Under the pieces are notes generated by a model. That model was not told the DNA's origin. It was given only the letters and a program-made list of their open reading frames with translations, and ran no database searches. Both the position numbers and the translations under genes were made by a program. DNA of 64,000 bases from Haloterrigena sp. KLK7 (GTDB lineage Archaea; Halobacteriota; Halobacteria; Halobacteriales; Natrialbaceae), in contig NZ_CP149787.1 in assembly GCF_037914945.1 (NCBI RefSeq), forward strand, positions 558,001-622,000, in the 5' to 3' direction. This document shows, one piece after another, positions 1 to 64,000 of this stretch (position 1 is its first letter; every line of letters begins with the position of its first letter).

Positions 1-977
1 ACCGTCCGACGGCCGTCCTCGGTCGCCTTCTCCTTGATCCCCTCGTCGGAGTACTTGATCGCGGTTCGCAGTTTGCCCGAGAGGAACTCCTGAAGCTCCA
101 GTTCGATCTCGGTCAGATAGGGCTCGATCAGGTAGTACTTCTTCTCGTTTTCCTTCTCGGAGTGGAAGATGACGACGCAGGCGTAGGGTTTGTTCACCCA
201 GTAGCGCTCGACCTCCCGGAAGTGGGTCTTCTTGTCCAGTGGAACGGCCTTTTCCAGATCGTAGCGGTTGGTGACGGTCGTGTTGCCCGCGGCCGTCGAG
301 AAGAACTCGTCCTCGTCGAGATCCTCTTGGACGTCGACGGTTCGCTCGTCGACGAGTTCGTCCAGTTCCATCGCGGCCTCGTCGGCCGCGTACAGGCGCT
401 GTTCCAACGTCTCCGGATCGAAGCCCAGCGCCTCCTCCTCGTCGTGGCGGACGATCTCGCCGTCGCCGTCCCGCGGTCGGGAGCCGTCGTCCTCGTAGTA
501 GTACTCCCACTTGTAGTGCTCCCAGGTCCAGGTGTCTTTGACCACCGGCGTCGTCTCCGGATCCGCGTAGTCGAGAAAGACGTCCCAGAGCTCCTCGGCG
601 TTGTCGCCGGCGGTCGGCACGACGGCCGATTCCAGATCGTCGGGGTGGTAACCGAGGTAGGACTCGGGATCGAACTCGACCTGGTTCCAGTCGTCGCCGA
701 TCGGAACCTCGTGTTCGGGTCCCTCGTCGGTATCTAACCCCAGTTGGTCGTCCGGTTCCGTTTCGACGGGATCGTCGGGATACAGCACCGACGCGTCGTC
801 GCCGTATCCGTACTCTTCCATGAAATCTTCCCACGTGTACTCGCCGACACGAACTCCCTCGTTCGAGTTCGAATCGCCGCCTGACCCGTGAGATCGGTTC
901 TCCTCCGACGCAGACTCGGATGCCTCCCCTTCAGAAAAGTCCCCGGCATCCGACTGGTCGGCCTCGTCAATAGCCAT
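1..977 (-). CDS. Type II/IV secretion (type IV pilus) ATPase, N-terminal part, cut by window edge
   Basis: The reading frame is open from the ATG at 977 to the window edge (325 codons), so only the N-terminal region is visible. It starts with about 45 Ser/Asp/Glu-rich residues, then aromatic-acidic segments such as YTWEDFMEEYGY and DTWTWEHYKWEYYY, and then YWVNKPYACVVIFHS and KYYLIEPYLTEIE. I recognise this as the N-terminal domain of haloarchaeal PilB/GspE-type ATPases, which power assembly of type IV pilus-like structures at the membrane. The Walker A and B motifs would lie beyond position 1, so the ATPase core is not seen. A T-rich stretch on the coding strand (1001-1012) sits at the right distance for a TATA element. 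Any pilC-like partner would be outside the window. The family assignment is fairly sure; which paralogue it is cannot be said. Confidence 0.75.
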   Translation of the reverse strand, partial: MAIDEADQSDAGDFSEGEASESASEENRSHGSGGDSNSNEGVRVGEYTWEDFMEEYGYGDDASVLYPDDPVETEPDDQLGLDTDEGPEHEVPIGDDWNQVEFDPESYLGYHPDDLESAVVPTAGDNAEELWDVFLDYADPETTPVVKDTWTWEHYKWEYYYEDDGSRPRDGDGEIVRHDEEEALGFDPETLEQRLYAADEAAMELDELVDERTVDVQEDLDEDEFFSTAAGNTTVTNRYDLEKAVPLDKKTHFREVERYWVNKPYACVVIFHSEKENEKKYYLIEPYLTEIELELQEFLSGKLRTAIKYSDEGIKEKATEDGRRT

Positions 978-1372
978 TGACTTCACCCAAACCCTCATCC
1001 TTCAAAAAATTCATCCATACATTACCACTTCTGATAATCTCCCGTACACAGTTCCGTTACCGTCGTATCCGCAGATGTCGACTCGATCCCAGACGTTCAT
1101 TCACATTACTATCACTCTCGGAGATGGTCCTCTTTTCATATCTAAACTGCGTATATTGTGAGATCACATCGCGTTTTCATAACGCAGAGGCGTCTCTCCC
1201 GCGGTGACTCTCGACTGTGGCCGTCCGCTCGGGAGAACAGCTATGGGTTCGGCGCCAGTATCTGCCTGGTAATGAGTCGCAGAAACCGATGGCAGCGAGA
1301 ACGGCCGAGGTTTCCGTGCCCGACAGAGAACGGTGGCGAACCCGAAACGGGGGCCAGCGGTCCCCCGACACG
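978..1372. other. Intergenic region, AT-rich, divergent promoters
   Basis: No credible gene is seen here. Positions 1000-1180 are clearly more AT-rich than the surrounding DNA, as expected of haloarchaeal promoter regions. It separates the leftward secretion ATPase from the rightward SDR gene. No inverted repeat or RNA signature was recognised. Confidence 0.5.
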
Positions 1373-2140
1373 ATGAGCGACCAGTTCGGTCTCGAGGACC
1401 GCGTCGCGATCGTTACCGGCGGCGGGCGAGGTATCGGACGCGCGATCGCGATCGAACTCGCCGACGCCGGGGCCGCAGTCGTCCCGTCGGCGCGCTCGAC
1501 CGACGAGATCGAGGCGGTCGCCGACGAGATCGAAGCCGCGGGCGGCGACGCGATCGCCGTCCCCGCGGACGTGACGGACCCCGATGCGGTCGACGACGTC
1601 ATCGATCGGGCGGACGACGCCTTCGGCGGGGTCGACGTCGTCGTCAACAACGCCGGGTTCAATCCCGACGACGCGCTCGGACGGCCGGAGGACGTCGACA
1701 CCGAGAGCCTCGAGCGCGTCCTCGAGGTCAACCTGAACGGCGCCTACGAGGTGACGCGGACGGCGGCGGCCCACCTCCACGACAGCGGCGGCGGTTCGGT
1801 GATCAACGTCGCGAGCGTCGGCGGACTGGTCGGCCTGCCGCGCCAGCATCCCTACGTCGCCTCGAAACACGGTCTCGTCGGCCTCACGAAGAGCCTGTCC
1901 CTGGACTGGGCGCCCGAGGTCCGGGTCAACGCCGTCGCCCCCGGCTACGTCTCGACGGCCCTGACCGACGACCTCGAGGCCGACGACCGACTTCGACAGT
2001 CGATCATCGACCGGACACCCCTCGAGCGGTTCGCCGAGCCCGCGGAGATCGCCGGCCCGGTCGTCTTCCTCGCGAGCGACGCCGCGAGCTACGTGACCGG
2101 TTCCTGTCTGGCCGTCGACGGCGGTTGGACCGCCCGATAG
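1373..2140 (+). CDS. SDR family NAD(P)-dependent oxidoreductase (FabG-like)
   Basis: A 255-residue classical short-chain dehydrogenase. Visible motifs are the dinucleotide-binding TGGGRGIG (15-22), the structural NNAG (92-95), catalytic Ser148 and the YVASK motif (Tyr161, Lys165), so the active site is complete. The length is normal for FabG-like enzymes. The open frame extends upstream to 1217, but that part is Arg-rich and unlike the family, so the ATG at 1373 is chosen. The enzyme should interconvert a secondary alcohol and a ketone, possibly a 3-hydroxyacyl/3-oxoacyl-CoA. An acyl-CoA dehydrogenase follows 180 bases downstream on the same strand, which supports a role in acyl-CoA metabolism. 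The exact substrate is not shown. Confidence 0.9.
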   Translation: MSDQFGLEDRVAIVTGGGRGIGRAIAIELADAGAAVVPSARSTDEIEAVADEIEAAGGDAIAVPADVTDPDAVDDVIDRADDAFGGVDVVVNNAGFNPDDALGRPEDVDTESLERVLEVNLNGAYEVTRTAAAHLHDSGGGSVINVASVGGLVGLPRQHPYVASKHGLVGLTKSLSLDWAPEVRVNAVAPGYVSTALTDDLEADDRLRQSIIDRTPLERFAEPAEIAGPVVFLASDAASYVTGSCLAVDGGWTAR

Positions 2141-2320
2141 TTCACTCACGTTCGGTCGCTGGCCCCACTCGGATTTCCATCGGTACCGATATTCCACTAG
2201 TTCGCTTCTTCCGGAACGGAAACTCGAAACTACGGTGCCGATCGTAAATACCTTTGGTAGAGTTCCACAGCCACGGAAGTTTCCGCCGCAACCTATCGCT
2301 CCATCGGTCCCAATGGGCGC

Positions 2321-3556
2321 ATGGACTACGCCGACTCCGATCGCGCACGGGAGCTCGCCGACCGCGCCAACGAATTGATGGAGGAGGTCGTCCTCCCGCT
2401 CGAGCGGGAGCGAGCCGGCGGCATGGCCGTCTCGAGCGGGACGATCGCGGACCTCCGGGAAGTCGCCCGCGAGTACGACATCTACGCGCCCCAGATCGCC
2501 GCGGAGTACGGCGGCATGGGAGAGGACTTCCGCGACGTCTTGCCCGTCTTCGAGGAGGCCGGCCGTAGCCTGCTCGGTGCCGCAGCGATGCGCGTCGACG
2601 CTCCCGACGAGGGAAACATGCACCTGCTCGAACTGGCTGGTGACGAATTACAGAAAGAGACCTACCTCGAGCCGCTCGTCGAGGGCGATATCAAGTCCGG
2701 ATTCTCGATGACCGAGCCACTACAGGGGGCCGGCTCGGACCCGAAGATGATCCAGACGACCGCGGAGAAGGACGGCGACGAGTGGATCATCGACGGCCAC
2801 AAGTGGTGGACGTCCAACGGCGTCGCGGCCGACGTCCTGATCGTCCTCGCGCGCACCGATCCCGACGCCCATCCCTACGAGGGCTGTTCGCTCTTCCTCG
2901 TTCCCGCCGACGCGGACGGCGTCGACGTCGTCCGCGACGTTCCCCACATGGGCGGTGGCACTCGCGGCGCCTCTCACGCCGAGATCGTCTACCAGAACGT
3001 CCGCGTCCCCGAAGAGCACCTGCTCGGCGACCTGAACGAGGGCTTTGCTCACGCTCAGGCGCGACTCGGTCCGGCCCGTCTGACCCACTGCATGCGCTTT
3101 TCCGGGATGGCCCGGCGCGCCCTCGAGATCGCGAAGGCGTACCTCGACGAGCGCGAGGGCTTCGGCTCGACCCTGTCTGACAAACAGTCGCTTCGCCACC
3201 GGATCGCCGACGCGGAGACGCGCCTCCACGTCGCCCGCACCGCGATCCGCGACGCGGCCGACCGGATCGACGCCGGCGACGAGGCCCGCGTCCCCGTCTC
3301 GATGTGCAAGGTCTTCGCCGCGAACGTCACGCAGGACGCCGTCGACCTCGCGGTCCAGTGCTGTGGCGCCAACGGGATCGGGAAGGACCTCCCGCTGGCG
3401 GACTTTTACGAGGCCGTCCGGAAGTTCCGCATTGTCGACGGCGCCGACGAGGTCCACCGCCGCGTCATCGCCCGCGACGCCTTCGCGGACGTGAATCGCG
3501 AGGAACTCGAGCCCCTGACCCGCTTCGGTGAGCCGAACACGCGCGGCGGTCAGTAA
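2321..3556 (+). CDS. Acyl-CoA dehydrogenase family protein, ACAD10/11-like
   Basis: 411 residues with the acyl-CoA dehydrogenase fold: an N-terminal helical domain, the middle beta domain (GFSMTEPLQGAGSDPKMI; DEWIIDGHKWWTSNG) and a C-terminal helical domain. These FAD enzymes introduce a 2,3-double bond into acyl-CoA esters and pass electrons to ETF. The position of the usual catalytic Glu (YEGTSE-type motif in the other family members of this window) reads IVDGADEVHRR, with Asp near residue 373. That pattern is typical of the ACAD10/11 branch, whose members handle unusual, for example 4-hydroxylated, acyl-CoAs. A phosphotransferase partner common to that branch is not visible here. The SDR gene just upstream may act in the same pathway (inference). 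Confidence 0.85.
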   Translation: MDYADSDRARELADRANELMEEVVLPLERERAGGMAVSSGTIADLREVAREYDIYAPQIAAEYGGMGEDFRDVLPVFEEAGRSLLGAAAMRVDAPDEGNMHLLELAGDELQKETYLEPLVEGDIKSGFSMTEPLQGAGSDPKMIQTTAEKDGDEWIIDGHKWWTSNGVAADVLIVLARTDPDAHPYEGCSLFLVPADADGVDVVRDVPHMGGGTRGASHAEIVYQNVRVPEEHLLGDLNEGFAHAQARLGPARLTHCMRFSGMARRALEIAKAYLDEREGFGSTLSDKQSLRHRIADAETRLHVARTAIRDAADRIDAGDEARVPVSMCKVFAANVTQDAVDLAVQCCGANGIGKDLPLADFYEAVRKFRIVDGADEVHRRVIARDAFADVNREELEPLTRFGEPNTRGGQ

Positions 3557-3859
3557 CCGAGTGCGGACGGCGTCTCTCCTCCCCGTTCGCCGTCGCGTCG
3601 CTCGAGGGCCGTGTAGTTGTCACCGACGCTCGAGTCATAGCCGATCAGAGGGACGGCCCTGAACGAGCGAGTCTCGCTCGAGAATCGTGACGAAAGCAAA
3701 CGCGTCCGAAAACCGTTCGCGATAGAGAACAGCCGCGGCGAGAGTGCGAACTGAGTCCGATCGGGCGTGGGATTCGAACCACGGTCGTTCCGCTTCGCTT
3801 CACTCCCTGCTTCGAATCCCGCCGTGCCGGTGCGCTCGCCACTTCGTGGCTCGCTGCAC
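3557..3859. other. Intergenic region with tRNA-derived fragments
   Basis: No protein gene is supported. On the minus strand, just beyond the 3' end of the tRNA-Arg gene, lie two T-arm-like fragments (around 3763-3784 and 3811-3827). Short open frames here are by-products of GC-rich DNA. Confidence 0.5.
3763..3784 (-). repeat. Partial duplicate of the tRNA-Arg 3' end (possible attachment-site relic)
   Basis: Read on the minus strand this is CGTGGTTCGAATCCCACGCCC, which matches the 3' end of the adjacent tRNA-Arg apart from the loss of one G before the T-loop and three bases in the acceptor/T stem. A second copy of a tRNA 3' end is the usual mark left by an element that integrated in the tRNA gene. 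Only about 75 bases separate the two copies, so any element is gone. Chance or recombination could also explain it. Confidence 0.4.
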
Positions 3860-3931
3860 GGGCGTGGCGGGATTCGAACCCACGATCAGAAGGTTAGGAA
3901 CCTCCTGCCCTCTCCGCTAGGCCACACGCCC
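3860..3931 (-). tRNA. tRNA-Arg (anticodon CCU)
   Basis: 72 nt on the minus strand. The acceptor stem pairs GGGCGUG with CACGCCC. The anticodon stem GGAGG/CCUUC encloses the 7-base loop UUCCUAA, giving anticodon CCU, which reads the Arg codon AGG. The T-arm contains the invariant GGUUCGAAUCCC sequence. No intron is present and CCA is not encoded. The gene lies only 12 bases upstream of, and on the same strand as, the end of nothing else; tatA follows the opposite side (3944-4246, same strand, transcribed toward it). Confidence 0.93.
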
Positions 3932-3943
3932 TTGAGAAAAACC

Positions 3944-4246
3944 TCAGTTGGTCTCGGTTTCCGTCTCCGTCGCCGTCTCGCCCTCCTCGGTGACGGGCTC
4001 GGTGTCGACGAAGTCGTCGTCGTTCTCGTTCTCGATCTCCTCTTCGAAGCCGGATTCGCGCATCTCCTCGAGTTCGGTCTCGACCTTTTCACGCCCCTTC
4101 TGGAACTCGCCCATGGCCTCGCCGGTGGACCGTGCGAGCTTCGGGATCTTGTTGGCCCCGAACAACAAGATTGCGACGAAGAGGATGATCAGGAGTTCTG
4201 GTGCCCCCGGGGTAGGGACGAACAACGGTGCGGTTTCGATTGCCAT
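3944..4246 (-). CDS. tatA: Twin-arginine translocase subunit TatA/TatB-like
   Basis: A 100-residue protein. An N-terminal transmembrane helix (PELLIILFVAILLFGANKIP) is followed by an amphipathic helix (KLARSTGEAMGEFQKGREKV) and a very acidic Thr/Glu-rich tail, the standard TatA layout. TatA oligomers form the passage for folded proteins carrying twin-arginine signals, a heavily used route in haloarchaea. The Phe-Gly hinge (LLFGANKIPKL) between the two helices is present. The start at 4246 gives MAIETAPLFV; an upstream in-frame start at 4273 would add nine residues without family support. No tatC gene is in the window. The stop lies 12 bases from the tRNA-Arg gene, so read-through from this gene would enter the tRNA. 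Confidence 0.92.
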   Translation of the reverse strand: MAIETAPLFVPTPGAPELLIILFVAILLFGANKIPKLARSTGEAMGEFQKGREKVETELEEMRESGFEEEIENENDDDFVDTEPVTEEGETATETETETN

Positions 4247-4529
4247 CTCTATACGTGGCTTACCCGCTGGCAATTATAACCTTTTTGGACCACTAAGTAT
4301 AGCAAGTTTCAGCGAAATTCCAGTTACGGGCCATGAGTAGGCTAAGAACAATAGTCGTACAGAGAGAAATGTATCGGCGGCGAACGGACGGTACAGACGA
4401 TACTGAGACCGTACTCACATCGACGCTATCCGCTCACCTCGAGTCCCGCACGTCGGTGTGACCGTCGTCCGATCGTCTATCCGTCCGCGAACGAAACTGT
4501 CTTTCCCGGTTACCGACAACTGGTAGGTG

Positions 4530-5009
4530 ATGCCAGCAACTGGAGACGCCGCACCCGACTTCACGGCACCGCTCGCAAACGGCGACATCGAGGAGTTCAC
4601 GCTTTCCGACCGCCTCGAGGACGAGGCGCCGATCGTTCTCGCCTTCTTCCCGGGAGCGTTCACCAGCGTCTGTACCTCCGAGATGTGCGCGTTCCAGGAC
4701 CGCCTCGCCGGCTTCAACGACCTCGACGCCAGCGTCTACGGCGTCAGCCGCGACTCGCCGTTCACGCTCAACGAGTTCCGCGCCCAGAACGACCTCGAGT
4801 TCGGACTCATCAGCGACTACAACAAGGAGATCACCGACGACTACGGCATCGAGATGGACTTCGACGATCTGGGCGTCTACGGCGTCGCCAAGCGCTCGGT
4901 GTTCGTCATCGACGGCGACGGCGAGATCACCTACTCGTGGGTCAGCGACGACCCGGGCGTCGAACCCGACTACGACGAGGTCGAGGCCGCCGTCGAGGAA
5001 CTGGCCTGA
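4530..5009 (+). CDS. Peroxiredoxin (thioredoxin-fold, Bcp/AhpE-like)
   Basis: 159 residues of the redoxin fold. The active-site segment is AFFPGAFTSVCTSEMCAF, with the peroxidatic Cys48 and a likely resolving Cys53 five residues later, as in atypical 2-Cys Bcp enzymes. It should reduce hydrogen peroxide and organic hydroperoxides in the cytoplasm with electrons from a thioredoxin-like partner. A GTG three bases upstream is an alternative start; the ATG at 4530 gives the normal N-terminus MPATGDAAPDF. The gene stands alone, between tatA (divergent) and the HD-domain gene (130 bases downstream). Confidence 0.92.
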   Translation: MPATGDAAPDFTAPLANGDIEEFTLSDRLEDEAPIVLAFFPGAFTSVCTSEMCAFQDRLAGFNDLDASVYGVSRDSPFTLNEFRAQNDLEFGLISDYNKEITDDYGIEMDFDDLGVYGVAKRSVFVIDGDGEITYSWVSDDPGVEPDYDEVEAAVEELA

Positions 5010-5139
5010 ACGTCCGTCGACACCGCAATCGACAGCAGCGCCGACTGCCACTGACGGTTGACTGGCCGTCGACTGCCGGTCCGCGATCGACGGCCCCGGA
5101 CGCCGCAGGGCTTTTTTAGCACGCAGGCGATGGTCACTT

Positions 5140-5955
5140 ATGAGCGATTCTACCAGAGACGACTCCGTTCGCCGCGTCTATTCTCCCGGCGCCGATCACG
5201 ACTTTCCGGACGAGAAACTGAATCGCGTCCTCGAGTTCATCACCGACGACGAGGAGATCCAGACCTACCTCGAGGCCCAGAACGTCAATGCCGTCGATCG
5301 GATGCGGTACAACGACCACGGTGCGAAACACATCGAGATCGTCCGCAACCGCGCGCTGTGTCTCTACGACCTGCTCAAGGCCGGTGGGGTCGACTTCAAC
5401 GGCGCCCGCCAGCAGGACCTCGAGGAAGCCGACGAAGCGGTCATCATCGCGCTCGCGGCGACGCTCCACGACGTCGGCCACGTCGTCCACCGCGACCAGC
5501 ACGCCTACTACTCGATCCCGCTGGCCGCCGACATCTTGGACCGGATCCTCCCCGAGTTCTACGACGTCGCCGAGACCGTCCGCATGAAGGGCGAGGTCCT
5601 CCACGCCATCCTCTGTCACCACCGCTCGGAGACGCCGCTGACGACCGAAGCGGGCGTCATCCGCGTCGCCGACGCGCTGGACATGGAACGGGGTCGCTCG
5701 CGGATCCCCTACGAACACGGCGGCCGCGGGATCAACACCCTCTCGAGTCAGGCGATCAACAGCGTCTCCCTCCAGGAGGGCGAGGACAGCCCCGTCATGG
5801 TCGAGATCGCCATGACCAACGCCGCCGGCGTCTACCAGGTCGACAACCTGCTCAAGGCGAAACTCGAGGGCTCGGGCCTCGAGGAAGAGATTCGCATCGT
5901 CGCCGTCAACACCAACGAGAACCGGGATCAGTTGGTCGAGCGGATCGAGCTCTAA
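5140..5955 (+). CDS. HD domain-containing phosphohydrolase
   Basis: 271 residues. The metal ligands of the HD superfamily are all in place: His64 (NDHGAKH), His110-Asp111 (TLHDVGH) and Asp178 (VADALD). The protein should hydrolyse a phosphoester, probably a nucleotide, but no substrate can be assigned from sequence. The acidic character and length match haloarchaeal HD proteins. A TATA-like CTTTTTTAG at about 5110 lies 25-30 bases before the ATG, so the mRNA is probably leaderless. The stop codon is immediately followed by the first copy of the structured repeat (5956-6147), which is on the same strand and would form the 3' UTR of this transcript. Confidence 0.88.
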   Translation: MSDSTRDDSVRRVYSPGADHDFPDEKLNRVLEFITDDEEIQTYLEAQNVNAVDRMRYNDHGAKHIEIVRNRALCLYDLLKAGGVDFNGARQQDLEEADEAVIIALAATLHDVGHVVHRDQHAYYSIPLAADILDRILPEFYDVAETVRMKGEVLHAILCHHRSETPLTTEAGVIRVADALDMERGRSRIPYEHGGRGINTLSSQAINSVSLQEGEDSPVMVEIAMTNAAGVYQVDNLLKAKLEGSGLEEEIRIVAVNTNENRDQLVERIEL

Positions 5956-6147
5956 AAACAACCTTTTGCTCTGCGTGCGGTCGCGAAGCGACCGCACTCG
6001 GCAAAACGTTGATGAAAAGCACCGGAAGACGCTTCGCGTCTTCCGAGCCCTCGTTCGCTTCGCTCACTCGCGGTGAGTATCAGGTGATGGCCTGCCCTCC
6101 CCCGGGTCGCGGGTTCGCCGAAAATTACGGCGAACCCGCTCCCGGCC
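5956..6147 (+). repeat. Structured dispersed repeat, copy A (3'-UTR position)
   Basis: The element begins at the stop codon of the HD gene with TTTTGCTCTGCG and contains three strong hairpins: 5975-5997 (10-bp stem, GAA loop), 6024-6044 (9-bp stem, TTC loop) and 6111-6137 (10-bp stem, 7-base loop). The last sits inside a further CCGGG/CCCGG pairing. Between hairpins lie short blocks (CTCGGCAAAA, GATGAAAAGCACCGGAAGAC, CGCGGTGAGTATCAG, GGCCTGCCC) that recur in copy B at 28977-29432, read on the minus strand. The stems themselves differ between copies but remain paired. It has no credible reading frame. It could be a 3'-UTR regulatory RNA, a processed small RNA or a palindromic mobile sequence. 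No named family is recognised. Confidence 0.8.
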
Positions 6148-6181
6148 GTTCAACTGCGTCGGATAACAGACGGTCGCAGAC

Positions 6182-6406
6182 TCAGGCCAGTCGAAACCCG
6201 GAGTCGGTCCGCTCGAGGAAGCCCCGATTCCGGAGCGTACTGGTGATCGAGAGGATCGTTCCCTTCTGGACGCAGAGATCGTCGCAGAGGCGTTCGGCCG
6301 TCGCGGTACCGCTCGCAGCGACGTAGAGATAGACCAGTTTCGCTTGCGCGGAGTCCAAGCCCGCCGGTATCGACACGTCGATCCCCTGTGGTGACTGTGA
6401 CGCCAT
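6182..6406 (-). CDS. Small winged-helix transcriptional regulator (TrmB/MarR-like)
   Basis: A 74-residue protein starting MASQSPQGID. Residues 17-72 form one winged helix: AKLVYLYVAASGTATAERLC (helices 1-2), a recognition helix around KGTILSITSTLRNRG, and the wing FLERTDSGFRLA. There is no ligand-binding domain, so it probably works as a dimeric DNA-binding protein only. The frame continues upstream to 6598, but that extension is unlike a regulator, and the ATG at 6406 is about 25 bases from a TTTATT element. A perfect 11-base inverted repeat (6421-6462) brackets that element, which suggests autoregulation. The target genes are unknown. Confidence 0.8.
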   Translation of the reverse strand: MASQSPQGIDVSIPAGLDSAQAKLVYLYVAASGTATAERLCDDLCVQKGTILSITSTLRNRGFLERTDSGFRLA

Positions 6407-6420
6407 ACGCCAGAGTCTAT

Positions 6421-6462
6421 ATTTCGACGATAATAAATCTCGGCTACAACGATCGTCGAAAT
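6421..6462 (-). promoter_or_regulatory. Inverted repeat bracketing the promoter of the small HTH gene
   Basis: ATTTCGACGAT at 6421-6431 and its exact reverse complement ATCGTCGAAAT at 6452-6462, with a 20-base spacer. On the gene's strand the spacer ends in TTTATT, the likely TATA element, about 26 bases before the ATG at 6406. Two half-sites about three helical turns apart around a TATA box fit a repressor site, most simply for the regulator encoded just downstream. Confidence 0.65.
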
Positions 6463-6670
6463 ACAGCGGCCGTCGCGAGGTCGATCCGCGATCTGGTGGT
6501 CGTACTTCGACCGAATACGCCCTGAAATCGCAGATTCTGGCCGTTCTCGAGGTGAGACGATCGACGTGATCGACAATTCGAGTGCGGATCGTCAACATAC
6601 GACGTAAAGTGGCGAATACGGGCGCTCAGGCGCATTGCTTTTGTAGATTCCCCGAGCAAATCAGCACGGA

Positions 6671-6865
6671 ATGTCGACCCAGCTCACCGTCCTCGCCCTG
6701 CTAACCGGAGTGGTCACCGGTGCGCTCTTTCGCTTCCTCAACGTCCCGATCCCCGCGCCGCCGGAGCTTCCCGGGATCATGGGTATCATCGGTATCTACG
6801 TCGGCTACAGGGTGATCGATCACTTCGGCGTCGGCATCGATCTCCTCGAGGCGCTGGGTCTGTGA
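6671..6865 (+). CDS. XapX domain-containing small membrane protein
   Basis: 64 residues with two hydrophobic helices (about 5-25 and 34-50) and the family signature FLNVPIPAPPELPGIMGIIG. This matches the XapX (DUF1427) domain, a short two-helix membrane protein whose role is not established; it is sometimes found near xanthosine-metabolism genes in bacteria, but nothing like that is near here. A TATA-like GCTTTTGTAGA lies about 25 bases upstream of the ATG, pointing to a leaderless transcript. Confidence 0.88.
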   Translation: MSTQLTVLALLTGVVTGALFRFLNVPIPAPPELPGIMGIIGIYVGYRVIDHFGVGIDLLEALGL

Positions 6866-6892
6866 CCGCCGTCCGAGACGGCGCTGCGACGA

Positions 6893-7081
6893 TCAGGAGT
6901 TTTCGCCTATCGTCTCGATCTGAGAGAGCAGCCACGTGAGGGTGATGAGGCCGGCAAAGACGCAGTATCCGGCGAGAGGAATGAACATGATCAGGGTGAT
7001 CGAGTCGCGCAACAGGTAGCCGCCGACCACGAGCACCGGGAGGAGAATCAGATTCAGACGGACGAATCGTTCGAGACCCAT
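6893..7081 (-). CDS. Hypothetical small membrane protein (62 aa)
   Basis: A short protein with two transmembrane helices (about 9-24 and 28-52: ITLIMFIPLAGYCVFAGLIT) and a basic N-terminus (MGLERFVRLN). No family is recognised. The frame runs on upstream as Arg-rich sequence that is a shadow of sdhA, so the ATG at 7081 is taken. It lies 71 bases beyond the sdhA stop on the same strand, so it could be the last gene of the sdh transcript or have its own promoter near 7108. Its function is unknown. Confidence 0.65.
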   Translation of the reverse strand: MGLERFVRLNLILLPVLVVGGYLLRDSITLIMFIPLAGYCVFAGLITLTWLLSQIETIGENS

Positions 7082-7152
7082 TAGGTGGAAGAAACGGGAC
7101 CGAGCATATAGGATTACTGTTGTCTGACGAGGTCGAAACCGCAGTGGGGCCG

Positions 7153-8991
7153 TCAGTAACTGCGTTCCTTCGGCTCGTAGGTCTTGTCCTGACCCTCGAG
7201 GATGACCGGCCGGTAGAAGATGTCCGGCTCGCCGTCGTCCCAGGAGATCAGGGTGTGCTTGAGCCACTCGTCGTCCTTGCGCTCCTGGTGCTCTTTGCGC
7301 CAGTGGGCGCCGCGGAACTCGTCCCGGACGAGCGCGCCCAGCGCGATCGTCTCGGCGACGTCGATCAGGTTGCGCGTCTCGATGGTCTGCTGGAGGTCCG
7401 TGTTGAACGTCCGCGACGGGTCGTCGACGTAGACGTTCTGGTACTCCTCGCGGCACTCGCGGATGATCCGCAGGGCCTTCTTGACGCCCTCCTCGGTGCG
7501 GAAGACGTTGACGTAGTCCGTCATCGCGTTCTGGAGCTTCTGGCGAATCTCCGCGTGCTGGACGCCGTCGTCGCGGTCCATGAGCGTGTCGACGCGCGTG
7601 CGGGCCCGCTCGACCGCGCGCTCGACGAGTCCGTCGGCGTCGGTCGCGACGCCGCCGTCCGCTGCGACGCCGCCGGACGACTCGAGACCGGCCGAGCCGG
7701 GCTGGACCGGCAGTTCGGTCTCGGTCTCGTCCTCGACGTCGTCGCCGTAGCCCGTTCGGATCTGGGGCTCGCCGAGGTCCTCGCCGGCGGCGTGGCGACC
7801 GGCGCGCTTGCCGAAGACGATCAGTTCGGGCAGCGCGTTCCCGCCCAGTCGGTTGCCGCCGTGGACGGAGACGCAGGCGCACTCGCCGGCCGCGTAGAGG
7901 CCGTCGACGCAGGTCTGGCCGTTCTCGTCGACCTCGATGCCGCCCATCGCGTAGTGCTGGCCGGGCTTGACCGGCATCGGTTCGACGAGCCCGTCGACGC
8001 CCTCGAAGTCCTCCGCGAGGTGGAGGATGTTCTCGAGGCGGTCCATGATGCGCTCCTCGCCGAGGTGGCGCATGTCGAGGTGGACGTACTCGTCGTCGAC
8101 GCCCCGACCCTCGTTGACCTCGGTCAGTTCGGCGCGGGCGACGACGTCCCGGGAGGCGAGCTCGCCGGAGTTGTTCGCGTAGCCGTACTCGAACATGAAC
8201 CGTTCGCCGTTCGCGTTGTAGAGAATGCCGCCTTCGCCGCGGACGCCCTCACTGATGAGGACGCCCGTCGAGGGCAGCGAGGTCGGGTGGAACTGGATGA
8301 ACTCCATGTCCTCGAGCGGCGCGCCCGCGCGGTAGGCCATCGCGTGGCCGTCGCCGGTACAGGAGACGGCGTTGGTGGTGTGGTCGAAGGCCTGCCCGGG
8401 GCCGCCGGTCGCGAGGACGACGCCGTCGTTGGCCTTGAAGCCCTCGACCGACCCGGTCTGGACGTCGTAGGCGACGACGCCGTGACAGGAGCGGTCGTTG
8501 GGGTCGTCCTCGTCGGAGGTCGCCAGCTCCATGACGTACCACTCGTCGTAGACCTGAATGCCGCGCTTGACGACCTGCTCGTACATCGTGTGCAGCAGGT
8601 GGTGTCCCGTCTCGGCGCCCGCGTACGTGGTGCGGGGGTAGGAGAGGCCGCCGAACGGCCGCTGGGAGACGCGACCGTCCTCCTCGCGCGAGAAGGGCAT
8701 CCCCCAGTGCTCTAAGCGCATCGTGTCCTCGGGAGCGTCCTGGGCGAGGGTCTCGACCGCGGGGGCGTCCCCGAGGTAGTCCGACCCCTTCATCGTGTCG
8801 TAGGCGTGGAGTTCCCAGTCGTCGCCCTCCTGGAGCGCGGCATTGATGCCACCCTCGGCCGCGCCGGTGTGGCTGCGGACCGGGTGGAGTTTCGAGACGA
8901 TCGCTACGTCCGATCCCGCTTCGTGTGCCGCGATCGCGGCCCGGAGGCCGGCGCCGCCGGCACCGACCACGATAACGTCGTGTTCGTACAT
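7153..8991 (-). CDS. sdhA: Succinate dehydrogenase flavoprotein subunit
   Basis: 612 residues, the normal size for SdhA. It shows the FAD-binding VVGAGGAGLRAA near the N-terminus, the segment RSHTGAAEGGINAAL whose His carries covalent FAD, the substrate-site region FIQFHPTSL and the capping-domain motif EGVRGEGGILYN. It oxidises succinate to fumarate and passes electrons through SdhB to the membrane anchor, acting in the TCA cycle and the respiratory chain. The start at 8991 (MYEHDVIVVGAGG) is two bases from the sdhB stop; the longer frame to 9105 overlaps sdhB and is not used. It is the last of the four genes sdhC-sdhD-sdhB-sdhA, transcribed leftward as one operon. Confidence 0.97.
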   Translation of the reverse strand: MYEHDVIVVGAGGAGLRAAIAAHEAGSDVAIVSKLHPVRSHTGAAEGGINAALQEGDDWELHAYDTMKGSDYLGDAPAVETLAQDAPEDTMRLEHWGMPFSREEDGRVSQRPFGGLSYPRTTYAGAETGHHLLHTMYEQVVKRGIQVYDEWYVMELATSDEDDPNDRSCHGVVAYDVQTGSVEGFKANDGVVLATGGPGQAFDHTTNAVSCTGDGHAMAYRAGAPLEDMEFIQFHPTSLPSTGVLISEGVRGEGGILYNANGERFMFEYGYANNSGELASRDVVARAELTEVNEGRGVDDEYVHLDMRHLGEERIMDRLENILHLAEDFEGVDGLVEPMPVKPGQHYAMGGIEVDENGQTCVDGLYAAGECACVSVHGGNRLGGNALPELIVFGKRAGRHAAGEDLGEPQIRTGYGDDVEDETETELPVQPGSAGLESSGGVAADGGVATDADGLVERAVERARTRVDTLMDRDDGVQHAEIRQKLQNAMTDYVNVFRTEEGVKKALRIIRECREEYQNVYVDDPSRTFNTDLQQTIETRNLIDVAETIALGALVRDEFRGAHWRKEHQERKDDEWLKHTLISWDDGEPDIFYRPVILEGQDKTYEPKERSY

Positions 8992-8993
8992 GG

Positions 8994-9875
8994 TTACCAG
9001 AATTTCAGGTTCTTCTTGACTGCTTCCCGCTTGAGCTCCTGAATGTGCTCGGTGAGCGGAATGTCTTTCGGACACACCTCGGTACAGGAGAACTGGGTCT
9101 GGCACCGCCAGACGCCGTGTTCCTGCTCGAGAATGCGGAGTCGGTGCTCCTTGATCTCCTCGCCCTCTCGGTCGTCCATCGCGAACTTGTAGGCCTTGTT
9201 GATCGCCGCCGGCCCGAGGTAGTCGTTGTCGCCGGCCGCGATGTTACAGCTCGACATGCAGGCGCCACACCAGATACACCGCGAGGACATCTTGATCTTC
9301 TCGCGGTTCTCGGGACTCTGGCGCTGCTCCTCTAAGTCGGCCGGATTCGGCGTGTCCTCGTCCTGGAAGTACGGCTCGACGGTGTGCATCTGGTCGTAGA
9401 AGTGGTCCATGTCGACGACCAGGTCCTTGACGACCTCCTGGTGGGGCAGCGGCTCGATGCGGATCGGCTGCTCCAGATCCGCGATCTGAGTCTTACAGCC
9501 CAGACGCTGTTTCCCGTTGACGAAGAAGGCGTCCGAGCCGCAGACGGCCTGCCGACAGGAGTGTCGGAAGGTCAGCGACGAGTCGTAGGTGTCCCGCGCG
9601 TACATGACCGCGTCGAGGACGGTCATCCCCTTCTCGAAGGGGACGTGAAAGTCGTCGAACCGCGGTTCCTGTTTCCCCTTGACCTCGGGGTCGTAGCGGA
9701 ACACCTTGATGTGTACCGTCTCCCCCTCGAGTTCCTCCTCGGGCGTCGTCTGCTGGTCGATGTCGCCGCCCTGCTTTTCCTTCTCGTCGACGGGCGACTC
9801 GGCCCCTCGCATTTCGGGGTCTTCCGGTGCCTCTTGACTCTGCGGTTCCTCCGGTTGTTGTTGTTGTGTACTCAT
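8994..9875 (-). CDS. sdhB: Succinate dehydrogenase iron-sulfur subunit
   Basis: 293 residues. An acidic Gln-rich N-terminal extension of about 50 residues, common in haloarchaea, precedes the ferredoxin domain with its [2Fe-2S] ligands CRQAVCGSD plus a distal Cys. The third position of the classical motif is Asp, as in many SdhB proteins. The C-terminal helical domain holds CIWCGACMSSC and CQTQFSCTEVCP for the [4Fe-4S] and [3Fe-4S] clusters. The protein relays electrons from SdhA FAD to the quinone site. The start at 9875 (MSTQQQQPEE) lies one base from the end of sdhD; both neighbours almost touch, which implies translational coupling. Confidence 0.97.
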   Translation of the reverse strand: MSTQQQQPEEPQSQEAPEDPEMRGAESPVDEKEKQGGDIDQQTTPEEELEGETVHIKVFRYDPEVKGKQEPRFDDFHVPFEKGMTVLDAVMYARDTYDSSLTFRHSCRQAVCGSDAFFVNGKQRLGCKTQIADLEQPIRIEPLPHQEVVKDLVVDMDHFYDQMHTVEPYFQDEDTPNPADLEEQRQSPENREKIKMSSRCIWCGACMSSCNIAAGDNDYLGPAAINKAYKFAMDDREGEEIKEHRLRILEQEHGVWRCQTQFSCTEVCPKDIPLTEHIQELKREAVKKNLKFW

Positions 9876-9876
9876 A

Positions 9877-10242
9877 TTAGGTCCACCCGGCCATAGTGGT
9901 CGCAACGTAGGTTCCCTGCGCGATGAGTGCAAGGCTCGCGATAACAAGCACTGCAAGCACGACCTTCTTTTGCGTTCCGTCGAGGCCCTGGTTGATCAGG
10001 GCGTTGTAGACGCCGTTCACGCCGTGGAAGGTGCCCGCGATCAGGAACGACACCATGGTCAGGAAGTAACCGACGTTCTCCATGCGGGCCTGCGTGCCGG
10101 CGAACTCGATCTCCGCGGCGTGGTTGACGAAGTGCAGGAGGAAGAAGTGAAAGGCGAGTACGACGACTAAGAAGGCCGCCGTGATTCGCTGGAGAAGCCA
10201 CCCGGTGCCGCCGGGCGCGAAGGAGGAGTATCGTTCCGCCAT
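9877..10242 (-). CDS. sdhD: Succinate dehydrogenase membrane anchor subunit (SdhD-like)
   Basis: 121 residues with three transmembrane helices (about 15-40, 55-80 and 90-115). His-rich helix 1 (LAFHFFLLHFVNHAAE) and FHGVNGVYNAL in helix 2 supply likely haem or quinone ligands. With SdhC it anchors the SdhBA dimer and forms the menaquinone site. Its ATG shares a base with the end of sdhC (position 10242), so the two are translationally coupled. The assignment as SdhD rather than SdhC rests on gene order and on the haloarchaeal arrangement C-D-B-A. Confidence 0.92.
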   Translation of the reverse strand: MAERYSSFAPGGTGWLLQRITAAFLVVVLAFHFFLLHFVNHAAEIEFAGTQARMENVGYFLTMVSFLIAGTFHGVNGVYNALINQGLDGTQKKVVLAVLVIASLALIAQGTYVATTMAGWT

Positions 10243-10637
10243 CAGAGCGTCACCCCGTCGAGGAAGGTCGGCACGCTCGCGACGGTGATGATCGCCGTCA
10301 ACACCAGCGAGGCGTAGAAACTCTTGTCCTGGGCCTCCAGACCGACGCCGAGGTCGACCATCAGCAGGCGCAGTCCGTTCAGGATGTGGAAGACTGCGAC
10401 GGCGAGCAGTCCGACCTCGAGCACGCGGACGATGAACAGCGACTCGAGTCCCCCGATCGTGTTCGTGTACGCCTCCGGTCCGGTTAGCGAACTACTCAAC
10501 ACGGCGATGTGGGTAAACAGGTAGCCGATCAGCATCCACCCGGTGAACTTGTGGAAGATCCACGCCCACATGCCGGCCGAGAACTCCTTCCAGCGACCGA
10601 AGTCCTCGACGAGACCGCGATTGTAAGACTGACTCAT
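10242..10637 (-). CDS. sdhC: Succinate dehydrogenase cytochrome b556 subunit
   Basis: 131 residues with three transmembrane helices. The segment [17 protein letters not shown] (helix 1) and [13 protein letters not shown] (helix 2, the family HxxxGxR-type haem motif) identify the cytochrome b subunit. It is the first gene of the sdh operon. A TATA-like stretch at 10673-10686 gives a short leader of about 15 bases. The product forms the membrane anchor with SdhD. Confidence 0.94.
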
Positions 10638-10671
10638 GCGCTCATGTGGACCGTTAGACCGCGGGGGTATA

Positions 10672-10687
10672 GAAGTTACTTTTATCG
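10672..10687 (-). promoter_or_regulatory. Putative promoter (TATA element) of the sdhCDBA operon
   Basis: On the minus strand the sequence reads GATAAAAGTAACTTC, an AT-rich island in GC-rich DNA, ending about 35 bases upstream of the sdhC ATG. The spacing fits an archaeal TATA box with a short leader. Start-site mapping is not available. Confidence 0.55.
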
Positions 10688-10815
10688 CTCCCGATCGCCC
10701 CTCCGCCCGACAGAGAATACACAGAAATGAATCAATTTCCCTGACGAACCCCGAATCGGTTCGGGTCTCGGTAGCCGTCCGTCCGCTCGTCGTACCGATC
10801 GTCGAACCGACTGGA

Positions 10816-11922
10816 TTACTCCCGGGCTTCGCTCGTCCCCGCGCCGCGCAGTTCGGACCGCGAACTCGCCGCGGTCTGCTCGCGCTCGAGCGCCGTTCGC
10901 GTGTCCGCCGAGAGCCCGACCAGGTGACAGAGCGGGTTCCCCGGATAGACCACGGGGTTCTCGAGGACGCCGACGATGAGGCCGGTAAAGGGTGCCTCGA
11001 CGGTGACGATGTCGTCTTCCTCCTTGAACGGGTTGGTGATCGTACAGATCGTCTCGCCCTCGCGGACGAACTCGCCGCGGCCGCGTTTCATGTCGACCAT
11101 GCCGCCGGCGTCGGCGCGGATCCAGGTCTTCTCGTTGTCGTCGTCGATGACGGTCCGCCAGCCGGGCCAGTGGACCGACGAGTCGGGGTGACAGCCGAAC
11201 TCGGCGAGGACGCTCGCGACGCCGGTCAGCGCGCGGTCGATCAGCCGGCGCTGGAACCGGTGGGCCTCGCCCATCTCGACGGTGATCGTCGGAATGCCGG
11301 CCAGGGTCGCCTCGCGGCGGAGCGTCCCCGAGGGACCCTCGCCGGCGATGATGACGTTCGAACTGAACGCCTTCGCGAGTCGGCCGACCGTCGGTTCGTC
11401 CATGTTGGCCCGCACGTGGAGCATGTTCGTTCGCCCGCGCGTGGACGTGTGAAAGTCGATGCCGAGATCGCAGGGATCGATGAAGTTCGTGAAGATCTGG
11501 TGGGCCATCCGCCGGGCGCTCGTCGACCCCTCGCGGCCGGGAAACGACCGGTTCAGGTCCCGGTCGTAGATCGGCAGGTACCGCTCCTGGGCGAGAAAGC
11601 CGGGGACGTTCATCACGGGCAGACAGACGAGCGTCCCGTGCAGTTCCGAGTGGTCCCAGTCGTGGGCCACCTCGCGGACCACCTCGATGCCGTTGAGTTC
11701 GTCCCCGTGGGCGGCCGCGGAGAGGAACACCGTCGGCCCGGGTCGCTCGCCGTTGACGACCGTGACCGGGATCCTGACGGGGTCGCCGAGATACGTCTCG
11801 CTGATTCCGTAACGGATGTTAGCCGACTCGCCGGGGTCGACCCGGCCGCCGTTGTAGGTGAACGGCTCGGCCGCGCGGTCGGACGCACCGTCGTCGGGCG
11901 GTTCGTCCGTAGCGTCGCTCAT
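10816..11922 (-). CDS. Succinylglutamate desuccinylase/aspartoacylase family protein
   Basis: 368 residues. The zinc carboxypeptidase-like fold shows its first two ligands in [10 protein letters not shown] (His72, Glu75), a third His158 in GIDFHTS, and an acidic catalytic residue in TVEMGE (216-219). The C-terminal third ([20 protein letters not shown] onward) is a beta-rich barrel-like domain typical of this family. These enzymes cleave N-acyl amino acids or related amides; substrate preference cannot be read from sequence. The first 20 residues are acidic and probably disordered. It stands alone, convergent with nothing and separated by 178 bases from sdhC. Confidence 0.85.
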
Positions 11923-12093
11923 ATCGATGGCTCGGCGGGTGGCAATGTGAATCTTCCCCTCGAGACCCAGGGGCAGTCCCGGACATCGCCGGTGTCGATT
12001 TTACGTCGAAACGGCTCGTTGCACTGAACTGAAGACGGGGAAAATCTCTCCCCGTGGGCATACGTTTTGTATGAAGACATGGTAGCATCAGGC

Positions 12094-12843
12094 ATGGAGA
12101 TTCGCGAAGCGACAGCCGACGATATCGACGCCATCCGGTCGATCGCCCAGCGCTCGCTCGAGTCGACCTACACCGAGTTCCTCGACGAGGAGACCGTCGC
12201 GGACGCGATCGAACAGTGGTACGGCGACTCCTTCGCTGACGATCTCGAGGACGACCACTCGCTGATCCTCATCATCGAGCGCGACGGCGAAATCGCCGGC
12301 TTCTCGCAGAACGACCTGATCGGCCAGCGCTACGACACCGGACGGATCCTCTGGCTCCACATCGATCCCGATCACCGCGGCGGCGGCACGGGCGTTCGGC
12401 TGCTCGTCCGCACCCGCGAGCGGTTGCTCGACGAGGGCGCCGACCACGTGCAGGGGCTCGTCCTCGAGGACAACGAGGGCGGCAACGAGTTCTACGCGGA
12501 CAACGGCTTCGAGCGGGCCGGCCAGCGGGAGGTCGAGATCGGCGACGAGACGTTCACGGAGAACGTCTACGCCGAAGACGAGATCGGCGAGGAGGGATGG
12601 GGCGCCGTCGACGAACTCGAGACCGACGGCCAGACGATCTACGTGAGTTACGGCGAGGCCGCTCGCGGCGCCAAGGCGCCGTTCTACAGTGCCTACGAGG
12701 GCGAGGATCGCGAGGAACTGTACGGCTGGTTCTGTGGCAACTGCGACTCGCTGGAGAACACCATGGACACGATGGGACGGATCGAGTGTAACAACTGCGG
12801 GAACCGGCGGAAGGCGACCCGCTGGGACGCCTCGTACCTCTGA
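12094..12843 (+). CDS. GNAT family N-acetyltransferase with C-terminal zinc ribbon
   Basis: 249 residues. Residues 1-150 form a GNAT domain (MEIREATADDIDAIRSIAQR; acetyl-CoA loop in LHIDPDHRGGGTGVRLLV; motif B EDNEGGNEFYADNGFERAG). The last 80 residues form a separate module, GQTIYVSYGEAARGAKAPFY followed by the Cys pairs CGNC and CNNCGN, a zinc ribbon resembling a haloarchaeal C-terminal domain of unknown role. The enzyme should acetylate an amine on a small molecule or protein; the ribbon may recognise the target. Upstream ATGs at 12067 and 12079 are possible, but MEIREA is the usual GNAT start. Confidence 0.87.
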   Translation: MEIREATADDIDAIRSIAQRSLESTYTEFLDEETVADAIEQWYGDSFADDLEDDHSLILIIERDGEIAGFSQNDLIGQRYDTGRILWLHIDPDHRGGGTGVRLLVRTRERLLDEGADHVQGLVLEDNEGGNEFYADNGFERAGQREVEIGDETFTENVYAEDEIGEEGWGAVDELETDGQTIYVSYGEAARGAKAPFYSAYEGEDREELYGWFCGNCDSLENTMDTMGRIECNNCGNRRKATRWDASYL

Positions 12844-13196
12844 GGATCGGCCCGTCGCTATCTCACGCAGTCAGTGAGGTCGGACTGCGACGTCGACCGA
12901 CCCACTGACTCGAAATGGTCACAGCGAAGATACTATCCGGTCCATACCCGGCCGGAGGGTCGTTCGGGAGCGGCGAGCCGACCGCTCGCCGCGGTCTCCG
13001 TCGGCCGAGTCCGCCCCGGAGATCTCGCTTTAAGGTCCCGTTTCAGCGCGGGTACCGGGACGTTACGCGTGTTGTCTCCGCATTACAATTGCCGGCTCAG
13101 TCGACGGCGTAGATACGTCGGCGTTCCCACGGTCGAGCGTCCGCCGGTCGAGCGGTCGATCGACCGCCCAGAGCTGAAGACTGTCATCGATATCAT
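12844..13196 (+). other. Intergenic region upstream of the flippase gene
   Basis: 353 bases with no supported gene. The composition is slightly less GC-rich near 13070-13110 and 13180-13196. A GCTCGCCGCGG/ CCGACCGCTCG cluster around 12970-12995 is locally palindromic but not convincing. No clear TATA box was found. Confidence 0.4.
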
Positions 13197-14666
13197 ATGA
13201 GTCGAGAGGACCACATCGTCCGCGGGTTCAAGGCAACGCTGCTCGCTCGAGCGATCTACATGCTCTCGAGCGCGCTCTTGATGTTCGTTCTGGCGCGCTA
13301 TCTCCTCGATCCCGACGGCTACGGCACGCTGTACTGGGTGATCGGGGTGCTGGCGATGATTCGGCTGGTCGCGGATCTCGGGATCGGTAAATCCGCGGCG
13401 CGGTACTTCTCGGAGTACAGAGAGAACGATCCGAGCCAGATTCCCCACCTGATCAGATCGACGATCACGTTCAAGATCGTCGTCATGACGCTTGTCGGCT
13501 ACCTCCTCCTGTTGTTTCACGAGCAGCTCGCGGCCGCCCTGGGTCGACCGGAGGCCGCGCCGTTTCTCGCGGCCGGCGTGCTCTACGTCGCCGTGTTCTC
13601 CTTTAGCACCTTCACGGAGGTCGCCTTCCAGGGGTTCAACCACCTCCCGTACAGCGCCGCTATCCGGGCGATCAGCGGCTTCTCCCGGCTGGTCTTCGCC
13701 GTCGGGTTCACGCTCATGGGACTGGGGGCGCTGGGCGCCTTCTTCGGCTACGTCGTCGGCTACGCGCTGTCGGCCGCGGTCGGGTTAGCAGTCCTTTACT
13801 ACGCGTTCTACGCGCGGTACGACGCCGCTGAGACCCACGAGGAGGGGCTGACGCGACGGTTGATCGAGTACAGCGTGCCGCTGACCGCGACGCGCAGTGC
13901 GAACGTCATCGACAAACAGGTCGACACCGTTCTCGTCGGCGTCATCCTGACCCCGACCGCGGTCGCGTTCTACACGCTCGGCAAGCAGATCACCGACTTC
14001 GTGCTCGCACCCGCCGAATCGCTCGGCTTCACGATCTCGCCGAACTTCGGCGAGCAGAAGGCCTCGGACCAACTCGAGCGATCCCGGCGGATCTACGAGA
14101 CGGCGCTGACGAACACGATGATGGTGTACATCCCCGCGGCCGCCGGGCTGGTGATCGTCGCCGATCCGTTCATTCCGATGGTTATCGGCGCGAACTACGC
14201 GGGTGCGGTGCCGGTCCTGCAGGTCCTGGCGGCCTTCATCGTCCTCCAGGCGATCACGAACCTGACCAGCGACAGTCTGGACTACCTCGGGCGCGCCCGC
14301 CACCGGGCGATCGCGAAAGGGGGAACGGCCATCGCCAACTTCCTGTTGAACCTCGTCCTCATCCCGACGATCGGCGTCGTCGGCGCGGCCATCGCGACCG
14401 TTGCAACGCACTCGGTGTACGTGGCGGTGAACCTCTACATCGTCCACCTGGAGCTCGACCTCCGGCTCAAACGGCTCGCCCGATCGATCGGCGTCATCTG
14501 CGGGATCACCGGGGTCATGGCCGGCGCCGTCTTGCTCGTGACGCCGCTGGTCTCGAGTCTCGTGATGTTGGCCGGCGCGATCGCGCTGGGTGCGATCACC
14601 TGGGCCGTCCTCGTCGTCGCGAGCGGACTGGTCGATCCCAACGAGGTCCGAGCGGCGATCACGTGA
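13197..14666 (+). CDS. Polysaccharide biosynthesis flippase (Wzx/MATE-like oligosaccharide flippase)
   Basis: 489 residues with 12-14 predicted transmembrane helices spread over the whole length, beginning GFKATLLARAIYMLSSALLM. This is the pattern of the MOP-superfamily polysaccharide exporters that move lipid-linked oligosaccharides across the membrane. The loop ATRSANVIDKQVDTVLVGVI, with a conserved Asp between helices, is typical. In haloarchaea such proteins serve N-glycosylation (AglR-like) or exopolysaccharide export; no glycosyltransferases flank it, so the pathway is undetermined. The start is the ATG at 13197 (MSREDHIVRG). Confidence 0.88.
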   Translation: MSREDHIVRGFKATLLARAIYMLSSALLMFVLARYLLDPDGYGTLYWVIGVLAMIRLVADLGIGKSAARYFSEYRENDPSQIPHLIRSTITFKIVVMTLVGYLLLLFHEQLAAALGRPEAAPFLAAGVLYVAVFSFSTFTEVAFQGFNHLPYSAAIRAISGFSRLVFAVGFTLMGLGALGAFFGYVVGYALSAAVGLAVLYYAFYARYDAAETHEEGLTRRLIEYSVPLTATRSANVIDKQVDTVLVGVILTPTAVAFYTLGKQITDFVLAPAESLGFTISPNFGEQKASDQLERSRRIYETALTNTMMVYIPAAAGLVIVADPFIPMVIGANYAGAVPVLQVLAAFIVLQAITNLTSDSLDYLGRARHRAIAKGGTAIANFLLNLVLIPTIGVVGAAIATVATHSVYVAVNLYIVHLELDLRLKRLARSIGVICGITGVMAGAVLLVTPLVSSLVMLAGAIALGAITWAVLVVASGLVDPNEVRAAIT

Positions 14667-14801
14667 CGGCGCGGCGACCGTGAATCCGACTCGTGAGAGG
14701 TGCGGTCCGACGAGACGGGGTGTCCTCGAAGTGACAATCGAAAGCAGGCGCCGCCTGCTGATGACAGTATCCTTTTGCCCCCAGTGGTCGTGTGTTTGAG
14801 T

Positions 14802-16145
14802 ATGGCTGTTGTCGATCCTGTCACTGTCGGGGTACTGAGTCTACACACGAGCAAGGAAACGAAAGCTATTCTCAACGCCGTCGAAGATCTGGGCCACGAT
14901 ACCGAGTGGCTCCGTGCCGAGAACACGTCGATCAGCGTCACCGACGGGAGCGTCGTCTTAGAGCCGGAGGTCGACGTCATCGCGAACCGGATGCTGCTGT
15001 CGAACACCGAACAGCCCGCCGAGGAACTCGGGCTCGCGAACACGTTCGCACAGCTGGTGCCGACGCTCAACGAGCCGTCGACGGTGTTGACGGCGATTCA
15101 CAAGCTCTCGACGGCGGCGACGCTCGCGGCCAACGACGTTCGAACTCCCGACGTGACCCTCGCGCTCAGCGGGAATCAGCTCAACGCGGCGCGGGATCGG
15201 TACGGCGAGGAAGCGGTCTACAAGACGGCGATCGGGACCCACGGCGGCGGGACCTGGAAGGTCGGCCCCAACGATCCGATCAACGCGAAGGTCGGCAACC
15301 GCTACGCCTTCCTGCAGGAACTCATCGACCGCGACGGCGTTCACCACCATGACGCCCGCGTCTACGTCGTCGGCGGCGAGATCATCGGCGCGATGTACCG
15401 CTACGCGCCGGACAACGACTGGCGAACCAACGTCGCGCTCGGCGGGAGCGTCGAGGACGCGACCGACGACCTCCCCGAGGAGGCTCGCGACATGGCCCGC
15501 CGGGCCGCCGACGCCATCGGCCTCGACTACGCCGGCGTCGACTTAGTCGAGGGCGACGAGGGCTGGTTCGTCCTCGAGGTCAACCCGACGGCCGGATTCA
15601 AGGGTCTCTACGAGGCGACTCAGGTCAGCCCGGCCCCCTACATCGCGAAGCTGGCGATCGAACGCGCCGGCGGCGAGGTCGACGAGGACCGCGTCCGCGA
15701 CCTCTCGAGCGTCCTCGACGACTCTCGACCGACGGCCCAGCCGGTCGAGGCGACGTCGTCGGACGCGGAGACGCGCGTGATCGGCTACACCGAGGAGATC
15801 GTGCTCTCGGGCACCAGCGGCTCGAAGACCGTCCTCGCGAAGTCCGACACGGGCGCGACGCGGACGAGCATCGACACCGCCCTCGCTGCCGACATCGGCG
15901 CCGGACCGATCAAGTCCATCACGCGCGTCCGCTCTGGCAGCAGCAAACAGTCCAAGAGCCGGCCCGTCGTCGACGTCGTCGTCGGCGTCGGCGGCAATCA
16001 GCACACCGTCACCGCCAGCGTCGAGGACCGCAGCCACATGGACTACCCCGTCATCCTCGGTCGGGACATCCTCGGCAATTATCAGGTCGACGTGGGCCGC
16101 CGCGCCGATCGTGACGCGCCGGACACTCCCGAAGAGGAGGAGTAA
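14802..16145 (+). CDS. RimK-type ATP-grasp ligase fused to a RimK-associated aspartic-protease-like domain
   Basis: 447 residues in two parts. Residues 1-300 are an ATP-grasp ligase (AVYKTAIGTHGGGTWKV; DYAGVDLVEGDEGWFVLEVN; NPTAGFKGLYEATQV) of the RimK/LysX type, which joins an amino group to a carboxylate, for example adding glutamates to a protein. Residues 320-440 are a domain of the kind often annotated as ATP-dependent zinc protease (PF05618): AKSDTGATRTSID holds a retropepsin-like Asp-Thr-Gly-Ala (Asp349), and DYPVILGRDILGNYQVDV the usual C-terminal strand. In bacteria the two are usually separate neighbours; here they are one chain. The ATG at 14802 fits the family; the frame upstream is unrelated. 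The acceptor is unknown. Confidence 0.88.
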   Translation: MAVVDPVTVGVLSLHTSKETKAILNAVEDLGHDTEWLRAENTSISVTDGSVVLEPEVDVIANRMLLSNTEQPAEELGLANTFAQLVPTLNEPSTVLTAIHKLSTAATLAANDVRTPDVTLALSGNQLNAARDRYGEEAVYKTAIGTHGGGTWKVGPNDPINAKVGNRYAFLQELIDRDGVHHHDARVYVVGGEIIGAMYRYAPDNDWRTNVALGGSVEDATDDLPEEARDMARRAADAIGLDYAGVDLVEGDEGWFVLEVNPTAGFKGLYEATQVSPAPYIAKLAIERAGGEVDEDRVRDLSSVLDDSRPTAQPVEATSSDAETRVIGYTEEIVLSGTSGSKTVLAKSDTGATRTSIDTALAADIGAGPIKSITRVRSGSSKQSKSRPVVDVVVGVGGNQHTVTASVEDRSHMDYPVILGRDILGNYQVDVGRRADRDAPDTPEEEE

Positions 16146-18656
<2,511 letters not shown>

Positions 18657-18759
18657 CGGACCGAGCGCACTCGAGGCCGCGACGCTGACTCGTCGCGACC
18701 GCCATCGTTTTCCCCTCCGTTTTCGACGCGACCGGATTCGCGCCGAGTAGTCGCGAGTA

Positions 18760-20118
18760 CTACAGTTCGTCCGTGGCGTCCTCGTCGCGGTGCTGGACGA
18801 TCACTTCGCTGTCGGTGATCTCGTTGATCTCCGACGCCTCGATGGGGTAGTCCTCGTCGTCGTGGCCGCCCCAGTTCATCCGCGCCTTGAGTCGATCCGT
18901 CAGCCCCGGTTCCGGATCGACGTAGGCCGTCTGTCCCTCGACCTCCGCGACGATACCGATCTGTTCGCCCGTCTCGTCGACGACGTCCTTCCCCTGATCG
19001 TCCTCGGAGAGTTCGATCCGCCCCATTTCGCCCGCGTCGGCGGTCGATCCACCGGTCTCGGACTCGACTTCGACGTCGGGGGTGGAATCGCCGGCCCCTT
19101 CCGCACCGGTTCCGGCGCCCATTTCGGCACCGGCACCCGCGCCGGTGGCGCCGGCCTCGGCCGTCGTCTCCATCTCGCCGTACTCCTCGACGTCGATGAT
19201 CTCGCCCTCGATCACGTCGCTGCCGACGACCTCCGAGTCGAGCAGTTCGGTCTCCTCTAAGGTGAAGATCATCCGCGTCCGTTCGTCGATCTGCTCTTCG
19301 ACCGTGCGCCGCTCGAGCAGTTCGCTGTGGACGACGGCTCCCTCGTCGCGATTGCTCCGGATGACGCCCTGCTCGATGACGTCGTCGGCGGTCACGTCCG
19401 CGTGTACCACGTCGCTCTCGAGGATCGACCGCTGGACGCTCTCGAGTTCGATGTTGGTCTCGATCTTGTCGCTCTCGAGTTCGTCGTGCTGTTCGACGTC
19501 GACGTCGACGACCCGGCTTTCGACCGTGTAGCGTTCGACCTCCTCGACCGTGTCGAGGCGGCTCTCTTCCGTGATGACCTCGATCTCGTCGGCGGTGACG
19601 AACTCCGTGTCGACGATCTCCCGGTTCAGCAGCTCCGAGTCGACGACGTGGCGCTCGGCGATCTCGGTGTCGACGACCTCGCTCTCGATCGTGTCCCGTT
19701 CGACGACCTCCGTCTCGACGACCTGCGTTTCCACGATTTCGGTCGTTATCGTCTCGCCCTCTCGAAGCTGGTCCTCGAGTTCGCTGCGACCGAGGTCGGC
19801 CCGCTCGAACGCCTGTTCGCGCTCGACGAGTTCGAAGTGACCCAGCCCCTCTCCCGTCGGCTCGTCCTCGTGGTAGATGAACACCAGGTCCTCGTCCTCG
19901 AACCGATCGATGAACTCGTCCCACGTGTACTCCTCGTGGTCCGAACCGAGTTCGTCTCGATGAGCGAAGGAGTGTCCGTGGTCCTCGCTGTCACGAATCG
20001 TCACGGGGACCGCATCGCGGGCCTCCGCCCACTCCTTGATGCGTTCGGGATCGGTGGTCATTCGCCGCTGCGATGAGTCGCCTGTCGACGGCTCGTCTGC
20101 GGGCATGTCGTTTGCCAT
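18760..20118 (-). CDS. Acidic haloarchaeal protein with a period-5 VVxxE repeat and a PRC-barrel-like C-terminus
   Basis: 452 residues, function unknown. Residues 21-85 form an N-terminal domain (VPVTIRDSEDHGHSF ... YTWDEFIDRF ... LVFIYHEDE). From about 126 to 175 a five-residue unit repeats almost perfectly (EIVET, QVVET, EVVER, DTIES, EVVDT, EIAER, HVVDS, ELLNR, EIVDT), and weaker units continue to about 312. Residues 318-365 are Gly/Ala/Thr-rich and probably flexible. Residues 366-430 (GKDVVDETGEQIGIVAEVEG; AYVDPEPGLTDRL) resemble a PRC barrel, a domain often linked to membrane- or RNA-associated proteins. No signal peptide is seen, so it is likely cytoplasmic. The repeat may form a beta-solenoid (inference). 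It is monocistronic. Confidence 0.82.
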   Translation of the reverse strand: MANDMPADEPSTGDSSQRRMTTDPERIKEWAEARDAVPVTIRDSEDHGHSFAHRDELGSDHEEYTWDEFIDRFEDEDLVFIYHEDEPTGEGLGHFELVEREQAFERADLGRSELEDQLREGETITTEIVETQVVETEVVERDTIESEVVDTEIAERHVVDSELLNREIVDTEFVTADEIEVITEESRLDTVEEVERYTVESRVVDVDVEQHDELESDKIETNIELESVQRSILESDVVHADVTADDVIEQGVIRSNRDEGAVVHSELLERRTVEEQIDERTRMIFTLEETELLDSEVVGSDVIEGEIIDVEEYGEMETTAEAGATGAGAGAEMGAGTGAEGAGDSTPDVEVESETGGSTADAGEMGRIELSEDDQGKDVVDETGEQIGIVAEVEGQTAYVDPEPGLTDRLKARMNWGGHDDEDYPIEASEINEITDSEVIVQHRDEDATDEL

Positions 20119-20367
20119 ACGCCAAACCCCGGGCGAGTCACACTTGAGTCGGCGGGGCCCTCTCGCCGGTCAGTATCTCGTTTCTCCCGACCCCGAACGC
20201 GGCATGAATTGTCGGGCCCGTAATCGCCGATTAGCGGTCGCGTCGGGTCGATCCCCGCTGTTCGAGGCGCGGACAGTAGCCTATTACTGCGTCCAGCCGG
20301 TATGAGAGAGTCAGGTCGGCAACCGTTTCCGCTCGCGAAACACACGTTTGCGCGCTCGAGTCGTCCG

Positions 20368-20958
20368 TCAGTCCGACTCGTACTCGGCCCACAGGTACCG
20401 CGTCGCGACGCTTCGATACGGTCGCCACCGCTCGGCGATCTCGCGCATCTCGGCGCGGGACATGTCCTCGCCGTCCCCGTAGAGGTCCTCGATCGCGCGG
20501 CGAATCGCGAGGTCGCCCAGGGGCAGCACGTCCTCGCGTTCCAGGACGAACAGGAGGTACATGCGAGCCGTCCACTCCCCGACGCCCTTGATTTCGGTCA
20601 GCAGATCGACGACCTCGTCGTTCGAGTAGTCGGCGAGCCCCGCTCGGGTATAGTCGTTCTCTCGGAAGGCCCGCGCGGCGTTGCGCATGTACTCGACCTT
20701 GCTCTCGGAGAGCCCGGCGGCCCGCAGCGCCTCGTCCTCGGCGTTCAGGACGGTCTCGGGGGTCACCTCGTCGCGGAGCAGTTCGAAGACCCGCTCGCGG
20801 ACGGCGGTCGCGCTCGCGGTCGACAGCTGCTGGTTGATGATGGAGATACAGAGCCGTTCGAACTCGTCCCAGTCCCGTTCGACGTACGGATCGTGTCGGT
20901 CGATGAGGTCCGCCATCACGGGGTCGTTCCGGATAACGGGTTCGGCCTCGTCTAACAT
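20368..20958 (-). CDS. DNA-3-methyladenine glycosylase 2 family protein (AlkA-like)
   Basis: 196 residues of the HhH-GPD superfamily. The helix-hairpin-helix is LTEIKGVGEWTAR (about 120-132) and the catalytic Asp149 follows in VLPLGDLAIRRA. Residues 33-50 (FERLCISIINQQLSTASA) are the conserved first helices. It should excise alkylated purines from DNA in base-excision repair. It lacks the N-terminal domain of E. coli AlkA, as is usual for short archaeal and bacillary forms. There is no [4Fe-4S] cluster motif at the C-terminus, which argues against an EndoIII/MutY assignment. It is separated by 76 bases from the flavoprotein gene on the same strand. Confidence 0.92.
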   Translation of the reverse strand: MLDEAEPVIRNDPVMADLIDRHDPYVERDWDEFERLCISIINQQLSTASATAVRERVFELLRDEVTPETVLNAEDEALRAAGLSESKVEYMRNAARAFRENDYTRAGLADYSNDEVVDLLTEIKGVGEWTARMYLLFVLEREDVLPLGDLAIRRAIEDLYGDGEDMSRAEMREIAERWRPYRSVATRYLWAEYESD

Positions 20959-21034
20959 CTACGTAGACGAACGGGAGGGCTCGAGGGATGAAAGGCCTCT
21001 CGGTCGATCGAGTTCGCGATTCGGTCGCGGTCCG

Positions 21035-22915
21035 TTACTCGAGGTGGTGGTAGTCGAGTTCGTAGCCTTCCTCGAGTGCCTCGCGGACCGGATCGCTCGG
21101 TTCGGCGACGCCGCGGCGGTCGATCGCGAGACCGCCCTCGTCGGCCGAGACGAGCAGATTGATGCGCCAGTCCGGGTCGGTCTCCGGGTAGTCCGTCCGG
21201 TGATGGGCGCCCCTGGATTCGGTTCGAGCCAGGGCCGTTCGGAGCATCGCTTCGGCGACGGTGAGGCTAACCGAGAGATCGACGGCGAACTCGAACGATC
21301 GCGAGGTGAGTCCGCCCTCGACGCGCAAGTCCCCCGTTCGATCGCGGAGCGCCTCGAGTTCCTCGAGTCCGGCCCGAAGCCCGGACTCGTCGCGGAGAAT
21401 GCCCGCGCGAGCCCACAGCAACTCGCCGAGGTCCTCCAGCAAGGTCGTCGGCGTGACCCCTCCGTCGGCGTCCGCGAGCGACGCGAGCGACCGAAACTCC
21501 CGTTCGGCGAGGGCTCGCTGTTCGTCGGTCACCGACAGATCGGCGTCCGATCCGTCGACCGCGGTCGCGATGTGCTCACCGACGAGCTTGCCGATCGCGA
21601 CGGTTTCGGCGAGCGAGTTGCCGCCGAGCCGGTTCGCACCGTGGACGCCGGCGACGGCCTCGCCGACGGCGTACAAGCCGTCGACGTCGGTTTCGCCGGT
21701 GCGGAAGTCGATGTCGATGCCGCCCATCGTGTAGTGGGCAGTCGGCGCGACCTCGATCGGTTCCTCGGTGATGTCGACGCCGAGCGACGCGAAGCGCTCG
21801 ACCATCCGCGGCAGCCGTTCCCGGACGTAGTCGGCGTCCCGATGCGAGATGTCGAGATAGACGCCGCCGTTCTCGGTTCCTCGGCCCGCGTCGATCTCTC
21901 GACCGATCGCCCGCGCGACGACGTCGCGCGCGTCGAGTTCCATCTGATCCGGCGAGTACCGTTCCATGAACCGTTCGTTCTCGGCGTTGTAGAGCCGTCC
22001 GCCCTCGCCGCGCACGGCTTCGGTGACGAGTCGGCCGTCCCACTCCTCCCCGTAGCGTTCGCCGACCATCCCCGTCGGGTGGAACTGGACGAACTCGAGG
22101 TCCATCAGTCGAGCGCCCGCCTCGAGAGCCAGCGCCTGGGCGTCCCCGTTGTTCTCGTCGTCCCGCGAGGAGTGGCGGTCGTAGAGCGCCGAGAAGCCGC
22201 CCGCGGCGAGGACGACGTGGTTCGACCGGAACAGCAGACCCCGGCCGGTCTCCATGTCGAAGCCGGCGGCGCCGAAGACGCGCCGCCCGTCCGAGAGCAG
22301 CCGCGTGATCATCACGTTCTCGCGATGGGGGATCTCGAGGTCGCGAGCCCGTCCGATCAGCGTTTCGAGCATCGCCTCGCCGGTCCGGTCGCCGACGAAG
22401 CAGGTCCGGCGGTACGACTGGGCACCGAAGTACCGCTGGTTGATCGCCCCGTCGTCAGTCCGGTCGAACGGCATCCCCCACTCCTCGAGTTCGCGGATTC
22501 GATCCGGCATCTCGCGCGCGGTCAGTTCGACGGCCTCGGGATCGTTCAGATGGTGTCCTTCGTTCAGCGTGTCCGCGGCGTGGATCGTCCAGTCGTCTTC
22601 GTCGTCCAGCGAACCGAGCGCGGCGTTGATCCCGCCGGCCGCCCAGGTCGTGTGCGCGTCGCCGTGGTCTCGCTTCCCGATCACCAGCGGCTCGAGGCCG
22701 GATTCGGCGAGGCTGATCGCGACGCGGGCGCCCGCCGCCCCCGCGCCGACGACGAGTACCGGCGTCCTGACGACGTCGTATCCGAGGCCGTCCGATGACG
22801 CCGATCGATTCCCTCGTCCGATTCGGTTCTCTACGCCGGCGATGTCGGCTGCCGCGGCCGATTCCCGACGCGCGTTCTCCGCCGGTCGACGGTCGTCAGC
22901 GGGTGGATTTGTCAT
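21035..22915 (-). CDS. Orphan SdhA/fumarate reductase-type FAD-binding protein
   Basis: 626 residues, closely resembling SdhA/NadB: VLVVGAGAAGARVAISLAES (FAD), DAHTTWAAGGINAALGSLDD, EFVQFHPTGM, TEAVRGEGGRLYN, and HYTMGGIDIDFRTGETDVDG near the end. In the SdhA of this window the residue after Ser in the flavin-attachment segment is His (RSHTGAAEGG); here it reads DAHTTWAAGG, so a His is again present and covalent FAD is possible. There is no iron-sulfur or membrane partner gene beside it. It may be an L-aspartate oxidase-like enzyme or a soluble fumarate reductase relative; sequence alone does not decide. The ATG at 22915 is chosen because the frame above it is non-coding in character. Confidence 0.85.
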   Translation of the reverse strand: MTNPPADDRRPAENARRESAAAADIAGVENRIGRGNRSASSDGLGYDVVRTPVLVVGAGAAGARVAISLAESGLEPLVIGKRDHGDAHTTWAAGGINAALGSLDDEDDWTIHAADTLNEGHHLNDPEAVELTAREMPDRIRELEEWGMPFDRTDDGAINQRYFGAQSYRRTCFVGDRTGEAMLETLIGRARDLEIPHRENVMITRLLSDGRRVFGAAGFDMETGRGLLFRSNHVVLAAGGFSALYDRHSSRDDENNGDAQALALEAGARLMDLEFVQFHPTGMVGERYGEEWDGRLVTEAVRGEGGRLYNAENERFMERYSPDQMELDARDVVARAIGREIDAGRGTENGGVYLDISHRDADYVRERLPRMVERFASLGVDITEEPIEVAPTAHYTMGGIDIDFRTGETDVDGLYAVGEAVAGVHGANRLGGNSLAETVAIGKLVGEHIATAVDGSDADLSVTDEQRALAEREFRSLASLADADGGVTPTTLLEDLGELLWARAGILRDESGLRAGLEELEALRDRTGDLRVEGGLTSRSFEFAVDLSVSLTVAEAMLRTALARTESRGAHHRTDYPETDPDWRINLLVSADEGGLAIDRRGVAEPSDPVREALEEGYELDYHHLE

Positions 22916-23245
22916 ACAAGTAATGTATGGGCCGCGCGTACTTAGGGAACGCCCCAAACGATACAATTCGGCAGGTAAAACGGCTGTAGCGTGCGTTCCT
23001 GCGTCAATCGTCAGCCTATCCGTTACCCGACTCGAGGCCCTCGAAACGATCGAAGCGGATGCAGCCGATCGTCCACCTCGCCGTCGGCTATCGCTGTTAC
23101 GCTGGCTCCGTCCGCTGGCGACCATCGGTGGAGTTGATCCGGCGGCGCTCCGACGGCTAGCAGCGGGGACGTGTCGAACTCTTCCACTCCGGACACCGAC
23201 GTGATTCGGCGAGGCAGTTTTCGTTTCGGGCGGGCTACTGTGGGT
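22916..23245. other. Divergent intergenic region with palindrome over the flavoprotein start
   Basis: 330 bases without a supported gene. The only clear structure is CATACA-AGTAA-TGTATG (22913-22929), a 6-base inverted repeat that includes the flavoprotein start codon. It may be an operator or simply chance. The promoter of the small zinc-finger gene probably lies near the right edge. Confidence 0.4.
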
Positions 23246-23404
23246 ATGTCGATGACGTCCCCCGTCTTCTGTCACGTGTGCAACGAAGAGATGATCCTCG
23301 ACGAAGACCTCGTGCATCATCTCGTGTACGACCACAAACCGCGCGAGTTAGCCAAGCAACTCGTCGCCGAGTGGGAGGCGGAAGAGCTCGGCGAAGCGAT
23401 GTGA
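23246..23404 (+). CDS. Small zinc-finger protein (52 aa)
   Basis: A microprotein of 52 residues, MSMTSPVFCHVCNEEM onward. It contains a Cys-x2-Cys pair (CHVC), followed by two His (LVHHLVYDH), a C2H2-like zinc finger spacing. The rest is a short acidic helix (RELAKQLVAEWEAEELGEAM). Such C2H2-type microproteins are common in haloarchaea and are mostly of unknown function. An alternative start two codons in (MTSPVF) is possible; upstream in-frame sequence to 23171 looks non-coding. It converges with the P-type ATPase gene 66 bases away. Confidence 0.78.
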   Translation: MSMTSPVFCHVCNEEMILDEDLVHHLVYDHKPRELAKQLVAEWEAEELGEAM

Positions 23405-23470
23405 TCGGCCGGACTTTCGGCGGCGCGCGCGGCGTGACGCGATTTTTCGGCGGAGAGCTCACCGGAACGG

Positions 23471-26083
<2,613 letters not shown>

Positions 26084-26118
26084 TACCGGTCAGTAGTCGC
26101 CCCGCTACTATACGGGTT

Positions 26119-26136
26119 ATTTGGCGTGCGCCAAAT
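26119..26136. promoter_or_regulatory. Palindromic operator candidate upstream of the P-type ATPase
   Basis: ATTTGGCG-TG-CGCCAAAT, two perfect 8-base arms around two bases. It lies 36-53 bases upstream of the ATPase ATG. A TATA-like CCGTATAGTA (about 26105-26114) sits between it and the start, so the site abuts the upstream edge of the core promoter. This suits a metal-sensing regulator of the ArsR/SmtB or MerR-like kinds, but no such gene is adjacent. Confidence 0.6.
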
Positions 26137-26270
26137 CGGAGGTCGGCTCGAGCTAATCGATCTCCCCGTACGGATCGTCTTCGATCGGTCGTCTCAGCCA
26201 CTGAGAGCTCGGCGCTCTCTATCGAGTCGCTCAGTACGGGTCCGCTCGTAAAAGAGAATATGTCGCGGGG

Positions 26271-26702
26271 TTACTGTGAACCGCTGGTATCGTCTCCGCG
26301 GATCGGACCGCCGGCTTCCGTCCAAGCCGGGAATCCGCCCGCGACGTGAGCGACGCGGTCTCGCCCCATTTCCGCGGCGCGCTGGGCAGCGAGGGCCGAT
26401 CGCGCACCGGCCGCACAGTAGAACACGAGTTCCGCCGCGTCGCTGAATTCGTCCATATAGTACGGGCTGTCGGGATCGATGTGAAACTCCAGCATCCCCC
26501 GAGACGCGTGGATCGCACCGGGAACTCGTCCCTCGGTTAACTCGGGAGCGTCGCGAACGTCGACGAAGAGGACTCCGTCCTCGTCGAGGCGGTCGATCGC
26601 TTCTTCGGGCGAATACGTCCTGATGGCGGTGTTAGCTTCCGCGACGAGTTCTCTGAATCCGCGTGTTATCTGGCTCTCGTTCGATCGAGTTTCTGTTGTC
26701 AT
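26271..26702 (-). CDS. Rhodanese-like domain protein
   Basis: 143 residues, one rhodanese domain. The active-site loop is VFYCAAGARSAL, with the catalytic Cys96, and the signature VDVRDAPELTEGRVPGAIH is at 47-65. Single-domain rhodaneses carry persulfide sulfur between donors and acceptors. The start at 26702 (MTTETRSNES) is preferred over one at 26759 that adds 19 residues. It is transcribed in the same direction as the P-type ATPase 187 bases further on, and a sulfur or metal stress role is plausible but not shown. Confidence 0.9.
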   Translation of the reverse strand: MTTETRSNESQITRGFRELVAEANTAIRTYSPEEAIDRLDEDGVLFVDVRDAPELTEGRVPGAIHASRGMLEFHIDPDSPYYMDEFSDAAELVFYCAAGARSALAAQRAAEMGRDRVAHVAGGFPAWTEAGGPIRGDDTSGSQ

Positions 26703-26866
26703 TGTCGTCCCCTCTTGATCCCCAAGAGTCGGCGATGGATCCAGAATTACCGGGTTCAAACACTCGAATCGATGAGAATCGTATTCTTATAGGCTCCCCA
26801 GAGAGATAGCAGTGTCGATTGTTATCACGAAACATTCGATACCTACGTATCGGCTGCTTCAGTGAT

Positions 26867-27613
26867 TCACAGGCCGGCGGTCAACGCCTCGAGCGAGTCG
26901 TCGTCCTCGACGAACGTCGTCGCGAGGCTGGACTCGGCCCGCCGGAGCCGGTAGGAGAGCGTCGAACGCGGAATCTCCAGCCGTTCGGCCAGTTCACCGA
27001 GTTCGATCCGGCGCGGCGTCTCGTAGTAGCCGTGCTCGACGGCCGCCCGCAGCGCCTCGCGCTGTTCGTCCGGGAGGTCCTGCTCGGGCTCGAGCGGCGC
27101 CCGATCGGGGTCGAGCTCCGTCAGTCGCAGCATCTCAATGCCGGTACACTCGCCGACCTCGTCGCCCAGCGCGTCGAAGAACTCGTGGATCGGCGCGTCG
27201 CTGCCCAGCACGATCCGCCAGCGGTAGCGCCGGCCCTCGCGGTAGGTCTCGAACAGCAGCCCCTCGCCCAGGTACTCGAGGGCGACGTGGGGGACCGAGG
27301 TACAGACGTCCGTGCGGTCCCAGTAGGTGTAGACCACGAGCGTGTCGTTCGACCGATCCAGCACCTGCACCTCGCAGTCGGCCCCGCAGTCGTCCTTGAC
27401 CAGGCAGTCGGCGAAGAAGTCCGCGTTCTTGTAGGCGTCCTCGAGGGCCTCGAGGGCCTCGGGCGACCCCTCCGCGTGGTCGACCCGCCAGAGGCTGTCC
27501 GCGGTGACGTGACACGACAGCGAGCGGATGGAGGCGTCCGGGTAGTCGGCGAGGACGTCCGCGACCGGATTCGTTCCCGGTTCGTACTCGAGGGCGAAGA
27601 CGAACTCTCTCAT
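26867..27613 (-). CDS. Bat-type helix-turn-helix regulator (HTH_10)
   Basis: 248 residues. The C-terminal 60 residues (LPDEQREALRAAVEHGYYET ... ELAERLEIPRSTLSYRLRRA) are the HTH_10 domain of the bacterio-opsin activator (Bat) family, frequent in haloarchaea. The N-terminal 180 residues (MREFVFALEYEPGTNPVADV onward) are a sensor-like region with several Cys (SCHV, DCLVKDDCGADCEV, DVCTS), which might bind a metal or sense redox state. No PAS or GAF domain is obvious. The ATG at 27613 is used; the frame above it is Arg-rich. Targets are unknown. It is divergent from 27676 with about 60 bases between them. Confidence 0.88.
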   Translation of the reverse strand: MREFVFALEYEPGTNPVADVLADYPDASIRSLSCHVTADSLWRVDHAEGSPEALEALEDAYKNADFFADCLVKDDCGADCEVQVLDRSNDTLVVYTYWDRTDVCTSVPHVALEYLGEGLLFETYREGRRYRWRIVLGSDAPIHEFFDALGDEVGECTGIEMLRLTELDPDRAPLEPEQDLPDEQREALRAAVEHGYYETPRRIELGELAERLEIPRSTLSYRLRRAESSLATTFVEDDDSLEALTAGL

Positions 27614-27675
27614 TACTGCTCCGTAGGGGTCCACACGACAAAGGGGTTTCTCGCTGGCGACCGTACGTCCGCGTG

Positions 27676-28233
27676 ATGGCACCGCCAGTGGTACTCTCGA
27701 CGCCGACCGCCAGCCGACAGGTCCGCGAGTTCTGGGCGTTCTATCGGCGCTACACGGACACGACGATCCACACGGCCGCGACCGCGGGGCTGACGATATT
27801 CGGCCTGCTGATCTTTCTCGATCCGTGGTTCGCGGTGCTGGCCATCGGATCGTACGTGCTTCCGCCGGTCGTTCTGTATACCCTCGCCGACGAACGAGTC
27901 CCCGGTTCCGACGACGCCGAGCCACGGCAGGGTCGACCCGCGGAGCAGACCGCGCGAACCGTCGACACGACGAAACGGCGGTCGACCGCGGGTCGCTCGA
28001 GCGGTGCCGTGAACTCGAGGACGACCCCGCGCACGCAGTCGGGAACCGGCGACACCGACAGCGATAGCGACGGCGGCGACGCGGATTTCGACGGCGTCGG
28101 GACCGATACCGACTCGGACAGCGATGGAACTGACACCGATTCGGACAGCGACGACGGTGACACCGACTCGGACAGCGACGACGGTGACACCGACTCGGAC
28201 AGCGACGACGGCGACACCGATTCCGACACCTGA
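27676..28233 (+). CDS. Membrane protein with Asp/Ser-rich repeat tail
   Basis: 185 residues. The N-terminal half has two hydrophobic helices (AATAGLTIFGLLIFLDPWFAVLAIG, and SYVLPPVVLYTL) in a small membrane domain also seen in other haloarchaea. Residues 80-125 are basic and polar. From about 125 to the end the sequence is a DSDSDDGDT repeat encoded by a 27-base tandem repeat (28105-28230). The tail resembles the SD-repeats of surface proteins and is probably an extended, highly charged linker. The function is unknown. Confidence 0.72.
   Translation: MAPPVVLSTPTASRQVREFWAFYRRYTDTTIHTAATAGLTIFGLLIFLDPWFAVLAIGSYVLPPVVLYTLADERVPGSDDAEPRQGRPAEQTARTVDTTKRRSTAGRSSGAVNSRTTPRTQSGTGDTDSDSDGGDADFDGVGTDTDSDSDGTDTDSDSDDGDTDSDSDDGDTDSDSDDGDTDSDT
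28105..28230 (+). repeat. 27-base tandem repeat coding the Asp/Ser tail
   Basis: Four full units starting at 28105, 28132, 28159 and 28186, plus an 18-base partial at 28213, each based on GACACCGACTCGGACAGCGA then CGACGGT. The last three full units are almost identical (1-2 differences), the first is more diverged. Nine codons per unit keep the frame, so the number of units may vary between strains. Confidence 0.93.
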
Positions 28234-28236
28234 GCC

Positions 28237-28440
28237 TCAGTCGGCGTCGGGATCGTAGTCGAAGATATCCTCGATCCGACAGTCGAAGAACGCCGCCAGC
28301 TCGAACGCGAGCTCGAGACTCGGATCGTACCGGCCGCGCTCGATCGCGTTGATGGTCTGTCTCGAGACGTCGACCTCGTCGGCCAGTTCACCCTGCGTCA
28401 CGTCTCGCTTCGCCCGCCAGACCTTCAGATCGTTCTCCAT
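28237..28440 (-). CDS. XRE family helix-turn-helix regulator (67 aa)
   Basis: 67 residues making a single HTH_3 domain: MENDLKVWRAKRDVTQGELA then DEVDVSRQTINAIERGRYDP, the classical Cro/cI recognition-helix pattern. Small XRE regulators of this size almost always follow a membrane protein gene in archaea and bacteria; here that gene (28443-28823) is 2 bases upstream. The pair probably forms an operon regulated by this protein. Two direct AAAGTGTAC motifs upstream of the operon are candidate sites. The function of the pair is not established. Confidence 0.92.
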   Translation of the reverse strand: MENDLKVWRAKRDVTQGELADEVDVSRQTINAIERGRYDPSLELAFELAAFFDCRIEDIFDYDPDAD

Positions 28441-28442
28441 CG

Positions 28443-28823
28443 TTACATTCGTCGGCTGTACCACGACCAAGCAGTTCCGAAAACGACCAGCCCGGCCAGC
28501 AGCAGCCACGTGTAGTGACTGAAGACGGGATAGGTGACGTCGGCGCTGCTCTCGACGCTCCCGACCGTCATCAGCCCGACGAGGAGCGCCCAGAACGAGA
28601 GCGTCGAGGCGCGAAACCCGATCTGGAGGAATCGTTCGTCGGTCACGTCTCGATCGTCGAGGAGCTGCAGCCACCACAGGCCGCCGACGAGAAAGACCGC
28701 TCCACCGCCGACGGCCAGCCCGAGTCCGAGCGTTCCCGAGTCGACGATATCCGACAGCGGCCCCATACTGAGGAATCCGACGGTCATCAACGCGATGCTG
28801 GCAAACGATCGTCGTTCTGACAT
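28443..28823 (-). CDS. DUF2178-like four-helix membrane protein, partner of XRE regulator
   Basis: 126 residues with four predicted transmembrane helices (about 8-22, 33-52, 70-90 and 105-122). Its length and the directly following XRE regulator match the DUF2178 arrangement, though the family call is from memory of that gene pair. No catalytic motif is seen. The gene begins at 28823 (MSERRSFASI) just after a TATA-like ACATATAGC region (28852-28860). The stop lies 2 bases from the regulator start. Confidence 0.75.
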   Translation of the reverse strand: MSERRSFASIALMTVGFLSMGPLSDIVDSGTLGLGLAVGGGAVFLVGGLWWLQLLDDRDVTDERFLQIGFRASTLSFWALLVGLMTVGSVESSADVTYPVFSHYTWLLLAGLVVFGTAWSWYSRRM

Positions 28824-28830
28824 CGTGTGT

Positions 28831-28853
28831 AAAGTGTACTTTCCAAAGTGTAC
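28831..28853. promoter_or_regulatory. Direct repeat AAAGTGTAC x2, operator candidate
   Basis: AAAGTGTAC occurs at 28831-28839 and 28845-28853, 14 bases apart, in the promoter of the membrane protein/XRE pair. The first copy continues to form the near-palindrome AAAGT-GT-ACTTT. The second overlaps the TATA-like region. This fits autorepression by the 67-residue XRE protein. Confidence 0.55.
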
Positions 28854-28976
28854 ATATAGCTTTCTAATCTGTCAGCCAATTTTGTCACTCGTAGCTCGAG
28901 TCGGTCGCACTCGAGCGATAATTTTGGATACCAAAGGTAGACTGCCAACTACTGGTAACGTCGAAGACGGCGACTG

Positions 28977-29432
28977 ATGGCCGGGAGCGTGCTCGGCGAA
29001 ACTCGCCGAGCACGCGACCCGGGGAAGGGCAGGTGCTTCACTGACAATCACCGCGAGCGAACGGATGCGCGGCGCTTCGCGCCGCGGAAAGACGAGCGGC
29101 GCAAGCCGCGAGTCAGTGAGCGAGCGGGCCGACGACCGATGTGATCGAACGACTGAAAGGAGTGAGAGAACGGAAGGAGGAGTGTCTTCGTGAGCAGCGC
29201 GGAACCGTAGGTCCCGCGAGCCGTTCACGCGGCATCGCCGCGTGAAGACGCAGCGAACGAAGGCTCGGAAGTCGCAGCCTGCGAACGAAGTGAGCAGGAA
29301 CGTCTTCCGTTGCTTTTAATCGAATTTTTGCCGAGGGCCAGCTTCGCTGGCCCGTGGTTCGAAAGGCGCTCCGCGCCTTTCGTCATCACGAGAGAGCGAA
29401 GCTCTCTCGAACGACAGAGCAAAACTTCGTTC
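28977..29432 (-). repeat. Structured dispersed repeat, copy B (long form, 3'-UTR position)
   Basis: On the minus strand it begins at the stop codon of the acyl-CoA dehydrogenase and runs away from it. Hairpins, nearly all with GAA/TTC- or ATC-type 3-base loops, lie at 29389-29409, 29360-29382, 29335-29353, 29225-29245, about 29199-29219, 29068-29086 and 28989-29013 (11-bp stem). Shared with copy A: TTTTGCTCTG next to the stop, CGGCAAAAAT/AAAAGCAACGGAAGACG, the CACCGCGAGYGA block, GGGCAGG and the GGCCGGGAGCG...CGCGACCCGGGG frame around the terminal hairpin. It is about 2.4 times longer than copy A, with extra hairpins inserted. No credible reading frame is seen. Nature and family are unknown. 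Confidence 0.8.
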
Positions 29433-30584
29433 TTAGAGCCCGTCGCTGAGCAGCTCCCGCGCGATCACGTTCTTCTGAATCTCGCTCGTGCCCTCGTAGA
29501 TCTGGGTGATCTTGGAGTCGCGGTAGAAGCGCTCGACGGGGAAGTCGTTGACGTAGCCCGAACCGCCGTGGATCTGGACGGCCTCGTTGGCGACGTCGAC
29601 GGCGATGCGGGAGGCGTACTCCTTGGCCATCGAGGCGCCCATGGTGATGTCGTTGTCCTGATCGACGTTCCAGGCGGCCTTGTAGGTCAGGTTCCGCGCG
29701 GCCTCGGTCTTGGTCGCCATGTCGGCGAGCTTGTGCTGGATGGCCTGGAACTCGCTGATGGGCTGGCCGAACTGCTCGCGGTCCTGGGCGTACTCGAGGG
29801 CGGCCCGGAGCGCGCCCTTCGCGATGCCGACCCCCTGCGCGGCGACGCCGGTCCGGGTGGCGTCGAAGAACTGCATCTGCTGGAGGAAGGCGGCGCCCTG
29901 ATCGCCGATGAGGTTCTCCTCGGGGACGCGGACGTCGTCGAGGATGAGTTCGGCGGTGTCGGAGGCGCGGATACCGAGTTTGCCGGTGATCTTCTCGGAT
30001 TCGAAGCCGTCGCGGTCGGCCTCGACGACGATCTGACTGAAGCCGTCGTACCGGCCCTCGGCGTCGGGGTCGGTCTTACAGAGCATGACGAAGAAGTCGC
30101 CGACGGTGCCGTTGGTGATCCACATCTTGTTGCCGTTGATCACCCACTCGTCGCCGTCCTTCTCGGCGCGCGTCGAGACCGAGGAGACGTCCGAACCGGT
30201 GTCCGGTTCCGAGATGGCGGCTCCGGAGATCTTCTCGCCCCGCGCGACGGGCTCGAGGAAGCGCTCCTTCTGGTCTTCGTCGCCGAACTCCCGGATGGCC
30301 TCGGTCCCGAACGAACACGCGAGGATCGAGAGCGCGATGCCGGGGTCGTAGGAGAACAGCTCCTCGGCGATGATCGCCGACTCGAGCGTCGAGTAGCCGG
30401 CGCCGCCGTACTCGATCGGGATCGAGGCGCCGACCAGCCCCATCTCGGCGGCCTCGTCGACGATGTCGTGGGGGAACTTCTCCTCGGTGTCGTACTCCTC
30501 GGCGTGGGGAACGATTTCGTTCTCCGCGAACCGCGCGACTTCGTCGCGAATCTGTTCCTGTTCTTCTGAGAGCCCGAATTCCAT
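29433..30584 (-). CDS. Acyl-CoA dehydrogenase
   Basis: 383 residues, normal length. The N-terminal [20 protein letters not shown], the middle domain with [12 protein letters not shown] and [11 protein letters not shown], and the C-terminal [19 protein letters not shown] with the catalytic Glu of the short/medium-chain type are all present. It is a FAD enzyme of fatty or branched-chain acyl-CoA oxidation that passes electrons to ETF. The ATG at 30584 is preferred to one five codons upstream. A TTTATC element about 26 bases before it suggests a leaderless mRNA. It is divergent from the hydroxyacyl-CoA dehydrogenase/enoyl-CoA hydratase gene (116-base shared promoter region), so the two probably act in the same beta-oxidation pathway. 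Its 3' end carries repeat copy B. Confidence 0.95.
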
Positions 30585-30700
30585 GTGACTGTGTTCCAAC
30601 GTCCACCGATAAAGAGGTTTGTAACCTGTAATGAACTGAACTATAGTTTCTCATGCGAATGAGGGAAACGTTCAAACACGTGCACATTGGAACTGTGACC
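30585..30700. promoter_or_regulatory. Shared divergent promoter of two beta-oxidation genes
   Basis: On the left strand CTCTTTATCGG (about 30606-30616) is the probable TATA box of the acyl-CoA dehydrogenase. On the right strand AACTATAGTTTC (about 30643-30654) is a TATA candidate for the fusion gene, giving a leader of about 25 bases. Between them GTTTCTCAT-GCGA-ATGAGGGAAAC (30651-30674) is an imperfect inverted repeat (2-base insertion in one arm) that could bind a fatty-acid regulator. Confidence 0.5.
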
Positions 30701-32674
30701 ATGGAGCTGGAAGATATCAACACTGTCGCAGTTCTCGGCGCGGGGAATATGGGCCACGGCATCGCGGAGGTCGTCGCGATGGCGGGCTACGACGTGAAGA
30801 TGCGAGACATCAAAGACGAGTTCGTCCAGAACGGCTACGAGCAGATCGAGTGGTCGCTGAACAAGCTCGCCGAGAACGACCAGCTCACCGAGGAGGAGGC
30901 CGACGCCGCCCTCGAGCGGGTCACCCCGCTGGTCGACATGGCGGAGGCCTGCGGCGACGCCGACGTCGTCATCGAGGCCGTCCCCGAGCAGATGGAGATC
31001 AAGAAGGACGTCTACACCGAACTCGAGGAGGTCGCTCCCGACCGCGCGATCTTCGCGACCAACACCTCGAGCCTCTCGATCACGGACCTCGCGGAGTTCA
31101 CCGAGCGCCCCGAGCAGTTCTGCGGGATGCACTTCTTCAACCCGCCCGTGCGCATGGACCTCGTCGAGGTCATCTCGGGCGCCGACACGGCCGAGGAGAC
31201 CCTCGAGGTCGTCGAGGAGCTGGCCGCGGACATCGGCAAGTCACCGGTTCGCGTCCACAAGGACTCGCCCGGGTTCATCGTCAACCGCGTGCTCGTTCCC
31301 CTGATGAACGAGGCCTGCTGGCTCGTCCACGACGACGAGGCGACCATCGCCGAGGTCGACTCGACGACCAAGTACGGGATGGGGCTGCCGATGGGCAGCT
31401 TCGAACTCGCCGATCTGACCGGCATCGACGTGGGCTACCACGTGCTCGACTACATGCACGAGGTGCTGGGCGAGGCCTACGAGCCGAGTCCGCTGTTCGA
31501 GGAGAAAGTCGAGAACGAGGAGCTCGGCAAGAAGACCGGCAAGGGGTTCTACGACTACGAAAACGGCGAGGGCGCCCAGATTCCGACCGACGAGCAGTCC
31601 GAACTCGTCGAGAAGCGGCTGATCGCGACGCTGGCAAACGAGTCCGCTAAACTGATCGGCAACGACGTCGCGCCGCCCGAATCGATCGACGAGGCGACCA
31701 AGCTCGGCGCCGGCTTCCCGGACGGTCCCGTCAAAATGGTCGACGAGTTCGGGATCGAGAACGCCCTCGCGGCGCTCGAGGAGGCCTACGAGGAGACCGG
31801 CCACGAGCGCTACGCGCCGGCCGACTACCTCGAGGAACGCGCCGAAGCGGGCGGCTTCTACGAGCAGGACGGCGACGAGGGATCGACCGAGTTCGAGACG
31901 ATCCGACTCGAGTACCCCGGCGACATGGTCGGCCACGTCGTCCTCGACCGACCCCACCGGATGAACACGATCAGCGACGAGCTGCTCGAAGAGCTCTCCG
32001 AGGCGATCGACCTGCTCGAGGACGACGACGAGGTCCGCTCGATTCTGCTCACCGGCGAGGGCGAGAAGGCCTTCTCCGCGGGCGCGGACGTCCAGAGCAT
32101 GGCCGGCAGCGGCGCCGACCCGATCGAGGGCCAGGAGCTCTCGCGACTCGGCCAGCAGACGTTCGGGAAGCTCGAGGCCTGCGATCTGCCCGTCGTCGCC
32201 GGCATCGACGGCTTCTGTCTCGGCGGCGGGATGGAACTGGCCACCTGCGCCGACCTCCGGGTCGCCAGCGAGCGCTCCGAGTTCGGCCAGCCCGAACTGA
32301 ACCTCGGCCTCATTCCCGGCTGGGGCGGCACCCAGCGGCTCAAACACGTCGTCGGCGAGGGCCGCGCGAAGGAGATCATCCTCACCGCCGAGCGATTCGA
32401 CGCCGAGACGATGGAAGACTACGGCTTCGTCAACGAGGTCGCCGACAACGACGACCTCGCCGAGCGCGCGCTCGAGTTGGCGACCGATCTCGCCGGCGGG
32501 CCGCCGATCGCACAGAAGTTCACCAAGCGCGCGATGCTCGCCGGCCGCGACGACACCGACTCCGGACTCGAGTACGAGGCCTCCGCCTTCGGCCACCTGA
32601 TGGCGACCGACGACCTCATGGAGGGGATCACGGCCTTCATGGAGGACGAGGAGCCGGAGTTCGAAGGGCAGTAA
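30701..32674 (+). CDS. 3-hydroxyacyl-CoA dehydrogenase/enoyl-CoA hydratase fusion
   Basis: 657 residues. Residues 1-185 are the NAD-binding HAD domain (VLGAGNMGHGIAEVVAMAGY), followed by its C-terminal domain (GFIVNRVLVPLMNEA; GKKTGKGFYDYENG). Residues 400-657 are a crotonase domain: oxyanion segment SAGADVQSMAG, GGGMELATCADLRVA with Glu near 511, and FGQPELNLGLIPGWGGTQRL with Glu near 530, so both catalytic Glu of hydratases are kept. One chain can thus do two consecutive beta-oxidation steps (hydration, then oxidation). The order is dehydrogenase-hydratase, opposite to bacterial FadB and common in archaea. The frame upstream of 30701 adds 16 residues; the ATG here gives the typical N-terminus. 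Confidence 0.95.
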   Translation: MELEDINTVAVLGAGNMGHGIAEVVAMAGYDVKMRDIKDEFVQNGYEQIEWSLNKLAENDQLTEEEADAALERVTPLVDMAEACGDADVVIEAVPEQMEIKKDVYTELEEVAPDRAIFATNTSSLSITDLAEFTERPEQFCGMHFFNPPVRMDLVEVISGADTAEETLEVVEELAADIGKSPVRVHKDSPGFIVNRVLVPLMNEACWLVHDDEATIAEVDSTTKYGMGLPMGSFELADLTGIDVGYHVLDYMHEVLGEAYEPSPLFEEKVENEELGKKTGKGFYDYENGEGAQIPTDEQSELVEKRLIATLANESAKLIGNDVAPPESIDEATKLGAGFPDGPVKMVDEFGIENALAALEEAYEETGHERYAPADYLEERAEAGGFYEQDGDEGSTEFETIRLEYPGDMVGHVVLDRPHRMNTISDELLEELSEAIDLLEDDDEVRSILLTGEGEKAFSAGADVQSMAGSGADPIEGQELSRLGQQTFGKLEACDLPVVAGIDGFCLGGGMELATCADLRVASERSEFGQPELNLGLIPGWGGTQRLKHVVGEGRAKEIILTAERFDAETMEDYGFVNEVADNDDLAERALELATDLAGGPPIAQKFTKRAMLAGRDDTDSGLEYEASAFGHLMATDDLMEGITAFMEDEEPEFEGQ

Positions 32675-32983
32675 GCCGCCCGCGCCGAGCGCCACCGGCC
32701 CCTGCGATCGCGTACCGGTGTCGCCGTCGACGGATCACCGCGCGACCCCGAGACCGTCCTCGCACTGATCGCGGTTTCCGTCCTCGTTCGAACACAAATA
32801 ATACATTATTGATACATTTGACGGAATGATTTTCGACACCGACTAGTCTGTATACCAACCATAGTGGCAGTGTTTGATGTGTGAAACGGTATGAATTCTA
32901 ATAGCTGGTCGCGAGATTTATCACACAGAGGTACCATTGGTGACCCGTGGCTGTAACGATGCAGAGAACGGAGGGGGCTCCCA
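32675..32983 (+). promoter_or_regulatory. Intergenic region with promoter of the HalX response regulator
   Basis: 309 bases with no supported gene. The stretch 32795-32925 is AT-rich with several short ATACATT motifs (ATACATTATTGATACATTTG at 32801-32820). GAGATTTATC (about 32913-32922) is a TATA candidate. A long leader remains, and an SD-like GGAGGGGG (32968-32975) lies 9 bases before the ATG, which is unusual in this mostly leaderless window. Confidence 0.5.
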
Positions 32984-33556
32984 ATGAGTGACGACCTCGA
33001 GATTCTCGTCGTCGACGACGAGGCGCGCCTCGCGGATCTCTTCGCCGCGTGGCTCCAGGGCGAGTGGGCCGTCGGCACGGCCTACGACGGCGAAGAGGCC
33101 CTCGAGAAGATGTCCGACTCCGTCGAAGTCGTCCTGTTGGACCGCCGAATGCCGGGTCTCTCGGGCGACGAGGTCCTCGAGCGAATCAGGGACGCCGGCT
33201 ACGAGTCACGGGTGGTGATGGTGACGGCGGTCGATCCCGACTTCGATATCATCGAGATGGGATTCGACGATTACCTCGTCAAACCGGTCTCGAAGGACGA
33301 GCTCGTCGAGATCGTCGACGACGTGGCCGATCGATCGGAGTACGAATCGGACATCCAGGAGTACTACGCTCTCGTCTCGAAGAAGGCGCTACTGGAGTCC
33401 GAGAAGGCCGACCGTGAACTCGCGAACAACGAAGAGTATCAGGACCTCCGCGATCGCGTCGAGGAACTCGAGGCCCGCGTCGACGAGACCGTCTCCGGAA
33501 TGTCCTCGCACGACGACTTCGTCGGTGCGTTTCAGGACCTCCAGTCCGAGAACTAG
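32984..33556 (+). CDS. Response regulator with C-terminal HalX domain
   Basis: 190 residues. Residues 6-115 are a receiver domain: acidic pair Asp11-Asp12 (ILVVDDEARLADLF), phospho-acceptor Asp53 (VLLDRRMPGLSGDE) and Lys in YLVKPVS. Residues 120-185 are HalX (SEYESDIQEYYALVSKKALL; DLRDRVEELEARVDE), a haloarchaeal coiled domain of unknown activity with no DNA-binding motif. It should be phosphorylated by a histidine kinase; the one encoded convergently at its 3' end is a candidate. The two stop codons share a CTAG palindrome (33553-33556). Confidence 0.95.
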   Translation: MSDDLEILVVDDEARLADLFAAWLQGEWAVGTAYDGEEALEKMSDSVEVVLLDRRMPGLSGDEVLERIRDAGYESRVVMVTAVDPDFDIIEMGFDDYLVKPVSKDELVEIVDDVADRSEYESDIQEYYALVSKKALLESEKADRELANNEEYQDLRDRVEELEARVDETVSGMSSHDDFVGAFQDLQSEN

Positions 33557-35517
33557 TCGCACTCGTCGAACGCGAACTCGAACCGAGCCCCATCGTCGAC
33601 GCTTTCGGTCGCGGTAACCGACCAGCCGTGTCCGGTAGCGACTTCTCTGACGACCCAGAGACCGATCCCGAGCCCCTCGGACGAGGTCGAGACCGACGGA
33701 TCGAACAACTCGTCGCGGATTTCGTCGGGGAGCCCCGTTCCGTCGTCTTCGACGAAAAAGCCCCGCCGGTCGCTCCCGTCGTCAGCCTCGAGGATTCCGA
33801 TTCGAATAGTGACGGCTTCGCCGCCGTGTGCGATCGAGTTCCGGAACAGGTTCTCGAGCAGCCGCAGCAGCCGCGATCGATCCGCCTCGACAGTCGTCGT
33901 CTCCCCGATCGAAAGCGTCGCATCGGCCGTCGAGACGTACTCCCAGGCGTCGGTGGCGACCGACTCGAGATCGACGGGTTCGGGGTCGGTCGCCCACTCT
34001 CCGTCGCGTGCGATCGCCAGGACGTCTTCGATGATCGCCTCCATTCGATCGAGTCCGTCGTGCACGTTGTCGGCGTACTCGAGCGACTCGGTCTCCTCGA
34101 GCAAGTCGAGATAGCCCTGTGCGACGCCCAACGGATTGCGCAGATCGTGACTGACGATCCGTGCGAAGGCGTCCAGCCGCTCGTTCTGCTCGCGGAGCTT
34201 TCGTTCGCTGCGCTTTCGTTCGGTGATGTCGCGGACGACGCCGACCGATCCCACGAACTCCCCGTCGCGGACGAGGACGGCGATCTGCGCCTCGCAGGGG
34301 ATTCGCTCGCCGGCTTTCGTCTCGAGGGTGAGTTCGACCGTGTCCGTCCCGGCGCCAGTGGAGAGCAGCGAACGGATGGTCCCCTCGCCGGCCTCGACGT
34401 CGCCCTCGTCGAAGACGATCGAGGCGTGCTCGCCGAGCAGTCCCTCGCGGCTGTAGCCGGTCATCTCCGTCAGCGCGTCGTTGACGGTCATGAAGTGGCC
34501 CTGCTCGTCGAAGACGTACATTCCGTCGCCGGCCGTCTCGACGAGTCGTTCGTATCGCTGGAGCGCCCGCTCCTGTTGCTCGAGTCGGCCCCGGATCGCG
34601 ATCGTCTCGAGGACGTGAGAGGCCGTCTCGGCGACCATCTGAACCCCCGTTCGTTCGGCCTCCGAGAGCGTCTCGAGCGCGTAGACGACGAACACGCCGT
34701 ACCGCTCGTCGCCGGAGGCCAACGGCGCGACGGCGACGGCCCGAACGCCGCGGTCGACGGCGTGCTCGCCGAAGGGAACTGCAGAACGCCGGTCGGCGAT
34801 CCGCTGGTGGCTCTGGAACTCGTCCGTTCGAATCGCTCGCTCGAGGAGCGGTTGGTCGCCGTCGCCGAGCCCGAAGGTGCGTTGCATCGGCCACGCCATG
34901 CTGTCGGGGTCGGTCAGCCAGGGGACGATCTCCCCCTCGCCCTGATCGTACTCGCCGACCCAGGCGAACGCGTAGCGGTCGGTCGCCGTGAACTCCTCGC
35001 GAAGGACTCGCTCGACGGCGACGGGAGAGGTCACGTCGACCAGTCGCCGCCTGACCGCGGAGACGATCGCCGCGATGTCGTCGGGAAGCGACGCGATGTC
35101 GTCTCCCGTCTCCGAGTCGAGATCGTCCCGCTCGAGGTCGTCGGGCGCGGTTCGCGAGTCGGCGCCGACGCGTTCGGTGATCGTCTCGGCGAGTCGATCC
35201 GGCTGGTCGGATTCGTCGGTGCGAGCGACCACCTCGCCGAGGACGGCGACGGACGCGTCGCTCTCGCCGTCGCCCCAGTGGACGAACGTCGGCGTCGACG
35301 GCGCCTCCGATTCGACGGCGTCGACGACGCGCGGCACGTTCGGGATCGTACTCGCGTCGACGACGACGGCGTCGATCGATCCCCGCTCGAGTCGATCGAC
35401 GGCCTCGGCCGCGCGCTGGGCGATGACGACGTTGACCGGCGCATCGGTCAACGCGAGCGTGACGGACGCACGCGTGGCTCGGTCGCCGCTGACACAGAGG
35501 ACGCGTGGCCGACTCAT
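33553..35517 (-). CDS. Sensor histidine kinase with receiver-like, GAF and PAS domains
   Basis: 654 residues, no clear membrane helix, so probably cytoplasmic. Residues 1-110 resemble a receiver (RVLCVSGDRATRASVTLALT; AVVVDASTIPNVPR). A GAF-like region (about 150-320) follows, then PAS/PAC (GDGMYVFDEQGHFMTVNDAL; GVVRDITERKRSE, about 330-440), HisKA (FARIVSHDLRNPLGVAQGYL, phospho-His near 456) and HATPase (RLLENLFRNSIAHGGEAV; FVEDDGTGLPDEIRDE). All kinase boxes are present. In this receiver the segment at the usual phospho-Asp site reads VVVDAS, so Asp may be kept. The neighbouring HalX protein is the natural output candidate. Confidence 0.94.
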   Translation of the reverse strand: MSRPRVLCVSGDRATRASVTLALTDAPVNVVIAQRAAEAVDRLERGSIDAVVVDASTIPNVPRVVDAVESEAPSTPTFVHWGDGESDASVAVLGEVVARTDESDQPDRLAETITERVGADSRTAPDDLERDDLDSETGDDIASLPDDIAAIVSAVRRRLVDVTSPVAVERVLREEFTATDRYAFAWVGEYDQGEGEIVPWLTDPDSMAWPMQRTFGLGDGDQPLLERAIRTDEFQSHQRIADRRSAVPFGEHAVDRGVRAVAVAPLASGDERYGVFVVYALETLSEAERTGVQMVAETASHVLETIAIRGRLEQQERALQRYERLVETAGDGMYVFDEQGHFMTVNDALTEMTGYSREGLLGEHASIVFDEGDVEAGEGTIRSLLSTGAGTDTVELTLETKAGERIPCEAQIAVLVRDGEFVGSVGVVRDITERKRSERKLREQNERLDAFARIVSHDLRNPLGVAQGYLDLLEETESLEYADNVHDGLDRMEAIIEDVLAIARDGEWATDPEPVDLESVATDAWEYVSTADATLSIGETTTVEADRSRLLRLLENLFRNSIAHGGEAVTIRIGILEADDGSDRRGFFVEDDGTGLPDEIRDELFDPSVSTSSEGLGIGLWVVREVATGHGWSVTATESVDDGARFEFAFDECD

Positions 35518-35726
35518 ATCAAACAGTCACTCTCGGGTTCGGTGTCGGTCGTCGATACCCTGCGTAGATCGGCAAAACGGATTGTTCTTTCGGCGTGATA
35601 CTCGGGTTCGAGTACTATCGGTCGCTCGCGCGCTCGTCCGCAGCGTCGGCGAACTGATCGGGCGCTGTCGGTCGACGTGGGCGCCACTCACCGTCAGCGG
35701 GGGCGGTACTCATCGTCCGGCCGACC

Positions 35727-36878
35727 TCACGGCGCCTGCCCGTAGATCAGGTTGCGCTGGATCTCGTTCGCCCCCTCGTAGATGACCGGAATGCGGACGT
35801 CGCGGTAGACGCGGGCGATCCGCCGTTCGTCCAGAACCGACCGACCGCCGTGGAACTGCATCCCCTGTTCGGCGACCTCGGTCGCGGTCTCGGTCGTCTT
35901 GGTCTTCGACACCGCCGCCCAGTAGCCCTCGTTCTCCCCGTTCTGTACCTTCTCGCAGGCCCGCCAGGCGAGCGATCGGGCGCTCTCGAACTCGAGTAGC
36001 ATGTCCGCGAGACCGTGCTGGACCGCCTGGAAGTCGCTGATCGTCTGCCCGAACTGCTCGCGGTCGTGGACGAACTCCCAGGTCGACTCGATGGCCGCCG
36101 CGGCGAGGCCCAGTCCGTGCCCCGAGACGGCGATCCGGCCGTGGTTGAAGAAGTCCGCGAGCATCCAGAACCCCTCGCCCTCCTCGCCGATCAGGTTCTC
36201 CTCGGGAATGCGGCAGTCCTCGAGTTCGATGTGGGCCTGTTTCGAGGCGCGCATGGCCATCTTCTCGGGGATGTGCTCGGCCTCGTAGCCGTCGGTGTCG
36301 GTCGGGACGATAAAGAGCGAGTAGTTCTCGTAGGGGTTCGACTCGTCGTCGCCCGTTCGCGCGTAGAGGGTGATCCAGTCGGCCTCGACGCCGTTGCCGA
36401 TCCAGTACTTCTCGCCGTTTATGACGTACTCGTCGCCCTCTTTCTCCGCGGTGGTCTCCATCCCCGCGAGGTCGCTTCCGGTGTCGGGTTCGGAGACGGC
36501 CAGCCCCGAGCGCTGCTCGCCCTCGGCGACCGGTCGGATGTACTCCTCGCACTGCTCGTCGCTGCCGTAGTTGACCGTCATCTTGCAGCCGAAACTCGCC
36601 AACTGGAGCGTCAGCGCGATCCCCGCGTCCGCGCGGTAGAACTCCTCGGTCAGCGCCAGCAGTTGCGGGAGGTCGAACCCGCGGCCGCCCCACTCCTCGG
36701 GGATGTCCTGAGCGACGAGGTTCGCCTCCTGGCCCGCCTCGAGAATGTCCTCCGGATACTCGCCCGCCTGGTAGTACTCCTGTGCGTTCGGTTCGATGTG
36801 TTCGCGCGCGAACTCCCGGGCTTCGGCCTTGACGTCGCGGGCGTGCTCCGGGACGATGCTGTCGTCGAGTAGTTCCAT
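35727..36878 (-). CDS. Acyl-CoA dehydrogenase
   Basis: 383 residues of the standard fold: [40 protein letters not shown], and the C-terminal VIYEGANEIQRNLIYGQAP with the catalytic Glu position conserved. It is the third acyl-CoA dehydrogenase of the window and only moderately similar to the one at 29433-30584, implying a different substrate. It starts at 36878 (MELLDDSIVPEH) with an AT-rich TATAAATA element (about 36897-36906) 20-28 bases away. It appears monocistronic, divergent from the lipoprotein gene. Confidence 0.94.
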   Translation of the reverse strand: MELLDDSIVPEHARDVKAEAREFAREHIEPNAQEYYQAGEYPEDILEAGQEANLVAQDIPEEWGGRGFDLPQLLALTEEFYRADAGIALTLQLASFGCKMTVNYGSDEQCEEYIRPVAEGEQRSGLAVSEPDTGSDLAGMETTAEKEGDEYVINGEKYWIGNGVEADWITLYARTGDDESNPYENYSLFIVPTDTDGYEAEHIPEKMAMRASKQAHIELEDCRIPEENLIGEEGEGFWMLADFFNHGRIAVSGHGLGLAAAAIESTWEFVHDREQFGQTISDFQAVQHGLADMLLEFESARSLAWRACEKVQNGENEGYWAAVSKTKTTETATEVAEQGMQFHGGRSVLDERRIARVYRDVRIPVIYEGANEIQRNLIYGQAP

Positions 36879-37162
36879 GTCCCGTCACACTCGAGCGAGA
36901 TAAATATAGGTCGGGTGATCCGTTGCAAGCCCGAAACGGCCGGCGGCGAGCGGGCGATCCGTTCCGACTCGTCGGTGCGGCCGATCGCTACCGTTCGCGG
37001 CGGATACGCGCCGTCGACCGCCGGAACGACGCCCGCGGGCCGCTCGACGGTTCCCTCGAGTGCTTCCGAGACTGATAGTCGCCGCTGGAAACGGTTTTGA
37101 ACCGTTCTGTCCGCCCGGAACGACTGTCATCCTTTTAGCGACCCCAGTTCGACGGGCGGCGT

Positions 37163-38230
37163 ATGACAACGGAACGAACGAGCGACGATCGAGACGACGA
37201 GACGTTCGACCCCGATATCGACCGACGGACGTTCATCGCCGCCGGCGGAACCGTCGGCGCGACGATGCTGGCCGGCTGTGCTGGCGGTGACACGACGCCC
37301 GACGACTCGAGCGACGCCCCGGACGACGGGGAGTCCGACAGCGAGACCGATGAATCGACGGCGACCGCCGACGGGGCGAACTTCCGGCTGCTCGTCAGCG
37401 ACAGGCCCGCCGACATCGGCGATTTCGATCGCCTCGACGTCTCGTTCGACGACGCCCGCATCTTTGACAGCGGGGGCGAGGAATCAGGCGATGGCGACGA
37501 CGGGGCGGGCAGTGACGGGAACGAGTCGACCGAAGACGCCCAAACCGACGGCGAGGAAGCGACCGGCGACGAGGAGCAGGAGTCCGGAACCGATGCCGAC
37601 GACGGTGAAGCGGACGAGGAGGAAACGGCCGACGGCGAAGACGACGGCGCATCGGCCGACGACGAGACCGACGGCGACGAATCGGACGCGAACGACGGCG
37701 AATCCGGCTCGAGCGGCGACAAAGTCGAGCGACGCCGCGGGTTTTACTGGCTCGACCTCGAGGGCGCGACGGTCGACCTGACGAAGGTCGTCGGCGACAA
37801 AGCGATCTCGGTCTTCGAGGGCGGTCTCTCGGAAGGGACCTACGAGAAGATCGAACTCCACGTCGCGGACGTCGAGGGCATCGTTGACGGCGAGGTCGTG
37901 GACGTGAAGGTACCCAGCGAGAAGCTTCAGATCCCCCACTCCTTCGAGGTCCGGGCGGACGAGCCCCTCGAGTTCGTGTTCGACATCAACGTGGTCGAGA
38001 AAGGGAACGGCGGCTACAACCTGACACCCGTCATCTCGGAGAGCGGCGTCGCGGGGACGGACGTCGACATCGAGGAGGTCGGCGAGGACGACGCCGGCGA
38101 CGATGCCCGTGACGAGGGGGCGGACGACGACGGTTCCGAGGCGAACGGGACCGGCACCGAGGAGGGTGACGAGACCGAGAGCGGCGCTAGCGAGGGCAAC
38201 GAGAGCGACGAGAGCGACGCGAATCAGTAG
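37163..38230 (+). CDS. DUF4382 domain lipoprotein with acidic insert
   Basis: 355 residues. The N-terminus has DRRTFIAAGGTVGATMLAGC, that is a twin-arginine signal followed by the lipobox LAGC, so it is exported by Tat and anchored by lipid. A DUF4382 domain follows: FRLLVSDRPADIGDFDRLDV ... DDARIFDSGG, then FYWLDLEGATVDLTKVVGDK ... GTYEKIELHVADVEGIVD ... FVFDINVVEKGNGGYNLTPV. About 85 residues of almost only Asp, Glu, Ser, Gly and Thr are inserted between the first beta strands and the rest of the domain, and the protein ends in a similar acidic tail. The domain's function is unknown. Confidence 0.9.
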   Translation: MTTERTSDDRDDETFDPDIDRRTFIAAGGTVGATMLAGCAGGDTTPDDSSDAPDDGESDSETDESTATADGANFRLLVSDRPADIGDFDRLDVSFDDARIFDSGGEESGDGDDGAGSDGNESTEDAQTDGEEATGDEEQESGTDADDGEADEEETADGEDDGASADDETDGDESDANDGESGSSGDKVERRRGFYWLDLEGATVDLTKVVGDKAISVFEGGLSEGTYEKIELHVADVEGIVDGEVVDVKVPSEKLQIPHSFEVRADEPLEFVFDINVVEKGNGGYNLTPVISESGVAGTDVDIEEVGEDDAGDDARDEGADDDGSEANGTGTEEGDETESGASEGNESDESDANQ

Positions 38231-38295
38231 GTTCTCCCACTCCTCTCGCAGTCATGCCGTCGACCTGAGACGAAGCGAGGAGAGACGGCTCGGGA

Positions 38296-38772
38296 CTACC
38301 GAAGCTCTCGGACGAGCTCGTTGATCGAGGCGGACTCGGCCGCGTGGTCCTCGAGTCGCCAGCGGTCCCACACCACGTCACAGACGATGTGGACGTAGAG
38401 GACGACGCCGGTCACGATCGCGAGGTCGAGACTCGCGAGGGCCAGTCCCGGGACGACGACGCCGATGATGAGGAGATGACTCAGCAGTCGCGAGAGGACG
38501 CCGACGTCGCCGTGGTCGAAGATCCGACTCTGGTCGGCGACGGCCGCGACCGGGTTCGAGAGACAGAACCTGACGGCGTCCCAGTTCCCGGTCTTGGCTC
38601 GCGCGATGAGCAGGTGATCGACGTCGATGAACACGCCGACGGCGGTGCCGTAGGCGACGACCGCGATGGTAGGCAGATCGGTTCCCAGAACGGTGATCGG
38701 CGACAGTGCGGCGGCGAGAACGCCGGCGACGACGAGCGAGATGGCGGCGTGGTGTTTCGAGTAGATCGGCGG
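38296..38772 (-). CDS. Small integral membrane protein, start uncertain (possible frameshift)
   Basis: The frame is open from 38772 (after an in-frame stop at 38773-38775) to 38296. Its translation, IYSKHHAAISLVVAG ... VAYGTAVGVFIDVDHLLIAR ... SRLLSHLLIIGVVVPGLALA, has three to four hydrophobic helices and FIDVDHLL, which recalls the DIDHL motif of the YdjM/DUF457 membrane family. The first ATG/GTG/TTG in frame is only the GTG at 38634, which would remove a well-formed helix. A GTG at 38776 lies one base out of frame. Either translation begins at a non-standard codon or one base has been lost near 38767-38775. Coordinates give the open stretch, not a proven start. Confidence 0.5.
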   Translation of the reverse strand, partial: PPIYSKHHAAISLVVAGVLAAALSPITVLGTDLPTIAVVAYGTAVGVFIDVDHLLIARAKTGNWDAVRFCLSNPVAAVADQSRIFDHGDVGVLSRLLSHLLIIGVVVPGLALASLDLAIVTGVVLYVHIVCDVVWDRWRLEDHAAESASINELVRELR

Positions 38773-38887
38773 TCACCTAGTCGTCGCGACCACGGCGAGA
38801 CACAAAACCGTCCCGCTGTCGTCCGATCGGTGGCCGCGACAGCGACGCGGTGACGGGCGAACGGATCGGACGATCCGTCCCTCGATC

Positions 38888-39265
38888 TCAGCCGGCGAAG
38901 CCCGAGAGCGACCACTCCCCGTCGTCGCCGTTCTCCTCGCCGATACTCGGGGCGCTGACGAGCACGAACGCGCTTTCCTCGTCACCGTTGCGGATCTGTC
39001 GGGTCGACGACGGCGGGATCCACAGCGCGTCGCCGGTCTCCATCGGAACCGGTTCGTCGTCGACCACGACCGTCGCCTCTCCCTCGATCAGCACGTAGAC
39101 CTCCTCGTGGCCGTTTTCCGTGTGATCGTGGGGCTTGCTGTTCCAACCGGGATCGCAGCGGGCGACCGTCACCCCTACCTGCTCCGTCTCGAGCGGATCC
39201 GACAGGAAGTGCATCGCGCTCGAGACCTGCTCGACCTCCTCGTAGTTCACTTTCCGGTAGGTCAT
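38888..39265 (-). CDS. Cupin domain protein
   Basis: 125 residues, one cupin barrel. Metal-site residues are in the first motif SKPHDHTENGHEEVYVLIEG (two His, a further His and Glu); the second motif (METGDALWIPPSSTRQIRNG) lacks the usual His, replaced by polar residues. The domain may therefore bind metal incompletely or serve in ligand binding. No pathway can be inferred from neighbours (nikR is 64 bases upstream on the same strand). Confidence 0.85.
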   Translation of the reverse strand: MTYRKVNYEEVEQVSSAMHFLSDPLETEQVGVTVARCDPGWNSKPHDHTENGHEEVYVLIEGEATVVVDDEPVPMETGDALWIPPSSTRQIRNGDEESAFVLVSAPSIGEENGDDGEWSLSGFAG

Positions 39266-39328
39266 GCCCCTGTGTTCGACTGCCGTACAGTAAAACTAGG
39301 CGTTCGACCGGAAGCGGACCGGGCCCGG

Positions 39329-39757
39329 TCAGTTGCCCTGCGCGAACGGATCGAAATCGTCGACCGGAATCACCGAGTAGTCGACCGTCAGCGCGTCCTT
39401 GGTCGCGCGGATCTTCCCGACGAACGTCGAGATGTCCTCGAGTTCGCCCTCGAGGACGAACAGTTCCATGCAGTAGTGGTCGCCGACGTGGCTGTGGAAG
39501 TTCGAGGCGACGAGGTCCTCGTGTTCGTGGCGTAGATGCATCATCTGCTCCTCGACGCTGGTCGTTTCGTAGTCGAAGAGGACGGTGACGATCCCCATCA
39601 GGTCACGGTCCTCGAGTCGGGTGTCCTCGAACTCGCCGAGCAGGTTCCGCGAGGCCTCCCGGACGACCTCGCTCCGGCCGGTGTAGCCGTGTTCGTCCGC
39701 GAACTGGTCGAGCCGCTCGAGGAGTTCGTCCGGCATCGAGACGCTGACGACTGCCAT
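39329..39757 (-). CDS. nikR: Nickel-responsive regulator NikR
   Basis: 142 residues. Residues 1-45 form a ribbon-helix-helix ([34 protein letters not shown]). The C-terminal ACT-like domain carries the high-affinity nickel site His77, His88, His90 and Cys96 in [20 protein letters not shown] and YCMELF, aligned one residue off the E. coli numbering. With nickel bound it should repress nickel uptake genes. No nickel transporter or Ni-enzyme is in the window. The ATG at 39757 is preferred; TCTTAATAGA 22-31 bases upstream is the TATA candidate, so the mRNA is probably leaderless. Confidence 0.94.
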
Positions 39758-40017
39758 ATAATAATTCGCGGGGCATCTTCTATTAAGAGTTATCATAACC
39801 CGCCGGTTTACACGGGCTCGAATAGCAATCGGACGGATCGAACCGGTCGATTGACTCGAGGCGAGGGCAGTGGCTCGAGCCGATTGGTCGACTCGAGGCA
39901 GGGTCCGTTCGAGTCGGTCGGGCGTCCCGAACCGAGGGCGGTGACTCGAGTCGGAGCGACAGCGGCGACGGATTCCGCAGCAGCCACTGTTTTCCGGCTT
40001 CGCCGAGAGCGTCGACT

Positions 40018-40809
40018 ATGTACCTCGCCCACCGGAGTTGGCCGGATCTCGGCGACTACGTCGCGGACGAATCGCTCGCGGTCGTCCCGCTGGGCTCGAC
40101 CGAGCAGCACGGCCCGCACCTCCCCGAGGGAACGGACCACATGATCGCCGAGGCGCTGGCCCGCGAAGCGACCGACCGGACCGGCTACCTCTGTACGCCG
40201 CCGATCCCGATCGGCGTCAGCTCCCATCACCGGCAGTTCCACGGCACGATGTGGGTCGAGGCGCCGGTCTTTCGGGACTACGTCGAGAGCCTCTCGCGGA
40301 ACCTCACCTACCACGGTATCGACCGCATCGTCTACGTCAACGCCCACGGCGGCAACGTCGCGCACCTCCGGGAGGTCGGCCGGCGGCTCCACGACGACGG
40401 CACCGCTTACGCCATCGAGTGGATGTGGGACGAGTCCATCCCCGAACTGATCGAGGAGGTATTCGAGACGCCGGGTCCCCACGGCGGCCCCAAGGAGACC
40501 GCGATGATCATGCACATCGCGAACGAACTGGTCCGCGAGGACCGCCTCGAGGAGGCCCGCGACGGCGGCGCGGTCTTCGACTACGACGCCGAACGGGTCC
40601 ACGGCGCGACCACGTTCTACGACTGCATCGAGAACAGCCCTAACGGCGTCTTCGGCGACCAGACCGACGCGACCCCCGAGATCGGGGCGGAACTGTTCGA
40701 GGCCGCGACCGAGCAACTGGTGGCACTGCTCGAGTGGCTCGACGACCGACCGATCGAGGACCTCATGCCGGAGCCGCATCTGGAGCCGGGGTCGGATCAT
40801 CGCGGATAG
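40018..40809 (+). CDS. Creatininase family protein
   Basis: 263 residues. Metal ligands of the creatininase fold are visible: Glu-Gln-His in GSTEQHGPHLPEGTDHMIAE, His in NAHGGN and the later GPHGGPKETAMIMH, with Glu. The family hydrolyses cyclic amides or formamides; in archaea one branch is the ArfB formylamide deformylase of flavin and F420 synthesis. Assignment to ArfB, creatininase or another amidohydrolase is not possible from sequence alone. No operon partners lie within 200 bases. Confidence 0.9.
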   Translation: MYLAHRSWPDLGDYVADESLAVVPLGSTEQHGPHLPEGTDHMIAEALAREATDRTGYLCTPPIPIGVSSHHRQFHGTMWVEAPVFRDYVESLSRNLTYHGIDRIVYVNAHGGNVAHLREVGRRLHDDGTAYAIEWMWDESIPELIEEVFETPGPHGGPKETAMIMHIANELVREDRLEEARDGGAVFDYDAERVHGATTFYDCIENSPNGVFGDQTDATPEIGAELFEAATEQLVALLEWLDDRPIEDLMPEPHLEPGSDHRG

Positions 40810-41385
40810 CGCGACGTGCACGCCGCGCCGACGGCTTCGGACCGGCGGACGACTCCGGCTCTCGGCTTCGCTGGCTCCTCGCGACCGGGCCGATTCGCCG
40901 TCGTCGCTAATCCGCTATTACGGGTATCGGAGCGGTTGCCCCTCGAGCCGGCCGCTGGGCGGCTCACCGCGAGCGCTGAGCCCGACCGACGAGCGATCCT
41001 CAGCGGGTCGGGATCGGAAACGCGCTCGAGACACGCCTCGAAGTCCGGACGCTACCGGTCATCGTCATGCGTGAAATTCGGTAGTTACCCTCCGAAATTC
41101 TCCCCCGAGTTCGATGGCACCGTCGAGTAATTCGTCGGCCGGTCGACGACAGTTCCGCCAAACTCTCATTATCGCACGCCGGCGAGACGACCACCGCGAT
41201 ATCATCGCCGATATGTGCATCGTCGCGACTCGGAACCGATATCGATCCGCTACCGTCCGTTCGACGCGCAATTCGGGACAACGGACACTTCAATCGACGT
41301 GCACTCCCACAGTCAGAAGCGTTGGTTTCACGACAGTTCGATAGGGACACAATTACGAAACGCCGTGGGACCGACGCTTCGGTGT
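40810..41385. other. Long intergenic region (576 bases)
   Basis: No gene is supported. Short open frames on both strands have mixed, non-haloarchaeal composition. GAAATTC occurs as a direct repeat near 41071-41100. A TATA-like element for the channel gene is not obvious. The region is slightly less GC-rich than coding DNA. It may hold regulatory sites or an unrecognised RNA. Confidence 0.4.
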
Positions 41386-42204
41386 ATGATTCAACCCCAA
41401 CTCGCCCAACAAGGGCAAATTCCGAACTGGTTGCAGGATCCGATCGCGGAACTCGTCACGTTCCTCCCGCGGCTGATCGGCGCGCTGGTGATCCTCTTCA
41501 TCGGCTGGATCGTCGGCCGTATCGCCGCCGGAGCCGTCAGGAAAATCGCCGACGGCATCGAACTCGACAGGATGGTCCTCGAGACGCCGCTGGGTCGCAT
41601 CCTCGGCGGAACGGAACAGGCCGTCTCGAGCGCGTTCGGTTCGCTCGCGAAGTGGTTCGTCTACTCGCTGGCCATCCTCGCGGCCGCCAACGCGCTCGCG
41701 ATCCAGTTGCTGTCGGAGTGGATCGCGACGGCCGTCTCGTACCTGCCGGCGTTCATCGCCGGGCTGCTCGTCATCGTCATCGGCTTCGTCGTCGCCGACT
41801 TCGTCGGTGACATCATCGAGCGGACGCGAGCGGCGGCCGAGACGGTCTACGGGAACTGGTTCGCCAACGGCGCGCGAATGTTCCTCTACTTCACCGCGAT
41901 CGTCATCGGCCTCGACACGATGGGGATCGACGTCAGCATCCTCTACGTCTTCGCGCGAGCGCTGGCGTGGGGCCTCGCCGCGGCCGTCGCCATCGGCGCC
42001 GGCGTCGCGTTCGGCTGGGGCGGCAAGGACTACGTCTCCGAGAACATCGGTAGCTGGATGGGCCGCACCGCCAGCGTCAAGCCCGACGACGAAGCGTCGG
42101 ACGGCGGCGGCCGGTCGACCGGGAGCGACCGGTCTACCGGTAGCCGGTCCCGTCGCTCCGATCGGGACCCCGGCTCCGAACCCGGCCCGACCGACGACGA
42201 CTGA
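41386..42204 (+). CDS. Mechanosensitive channel-related membrane protein (MscS TM-helix family)
   Basis: 272 residues with about five transmembrane helices (LIGALVILFIGWIVGRIAAG; WFVYSLAILAAANALAIQLL; FIAGLLVIVIGFVVADFVGD; MFLYFTAIVIGLDTMGIDVS; LAWGLAAAVAIGAGVAFGWG). The repeated helix pattern matches the conserved TM-helix repeat of small MscS-related proteins, and VAFGWGGKDYVSENIG recalls the MscS pore-exit segment. The cytoplasmic vestibule domain of true MscS is missing, replaced by an acidic Ser/Arg-rich tail. It may relieve osmotic stress. The frame is open far upstream, but the ATG at 41386 (MIQPQLAQQGQIPNWL) is the natural start. Confidence 0.87.
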   Translation: MIQPQLAQQGQIPNWLQDPIAELVTFLPRLIGALVILFIGWIVGRIAAGAVRKIADGIELDRMVLETPLGRILGGTEQAVSSAFGSLAKWFVYSLAILAAANALAIQLLSEWIATAVSYLPAFIAGLLVIVIGFVVADFVGDIIERTRAAAETVYGNWFANGARMFLYFTAIVIGLDTMGIDVSILYVFARALAWGLAAAVAIGAGVAFGWGGKDYVSENIGSWMGRTASVKPDDEASDGGGRSTGSDRSTGSRSRRSDRDPGSEPGPTDDD

Positions 42205-42243
42205 TCGTCGCGCGACGGTCACCGACTGCCGCACCGAACGCCG

Positions 42244-42708
42244 TCACTCGGCGATCGGCTCGACTCGCGACTCGTCGCTGCCGCCCGTTCGATCGCGGGG
42301 AAACAGCGGTTTGACCGGGACGACCACGTGGGTCTTGACGACTCGGCCATCGGACGACCGCCGCTTCTCGAGGCGCGCGAGCGAGCGCGTCTCGTAACAG
42401 TCCTCGAGCGACTCGAGGGCGGCCTCGAACGCATCGGCGTCGAACCGGTCGGCCGGGACGGGGTCGGAGACGACTGCGAGTCGTCGCACCCGCGCGTACA
42501 CGTCGAGGCGCCCTTCGAAGACGTGCTCCAGGCGTTCGATACAGTCGTGTACCTCTCCGAACGACGGGGCGTCGTCGCTCGTCGGGAGGGACACGTACGC
42601 CTGATACTCGTCCGGCCGCCCCCGGACGTGTCGGTTCCAGAATCGTTTCACGAACTGCACGAATCGCCCTCCGGGATCGGTCGAATTGTGGTCCGCATTC
42701 GTTCTCAC
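42244..42708 (-). CDS. Hypothetical haloarchaeal protein (154 aa)
   Basis: Soluble, 154 residues, with no recognised domain. Regular alternation of charged and hydrophobic residues (FGEVHDCIERLEHVFEGRLD; ADAFEAALESLEDCYETR) suggests a mixed alpha/beta fold. The start is a GTG at 42708 giving MRTNADHNST. It is divergent from the small membrane protein at 42839, with 130 bases between. Codon use and acidity match the neighbours, so it is probably a real gene. Confidence 0.6.
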   Translation of the reverse strand: MRTNADHNSTDPGGRFVQFVKRFWNRHVRGRPDEYQAYVSLPTSDDAPSFGEVHDCIERLEHVFEGRLDVYARVRRLAVVSDPVPADRFDADAFEAALESLEDCYETRSLARLEKRRSSDGRVVKTHVVVPVKPLFPRDRTGGSDESRVEPIAE

Positions 42709-42838
42709 CTTCGTCTCGTCGACATCGGTAATACGTTCTTTGTTGTCGACCGCGACCGTGCCGTGGTCACGTCCCCCGTCGTCGAGCGCGCCGAGTTCGA
42801 GAGCGTTTTGTACAACGACTCGCTACCGATTCGCAGCC

Positions 42839-43291
42839 ATGAACCGCCCGTTCACGTCACCCCTCCGCCCGGTGCTCGTCGGTTCCGTCGCGCTCGTCGC
42901 CGTCGGCGTCGCGAGTAATACCGGGTTAGACTCGCCGTCCCGGTCGCTGCTCTCCCTGCTCCTGATGGCGCTCGGCGTCGCCGGCGTCGCGAACTTCGTC
43001 CGCGACTACGGCGTCGATCGACTCCGACTGGCGGCGAAGCGCTGGTGGGCCGTCGCGTTCGTCGCGTTTCTCCCGCACGCGCTGGTCGCGGCCCCCGCGA
43101 GCGATTCGGCGGTCGCCGTCGCCGACGCGCTCGCCGTCCCGCCGGTCCCGCTCGTTCTGGAATCGATCGCCGGTGCGGTCGTCTGTTGTGCGGTGGCAGT
43201 GACAGTGCTGTACGGCTTCGCCAGCTACGGGATCCATCCCGGCCGGCCCTCGCCCGAGGAACGCATCCTCGCGGACGGCGGGGACGAGTGA
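42839..43291 (+). CDS. Four-helix membrane protein, first of two tandem paralogues
   Basis: 150 residues with four hydrophobic helices (VLVGSVALVAVGVASNTG; LLSLLLMALGVAGVANFV; WWAVAFVAFLPHALVAAP; IAGAVVCCAVAVTVLYGFAS). Ends in GFASYGIHPGRPSPEERILA. The second gene (43432) has the same helix plan and the ending GFREYGATTSADSPEEQVLE, so the two are duplicates. Families are not recognised. The ATG at 42839 is chosen; the frame before it is not hydrophobic. Confidence 0.75.
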   Translation: MNRPFTSPLRPVLVGSVALVAVGVASNTGLDSPSRSLLSLLLMALGVAGVANFVRDYGVDRLRLAAKRWWAVAFVAFLPHALVAAPASDSAVAVADALAVPPVPLVLESIAGAVVCCAVAVTVLYGFASYGIHPGRPSPEERILADGGDE

Positions 43292-43431
43292 CGCGATTCG
43301 CTCCGCCGGAACGCGACGGCCGACGACTGAGTCTCGTTTCGCTGGCGGGCGGCCGATCACCGACGCGATCTGCAGTCGCAGCACCGAGCCAACAGCTATA
43401 TATTCGATCGCCTATTCGTCCCAGCAAAGCG

Positions 43432-43887
43432 GTGCACGACGTGATTCCGACATCTCTCCGCTCGGATCGGCTGCTGCTGGCCGTATCGTTCGCCTGCTTT
43501 GCCGTCGCCGGCATGGCAACCGGTACCGTCGAAGCACTCGCGCCGACGATCGGGGCGACGGCGGTCGCCATCGCGGGCGTCTTCTGCGTCGCCCAGTACG
43601 CGACCCGCGTCTCCCGACGGACGCTCGCCGGTCTCGCGGGCGCCTTCTGGCTCGGCTTCCTCGCGGTCGCCGCGCTCCACACCGTCGGCCTCGAGACCGT
43701 CGGCGCGACCGTGCCGGGCGACGGGGCGACGATCGACCGCTCGGTGACCGCGGTCACGTGGGCGACGCTGCTGACCGCCGTCGCCACGACGACGTTCCTC
43801 GGCTTCCGCGAGTACGGCGCCACCACCAGCGCCGATTCGCCCGAGGAACAGGTCCTCGAGGGCGACTCCGAGTACTCGACGCAGTAA
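43432..43887 (+). CDS. Four-helix membrane protein, second tandem paralogue
   Basis: 151 residues from the GTG at 43432 (148 if the GTG at 43441 is used). Four helices: LLLAVSFACFAVAGMATG; TIGATAVAIAGVFCVAQYAT; LAGLAGAFWLGFLAVAALHT; AVTWATLLTAVATTTFLGFR. A clean TATA box, CTATATATT (43396-43404), is about 26 bases before a start site near 43427, so the gene has its own promoter and a nearly leaderless message. It is a diverged duplicate of the gene at 42839. Function unknown. Confidence 0.72.
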   Translation: MHDVIPTSLRSDRLLLAVSFACFAVAGMATGTVEALAPTIGATAVAIAGVFCVAQYATRVSRRTLAGLAGAFWLGFLAVAALHTVGLETVGATVPGDGATIDRSVTAVTWATLLTAVATTTFLGFREYGATTSADSPEEQVLEGDSEYSTQ

Positions 43888-44180
43888 CGGTCTAACGGTC
43901 CTTTCACGACCTCGCTCGAGGGAGACTGCAGCGTGTCACACTCGACGCAGCCGATTTCTCCGCGCGGATTGGCGACGTACTGGGAGACGAGACCGGACAC
44001 GAGTACCGGCAACTGCTTCTCGCTCTCGAAAGAGTTGGACATCGACCGGGTTTCGATATCTCCACCCAGTACCGCTTTCGGAAGCCCATATTACCGTATT
44101 CTCGAACCGCCTGGACATTGTTTGACCACTCATTCGAAGTTTTTCCCTACAAATAAATACAGTCAGATGTTAGCGGGCGT

Positions 44181-44726
44181 ATGGACCAATTCGATCTGAA
44201 CAGTAACCAACGAACGACGCTCACTGCGTTGGTTAATAAGTATCAGGCCACCGAGTCGCTCGTCTCTGCGAAGGCCCTCGGCGAGGAACTGAATCGAAAA
44301 CCCGGGACGCTTCGCAATCAGATGCAACCGCTGAAAGCGGTCGGACTCGTCGAGAGCGTCCCCGGGAAAAACGGCGGGTACGAGCCGACCGAGGCGGCGT
44401 ATGACGCGCTCGATCGGCACCGCCAGTCCGACGCCGAAACGGTCACGCTCGCACACGACTACAAGCGCGTCACCGCGACGATCGGCGAGATGAAATTCAC
44501 GAACGTCCACCATCCGGACCTGTGTCGCGCGCAGATACGCTTTCAGCAGTCGACCCGGGATCTCGCGGAGGGCGAGGCGATCGCAGTCGGGCCGTCTCCC
44601 CTCTCGCGGTTAGCCGTAACCGGCGAGATCGTCGCCATCGACGACACCGAAAACGTCGTGATTATCGACGTCAGTCGAATGGAAGCGCCGATAGGAGACG
44701 ACCGAACGGAATCCGCTCGATCGTGA
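44181..44726 (+). CDS. Winged-helix regulator with extra C-terminal domain (Rrf2-like annotation type)
   Basis: 181 residues. Residues 8-80 form a winged helix (QRTTLTALVNKYQATESLVS; KALGEELNRKPGTLRNQMQP; VGLVESVPGKNGGYEPT). Residues 95-170 form a second small beta-rich domain (IGEMKFTNVHHPDLCRAQIR; GPSPLSRLAVTGEIVAIDDT; VVIIDVSRMEA) with a His-His and a Cys. Such haloarchaeal proteins are often annotated as Rrf2-type, but no [2Fe-2S] ligand set is visible. A TATA-like CAAATAAATAC (44150-44160) is 20-30 bases before the ATG, so it is probably leaderless. Targets are unknown. Confidence 0.82.
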   Translation: MDQFDLNSNQRTTLTALVNKYQATESLVSAKALGEELNRKPGTLRNQMQPLKAVGLVESVPGKNGGYEPTEAAYDALDRHRQSDAETVTLAHDYKRVTATIGEMKFTNVHHPDLCRAQIRFQQSTRDLAEGEAIAVGPSPLSRLAVTGEIVAIDDTENVVIIDVSRMEAPIGDDRTESARS

Positions 44727-44768
44727 CCGCGGTGGGCATCACCTCGTATCTGCCCGTTGTGACGCCCC

Positions 44769-45437
44769 TCACTCGATCCGATAACTGACCGCGATCCCCT
44801 CGCCAAGCGGCAGGGAAACGGTTTCGAAATCGGGATCGTCGGTCACGCGCTCGAGGTAGTCGGCGATCCCCTGCGTGTGTTCGTCGACGGCGTCGGGCGC
44901 GTCTCCCTCGACGATGGCGAGCAGTTTCTCGAAGTCCATGGGACCGGCGGTGATCGCGTTGTCCGCGACGACGACGCCGCCGACCGGAACCTTCGGCCGG
45001 ACGGCCTCGAACGCGTCGCGGTAGCGGTGTTTCTGGCAGTCGATCAGGACCACGTCGAACGGACCGTCGTAGTCGTCGATCGTCTCGAGCGCGTCGCCCA
45101 GTTCGTACCGCGCACGGTCGTCGTAGCCGCCCTCGCGCATGTAGTCGCGGGCCAGCTCGAGTTCGTCGTCGTCAACCTCGGTGAGGACGATCTCGCCGTC
45201 CTCGGGGAGCGCCTCGGCCATCCAGTAGGCCGAGTAGCCGTAGCCGGAACCGAACTCGAAGATCCGCTGGGCGTCGGTCAGTCGGGCGAGCAGGCGGAGG
45301 GTGGCGCCGACGTCGGGCCCGACGTTGGGGAACCCCTCGCGTCGCGCGTAGTCGTCCATCTCGCGCAGCGTCTCGTCCGGGTCCGGTCCGATCGCACGAA
45401 CGAAGCGATCGATGTCGTCCGAAAGCACGTCGACCAT
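44769..45437 (-). CDS. O-methyltransferase (class I SAM-dependent)
   Basis: 222 residues. SAM motifs: IFEFGSGYGYSAYWMAEALP, IVLTEVDDDELELARDYM, RYELGDALETIDDY, FDVVLIDCQKHRYRDAFE. This matches the family 3 (caffeoyl-CoA/catechol-type) O-methyltransferases, with the metal-binding Asp in VVLIDCQKH and Asn in VADNAIT. Substrate unknown. Divergent from the LysE gene by about 125 bases. Confidence 0.9.
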   Translation of the reverse strand: MVDVLSDDIDRFVRAIGPDPDETLREMDDYARREGFPNVGPDVGATLRLLARLTDAQRIFEFGSGYGYSAYWMAEALPEDGEIVLTEVDDDELELARDYMREGGYDDRARYELGDALETIDDYDGPFDVVLIDCQKHRYRDAFEAVRPKVPVGGVVVADNAITAGPMDFEKLLAIVEGDAPDAVDEHTQGIADYLERVTDDPDFETVSLPLGEGIAVSYRIE

Positions 45438-45563
45438 AGGGTCCCTTCGTCGGCCGAGGTATCAAAGCCGTCGTCTCGAGTGCGCGCCGCAGACGGCCGA
45501 CGACCGGCCGGCTCCGAATTCACCGGGCTTTTCACGCGACGTCACCGACTCTCGGTGAGAACT

Positions 45564-46241
45564 GTGAGCGTCATCACCACTGCACTCGCGGGCGTCGTCT
45601 TCGGGCTCGCGCTCGCCGCGCCGCCGGGACCGATGAACGCGATCATCGCCGAGGAGAGCGTCATCCGCGGCCGGATGGCCGGCTTCCGGGCCGGACTGGG
45701 CGCGATGACCGCGGACGCGCTGTTCTTCGTGCTGACGCTGGCCGGCGCCGTCGCGGTGATCGACCGCTACCCGGCCGTCCGACCCGCGCTCTACCTTGGC
45801 GGCGGACTGCTGATGCTGTACTTCGCCGTCGGTGCGGTTCGAGAAGCGCGGGCCGCCACGTCCTTCACCGACGGCGGCCGCGACGTCTCGACGGGCTTTC
45901 GCAAGACGCTCGTGCTCTCGCTGACCAACCCCTACCAGATCGGGTTCTGGCTCACCGTCGGCGTCGGGCTGCTCCGGCCCGGAACGCTCGACGTCCTCGC
46001 GGCCGTTCCCGCCGCCGGGACGGCGCTCGAGGGCCTGCTGGTCGTCGAGACCGGCTCTCCGGCGCTGTTGGCGGGCTTCTTCGGAGGGATCGCGCTCTGG
46101 ATCGTCGTCTATCCGGTGACGCTGGCCGCCGTCGGCCGGCGCGTCGACGCCTTCGCCCCCGTGGCCGCGGCGCTGAGCGCCGTCATCCTCGTCGGGTTCG
46201 GCCTGGCCTTCCTCGCGATCGGGACGCTCCGAGTCGTCTGA
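45564..46241 (+). CDS. LysE family translocator
   Basis: 225 residues with six transmembrane helices and the LysE/RhtB signature AAPPGPMNAIIAEESVIRGRMAGFRAGLG broken across helix 1-2 (key part PGPMNAI). LTNPYQIGFWLTVGVG in the second half is the family's repeated motif. It should export an amino acid or similar solute. The start is taken as the GTG at 45564; another GTG three codons earlier is possible. The long open frame upstream is a shadow of the methyltransferase. Confidence 0.88.
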   Translation: MSVITTALAGVVFGLALAAPPGPMNAIIAEESVIRGRMAGFRAGLGAMTADALFFVLTLAGAVAVIDRYPAVRPALYLGGGLLMLYFAVGAVREARAATSFTDGGRDVSTGFRKTLVLSLTNPYQIGFWLTVGVGLLRPGTLDVLAAVPAAGTALEGLLVVETGSPALLAGFFGGIALWIVVYPVTLAAVGRRVDAFAPVAAALSAVILVGFGLAFLAIGTLRVV

Positions 46242-46245
46242 GCCG

Positions 46246-46836
46246 TCAACACCGAAGCATCTCGAAGCGACTGTCGTCGACGCGGTCGTCAGGGGTTTCG
46301 CCGCCGTCAGTCGAACCGTTGCCGGTCGAGCTATTGTCGGTCGAACGCTCGGTGTGCCCCATCGATCCGCTGTCGGTGAACTCGCCCGTCATCCCCTCGA
46401 GCATCGGCAACTGGAAGTCGAATCCGCTGATCAGTTCGACCGATTCGGCGGGACTCGAGAGGAGCTCGAGGAACCCGTCGCCGACGAACTGGACGCCCGC
46501 GATGACTTCGACGATCGAGTTCCCGCCGGTCGAGCCGATCAGTTCGCCGCCGATCGCCCAGCCGGAATCGGTGAGCGGCCCCGCGTGGAGGCGGATCCAG
46601 ATGTGGGTCTCGTTCTGCGGTCCGACGATAAACTCGGTCCCCGCGCCGTCGAAACAGGCCGATGCTGGCTGTGCACCGCCGTCGAACTCGGTCTGGCTGG
46701 CGGCCGGGGACTGACCGGCGATCGGCGACTGACTCGCGGCGACCGGCGACCGCTGTGCGGCCCCGCCGATCGGGCCGACCGTCAATAAAACGAAACAGCA
46801 GCAGAGGACGAGACCGGTCCGGCGAAATTGGTTCAT
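46246..46836 (-). CDS. Secreted haloarchaeal hypothetical protein
   Basis: 196 residues. The N-terminal MNQFRRTGLVLCCCFVLLTV ... GGAAQ is a Sec-type signal peptide. The body (ACFDGAGTEFIVGPQNETHI; LIGSTGGNSIVEVIAGVQFV) is beta-rich and conserved in style with a haloarchaeal secreted family of unknown function; the tail is Ser/Thr/Gly/Asp-rich. It converges with lysE, their stops being 5 bases apart. An upstream start at 46872 is less likely. Confidence 0.75.
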   Translation of the reverse strand: MNQFRRTGLVLCCCFVLLTVGPIGGAAQRSPVAASQSPIAGQSPAASQTEFDGGAQPASACFDGAGTEFIVGPQNETHIWIRLHAGPLTDSGWAIGGELIGSTGGNSIVEVIAGVQFVGDGFLELLSSPAESVELISGFDFQLPMLEGMTGEFTDSGSMGHTERSTDNSSTGNGSTDGGETPDDRVDDSRFEMLRC

Positions 46837-47034
46837 TACCACCGTATCGAGAGCACTCCGCAATGAACGCAACGGCCGAATCGGTGCGCGTGTTCCCTGA
46901 CGGCGGTGTGGACGCGGGGCCTCTACGCCGGCAGTGGGACCCGCGATCTCGTCTCTCCTCCCGCGACGCTCGCGAGTCGAGGCGGCACCGTCGCTCGCGG
47001 AACGAGTGCGAGGACGGACCGGAGCGTCGGCGGT

Positions 47035-47709
47035 CTACTCGCCCATCGCGGCGATCTCGTCCTCGAGCCACTCGCGGAACCACTTCACCCGCTTCAGCCG
47101 CCGATGGGCGATGCCCTCGGCGGTGTCGCTCCGGACGCGCGAGGCGGCGTCGTAGCCGCGCTCCAGGACGCGATCGACCATCTCGTCGCAGTCCATGTGG
47201 GTTCGGGCCTCGTACCCCATCCGCAACAGCATCAGGGCGGTGCCGTTGGCGCCGACCTTGTCGAGCAAGTCGGCCTCGATGAGACACTGGGTCTCGAGCG
47301 TGAGATCGGTCAGATCGCCCTGGTAGGAGTGGTGTTCGATGGCCCGACAGACCTGCTCGATGAATGAGTCGGGGTAGTCCGCGCGCGACTCGAGGTACTC
47401 CCGGGCGACGCGCGCGCCGGCCTCGGCGTGGAGTTCCTGATCGGTCTCGAGTTTGGCGACGTCGTGAAAGAGCGCGGCGACGCGTGTGACGTCGATGTCG
47501 GCGCCTTCCTCGCGCGCGATCTCCGTGGCGAGTTCGACCACGTTGAGAATGTGGTTGTGTCGGTACTCCGCGGAGTGCCAGGGGTACCAACGCATCCGGC
47601 CGCCCTCCTCTTCCTTCTCGACGCTGGCCGCGAGATACTCGAAGACGAAGCCTTTCATCTCCTCGAACTCGGCGTCGGATACCCTGGTCTCTTTTATTTC
47701 GACGCCCAC
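47035..47709 (-). CDS. HD domain-containing protein
   Basis: 224 residues with the HD signature: His in RHNHILNVVELATEI, His-Asp in AALFHDVAKLE, His-His in AIEHHSYQG and Asp in IEADLLDKVGANG, a full metal site. It is not closely similar to the HD protein at 5140-5955 and is nearer to the YedJ/RNase Y-type HD hydrolases. The start at 47709 is GTG (VGVEIKETRV); the promoter may be the AT-rich stretch just upstream (47720-47760). Substrate unknown. Confidence 0.87.
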   Translation of the reverse strand: MGVEIKETRVSDAEFEEMKGFVFEYLAASVEKEEEGGRMRWYPWHSAEYRHNHILNVVELATEIAREEGADIDVTRVAALFHDVAKLETDQELHAEAGARVAREYLESRADYPDSFIEQVCRAIEHHSYQGDLTDLTLETQCLIEADLLDKVGANGTALMLLRMGYEARTHMDCDEMVDRVLERGYDAASRVRSDTAEGIAHRRLKRVKWFREWLEDEIAAMGE

Positions 47710-47926
47710 GAGAGATCCCTCCGCAGTAAACGAACGATAGTCATTATCGGAATGTTAGGTCGTTTCGCTCTTTAGCCTTTGGTTCAGTTGGGTCGTACTA
47801 TACACTGACACGTTCGCCTCGGGTCTCCGAGTCGCGTGTGCGAACTCGGGGGATGACGCCGACGCCGAGCCGCAAATAGCATGAATATCCGTTAGAATCA
47901 AAGCGACGGCCGGGGAAAGGGTGGGT

Positions 47927-48343
47927 ATGAGTAGCGAACAGGAGCAGGAGTCGATCCGGTGTCTCGTCGCCAAAGTCGGTCTCGACGGTCACGATCGGGG
48001 GGCACACGTCATCGCGCGGGCGTTCCGAGACGCCGGCTTCGAAGTCATCTACTCCGGCCTGCACAAGGCGCCCGAGGAGATCGTCCAGGCGGCCGTCCAG
48101 GAGGACGTCGACGTGCTGGGGATCTCCATCCTCTCGGGGGCACACGACACGCTCATCCCGAAGATCATGGACGGCCTCGAGGAGTACGGCGCCAAGGAGG
48201 ACACGCTCGTGCTGGCCGGCGGCGTCATCCCCGAGGAGGACCGCGAGGAACTCTACGAGGAGGGCGTCGCGGCCGTCTTCGGCCCCGGGACGTCGGTCGA
48301 GGAGACCATCGACTTCGTCCGCGAGAACGCTCCCGAGCGATGA
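47927..48343 (+). CDS. Methylmalonyl-CoA mutase, B12-binding (C-terminal) subunit
   Basis: 138 residues of the cobalamin-binding domain. The signature is KVGLDGHDRGAHVIARAF (DxHxxG with the cobalt-ligating His), then SILSGAHDTLIPKIMDGL and AGGVIPEEDREELYEEG (GG). In haloarchaea the mutase is split into a large catalytic and a small B12 subunit. The large subunit gene is not in the window. The stop overlaps the start of meaB by ATGA (48340-48343). It converts methylmalonyl-CoA and succinyl-CoA, linking odd-chain and branched-chain oxidation to the TCA cycle. Confidence 0.94.
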   Translation: MSSEQEQESIRCLVAKVGLDGHDRGAHVIARAFRDAGFEVIYSGLHKAPEEIVQAAVQEDVDVLGISILSGAHDTLIPKIMDGLEEYGAKEDTLVLAGGVIPEEDREELYEEGVAAVFGPGTSVEETIDFVRENAPER

Positions 48344-49428
48344 GCGCCGACGAGGACCTGCTCGAGGACCTGCTCGCGGGAAAACACCGCGCGCTGGCTC
48401 GAGTCATCTCGAAGATCGAGAACCGGGGGCCGGGGTATCGCGACCTCGTCTCCGAACTGTACGCGCACACCGGCGACGCCGACGTGATCGGCATCACGGG
48501 CAGCCCCGGCGCGGGGAAGTCGACGCTGGTCGACAAGCTCGCGGAGACCTACCGCGACCGCGGCGAGACCGTCGGCGTCATCGCGATCGATCCCTCCTCG
48601 CCGTTCACCGGCGGCGCGGTGCTCGGGGACCGGATCCGGATGGCCTCGACGGTCGGCGACATGGACGTCTTCGTGCGTTCGATGAGCGCCCGCGGGACCC
48701 TCGGTGGCCTCTCGACTGCCACCGCGGACGCCGTCAAGGCGATGGACGCCTTCGGCAAGGACAAGATCATCATCGAGACCGTCGGCGCCGGACAGAACGA
48801 GATCGACATCGTCCGCACCGCCGACACCGTCGCCGTCCTCGTCCCGCCGGGGTCGGGCGACGAGATCCAGACGCTGAAAGCCGGCATCCTCGAGATCGCC
48901 GACGTCTTCGTCGTCAACAAGGCGGACCGCGACGGCGCCGACCGGACCGTCCAGGAACTGCGTGATATGATCCAGCTCGACGAGGGAGGCGGCATGAGCG
49001 GCGGGGCCGGCGGTGGCGGCCACCACAGCCAGGAGGTCATCGACGCCCACGACGACTGGGATCCCGAGGACGACGTCGACGAAGCCGACGCCGACGCCGA
49101 GCGGTGGACCACCCCCATCGTCGAGACCGTCGCCACGCGCGGCAACGGGGTCGACGACCTGATCGACGAGTTCGCGAACCACCGCCGGTACCTGGTCGAC
49201 TCCGGCGAGCACGCCGAACAGGTCCGCGGCCGCTACGCCGAGGAGATCCGCACGCTGTTGCGCGAGGACGTCCACGCCATGCTCGAGGACCGACTCGCGG
49301 CCGCCGGCGGCGTCGACGACCTCGCCGAAGCGGTCCGGCAGGGCGAGACCGACCCCTACTCCATCGCCGACGACGTGTTGGCCCCCGTCGAGGCCTGTCT
49401 CGAGGACCTCGAGATCGACGATCGGTAG
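48340..49428 (+). CDS. meaB: Methylmalonyl-CoA mutase-associated GTPase MeaB
   Basis: 362 residues of the ArgK/MeaB GTPase family. P-loop GSPGAGKST near 54-62, AIDPSSPFTGGAVLGDRIRM, switch ETVGAGQNEIDIV, and the G4 motif NKAD. It protects and reloads mutase-bound B12. About 35 residues around 210-245 (GGGMSGGAGGGGHHSQEVID; DEADADAE) form a haloarchaeal Gly/His- and Asp-rich insert. The translation start overlaps the B12 subunit stop, so the two are coupled. After the stop there is a 120-base tandem repeat. Confidence 0.95.
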   Translation: MSADEDLLEDLLAGKHRALARVISKIENRGPGYRDLVSELYAHTGDADVIGITGSPGAGKSTLVDKLAETYRDRGETVGVIAIDPSSPFTGGAVLGDRIRMASTVGDMDVFVRSMSARGTLGGLSTATADAVKAMDAFGKDKIIIETVGAGQNEIDIVRTADTVAVLVPPGSGDEIQTLKAGILEIADVFVVNKADRDGADRTVQELRDMIQLDEGGGMSGGAGGGGHHSQEVIDAHDDWDPEDDVDEADADAERWTTPIVETVATRGNGVDDLIDEFANHRRYLVDSGEHAEQVRGRYAEEIRTLLREDVHAMLEDRLAAAGGVDDLAEAVRQGETDPYSIADDVLAPVEACLEDLEIDDR

Positions 49429-49549
49429 CGGAATCGGACGGTATCGGCACGGAATCGGCGCGGGAGTGGTACGGTATCGGCACGGTGTCGACACTGGATC
49501 GGCACGGGATCCGACCGGTATCGGGACGATATCGACGCCCGCGTCGGTG
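49429..49549. repeat. Degenerate 11-base tandem repeat
   Basis: About ten units based on GGTATCGGCAC: GGTATCGGCAC (49440), GGAATCGGCGC (49451), GGGAGTGGTAC (49462), GGTATCGGCAC (49473), GGTGTCGACAC (49484), TGGATCGGCAC (49495), GGGATCCGACC (49506), GGTATCGGGAC (49517), GATATCGACGC (49528). The 11-base register is kept throughout. It lies between the meaB stop and the hydrolase gene. No coding frame uses it. Confidence 0.8.
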
Positions 49550-49605
49550 TCGAGAACTGCATTCCAACCGCACCTCTAAGACGCTCGCGGTCATACCGAT
49601 CGGCC

Positions 49606-50568
49606 ATGAAGGCCCGAACACTCCTCGGTGCAGCGGTCGGTACCGTCGGTGCAGCCGTGCTCGGCAATCGCCTCCTCAAAAAGCGAGCGGGCGACCTCGA
49701 GAACCCGCTCGTCGGGATCGAGCGGACGTATCGCTGGCGGGGCATCGAGACGAGCTACACCGTCGCCGGCGATCCGAACGATCCGGATCTGCTCCTCTGT
49801 CACGGGATCTACGCCGGCGCGAGCAGCCACGAGTTCGAACCGATCGTCGATCGACTGGCCGAGGACTACCACGTGATCGCGGTCGACCTCCCCGGGTTCG
49901 GTCGATCCGAGCGACCGCCGCTGGTCTACTCGGCGACGCTCTACGCCGAGTTCCTCCGCGACTTCGCCGCCGACGTGACCGACGAGCCGATCGTCGTCGC
50001 TTCCTCGCTGACCGGTTCCTTCGCCGTCGAGGCCGCCGCGGAGACCGAAGACTCCGACCGGGACGACTTCAGACACCTCGTCCTCATCTGTCCGACCGAC
50101 GAGACGGCCGACGAGCGGCCGTGGGTTCGCACCCTCGTCCGGACGCCCGTCGTCGGGACGACGATCTTCAACCTGCTGGCGAGCAAACCCTCGATCCGCT
50201 ACTTCTACGACCGCGACGGCTACTACGACTCCGACCGGATCGACGACGAGGCGGTCGCCTACGCGTGGCGAAGCGCCCACCAGCCCGGCGCCCGCTACGC
50301 GCCCGCCTCGTTCAGCAGCGGGACCCTCGATCCCGACTTCGACCTCAAGACCGAGCTGGCCGCGATCGACACCCCGACCACGCTCGTCTGGGGCCGCGAC
50401 GCCGACCTCGTCCCGCTGCGGGAGGGCCGAGACCTCGCCGAGGCCGCCGACACCGACCTCGTCGTCATCGACTACGCGACGCAACTGCCACACGCCGAGC
50501 ATCCCGAGAAGTTCGTCGAGTACCTGTCTGCGGAACTGCCCCACGCCGGCATCGATATCGGAGACTGA
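49606..50568 (+). CDS. Alpha/beta-fold hydrolase
   Basis: 320 residues. The first 30 residues hold a short hydrophobic helix (LLGAAVGTVGAAVLGNRLLK), probably a membrane anchor. The hydrolase fold follows: LLLCHGIYAGASSHEFEPIV (oxyanion HG), VDLPGFGRSERPPLVYSA, nucleophile in VVASSLTGSFAVEA (Ser-x-Ser-x-x-Gly, not the usual GxSxG), Asp in VWGRDADLVP and a final His in ATQLPHAEHPEKF. The triad is therefore plausible, with an unusual nucleophile elbow. Substrate unknown. Confidence 0.85.
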   Translation: MKARTLLGAAVGTVGAAVLGNRLLKKRAGDLENPLVGIERTYRWRGIETSYTVAGDPNDPDLLLCHGIYAGASSHEFEPIVDRLAEDYHVIAVDLPGFGRSERPPLVYSATLYAEFLRDFAADVTDEPIVVASSLTGSFAVEAAAETEDSDRDDFRHLVLICPTDETADERPWVRTLVRTPVVGTTIFNLLASKPSIRYFYDRDGYYDSDRIDDEAVAYAWRSAHQPGARYAPASFSSGTLDPDFDLKTELAAIDTPTTLVWGRDADLVPLREGRDLAEAADTDLVVIDYATQLPHAEHPEKFVEYLSAELPHAGIDIGD

Positions 50569-50943
50569 CGGCGTTCCCGAACGGCGATCCGTCGCTCTCT
50601 CGAGACGAGCGGTCCGTTTTTCCGGTCAGTGGTCGGACGAGGAACTCACCGATCGGACGGTGGTCGGGACCACAAAGCATATCCCACCCAACGGCGACTC
50701 GCCGAGTAGGACGGTGGACAGCGGGTAGGGGTACTCGCAGTTTCTGTCCACCGATTTATCTCCCGTCGAGACGGGCGCGACACTCGTCTGCCGCGAGCAG
50801 CGCACCGGGCGACAGCGAGGCCGCCGCTCGAGCGGACGGGAAGATCACTGCACCGAGACGTCGAGTAGGACAACCGAGAGGGTCGACAAACAGCACGTAA
50901 ATCGAGATTCGACCCGCGACGCTGCGACCCGTGGTTCGGACCG
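50569..50943. other. Convergent intergenic region with a long hairpin
   Basis: 375 bases between two convergent genes; no protein gene supported. It contains the 42-base hairpin described separately, an upstream TATA-like AAAGCATATCCC (about 50672-50683, plus strand) and otherwise ordinary GC-rich sequence. Confidence 0.5.
50712..50753 (+). ncRNA. Candidate small structured RNA or terminator hairpin
   Basis: CGGTGGACAG (50712-50721) pairs perfectly with CTGTCCACCG (50744-50753). Inside, CGGGTA and TACTCG form a second 6-pair stem (one G-U) around GGGG, leaving a CAGTTT bulge. A plus-strand TATA-like AAAGCATATCCC lies 25-35 bases before the hairpin, about the spacing expected for a short RNA starting near 50705. 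It lies 145 bases beyond the hydrolase stop, further than a normal terminator, and no U-run follows. Orientation and transcription are unproven. Confidence 0.35.
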
Positions 50944-51339
50944 CTAGACCGGACTGAACCCGAGCACGCGTTCGCCCGTCGTCTCCGAGACAGTCACCTC
51001 GATCTCGACCTCGAGGCCGCTCTCGACGTCCTCGGTATCGATCCCGACGACCTGGCCCGTGATGCGCACGGGGCCGAAGTCCGCGACGGCCGTCGCGTAG
51101 GGGGCGTCCTCCTCGAAGGCCGGCGTCGGGACGTGCGTCACGGTGAAGGTCCGAATCTCGCCCGTCTCCGGCAGCGAGGCCTCCTCGAGGTCGGTCACGC
51201 CGCAGTCGGGACAGACCCGCCGGGGCGGCAGGGAGCCGTGGTCGTTCGGACACGCGAGGTAGTAGGCCGCGCCCTCCTCGGCGGCGTCGAGCCATTCGTC
51301 GAAGCCGGCGTCTCGAGTTTCGGATTCGGTATCGCTCAT
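50944..51339 (-). CDS. Zn-ribbon/OB-fold protein (DUF35), acyl-CoA-associated
   Basis: 131 residues. Residues 25-50 hold the rubredoxin-like zinc site (Cys30, His34, Cys43, Cys46: YYLACPNDHGSLPPRRVCPD and C), followed by an OB fold (IRTFTVTHVPTPAFEEDAPY; VRITGQVVGI). DUF35 proteins bind acyl-CoA and, in archaea, bridge thiolase and HMG-CoA synthase in one complex. Here its start shares base 51339 with the thiolase stop, so the two proteins are coupled. HMG-CoA synthase itself is not in the window. Confidence 0.93.
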   Translation of the reverse strand: MSDTESETRDAGFDEWLDAAEEGAAYYLACPNDHGSLPPRRVCPDCGVTDLEEASLPETGEIRTFTVTHVPTPAFEEDAPYATAVADFGPVRITGQVVGIDTEDVESGLEVEIEVTVSETTGERVLGFSPV

Positions 51340-52505
51340 TACTCGGTCACCTCCAACACGTGAACCGTCGCACTCGCGACGGTGCCGCCCGCGTTGTGGG
51401 CGACGCCGGTCGTCGCGTCCGCGACGAACTCGCTGTTGGGGTGGTTCCCGGAGAGCAGTTTCGTGACCTCGGCGATCTGGGAGGCACCGGTCGCGCCGAC
51501 CGGGTGGCCCTTGGCCTTCAGGCCGCCCGAGAGGTTGATCGGGGTCTCGCCGTCGGCGGTCGTCCGCCCGTCGCGGGCCGCCGAGATCCCCTCGCCGACC
51601 GGGAAGAGATCCAGCGACTCGATCGCGAGCACTTCGGCGATGGTGAAGCAGTCGTGGACCTCCGCGAAGTCGACGTCCGCGGCGTCGACGCCGGCGTCGG
51701 CGTAGGCCTCGTCGCCGGCCGCGCGGGCCGCGGGCGAGCGCGCGAGGTACTCGCGGTCGTGCAAGGCCATGCGGTCGCCGCCCTGACCGGTGCCGCTGAT
51801 CGAGACGGGCGCCTCGAGGCCGTGTTCCTCGGCGTAGTCCTCGCTCGTGAGGACCACCGCGGCGGCGCCGTCGGAGATCGGACAGGAGTCGTACAGTCCC
51901 AGCGGACTGGAGACCTGCGGGGCCTCGAGGACGTCGCTGACCTCGATCGCGCTCTGGTACTGGGCCTTCTCGTTGTTCAGGGCGTTCTCGTGGTTCTTGA
52001 CGGCGATGTGGGCCAGATCCTCGTGCTCGCCGCCGTACTCGTCGAAGTAGGCCTGGGCCATCAGCGCGTAGGCGCCGGGGAAGGTCATCCCCGCGCGGAC
52101 CTCCCAGAGGTCGTCGGCGGCGATCGCGAGCGCCTCGGTCGCGCCCGCGGTGCCGAGGTTGGTCATCCGCTCGGCGCCGCCGACGAGGATCACGTCGTCC
52201 TCGCCGTTGCGGATGCGCATGACCGCGTCCCGGACGGCCGCGCCGCTCGAGGCGCAGGCGGACTCGTAGCGGGTCGCCGGCGCCTGCACGCCGGCGGCCT
52301 CGGCCATCAACGGCCCCTGGTGGCCCTGGTGTTCGGACAGTTCGCCCATGAAGTTGCCGTAGAGGAGGGCGTCCACGTCGTCTCGAGGGACGCCGCTGTC
52401 CTCGAACGCCGCGATACTCGCCTCCGCGAAGAGGTCCCGGCTCGTCCGCTCGGGCGCGTTTCCGAACGGGGTCAGGCCGACACCTGCGACACGTACGTCA
52501 CTCAT
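51339..52505 (-). CDS. Thiolase domain protein (acetyl-CoA acetyltransferase-like)
   Basis: 388 residues. The nucleophilic Cys84 lies in YESACASSGAAVRDAVMRI, and the C-terminal catalytic motifs are AEVHDCFTIAEV and GGLKAKGHPVGATGASQIAE, where the His of GHP is present. This is the SCP2/archaeal thiolase type used with DUF35. It either makes acetoacetyl-CoA for mevalonate synthesis or cleaves 3-ketoacyl-CoA. The first ATG of the frame is two codons upstream (52511); MSDVRVAGVG at 52505 is the family-like start. The operon order is thiolase then DUF35. Confidence 0.93.
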   Translation of the reverse strand: MSDVRVAGVGLTPFGNAPERTSRDLFAEASIAAFEDSGVPRDDVDALLYGNFMGELSEHQGHQGPLMAEAAGVQAPATRYESACASSGAAVRDAVMRIRNGEDDVILVGGAERMTNLGTAGATEALAIAADDLWEVRAGMTFPGAYALMAQAYFDEYGGEHEDLAHIAVKNHENALNNEKAQYQSAIEVSDVLEAPQVSSPLGLYDSCPISDGAAAVVLTSEDYAEEHGLEAPVSISGTGQGGDRMALHDREYLARSPAARAAGDEAYADAGVDAADVDFAEVHDCFTIAEVLAIESLDLFPVGEGISAARDGRTTADGETPINLSGGLKAKGHPVGATGASQIAEVTKLLSGNHPNSEFVADATTGVAHNAGGTVASATVHVLEVTE

Positions 52506-52685
52506 ATACACACTCCTAGCGGATCACCGCGTTAATACTCCGCGGTTAATATGGAAACCTCCTCTCGCCACCGCGAGCGATTCACGCGCGTGGCCCGCGA
52601 GAGACCCGTCCCGCGATTCCCGTGTCGAACTCGCCGAGGGCTCGCCATCCACGGGTTTATAGTCGAACCCCTCACAAGATCGGTC

Positions 52686-53753
52686 ATGGCATCCGCCCCG
52701 TTCGATTTCGAGTTTCTCGCGGAGCTGACCGAGACGAGTGGCGTCCCCGGCTACGAGGACCGCGTTCGCGACCTCGTCGTCGCCGAGTTCGAGGAGAACG
52801 TCGATCGGGTCCGAACCGACGCGATGGGGAACGTCGTGGGGACGCTCGAGGGCGACTCGGACTACTCGGTCGCCGTCGCGGCCCACATGGACGAGATCGG
52901 CTTCATGGTCCGCCACCTGAAGGGCGACGAGGAGGGATTCGGCTTCGTCGAACTCGACGCGCTGGGCGGCTGGGACGCTCGGATTCTCAAGGCCCAGCGC
53001 GTGACGATCCACACCGACGACGGCGACCTGCCGGGCGTCATCGGCTCGCCGCCGCCGCACACGCTGAGCGACGAGCAGCGGGAGAAAACGCCCGAGGTCG
53101 ACGACGTCGTCGTGGACGTCGGTCTCCCCTACGAGGAGCTCGAGGACCGGGTCTCGCCGGGCGACCTCGTGACGATGGACCAGACGACCGAGCGCGTCGG
53201 CGAGACGGTCACCGGGAAGGCGCTCGACGACCGGATCTGCCTGTTCGCGATGCTCGAGGCGGCCCGCCGACTCGAGGAGCCCGACGTGACGATTCACTTC
53301 TGTGCGACCGTCCAGGAAGAGGTCGGCCTCCGCGGCGCACGCGCGCTGGGGGTCGACGTCGATCCCGACCTCGCGATCGCGCTCGACGTCACCGTCGCCA
53401 ACGACGTCCCGGGGTTCGAGGCCGGCGACCGCGTCACCGAACTCGGCGACGGCGCGGCGATCAAACTCAAGGACGGGAGCGTCATCACGAACCCGAAGGT
53501 CCACAAGCGACTCCAGGCGGTCGCCGACGAGGCGGGGATCGACGCCCAGCGCGAGATCCTTCCCTCCGGGGGCACCGACACCGCCGGCTTCCAGCTTTCC
53601 AACGGCGCCAAGCCCGTCGGCGCGATCTCGATCCCGACGCGCTACCTCCACACGCCGACCGAGGCCGCCCACGTCGACGACGTCGCGGCGACGATCGATC
53701 TCCTCGAGGCGTTCCTCTCGAGCGAGGACGGTGAGCACGACTACACGCTCTGA
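52686..53753 (+). CDS. M42 family metallopeptidase (glutamyl aminopeptidase/endoglucanase-like)
   Basis: 355 residues. The dinuclear metal site is complete: His in VAVAAHMDEIGFMV, Asp in GKALDDRICLFAML, Glu-Glu in TVQEEVGLRGA, Asp in AIALDVTVANDVPG and His in RYLHTPTEAAHVDD. M42 enzymes form tetrahedral aminopeptidase complexes in archaea and degrade short peptides. The frame before 52686 is basic and unlikely. The gene starts after ATAGTCGAACCCCTC with a TATA-like TTTATAG (52656-52662) about 27 bases before the ATG, so leaderless. Confidence 0.94.
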   Translation: MASAPFDFEFLAELTETSGVPGYEDRVRDLVVAEFEENVDRVRTDAMGNVVGTLEGDSDYSVAVAAHMDEIGFMVRHLKGDEEGFGFVELDALGGWDARILKAQRVTIHTDDGDLPGVIGSPPPHTLSDEQREKTPEVDDVVVDVGLPYEELEDRVSPGDLVTMDQTTERVGETVTGKALDDRICLFAMLEAARRLEEPDVTIHFCATVQEEVGLRGARALGVDVDPDLAIALDVTVANDVPGFEAGDRVTELGDGAAIKLKDGSVITNPKVHKRLQAVADEAGIDAQREILPSGGTDTAGFQLSNGAKPVGAISIPTRYLHTPTEAAHVDDVAATIDLLEAFLSSEDGEHDYTL

Positions 53754-53892
53754 GATGGAATCCGAGGCCGAGACGGTCTCGAGCGGTCACCGGCGGTCGC
53801 GATCTTTTCGGCCCGCCCGTATCGGGCGGACAGACAGGCGTCGGCCGAACGATTTCAACAAAGCCTTTTGACATTCACCGCACCGACTACGT

Positions 53893-54144
53893 ATGACATC
53901 TTCTGACGTTCCGGACCTGGATCTGGACCGGATATCGCCCCTCGCCTGGCGGTTGCTCCGCGTGGCGGCCGGATACGAGCAACGGGCGGTCGAACGGGAG
54001 ATCGACGAGCTCATGCAGGCCCACATCTCGATGCTCGAGGGCGGGAATCGATCGCTCTCCGCGTCCCGTCGGCGAATTCTACTCGAGCTCTACAGCGAGG
54101 AACTCACCGAAGAACAGATCCGAGCGATCGTGCGTCACTTTTAG
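53893..54144 (+). CDS. Small helical haloarchaeal hypothetical protein (83 aa)
   Basis: 83 residues, all predicted helical, with charged-hydrophobic alternation (LAWRLLRVAAGYEQRAVERE; IDELMQAHISMLEGG; RRRILLELYSEELTEEQIRA). No domain is recognised; it could be a small dimeric regulator. Codon use matches the neighbours, and a T-rich CCTTTTGAC element (53865-53873) lies about 25 bases before the ATG, supporting a real leaderless gene. Confidence 0.65.
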   Translation: MTSSDVPDLDLDRISPLAWRLLRVAAGYEQRAVEREIDELMQAHISMLEGGNRSLSASRRRILLELYSEELTEEQIRAIVRHF

Positions 54145-54217
54145 CGGATTTCGGGGATCGTCGGTGGCCGTTCGGCGGCCCTCCGCAGGATGTGACCCCA
54201 TGACAAGACTTAAGGAC

Positions 54218-54232
54218 GATAATGATAATCAT
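54218..54232. promoter_or_regulatory. Fur-box-like palindrome upstream of the DASS transporter
   Basis: GATAATGATAATCAT matches the first 15 bases of the bacterial Fur box consensus and includes the perfect palindrome ATGAT-A-ATCAT. It lies 12-26 bases before the ATG at 54244, downstream of a TATA-like GACTTAAGG (54207-54215), so it overlaps the expected start site, a repressor position. Haloarchaeal iron regulators are DtxR-type with other motifs, so the match may be fortuitous. Confidence 0.4.
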
Positions 54233-54243
54233 CGACTGTATCA

Positions 54244-55869
54244 ATGATACACGGTCGCATTAGTCAGTCTAACAGGCGAATCATCCAGTTCCTCGTTGCA
54301 GTGATCGGAACGATCGCGATCGCCGCCGCACCGTCTCCGACCGGGCTCTCGGTGGCGGGCCAGTACGCGATCGCGACGATGTTCTTCGCGGGCGTTCTCT
54401 GGGTGACCGGCACGCTACCGCTGGCGGTCACCGCACTGACGATCCCGCTCCTGCTGACGGGTACCGGCGTCTACGACGACATGGACGTCGCGCTATCGGG
54501 GTTCGCCGATCACATCATCTTTCTGTTTCTGGCGGGCTTCATGCTCGCGAACGCGATCCAGAAGTACGACATCGACCGGCGGATCGCGCTGTACACCATC
54601 GCCAAGATGGGGAGTTCGCCGCGGCGGCTGATCCTCGCGATCATGCTCGTGACCGCCGTATTGTCGATGTGGGTCTCGAACACCGCGACGACCGCGATGA
54701 TGACGCCCATCGCGGTCGGCGTCCTCACGCAGGTGCTCGATCGCGACGATCTCGCGTCGGTCGAGGACTCGGCTCCCGACGACCGGCCGACCGAAACGGC
54801 CGCCGACGGCGGAGCCGTCGAATCGGCGCCGCGGGCCGAATTCACGAACATCCAGATCTCGATGCTACTGGGGACCGCCTACGCGGCGAGCGTCGGCGGC
54901 GTCGGTACGATCATCGGCACGCCACCGAACGCGATCCTCGTCGGCCAACTGAACGCCATCTTGGATTACGAAATCGGGTTCGCCGACTGGTTCCTCGTCG
55001 GCTTCCCGATCGTCGTCGTGACGCTCCCGCTGGTCTGGCTCCTCCTCACCTACGTCCTCTACCCGCCGGAGGTTCCGGACGTCGCCGAGGCGCGAGCGAC
55101 CGCCCGGGAGCAACTCGAAGCGGAGGGCGCGCTCAGTCCGCGCGGTAAGCGAGTCGCCGCGATCTTCGCCGCGACGGCCGGCCTCTGGATGATCGGCGGT
55201 CTCGGCGAGTTCTTCGAACCGTACCTCTCGAGCGTCTGGATGACGTCGCTGTTCGGCGGCGAGGGGATGACGATCTTCGGCGTCGAGGGCCATCAGGGGC
55301 TGCTGTACTACGTGATGGTCGGCGTCGCCGCGGTGCCCGCGCTCGTGCTGGCCGACACGATGGAGTGGGACGAACTGGTCGACATCGACTGGGGGACGCT
55401 GCTGCTGTTCGGCGGCGGCATCTCGCTGGCGAACGCCCTCGCGGACACGGGCGCGACCGAGTGGATCGCGCAGACGGTCTTCAGCGGCCTCGTCGGCGCG
55501 CCCATCCTCCTCGTCATCGGTTCGGTCGTCCTGCTCGTCATCTTCCTGACCGAGATGACGTCGAACGCCGCGACGACGAGTATCATCGTTCCCGTCCTGA
55601 TCAGTCTCGGGAGCGTCTTCTCGGCGACGCTCGGTCTCACCGACTTCTCGACGGCGCTGTTCCTCGCCGTGGCCGGCACGATCGCCGCGAGCTTCGCGTT
55701 CGCGCTCCCGGTCGCGACGCCGCCGAACGCCATCGTGTTCGGGAGCGGCTATATCAAACAGCGCCACATGCTGCGGACGGGGCTCATCCTCAACGGAATC
55801 ATGACCGCGGTACTGACCGCGCTCATCTGGTTCCTGTTCACCTTCGTCTGGCCGCACATGCTGTGGTGA
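54244..55869 (+). CDS. SLC13/DASS family transporter (dicarboxylate:Na+ symporter-like)
   Basis: 541 residues, about 11-13 helices. The two SNT-type repeats are present: MWVSNTATTAMMTPIAVGVL in the first half and EMTSNAATTSIIVPVLISLG in the second, followed by VATPPNAIVFGSGYIKQRHM. Both bear the Ser/Thr-Asn-Ala/Thr-Thr motifs that bind Na+ and a carboxylate. GVGTIIGTPPNAILVGQLNA is the first half's second conserved loop. It should import C4-dicarboxylates or a related anion driven by Na+. A hydrophilic acidic insert (DDLASVEDSAPDDRPTETAA) lies in the first cytoplasmic loop. Confidence 0.93.
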   Translation: MIHGRISQSNRRIIQFLVAVIGTIAIAAAPSPTGLSVAGQYAIATMFFAGVLWVTGTLPLAVTALTIPLLLTGTGVYDDMDVALSGFADHIIFLFLAGFMLANAIQKYDIDRRIALYTIAKMGSSPRRLILAIMLVTAVLSMWVSNTATTAMMTPIAVGVLTQVLDRDDLASVEDSAPDDRPTETAADGGAVESAPRAEFTNIQISMLLGTAYAASVGGVGTIIGTPPNAILVGQLNAILDYEIGFADWFLVGFPIVVVTLPLVWLLLTYVLYPPEVPDVAEARATAREQLEAEGALSPRGKRVAAIFAATAGLWMIGGLGEFFEPYLSSVWMTSLFGGEGMTIFGVEGHQGLLYYVMVGVAAVPALVLADTMEWDELVDIDWGTLLLFGGGISLANALADTGATEWIAQTVFSGLVGAPILLVIGSVVLLVIFLTEMTSNAATTSIIVPVLISLGSVFSATLGLTDFSTALFLAVAGTIAASFAFALPVATPPNAIVFGSGYIKQRHMLRTGLILNGIMTAVLTALIWFLFTFVWPHMLW

Positions 55870-56205
55870 GTCTCGATCACACGGCTCTGTCCCGTCGGGA
55901 CACACGCTCGCCGGGCACCCACTCACTCGAAACCGGGAAACACCGACGAAACGGATCGGTCGCTCGACACCGGGTGACCTTCGAAACGACACTCGAGAAC
56001 ACGACCGACGCGAGTCACGCGAGAGCGCCCCATTCCAAGCGATGATCGATCGTCAGCAGCCGGCAACTGTCACGGTAACGCAGCCACGACTGCGTGCGGA
56101 CGACCGGAGACCGAACGCAGCGATTCCCGCTCGAGCACCGCGTAACCGCCTCGATCGAGACGACACCGACGACGGCAGTGAACCGACGGGGGTCGACGCT
56201 CAGCG
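55870..56205. other. Intergenic region (336 bases)
   Basis: No gene, promoter or RNA could be supported. The open frames here are short. The composition is only slightly AT-richer than coding DNA. Confidence 0.4.
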
Positions 56206-57429
56206 ATGACCGTTCCGACCGAGTCCGCGTCGGGTACCGCTCTCAGTCCGTGGCCGCGCGGCTGGAAGGGGTACACCGCCCTCATTCTCGCCTGGCAGGT
56301 CGCCGCGAGCGGCTGTTTCTACGCCGTTTACGCGGTCACGCCGTTCGTTCGGGCGCAGTTCGGCGTTTCGACGACCCGCGTCGGATTCCTGCTGACCGCG
56401 CTGATGCTCGGGTACACGGTCTGCGTCGCACCCGTCGGCCGCCTCATCGATCGGTACGGTGAGCCTCGAGTGCTGGTCGTCGGCCTGACCGGCCTCGGCG
56501 CGACTACCGTCCTCGTCACCGTCGTCTCGTCGTATCTCGCCCTGCTGGGCGTCGTCGCCGTCCTCGGCGCCTTCTACGCGACGGCGATTCCCGGGACGAA
56601 CAAGGCCGTCTTCAGCGCGATCCCGGAGGAGCGGCTCAACGTCTCGATGGGGATCAAACAGATGGGCGTGACCGCCGGGAGCGGTCTCAGTTCGCTGCTG
56701 GTCCCCCTCAGTGCGAGTCGCGTCGGCTGGGAACTCGCGTTTCTCGGGGCGGGCGCGGTCGCGGCCGTCGTCACCCTCGCGTTCCACGGCTGTTACGACG
56801 TCGGGGGTGCCGGCGCCGACGAGACCGGCACGCCGCTCCGGACGCACCTCGGCGACCTCGAGTACGTACTGCTCGTCGCCGCGGGATTCTTCCTCGGCGC
56901 GGGGCTGTTCACCACGGTCGGCTACGCGATCCTCTACGTGACCGACGTCGTCGGCGCGAGTTCGGTCTTCGCCGGCGCCACCCTCGCGGCCGCGCAGGCG
57001 ACCGGGAGCGTCGGCCGCATCGGATTCGGGTGGATCGCCGACAACTGCTTCGGGTCGCTGACGCGCTCGACGCTGGTGCTCCTCGCGATTCAGGCGAGCG
57101 CCTCGACGGTCCTCTTCGCGGCGATCCCGCTCGTCGAAACGCCGCTCGCCGTCCTGCTCTCGTTCGCGCTGCTCGGCACGTTCATCCTCGGCTTCACGGG
57201 CGTTTACTACTCGTGTATCGGCTCGATCGTGCCGGACGACGGGATCGGGAGCGCCACCGCGGGCGGCCAGCTCGCGCTCAACTCGGGCGCGCTCGTCGCG
57301 CCGGCGACGTTCGGCTACATCGTCGACGCTCGCGGCTACGGCGACGCGTGGCCGCTACTCGCGTGTGCCACGTCCGTCTCGTTCGTCCTGTTCCTGCTGC
57401 TCATCGGTCGCCGCAGTCGACGAGCGTGA
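56206..57429 (+). CDS. MFS transporter
   Basis: 407 residues with 12 predicted helices in two halves. The family loop between helices 2 and 3 is GRLIDRYGEPRVLVVGL, and RSTLVLLAIQASASTVLFAA lies in the second half. The start is the ATG at 56206 (MTVPTESASGTALSPWPRGW). Substrate unknown; the closest general type is anion or sugar-phosphate exporters. Convergent with the SRPBCC gene. Confidence 0.9.
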   Translation: MTVPTESASGTALSPWPRGWKGYTALILAWQVAASGCFYAVYAVTPFVRAQFGVSTTRVGFLLTALMLGYTVCVAPVGRLIDRYGEPRVLVVGLTGLGATTVLVTVVSSYLALLGVVAVLGAFYATAIPGTNKAVFSAIPEERLNVSMGIKQMGVTAGSGLSSLLVPLSASRVGWELAFLGAGAVAAVVTLAFHGCYDVGGAGADETGTPLRTHLGDLEYVLLVAAGFFLGAGLFTTVGYAILYVTDVVGASSVFAGATLAAAQATGSVGRIGFGWIADNCFGSLTRSTLVLLAIQASASTVLFAAIPLVETPLAVLLSFALLGTFILGFTGVYYSCIGSIVPDDGIGSATAGGQLALNSGALVAPATFGYIVDARGYGDAWPLLACATSVSFVLFLLLIGRRSRRA

Positions 57430-57500
57430 GGGTCTCGATCCCGATTCGGGTCGAAAACGCACGCTCCGGACCGAAATCGCCGGTTCGGCCGTCCCGTCTC

Positions 57501-58022
57501 TCAGGGCATCTCGTGGACCGTCAGCTCGACCTCGCGGGGACGGCCCTCGATGTCGGCGACGAGCCGTTGGACGACCTCCTCGGCCTCTCCGAGGAGTTTC
57601 GGTTCGACCTTCTTGATGACCCAGTCCAGCGAAACGAACCGGGGAAGCGAGAGCGCGTTCTCGTCGGCCGAGTGCGGATCGTAGACCGCCTCGAAGTAGA
57701 TCCGACTCGCCGTCTCCTCGCCCTCGGGGGCCGATTCGGGCTCCGGTTCGACGCGCCACTCGCCGCGGGCGTCGAGGTCGTTCGTCAGCCGCCACTCGAG
57801 CGACGACGGCGCGTCGACGGCGACGACCTCCGAGCGGGCGGTGTAACTGAGCTTCCACCACGCCAGCTTCAGGTCGTAGACCGAGCCGACGTCGCCGTCG
57901 CCGTGAACGCGAACGTCCTTGAGGTGTTCCGAGTACCGCGGATAGTCGGTAAACGACCGCACGTACGGAAAGACCTCCTCGGGCGGGCGATAGACGAGTG
58001 TACTGAGGAGAATTCTGTCCAC
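57501..58022 (-). CDS. SRPBCC family protein (RatA/Coq10-like)
   Basis: 173 residues from the GTG at 58022. The fold begins STLVYRPPEEVFPYVRSFTD and includes YPRYSEHLKDVRVHGDGDVG and SSLEWRLTNDLDARGEWRVE, the START-like hydrophobic-ligand cavity of the polyketide cyclase/RatA family. Ligand unknown. The frame upstream to 58130 is a shadow. The gene follows the M48 protease on the same strand after 58 bases. Confidence 0.85.
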   Translation of the reverse strand: MDRILLSTLVYRPPEEVFPYVRSFTDYPRYSEHLKDVRVHGDGDVGSVYDLKLAWWKLSYTARSEVVAVDAPSSLEWRLTNDLDARGEWRVEPEPESAPEGEETASRIYFEAVYDPHSADENALSLPRFVSLDWVIKKVEPKLLGEAEEVVQRLVADIEGRPREVELTVHEMP

Positions 58023-58080
58023 GACTCCCCCTACGACGGACCCGAAAGTAAGAATTCGTGTTTCGGCGAGCGATTCCCGC

Positions 58081-59286
58081 TCACTCGGTCGGGGCCACCG
58101 GCGGCCGATCCGCGCCGTCGTCGCCGTCACGACCGCCGGCGTCGCGAACCGCCTCGAGCCGATCGTCGATCGACGGGTGCTGCGTCGCGAGGGTGTAGAG
58201 CAGCCCCGCGTCGCGGCGGGTATCGTTCGCGTCGGCGAGCGTCTCGAGGGCCGCGAGCGTCGCGTCGCGGCCCGCCTGACGGGCCGCGTAGGCGTCGGCC
58301 CGGAACTCCTGCCAGCGCGCGAGGCCGCCGAGGAGGACGACCTGATACAGCGCGAACAGCGCCATCAGCGGCAGGAAGATGCCGAGGAACCCGAACCGCT
58401 CCTCGAGGGCGCCGATTCCGAGGGGTTCGAACCCGACCATCCAGCCGCCGAAGACGGCCACCGTCAGGAGGCTTCGCTGCCAGAGGTGACGGCCGGCGAC
58501 GTGGCCGAACTCGTGGGCGAGGATCGCACGCAGTTCGTCGTCGTCACACTCCGCGAGGAGGTAGTCGGTGAGGAAGACGTACCGGAACCCCGGGACCGTC
58601 CCGGCGACGAGCGCGTTCGCGGTCTTCGTCGACTCGCCCTCGAGCAGGTAGAGCCCGCGGGGTCGATATCCCAGCTCCCGACAGAGCCGTTCGACCCGCT
58701 CGCGGTCGTCGCCCTCGAGGGGGACCCGATCCTGAAAGACGGCGATCAGGTACGGCGAGAGGCCGTAGACGGCGGCGACGAGGACGGCGAAGCCGCCGAC
58801 GAGGAGCGGGAGCGACGGATCGACGGTCGACAGGAACGCGAGGAAGCCGCCGATCGATATCGCGGCCGTGACGGCGACGATCCCCATCACCGCGAGGACG
58901 CCCTTCGCGATCCGCCACGGCGATGCCGACGTGTCCCGCAGCGAGCGGACCGTCGGATACGTCCCGAGCGCCATCGACACCAGCGGGAGGGCGGCCAGCC
59001 CGAACGAGACGACCGTGATGACGGCGAACTCGAGGACGCCGATCCCGAACAGTTCGGGACCCATCGCCCCGACGGCGTCGGTCGTCCGCTCGACCAGCTC
59101 GAGGAGATGGAGGCCGATCACGGCGGCGATCGGCAGGACGAACCCGCCGCCCTGCTGGACCCGGTTGAGCCGGTGGAGGCGGTCCTCGACCGATGCGTCC
59201 GTCGACTCGACCCGGTGAGCGTACGCGCGGAAGGCGACGAACGGACCGAGAGCCAGCGCGAGCACGAACGCGATGGTCGCGAGCAT
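58081..59286 (-). CDS. M48 family metalloprotease (HtpX-like)
   Basis: 401 residues. The zinc-binding HEFGH is near 258-262 (LRAILAHEFGHVAGRHLWQR) and the second Glu lies in QEFRADAYAARQAG. Several transmembrane helices surround the catalytic domain: about five in the first 190 residues, two after HEFGH. This matches the integral membrane M48 peptidases of the HtpX type, which remove damaged membrane proteins. The start is the second ATG (59286). The downstream SRPBCC gene is probably co-transcribed. Confidence 0.92.
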   Translation of the reverse strand: MLATIAFVLALALGPFVAFRAYAHRVESTDASVEDRLHRLNRVQQGGGFVLPIAAVIGLHLLELVERTTDAVGAMGPELFGIGVLEFAVITVVSFGLAALPLVSMALGTYPTVRSLRDTSASPWRIAKGVLAVMGIVAVTAAISIGGFLAFLSTVDPSLPLLVGGFAVLVAAVYGLSPYLIAVFQDRVPLEGDDRERVERLCRELGYRPRGLYLLEGESTKTANALVAGTVPGFRYVFLTDYLLAECDDDELRAILAHEFGHVAGRHLWQRSLLTVAVFGGWMVGFEPLGIGALEERFGFLGIFLPLMALFALYQVVLLGGLARWQEFRADAYAARQAGRDATLAALETLADANDTRRDAGLLYTLATQHPSIDDRLEAVRDAGGRDGDDGADRPPVAPTE

Positions 59287-59367
59287 CACCCGACGAATTC
59301 ACCGGCGCGGTCCAAAAATCTATCGAATTACTCACATGAACGGGCGGTGTCCGGACCGCGTTCCGAT

Positions 59368-59620
59368 TCAGTCCCCGCGATCCGACGCCTCCGCGAGGAG
59401 CGAGTCGTCGTCGACCGATTCGGCGAGTCCGAGTCGCTCGACGGTCGCTCGCGTCGGCCGGCCGTCCGATCCCCAGCCGCGCTTCCGAGAGTACCGATCG
59501 AGGGTCGCCTCGAACCAGTCGCGGTCGACGGCCTCGCCGGCGTTGGGCCCGGACTCGAGCGTCCGGCTCGAGGCGCTCGGTGAGGAGACCGACGAGACGG
59601 TGTTGCGGACGCCGGACGTC
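59368..59620 (-). pseudogene. C-terminal remnant of an aldehyde ferredoxin oxidoreductase
   Basis: The minus-strand frame ending at 59368 reads LESGPNAGEAVDRDWFEATL then DRYSRKRGWGSDGRPTRATV and ERLGLAES, which is the typical last part of tungsten-dependent aldehyde ferredoxin oxidoreductases (V-D-x-x-W-F-E-A-x-L-D-x-Y-x-x-x-R-G-W-x-x-x-G-x-P-T). Just upstream, another frame gives RLVGLLTERLEP, which resembles the preceding AOR segment, so at least one frameshift has occurred. Nothing of the catalytic core is found. It is therefore best seen as the decayed end of a lost gene. It may alternatively be a small expressed protein. Confidence 0.55.
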
Positions 59621-59720
59621 GGTTCGAGCAGCGGGCCGCGCGTCGTCGGCGGCGACTGACCACCGCGACGCGGCCCACCGGACGGCAACCTTCTATACTC
59701 GAGGCGGTCAAGGGCGGGCC

Positions 59721-60473
59721 ATGCGAGACGTCTGTATCGTCGGCGGCGGCGTCGCCGGCCTCGCCGCATCGATCTTCACCGCTCGAGCGGGCCTCGATAC
59801 CCTCGTCGTCGACGGCGGGGAGTCGATCCTCGCGCGAAACGCCAGCCTCGAGAACTACCCCGGGTTCCCGAACGGAGTCGACGCTCGCCGGTACCTGGAA
59901 CTGACTCGCGAACAGGCGCGAACGGCGGGTGCCGCGTTCGAACTCGGGCGCGTGACGCACGCCGAACCGGTCACCGAAGGCGAACTCGAGGAGGGGTTCG
60001 TCCTCGAGACGGCGGGCGGCGAGCCCCTCGAGGCGCGACGGATTCTCGCCGCCTCGTGGCCGAACAGCGACTACCTCGAGCCGCTGGACGTCGGCCGCAT
60101 GCAGCGGGGCAACAAACACTTCGTGAGCGTCGGCGACGGCGGGCGGACGGCCGTCGACGGCGTCTACGCCGCGGGTCGAATCGCGGACGAACCCCACCAG
60201 GCGGTCGTCGCGGCCGGCCACGGCGCGAAAGTCGCCCTCGCGGTCATCTACGACTCCGAGGTCCCGTTCTATCAGGACTGGGTCGTTCCCGAGGGCTACT
60301 TCACCGGCCGCGATCGCGACGTCCCGCCGGGCTGTGAGGAGATCGGCGACGAAGAGCGACGGGAACGCGACGAGGTGGCGCGGGAGACGATGCTCGAGGC
60401 CTTCGCGGAGCCGTTAGACGAGCGGCCGACGATGCACCCGAGCGTCGAGCGAGACGGGGACGACGAGGACTGA
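59721..60473 (+). CDS. Short thioredoxin reductase-like FAD-dependent oxidoreductase
   Basis: 250 residues. N-terminal Rossmann VCIVGGGVAGLAASIFTARA, FAD-contact ENYPGFPNGVDARRYLELTR, and the last FAD motif TAVDGVYAAGRIADEPHQAV. It is about 70 residues shorter than TrxR: the NAD(P)H domain is collapsed and no CxxC redox pair is seen, so it is not a normal thioredoxin reductase. Such short homologues occur widely in haloarchaea; their partner is unknown. A TATA-like CTATACTCGA (59694-59703) is 25 bases upstream of the ATG. It ends in an acidic tail. Confidence 0.88.
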   Translation: MRDVCIVGGGVAGLAASIFTARAGLDTLVVDGGESILARNASLENYPGFPNGVDARRYLELTREQARTAGAAFELGRVTHAEPVTEGELEEGFVLETAGGEPLEARRILAASWPNSDYLEPLDVGRMQRGNKHFVSVGDGGRTAVDGVYAAGRIADEPHQAVVAAGHGAKVALAVIYDSEVPFYQDWVVPEGYFTGRDRDVPPGCEEIGDEERRERDEVARETMLEAFAEPLDERPTMHPSVERDGDDED

Positions 60474-60566
60474 AGCCCGTCTCGTTCGCGAGGACTCGCG
60501 ACCAGTGGCCGCCGGCCGATGAGTTAACACGGACCACGTGGAACGCCGTCCCACTACCGATCGACC

Positions 60567-62711
60567 ATGACCGGGACGAACAGCGGGCCTCGCGATCGCG
60601 AACGCCTCCGGACGGCGGCCGAACGGGCGACGTTCGGCGCCGCGACCCGATACGCCCGCCAGCACGGGCTCTCGAGGCCGGCCGAGACGGCCTATCTCGA
60701 GGCCCTCGCGGACGCTCGTCGGGAGATCGCTCACCGATTCGCCCGCGGGCTGCTTCGCGGCGATCCGGCCGGACTCGCCGCGGCACGGTTCGTCGATCTC
60801 GAGTCGGAGTCGCCGGCGTCACGGCGTCCTCCGTCGGGCGAGGACGCGTCGTTCGCGGCGCTCGAGGGGGCAGACCGCCGATCGATCGTCGAGGACGTCG
60901 CCGCGACGGTTCCCGAGACGTGTCGCCGCCTCGCGCTCGTTCCCTGTCCCGCCGCCGAGAGCGTCCTGTGTATCCCGATCGCGACGCGACACGGCTACGA
61001 CCGGTTTCGACCGGTCGGACCGCTCTATCGCTGGTTCGACGGAACCGCCGCGCCGCTGGACCATCCCGTGGATCTCGTCCCGATCCTCGAGTGCGAGGGC
61101 GCGTTCAGCGACGCCGCGCAGTCCGAGCGGATCCGCGGCGAGATCGCCGAGAGCGTCGCCAATCTGGCGCTCGCGCGGCTGGCCGCCGCCGTCCACGCGA
61201 GCGCCGTCGACCGCGACGCGGACGCGGACGAACCCCCGCTCGAGGCCGTCGCCGACGGGATTCCGGCGGCCGACGCCGCCGCCGCGTTCGAGCGGATCGT
61301 CACCGACGGCCATCCGTTCCACCCGAGCGGCAAGATCCGGCGCGGGATGACCCCCGCCGAGGGGCTCGCCTACGCGCCGGAGTTCACCGACCGGATCGAC
61401 CTCCGGTTCGTCGCCGTCGAGCGGGAGTCAGCCCTCGAGACGCGGGCTCGCGATCACCCGACCGGCGATGAGCGCCTGACCGACCGCCTGCTCGCGACGT
61501 TCGCCGGACTCGAGGACGCGCTCGCTCGAGCGCTCCCGCCCGCCCGGACGCCGGACGAGTACGCCGTCGTTCCCGTGCATCCGCTCCAGTACCACCGGAC
61601 GATTCCGGATCGGTACGCGGATCGGATCGCCGACGGTCGCGTCGCGCCGATTCCCGACTACGCACACCCGGCGACGCCGCAACTGAACCTCCGCACGGTG
61701 GTGCCGTACGACACCGATCGGACGGCGCACGTCGACGGACCGCTGCCGCGCCTCAAACTCGCGATCCCCGTCCAGACGACCAACGTCGTCCGGACGCTGT
61801 CGCCCCACGCCGTGGCGAACGGCCCGCAGGTGACCGACGTCGTGCGAGCGATCGACCGCCGAGAGTCGCTCGAGACGCTGGGGTTGCTGGCCGAGCCCGC
61901 AGCGGCGTGCTACTATCCGCCGGAGGGGCCCCATCCCAGCGGCGAGGGCTTCGACGACGCCCGCCACCTCTCGGGGTTGCTGCGGACGAGCCCCGAGGCC
62001 CACCCGCTCGTCCGGAACGGCCCCGACGGCGCGGTGTCGGTCGTCGCCTCGAGTCTCGTCGCCGACTCGCCGATCACGGGACGACCGCTCGTCCGCGATC
62101 TGATCGAGCGATACGGGGCGAGCCGAGAGACGACGAGCACCGCGGAGGCGGCCCCGGCGTTCCTCGAGCGGTATGCCGGCGTCGTCGTCCCCGAGCAACT
62201 CCTGTTGCTGTGCGAGTACGGCATCGCCCTCGAGAGTCACCTCCAGAACAGTCTGCTCGTCTTCGACGCCGCGGACGCGCGGCCGGTGGCGACGCTCGTC
62301 CGCGACCTCGGCGGGATTCGGATTCACGGCGGCCGACTCGAGGACCGCGGCCTCTCGGTCGATCCCTATCCCGATTCGGACCTCGACGCCGACGGCGAGG
62401 AGGACTTGCACCGGAAGCTGTACTACGCGCTCTTCCAGAACCACCTGGCGGAACTGGTCGCGACGATCAGCCACGAACTGGACGTCGACGAGCGCGCGTG
62501 TTGGTCGCGGGTCCGTGAGCAGTGCGAGCGAGCGTTCGACGAGATTCGCGCCGAGGGAACGGTCCCCGACGCTCGAGTTCGACGCGACGAACGGGCGCTG
62601 TTCGCGGATCCGGCGACCCACAAGGCGCTGACAGCGATGCGCCTGCGAGGCAAGCGCCACGAGTACGTCACGAGCGAGGTGTCGAATCCGCTGGTTCCGT
62701 CCGGTCGGTAA
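60567..62711 (+). CDS. IucA/IucC family siderophore synthetase (NIS)
   Basis: 714 residues. Conserved NIS synthetase motifs: TDGHPFHPSGKIRRGMTPAE (ATP-binding Ser/Lys), YAVVPVHPLQYHRTIPDRYA, LRTVVPYD ... RLKLAIPVQTTNVVRTLS, and the C-terminal ESHLQNSLLVFDAADARPVA with LVRDLGGIRIHGGRL. The enzyme condenses a carboxylate (citrate or succinate derivative) with an amine to build a hydroxamate siderophore. In known haloarchaeal clusters it stands with a decarboxylase, hydroxylase and acyltransferase; none is adjacent here. A single IucA/IucC can use intermediates made elsewhere. Length is slightly above the average of about 600. Confidence 0.93.
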   Translation: MTGTNSGPRDRERLRTAAERATFGAATRYARQHGLSRPAETAYLEALADARREIAHRFARGLLRGDPAGLAAARFVDLESESPASRRPPSGEDASFAALEGADRRSIVEDVAATVPETCRRLALVPCPAAESVLCIPIATRHGYDRFRPVGPLYRWFDGTAAPLDHPVDLVPILECEGAFSDAAQSERIRGEIAESVANLALARLAAAVHASAVDRDADADEPPLEAVADGIPAADAAAAFERIVTDGHPFHPSGKIRRGMTPAEGLAYAPEFTDRIDLRFVAVERESALETRARDHPTGDERLTDRLLATFAGLEDALARALPPARTPDEYAVVPVHPLQYHRTIPDRYADRIADGRVAPIPDYAHPATPQLNLRTVVPYDTDRTAHVDGPLPRLKLAIPVQTTNVVRTLSPHAVANGPQVTDVVRAIDRRESLETLGLLAEPAAACYYPPEGPHPSGEGFDDARHLSGLLRTSPEAHPLVRNGPDGAVSVVASSLVADSPITGRPLVRDLIERYGASRETTSTAEAAPAFLERYAGVVVPEQLLLLCEYGIALESHLQNSLLVFDAADARPVATLVRDLGGIRIHGGRLEDRGLSVDPYPDSDLDADGEEDLHRKLYYALFQNHLAELVATISHELDVDERACWSRVREQCERAFDEIRAEGTVPDARVRRDERALFADPATHKALTAMRLRGKRHEYVTSEVSNPLVPSGR

Positions 62712-62812
62712 CGGATCGTCGATTCGGTCGGAGACGCGGGGCGAGTATCGAACCCGTTCTCGTCGCCCGTCGAGAAAGCGTGACGGTTCGGTCCATCGCT
62801 CCGTCCGGTCAG

Positions 62813-63988
62813 TTACTCCGATCCATCGACGGCAGTCGATGCGGTGGTCGAATCGCCGTCGGCCGGCAGCGTCATCGAAAACGTCGATCCCTCGCCGGGC
62901 TCCGAATCGACGATGATTTCGCCCTCGTGGCGCTCGAGGATCCGGTTACACAGCGCCAGTCCGATTCCCGAACCGGGGTGTTCGTCGCTCGAGTGGAGCC
63001 GCTGGAAGATCTCGAAGATACGGTCGACGTCGTCGGGGTCGATCCCGATCCCCTCGTCGCGGATCGAAATCGTCCACGTCGCGTCCTCGCGCGCCGCCGT
63101 CACGTGGACTCGCGGCGGTTCGTCGCCGCTGTATTCGATCGCGTTGGAGACCAGGTTCTGGAACACCTGCCGTAACTGTCGCTCGTCGCCCTCGACCGTC
63201 GGCAACGGCTCCCGCGTGATCTCGGCGTCGGTCTCGTCGATCTTCAACTGGAGGTCGGTGAGCACGTCGTCGAACACGGCGTCCAGATCGACGGCGTCGA
63301 ACGAGTCGCCGCCGGTGTCGACCCGCGAGTACTCGAGGAGGCCGTCGACCATCGACTGCATGCGTTCGGCGCCGTCGGCGGCGTACGCGAGGAACTCCTC
63401 GCACTCCGAATCGAGGTCGTCCCCGTGTCGGCTCTCGATGAGTCGCAGATAACTCCGCACCATCCGCAAGGGTTCCTGCAGGTCGTGGCTGGCGGCGTAG
63501 GCGAACTGCTCTAACCGCTCGTTCGAGTCCTCCAACTGCGCGACCGCCTCCTCGAGGCGCTGCTCGGTTCGCTGTAACGCGTCGTTTCGCTCCTCGAGCG
63601 TTTCGGCGTGGATGAGCGCCTGCGCCTCGTTGATACCGATCCCGAGGCCCGCGATCGAACCGGTCGCTAACAGGACCGCCTGGGTGCCGAACGTGAACTG
63701 GACGGTGACGCCGGGATGGAGAACGCGCAGCCCGAGGACCACTCCCATCACGGCGATGCCGGCGAGGACCCACGCGACGATGCGCGGATAGAACTCGGGC
63801 CGAATCGTCGTCGTCGGCAGCCAGATACCGATATAGAGCAAGACGGCGCCGAGCGAACCGGCCAACAGCAGATCGAGCACCGCCTCCAGCAGGAGCCCGC
63901 CCTCGGCCAGCGTGGCGGCCGATCTGATGCCCGCGCTGAGGAGAAATATCAGTCCCAGTGCCGGAATAACGCGGTGCCAGAAGCGCAT
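62813..63988 (-). CDS. Membrane histidine kinase
   Basis: 391 residues. Four hydrophobic helices in residues 1-120 (IPALGLIFLLSAGIRSAATL; GGLLLEAVLDLLLAGSLGAV; IVAWVLAGIAVMGVVLGLRV; AVLLATGSIAGLGIGIN), then a coiled linker (ALIHAETLEERNDALQRTEQ) leading to HisKA with the phospho-His near 168 (AASHDLQEPLRMVRSYLRLI) and HATPase (QVFQNLVSNAIEYSG; IRDEGIGIDPDDVDRIFEIF; HPGSGIGLALCNRILERHEG). All kinase boxes are intact. No cognate response regulator is adjacent. The ligand is not known; the linker-only input suggests membrane sensing. Confidence 0.92.
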   Translation of the reverse strand: MRFWHRVIPALGLIFLLSAGIRSAATLAEGGLLLEAVLDLLLAGSLGAVLLYIGIWLPTTTIRPEFYPRIVAWVLAGIAVMGVVLGLRVLHPGVTVQFTFGTQAVLLATGSIAGLGIGINEAQALIHAETLEERNDALQRTEQRLEEAVAQLEDSNERLEQFAYAASHDLQEPLRMVRSYLRLIESRHGDDLDSECEEFLAYAADGAERMQSMVDGLLEYSRVDTGGDSFDAVDLDAVFDDVLTDLQLKIDETDAEITREPLPTVEGDERQLRQVFQNLVSNAIEYSGDEPPRVHVTAAREDATWTISIRDEGIGIDPDDVDRIFEIFQRLHSSDEHPGSGIGLALCNRILERHEGEIIVDSEPGEGSTFSMTLPADGDSTTASTAVDGSE

Positions 63989-64000
63989 CTCTCCTCGGGA

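Follow-up and report, generated by a model that had tools for sequence, protein, structure and literature searches.

A family of compound palindromic repeats in haloarchaea sits directly behind the stop codons of unrelated genes, at addresses that are kept across genera while the copy occupying each of them is repeatedly replaced. Two copies lie in the window, the whole 64,000-nucleotide stretch of the Haloterrigena sp. KLK7 genome that was analysed. The reading we favor, which we regard as evenly poised between right and wrong, is that of a REP-like haloarchaeal palindrome with a left anchor at a (C)TA motif, which spreads and is exchanged at the DNA level and may serve as a portable T-tract terminator or 3'-end element.

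As the preliminary description had it, both window copies start at the stop codon of unrelated genes: the letters are exact, and Pfam agrees in placing an HD domain (PF01966) in one host and an acyl-CoA dehydrogenase in the other. The HD-domain gene ends ...CTC TAA (5950-5955, +), followed by AAACAACC and then by TTTTGCTCTG at 5964-5973 (+); the acyl-CoA dehydrogenase gene ends ...CTC TAA (stop 29435-29433, -), followed by GAACGAAG and then by TTTTGCTCTG at 29424-29415 (-). Exactly two matches to TTTTGCTCTG exist in the window, namely these two copies, where 0 are expected. The similarity runs outward in the sense of the gene, as had also been claimed, and extends well beyond those letters, as far as 6147 in copy 1 and 28979 in copy 2, with BLAST pieces linking the copies at E values of 3e-13, 9e-7, and 1e-4.

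Both copies, sitting directly 3' of their host genes, follow one shared compound plan (Table 1). Module A is a long hairpin with a foot of the CGAA/TTCG type, a C.C or G.A mismatch, and a TTTTNC/GNAAAA stem, enclosing an asymmetric loop, TCTGC/TCG, and then one or several inner hairpins. Module B is an unpaired GATGAAAAGCACTCCTCC, module C is built around TCGTCGGCCCGCTCGCTC...GCTCGCGG, and module D takes the form CCTGCCCTCCCCCGGGTCGC-palindrome-CTCCCGGCC; by comparison of copies, module C of copy 1 is without the conserved TCGTCGGCC core. Small hairpin modules, for example GACCTCGC-stem-GCTCAG, are nested in or just after module A in both orientations (window 29414-29340, -; loci L129, L130, L174, and L235), as if small repeats were inserting into the palindrome. 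The small convergent gene beyond copy 1 recurs at orthologous loci. Rfam recognized only a tRNA in the window and, over the elements, gave weak chance matches, none above the gathering score.

Table 1. Positions of the two element copies, their parts and neighbouring genes in the window, and loci of a second repeat family.
Feature	Position	Strand	Basis or remark
HD-domain protein gene	5140..5955, own stop TAA 5953-5955	+	gene caller, PF01966
Element copy 1, ~190 nt	5956..6147	+	left junction to right-hand palindrome end
Module A, copy 1	5959..6011	+	covariance model R1
Module A outer stem, copy 1, CAAC/GTTG	5959-5962 with 6008-6011	+	
Module A mismatch, copy 1, C.C	5963/6007	+	
Module A stem, copy 1, TTTTGC/GCAAAA	5964-5969 with 6001-6006	+	
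Module A internal loop, copy 1, TCTGC/TCG	5970-5974 / 5998-6000	+	
Module A inner stem, copy 1	5975-5984 with 5988-5997	+	loop GAA
Module B, copy 1, conserved unpaired GATGAAAAGCAC	6011..6022	+	alignment; other haloarchaeal families
Module C, copy 1, CTCGTTCGCTTCGCTCACTCGCGGTGA-type segment	6044..6077	+	comparison of copies
Module D, copy 1, CCTGCCCTCCCCCGGGTCGC-palindrome-CTCCCGGCC	6091..6147	+	right-hand palindrome
Convergent small gene	6182..6406	-	stop ~35 nt past copy 1
Acyl-CoA dehydrogenase gene	29433..30584, own stop TAA 29435-29433	-	gene caller, Pfam, orthologues
Element copy 2, ~450 nt	28979..29432	-	extra nested hairpins
Arms, copy 2, left TTTTGC, right GCAAAA	29424-29419, 29331-29326	-	
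Module D, copy 2	29033-28979	-	
Second repeat family, L015, L017, L019, L026, L027	G000:C1 2718063, 925821, 3822200, 652673, 1924787		
Second repeat family, L089 region	2200-2500		

The tie to gene 3' ends in the sense of the gene, first proposed from the window alone, holds when further copies are tabulated for distance and orientation. When genes are predicted with a basic caller that relies on codon usage, the start of 70 of 89 copies falls 0-6 nt past the stop of a gene read in the same sense. Placing copies at random between genes, in random orientation, would put 1.2% there (P about 1e-116, counted over copies); those found at stops belong to 22 separate groups of genes. In an independent named sample, 36 of 57 copies are no more than 20 nt from a same-sense stop (32 no more than 5 nt), and in two or more other haloarchaeal families 9 of 11 are at stops, all TAR. 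Random distances and orientations are thus not what the main family displays, while a divergent-promoter minority and a free subfamily are not linked to stops. The former comprises about 12 copies (about 13%), which start 39-55 nt upstream of the start codon of a divergent gene, lie just outside its promoter, and are without CTA. The right end of the element is placed less strictly: in most cases a convergent stop lies 9-69 nt away or a co-directional start follows after 59-80 nt. In converging gene pairs each gene may own a module A (for instance L035, L080, L110, and L118).

Searches with R1, a covariance model built on modules A and B, yield about 25 loci in the genome of the window, 22-30 matches per genome in the other members of the genus that were searched, and smaller numbers in the rest of the family; matches occur in 86 of 194 sampled Halobacteria genomes, other families included. 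When 84,980 prokaryote genomes were scanned for an exact pattern, 63 stretches came back, from Haloterrigena, Natrinema, Natronorubrum, Natrialba, Halovivax, and similar genera, which we take to be one family, Natrialbaceae. No match appeared in phage records or viral contigs, a plasmid search gave two short matches, and we found no description of the family in the open-licence literature.

Across genera, the element follows the same genes: uL16, gyrB, a TbsP-like regulator, the HD gene, and a small Lrp-type gene, with further hosts including DP2 polymerase, thermosome, aIF-1A, and TFS. The occupants are less faithful than the addresses. Between genomes of the genus, identity is 93.5% over orthologous gene ends and 85% over the elements, and 88 of 126 comparisons show an element matched at least as well by a non-orthologous copy in the other genome as by its orthologue. 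Presence varies inside genera at the HD locus, where genome G009 has the element and G051 and G069 do not, and G023 and G076 have it and G061 does not; the spacers flanking such presence and absence are too diverged for a clean insertion to be read. In several genera an element stands between gyrB and a downstream co-directional gene, gyrA-like by position, apparently inside an operon (L102, L103, L111, L112, L126, and L044). A wider reading, possible and held only tentatively, would see class-wide archaeal exchangeable 3'-end cassettes with fixed stop addresses, swapped without a recognizable transposase and acting as bidirectional terminators.

The two arms of the module A hairpin covary strongly. 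Among 106 distinct copies, 98.3% of cells are paired compared with 79.7% after shuffling, 319 cells are changed on both sides compared with 76, and the covariation score is 0.392 compared with 0.084. Several stem positions use all four Watson-Crick pairs, and among 2018 cells G.T (9) and A.C (12) are equally rare. So few G-U intermediates in a covarying stem are not what selection on RNA typically produces, and arm complementarity therefore looks to be kept at the DNA level. Rewriting of arms has also left direct traces: at L166 the right arm is now a perfect copy of the left, and at L333 and L050 the left arm is now a copy of the right; the outer-stem TTTT/AAAA is the only long, essentially invariant stretch. 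In many copies the inner hairpin keeps the same stem with a loop of either TTC or GAA (for example L031 versus L039), and TGC/GCA also occurs, which suggests frequent loop inversion.

These same data bear on the main rival, doubtful in our judgment, in which a host-evolved, structured 3' UTR acts in RNA, its hairpin within 15 nt of the stop slowing the terminating ribosome or protecting the mRNA 3' end, as reported for Escherichia coli REPs. The start of the hairpin 0-6 nt past the stop, the many housekeeping hosts (uL16, gyrB, DP2 polymerase, thermosome, aIF-1A, and TFS), and the positions kept across genera are all consistent with such a role, for which Escherichia coli offers a precedent: there, a hairpin at most 15 nt from the stop can affect the terminating ribosome (PMC12306157). 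The scarcity of G-U intermediates argues against selection in RNA, as do the swapping of occupants between addresses and the existence of a free subfamily away from stops.

That free subfamily is apparently mobile. Near-identical copies stand at unrelated sites in genome G005, another lies on contig C2 of the genome of the window, and most of the 19 copies classed as 'other' in the named sample belong here. At one G005 copy, a clean empty site could not be read in the other five genomes of the genus, whose orthologous interval holds unlike DNA, of ~840-850 bp where measured. Free copies share the left flank ACTAY-RNN-TG, and 16 of 23 have CTA within 16 nt to the left against a background of 8.8% (P 1.7e-12); CTA, being common to free and stop-linked copies, suggests a landing site or recognized tag. 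Two module A-B units may also stand in tandem, ~90 nt apart, in this subfamily (L301 2613-2774 and L307 1313-1477, Natrinema limicola).

Such copies invite the reading, unlikely in our view, of a mobile miniature element of the PATE or IS200-IS605 type that aims at CTA-type targets and has no host role, stops being struck since TA is rare inside GC-rich genes. It is in keeping with the CTA left of both kinds of copy, the near-identical copies in G005, palindromes near both ends with no evident terminal repeats, and the PATEs known from Haloquadratum, as described in part in PMC3119063. Against it, random intergenic placement puts only 1.2% of copies at stops, the same gene retains the structure in different genera, and CTA is absent from the divergent-promoter class. 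Nor do Y1 transposases (PF01797) lend themselves as the mobilizer, a candidacy the searches do not support: none occurs in G001-G003, each with over 20 copies of the element, and none of 30 Y1 loci examined carries the element by model search.

The preliminary description had further proposed that the element brings its own stop codon, and here comparison with orthologues lacking the element speaks the other way, these having the same last residue and usually TAA or TAG. The HD gene is present in all 61 sampled family genomes; at the roughly 50 loci read, 10 of which have the element, its protein ends VERIEL* with or without it, so CTC is a leucine codon and the stop is the HD gene's own. Acyl-CoA dehydrogenase orthologues that lack the element also terminate in TAA, in almost every case as TTC TAA. 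Since element-free orthologues keep the same last residue, the CTCTAA match of the two hosts is a coincidence. At four loci, element-free orthologues have TAA or TAG in 50 of 63 cases (a hand count including a few loci with decayed remnants), and within gene groups stop type is independent of element type (p = 1.0), on which ground a stop codon travelling with the element body is rejected. Because orthologues keep residue and TAR and stop type is so independent, the element, judged by these sequences, does not carry the stop codon of its host.

Occupied stops are biased all the same. TGA accounts for 3 of 72, compared with 127 of 213 (60%) in the background, and C precedes TAR at 50 of 69 occupied stops compared with 14 of 86, although copies share phylogeny and are not independent, so the P values for this bias are too strong. 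About 28% of occupied TAR stops have no preceding C. The immediate junction takes two common forms, TA-ACGAAC and TA-GAACCGAAC. Where no element follows, genes of this clade whose last codon ends in C as a rule use TGA, and those whose last codon ends in G use TAA or TAG; CTAG and CTAA are seldom seen at stops other than those with the element. CTAR enrichment alone was judged insufficient to cause the placement at stops, because stops make up little of the intergenic space. That the element overwrites the host stop with its own, as first proposed and as in GTAG REPs, whose tag often supplies a TAG stop (Di Nocera et al. 2013, PMC3733652), would suit TAR at 69 of 72 occupied stops against a 40% background and TGA in some element-free orthologues at the TbsP-like and HD loci, but it is largely refuted, and very improbable, given TAR in 50/63 element-free orthologues, TAA in all such dehydrogenase orthologues, and the p of 1.0 within genes.

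In the favored reading of a REP-like palindrome, the left end is anchored at a (C)TA motif, which at most addresses is the TA of the gene's own TAA or TAG; we envisage landing or recognition at CTA-type sites. The family would spread by DNA-level insertion plus conversion between copies, and template switching may keep the arms complementary. Copies would be retained at 3' ends for their T tract on both strands and their hairpins, making each a candidate portable, roughly bidirectional terminator or mRNA 3'-end element. The sense strand does have TTTT shortly past the stop, the antisense strand has TTTT within modules A and B, and the near-invariance of the TTTT/AAAA part of the stem fits a T-tract role. 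After the stops of element-free genes of the clade, TTTT exceeds AAAA by 52:15, and T stretches terminate transcription in Haloferax (PMC7237163); a candidate terminator role is plausible on both counts, and the element probably marks or ends transcripts. Weighing against this explanation are the Y1 searches, which found no mobilizing enzyme, the ~12 divergent-promoter copies without CTA together with the ~28% of TAR stops without C, and the element between gyrB and a co-directional gene, which is awkward for a strong terminator.

The closest known kinds are bacterial REPs and haloarchaeal PATEs. REPs tagged GTAG or CGTC are extragenic palindromes, mostly at most 20 nt from gene 3' ends, between convergent or co-directional genes, with an unpaired tag at one end (PMC3733652, PMC12306157); about half of those in E. 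coli lie within 15 nt of a stop, according to one study as cited in RepRanger 2025 (PMC12306157). The haloarchaeal element is likewise extragenic and next to gene 3' ends, and it behaves like a REP while standing apart from REPs in size, tag, and transposase. REPs measure 20-40 bp, whereas the element is compound, of about 190-450 nt, with palindrome A alone exceeding 50 nt; its left motif is CTAR/CTAY rather than GTAG or CGTC; and the RAYT/Y1 gene, often flanked by repeats in the GTAG type, has no linked counterpart here. REPs also reach high copy numbers, compared with about 25 copies of the element, and, unlike theirs, its addresses are conserved across genera.

PATEs of Haloquadratum walsbyi, as outlined by Dyall-Smith et al. 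(2011, PMC3119063), are transposase-free, with near-terminal palindromes, a conserved short terminal oligonucleotide, and other small repeats inserted inside the palindromes; their definition rests on strain-specific insertion, without target duplication, and on a likeness to IS605-type ends. No IS605-type end with the palindrome of the element was found at the 30 Y1 loci examined. Having modules A and D at its two ends, no terminal inverted repeats, and a length of 190-450 nt, too short for a transposase, the element shares the anatomical part of that definition; the PATE traits set out in those parts of PMC3119063 do not include its registration with stop codons. T-stretch terminators of Haloferax volcanii resemble it in placing a T tract shortly after the gene (PMC7237163), but they are single motifs, whereas the element belongs to a repeated family of compound palindromes. 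A further hairpin-rich family of repeats, GGCAACGGGGAG...CCCTCCCCAGCCGATTCGCTC...GGAAGACGCTTCGCGTCTTCC...GCGCGCCACCG, is more abundant, with many matches in each genome of the genus (Table 1).

The family offers a warning for comparative work: strong covariation does not by itself imply a functional RNA, since it can also arise at the level of DNA. It would represent an archaeal counterpart of bacterial REPs, with the same stop-codon habit and another left motif, apparently without the REP transposase. Fixed addresses with swapped occupants provide a system for asking whether the host tolerates such repeats as parasites, has them as terminators, or both, a question that is testable in genetically tractable haloarchaea.
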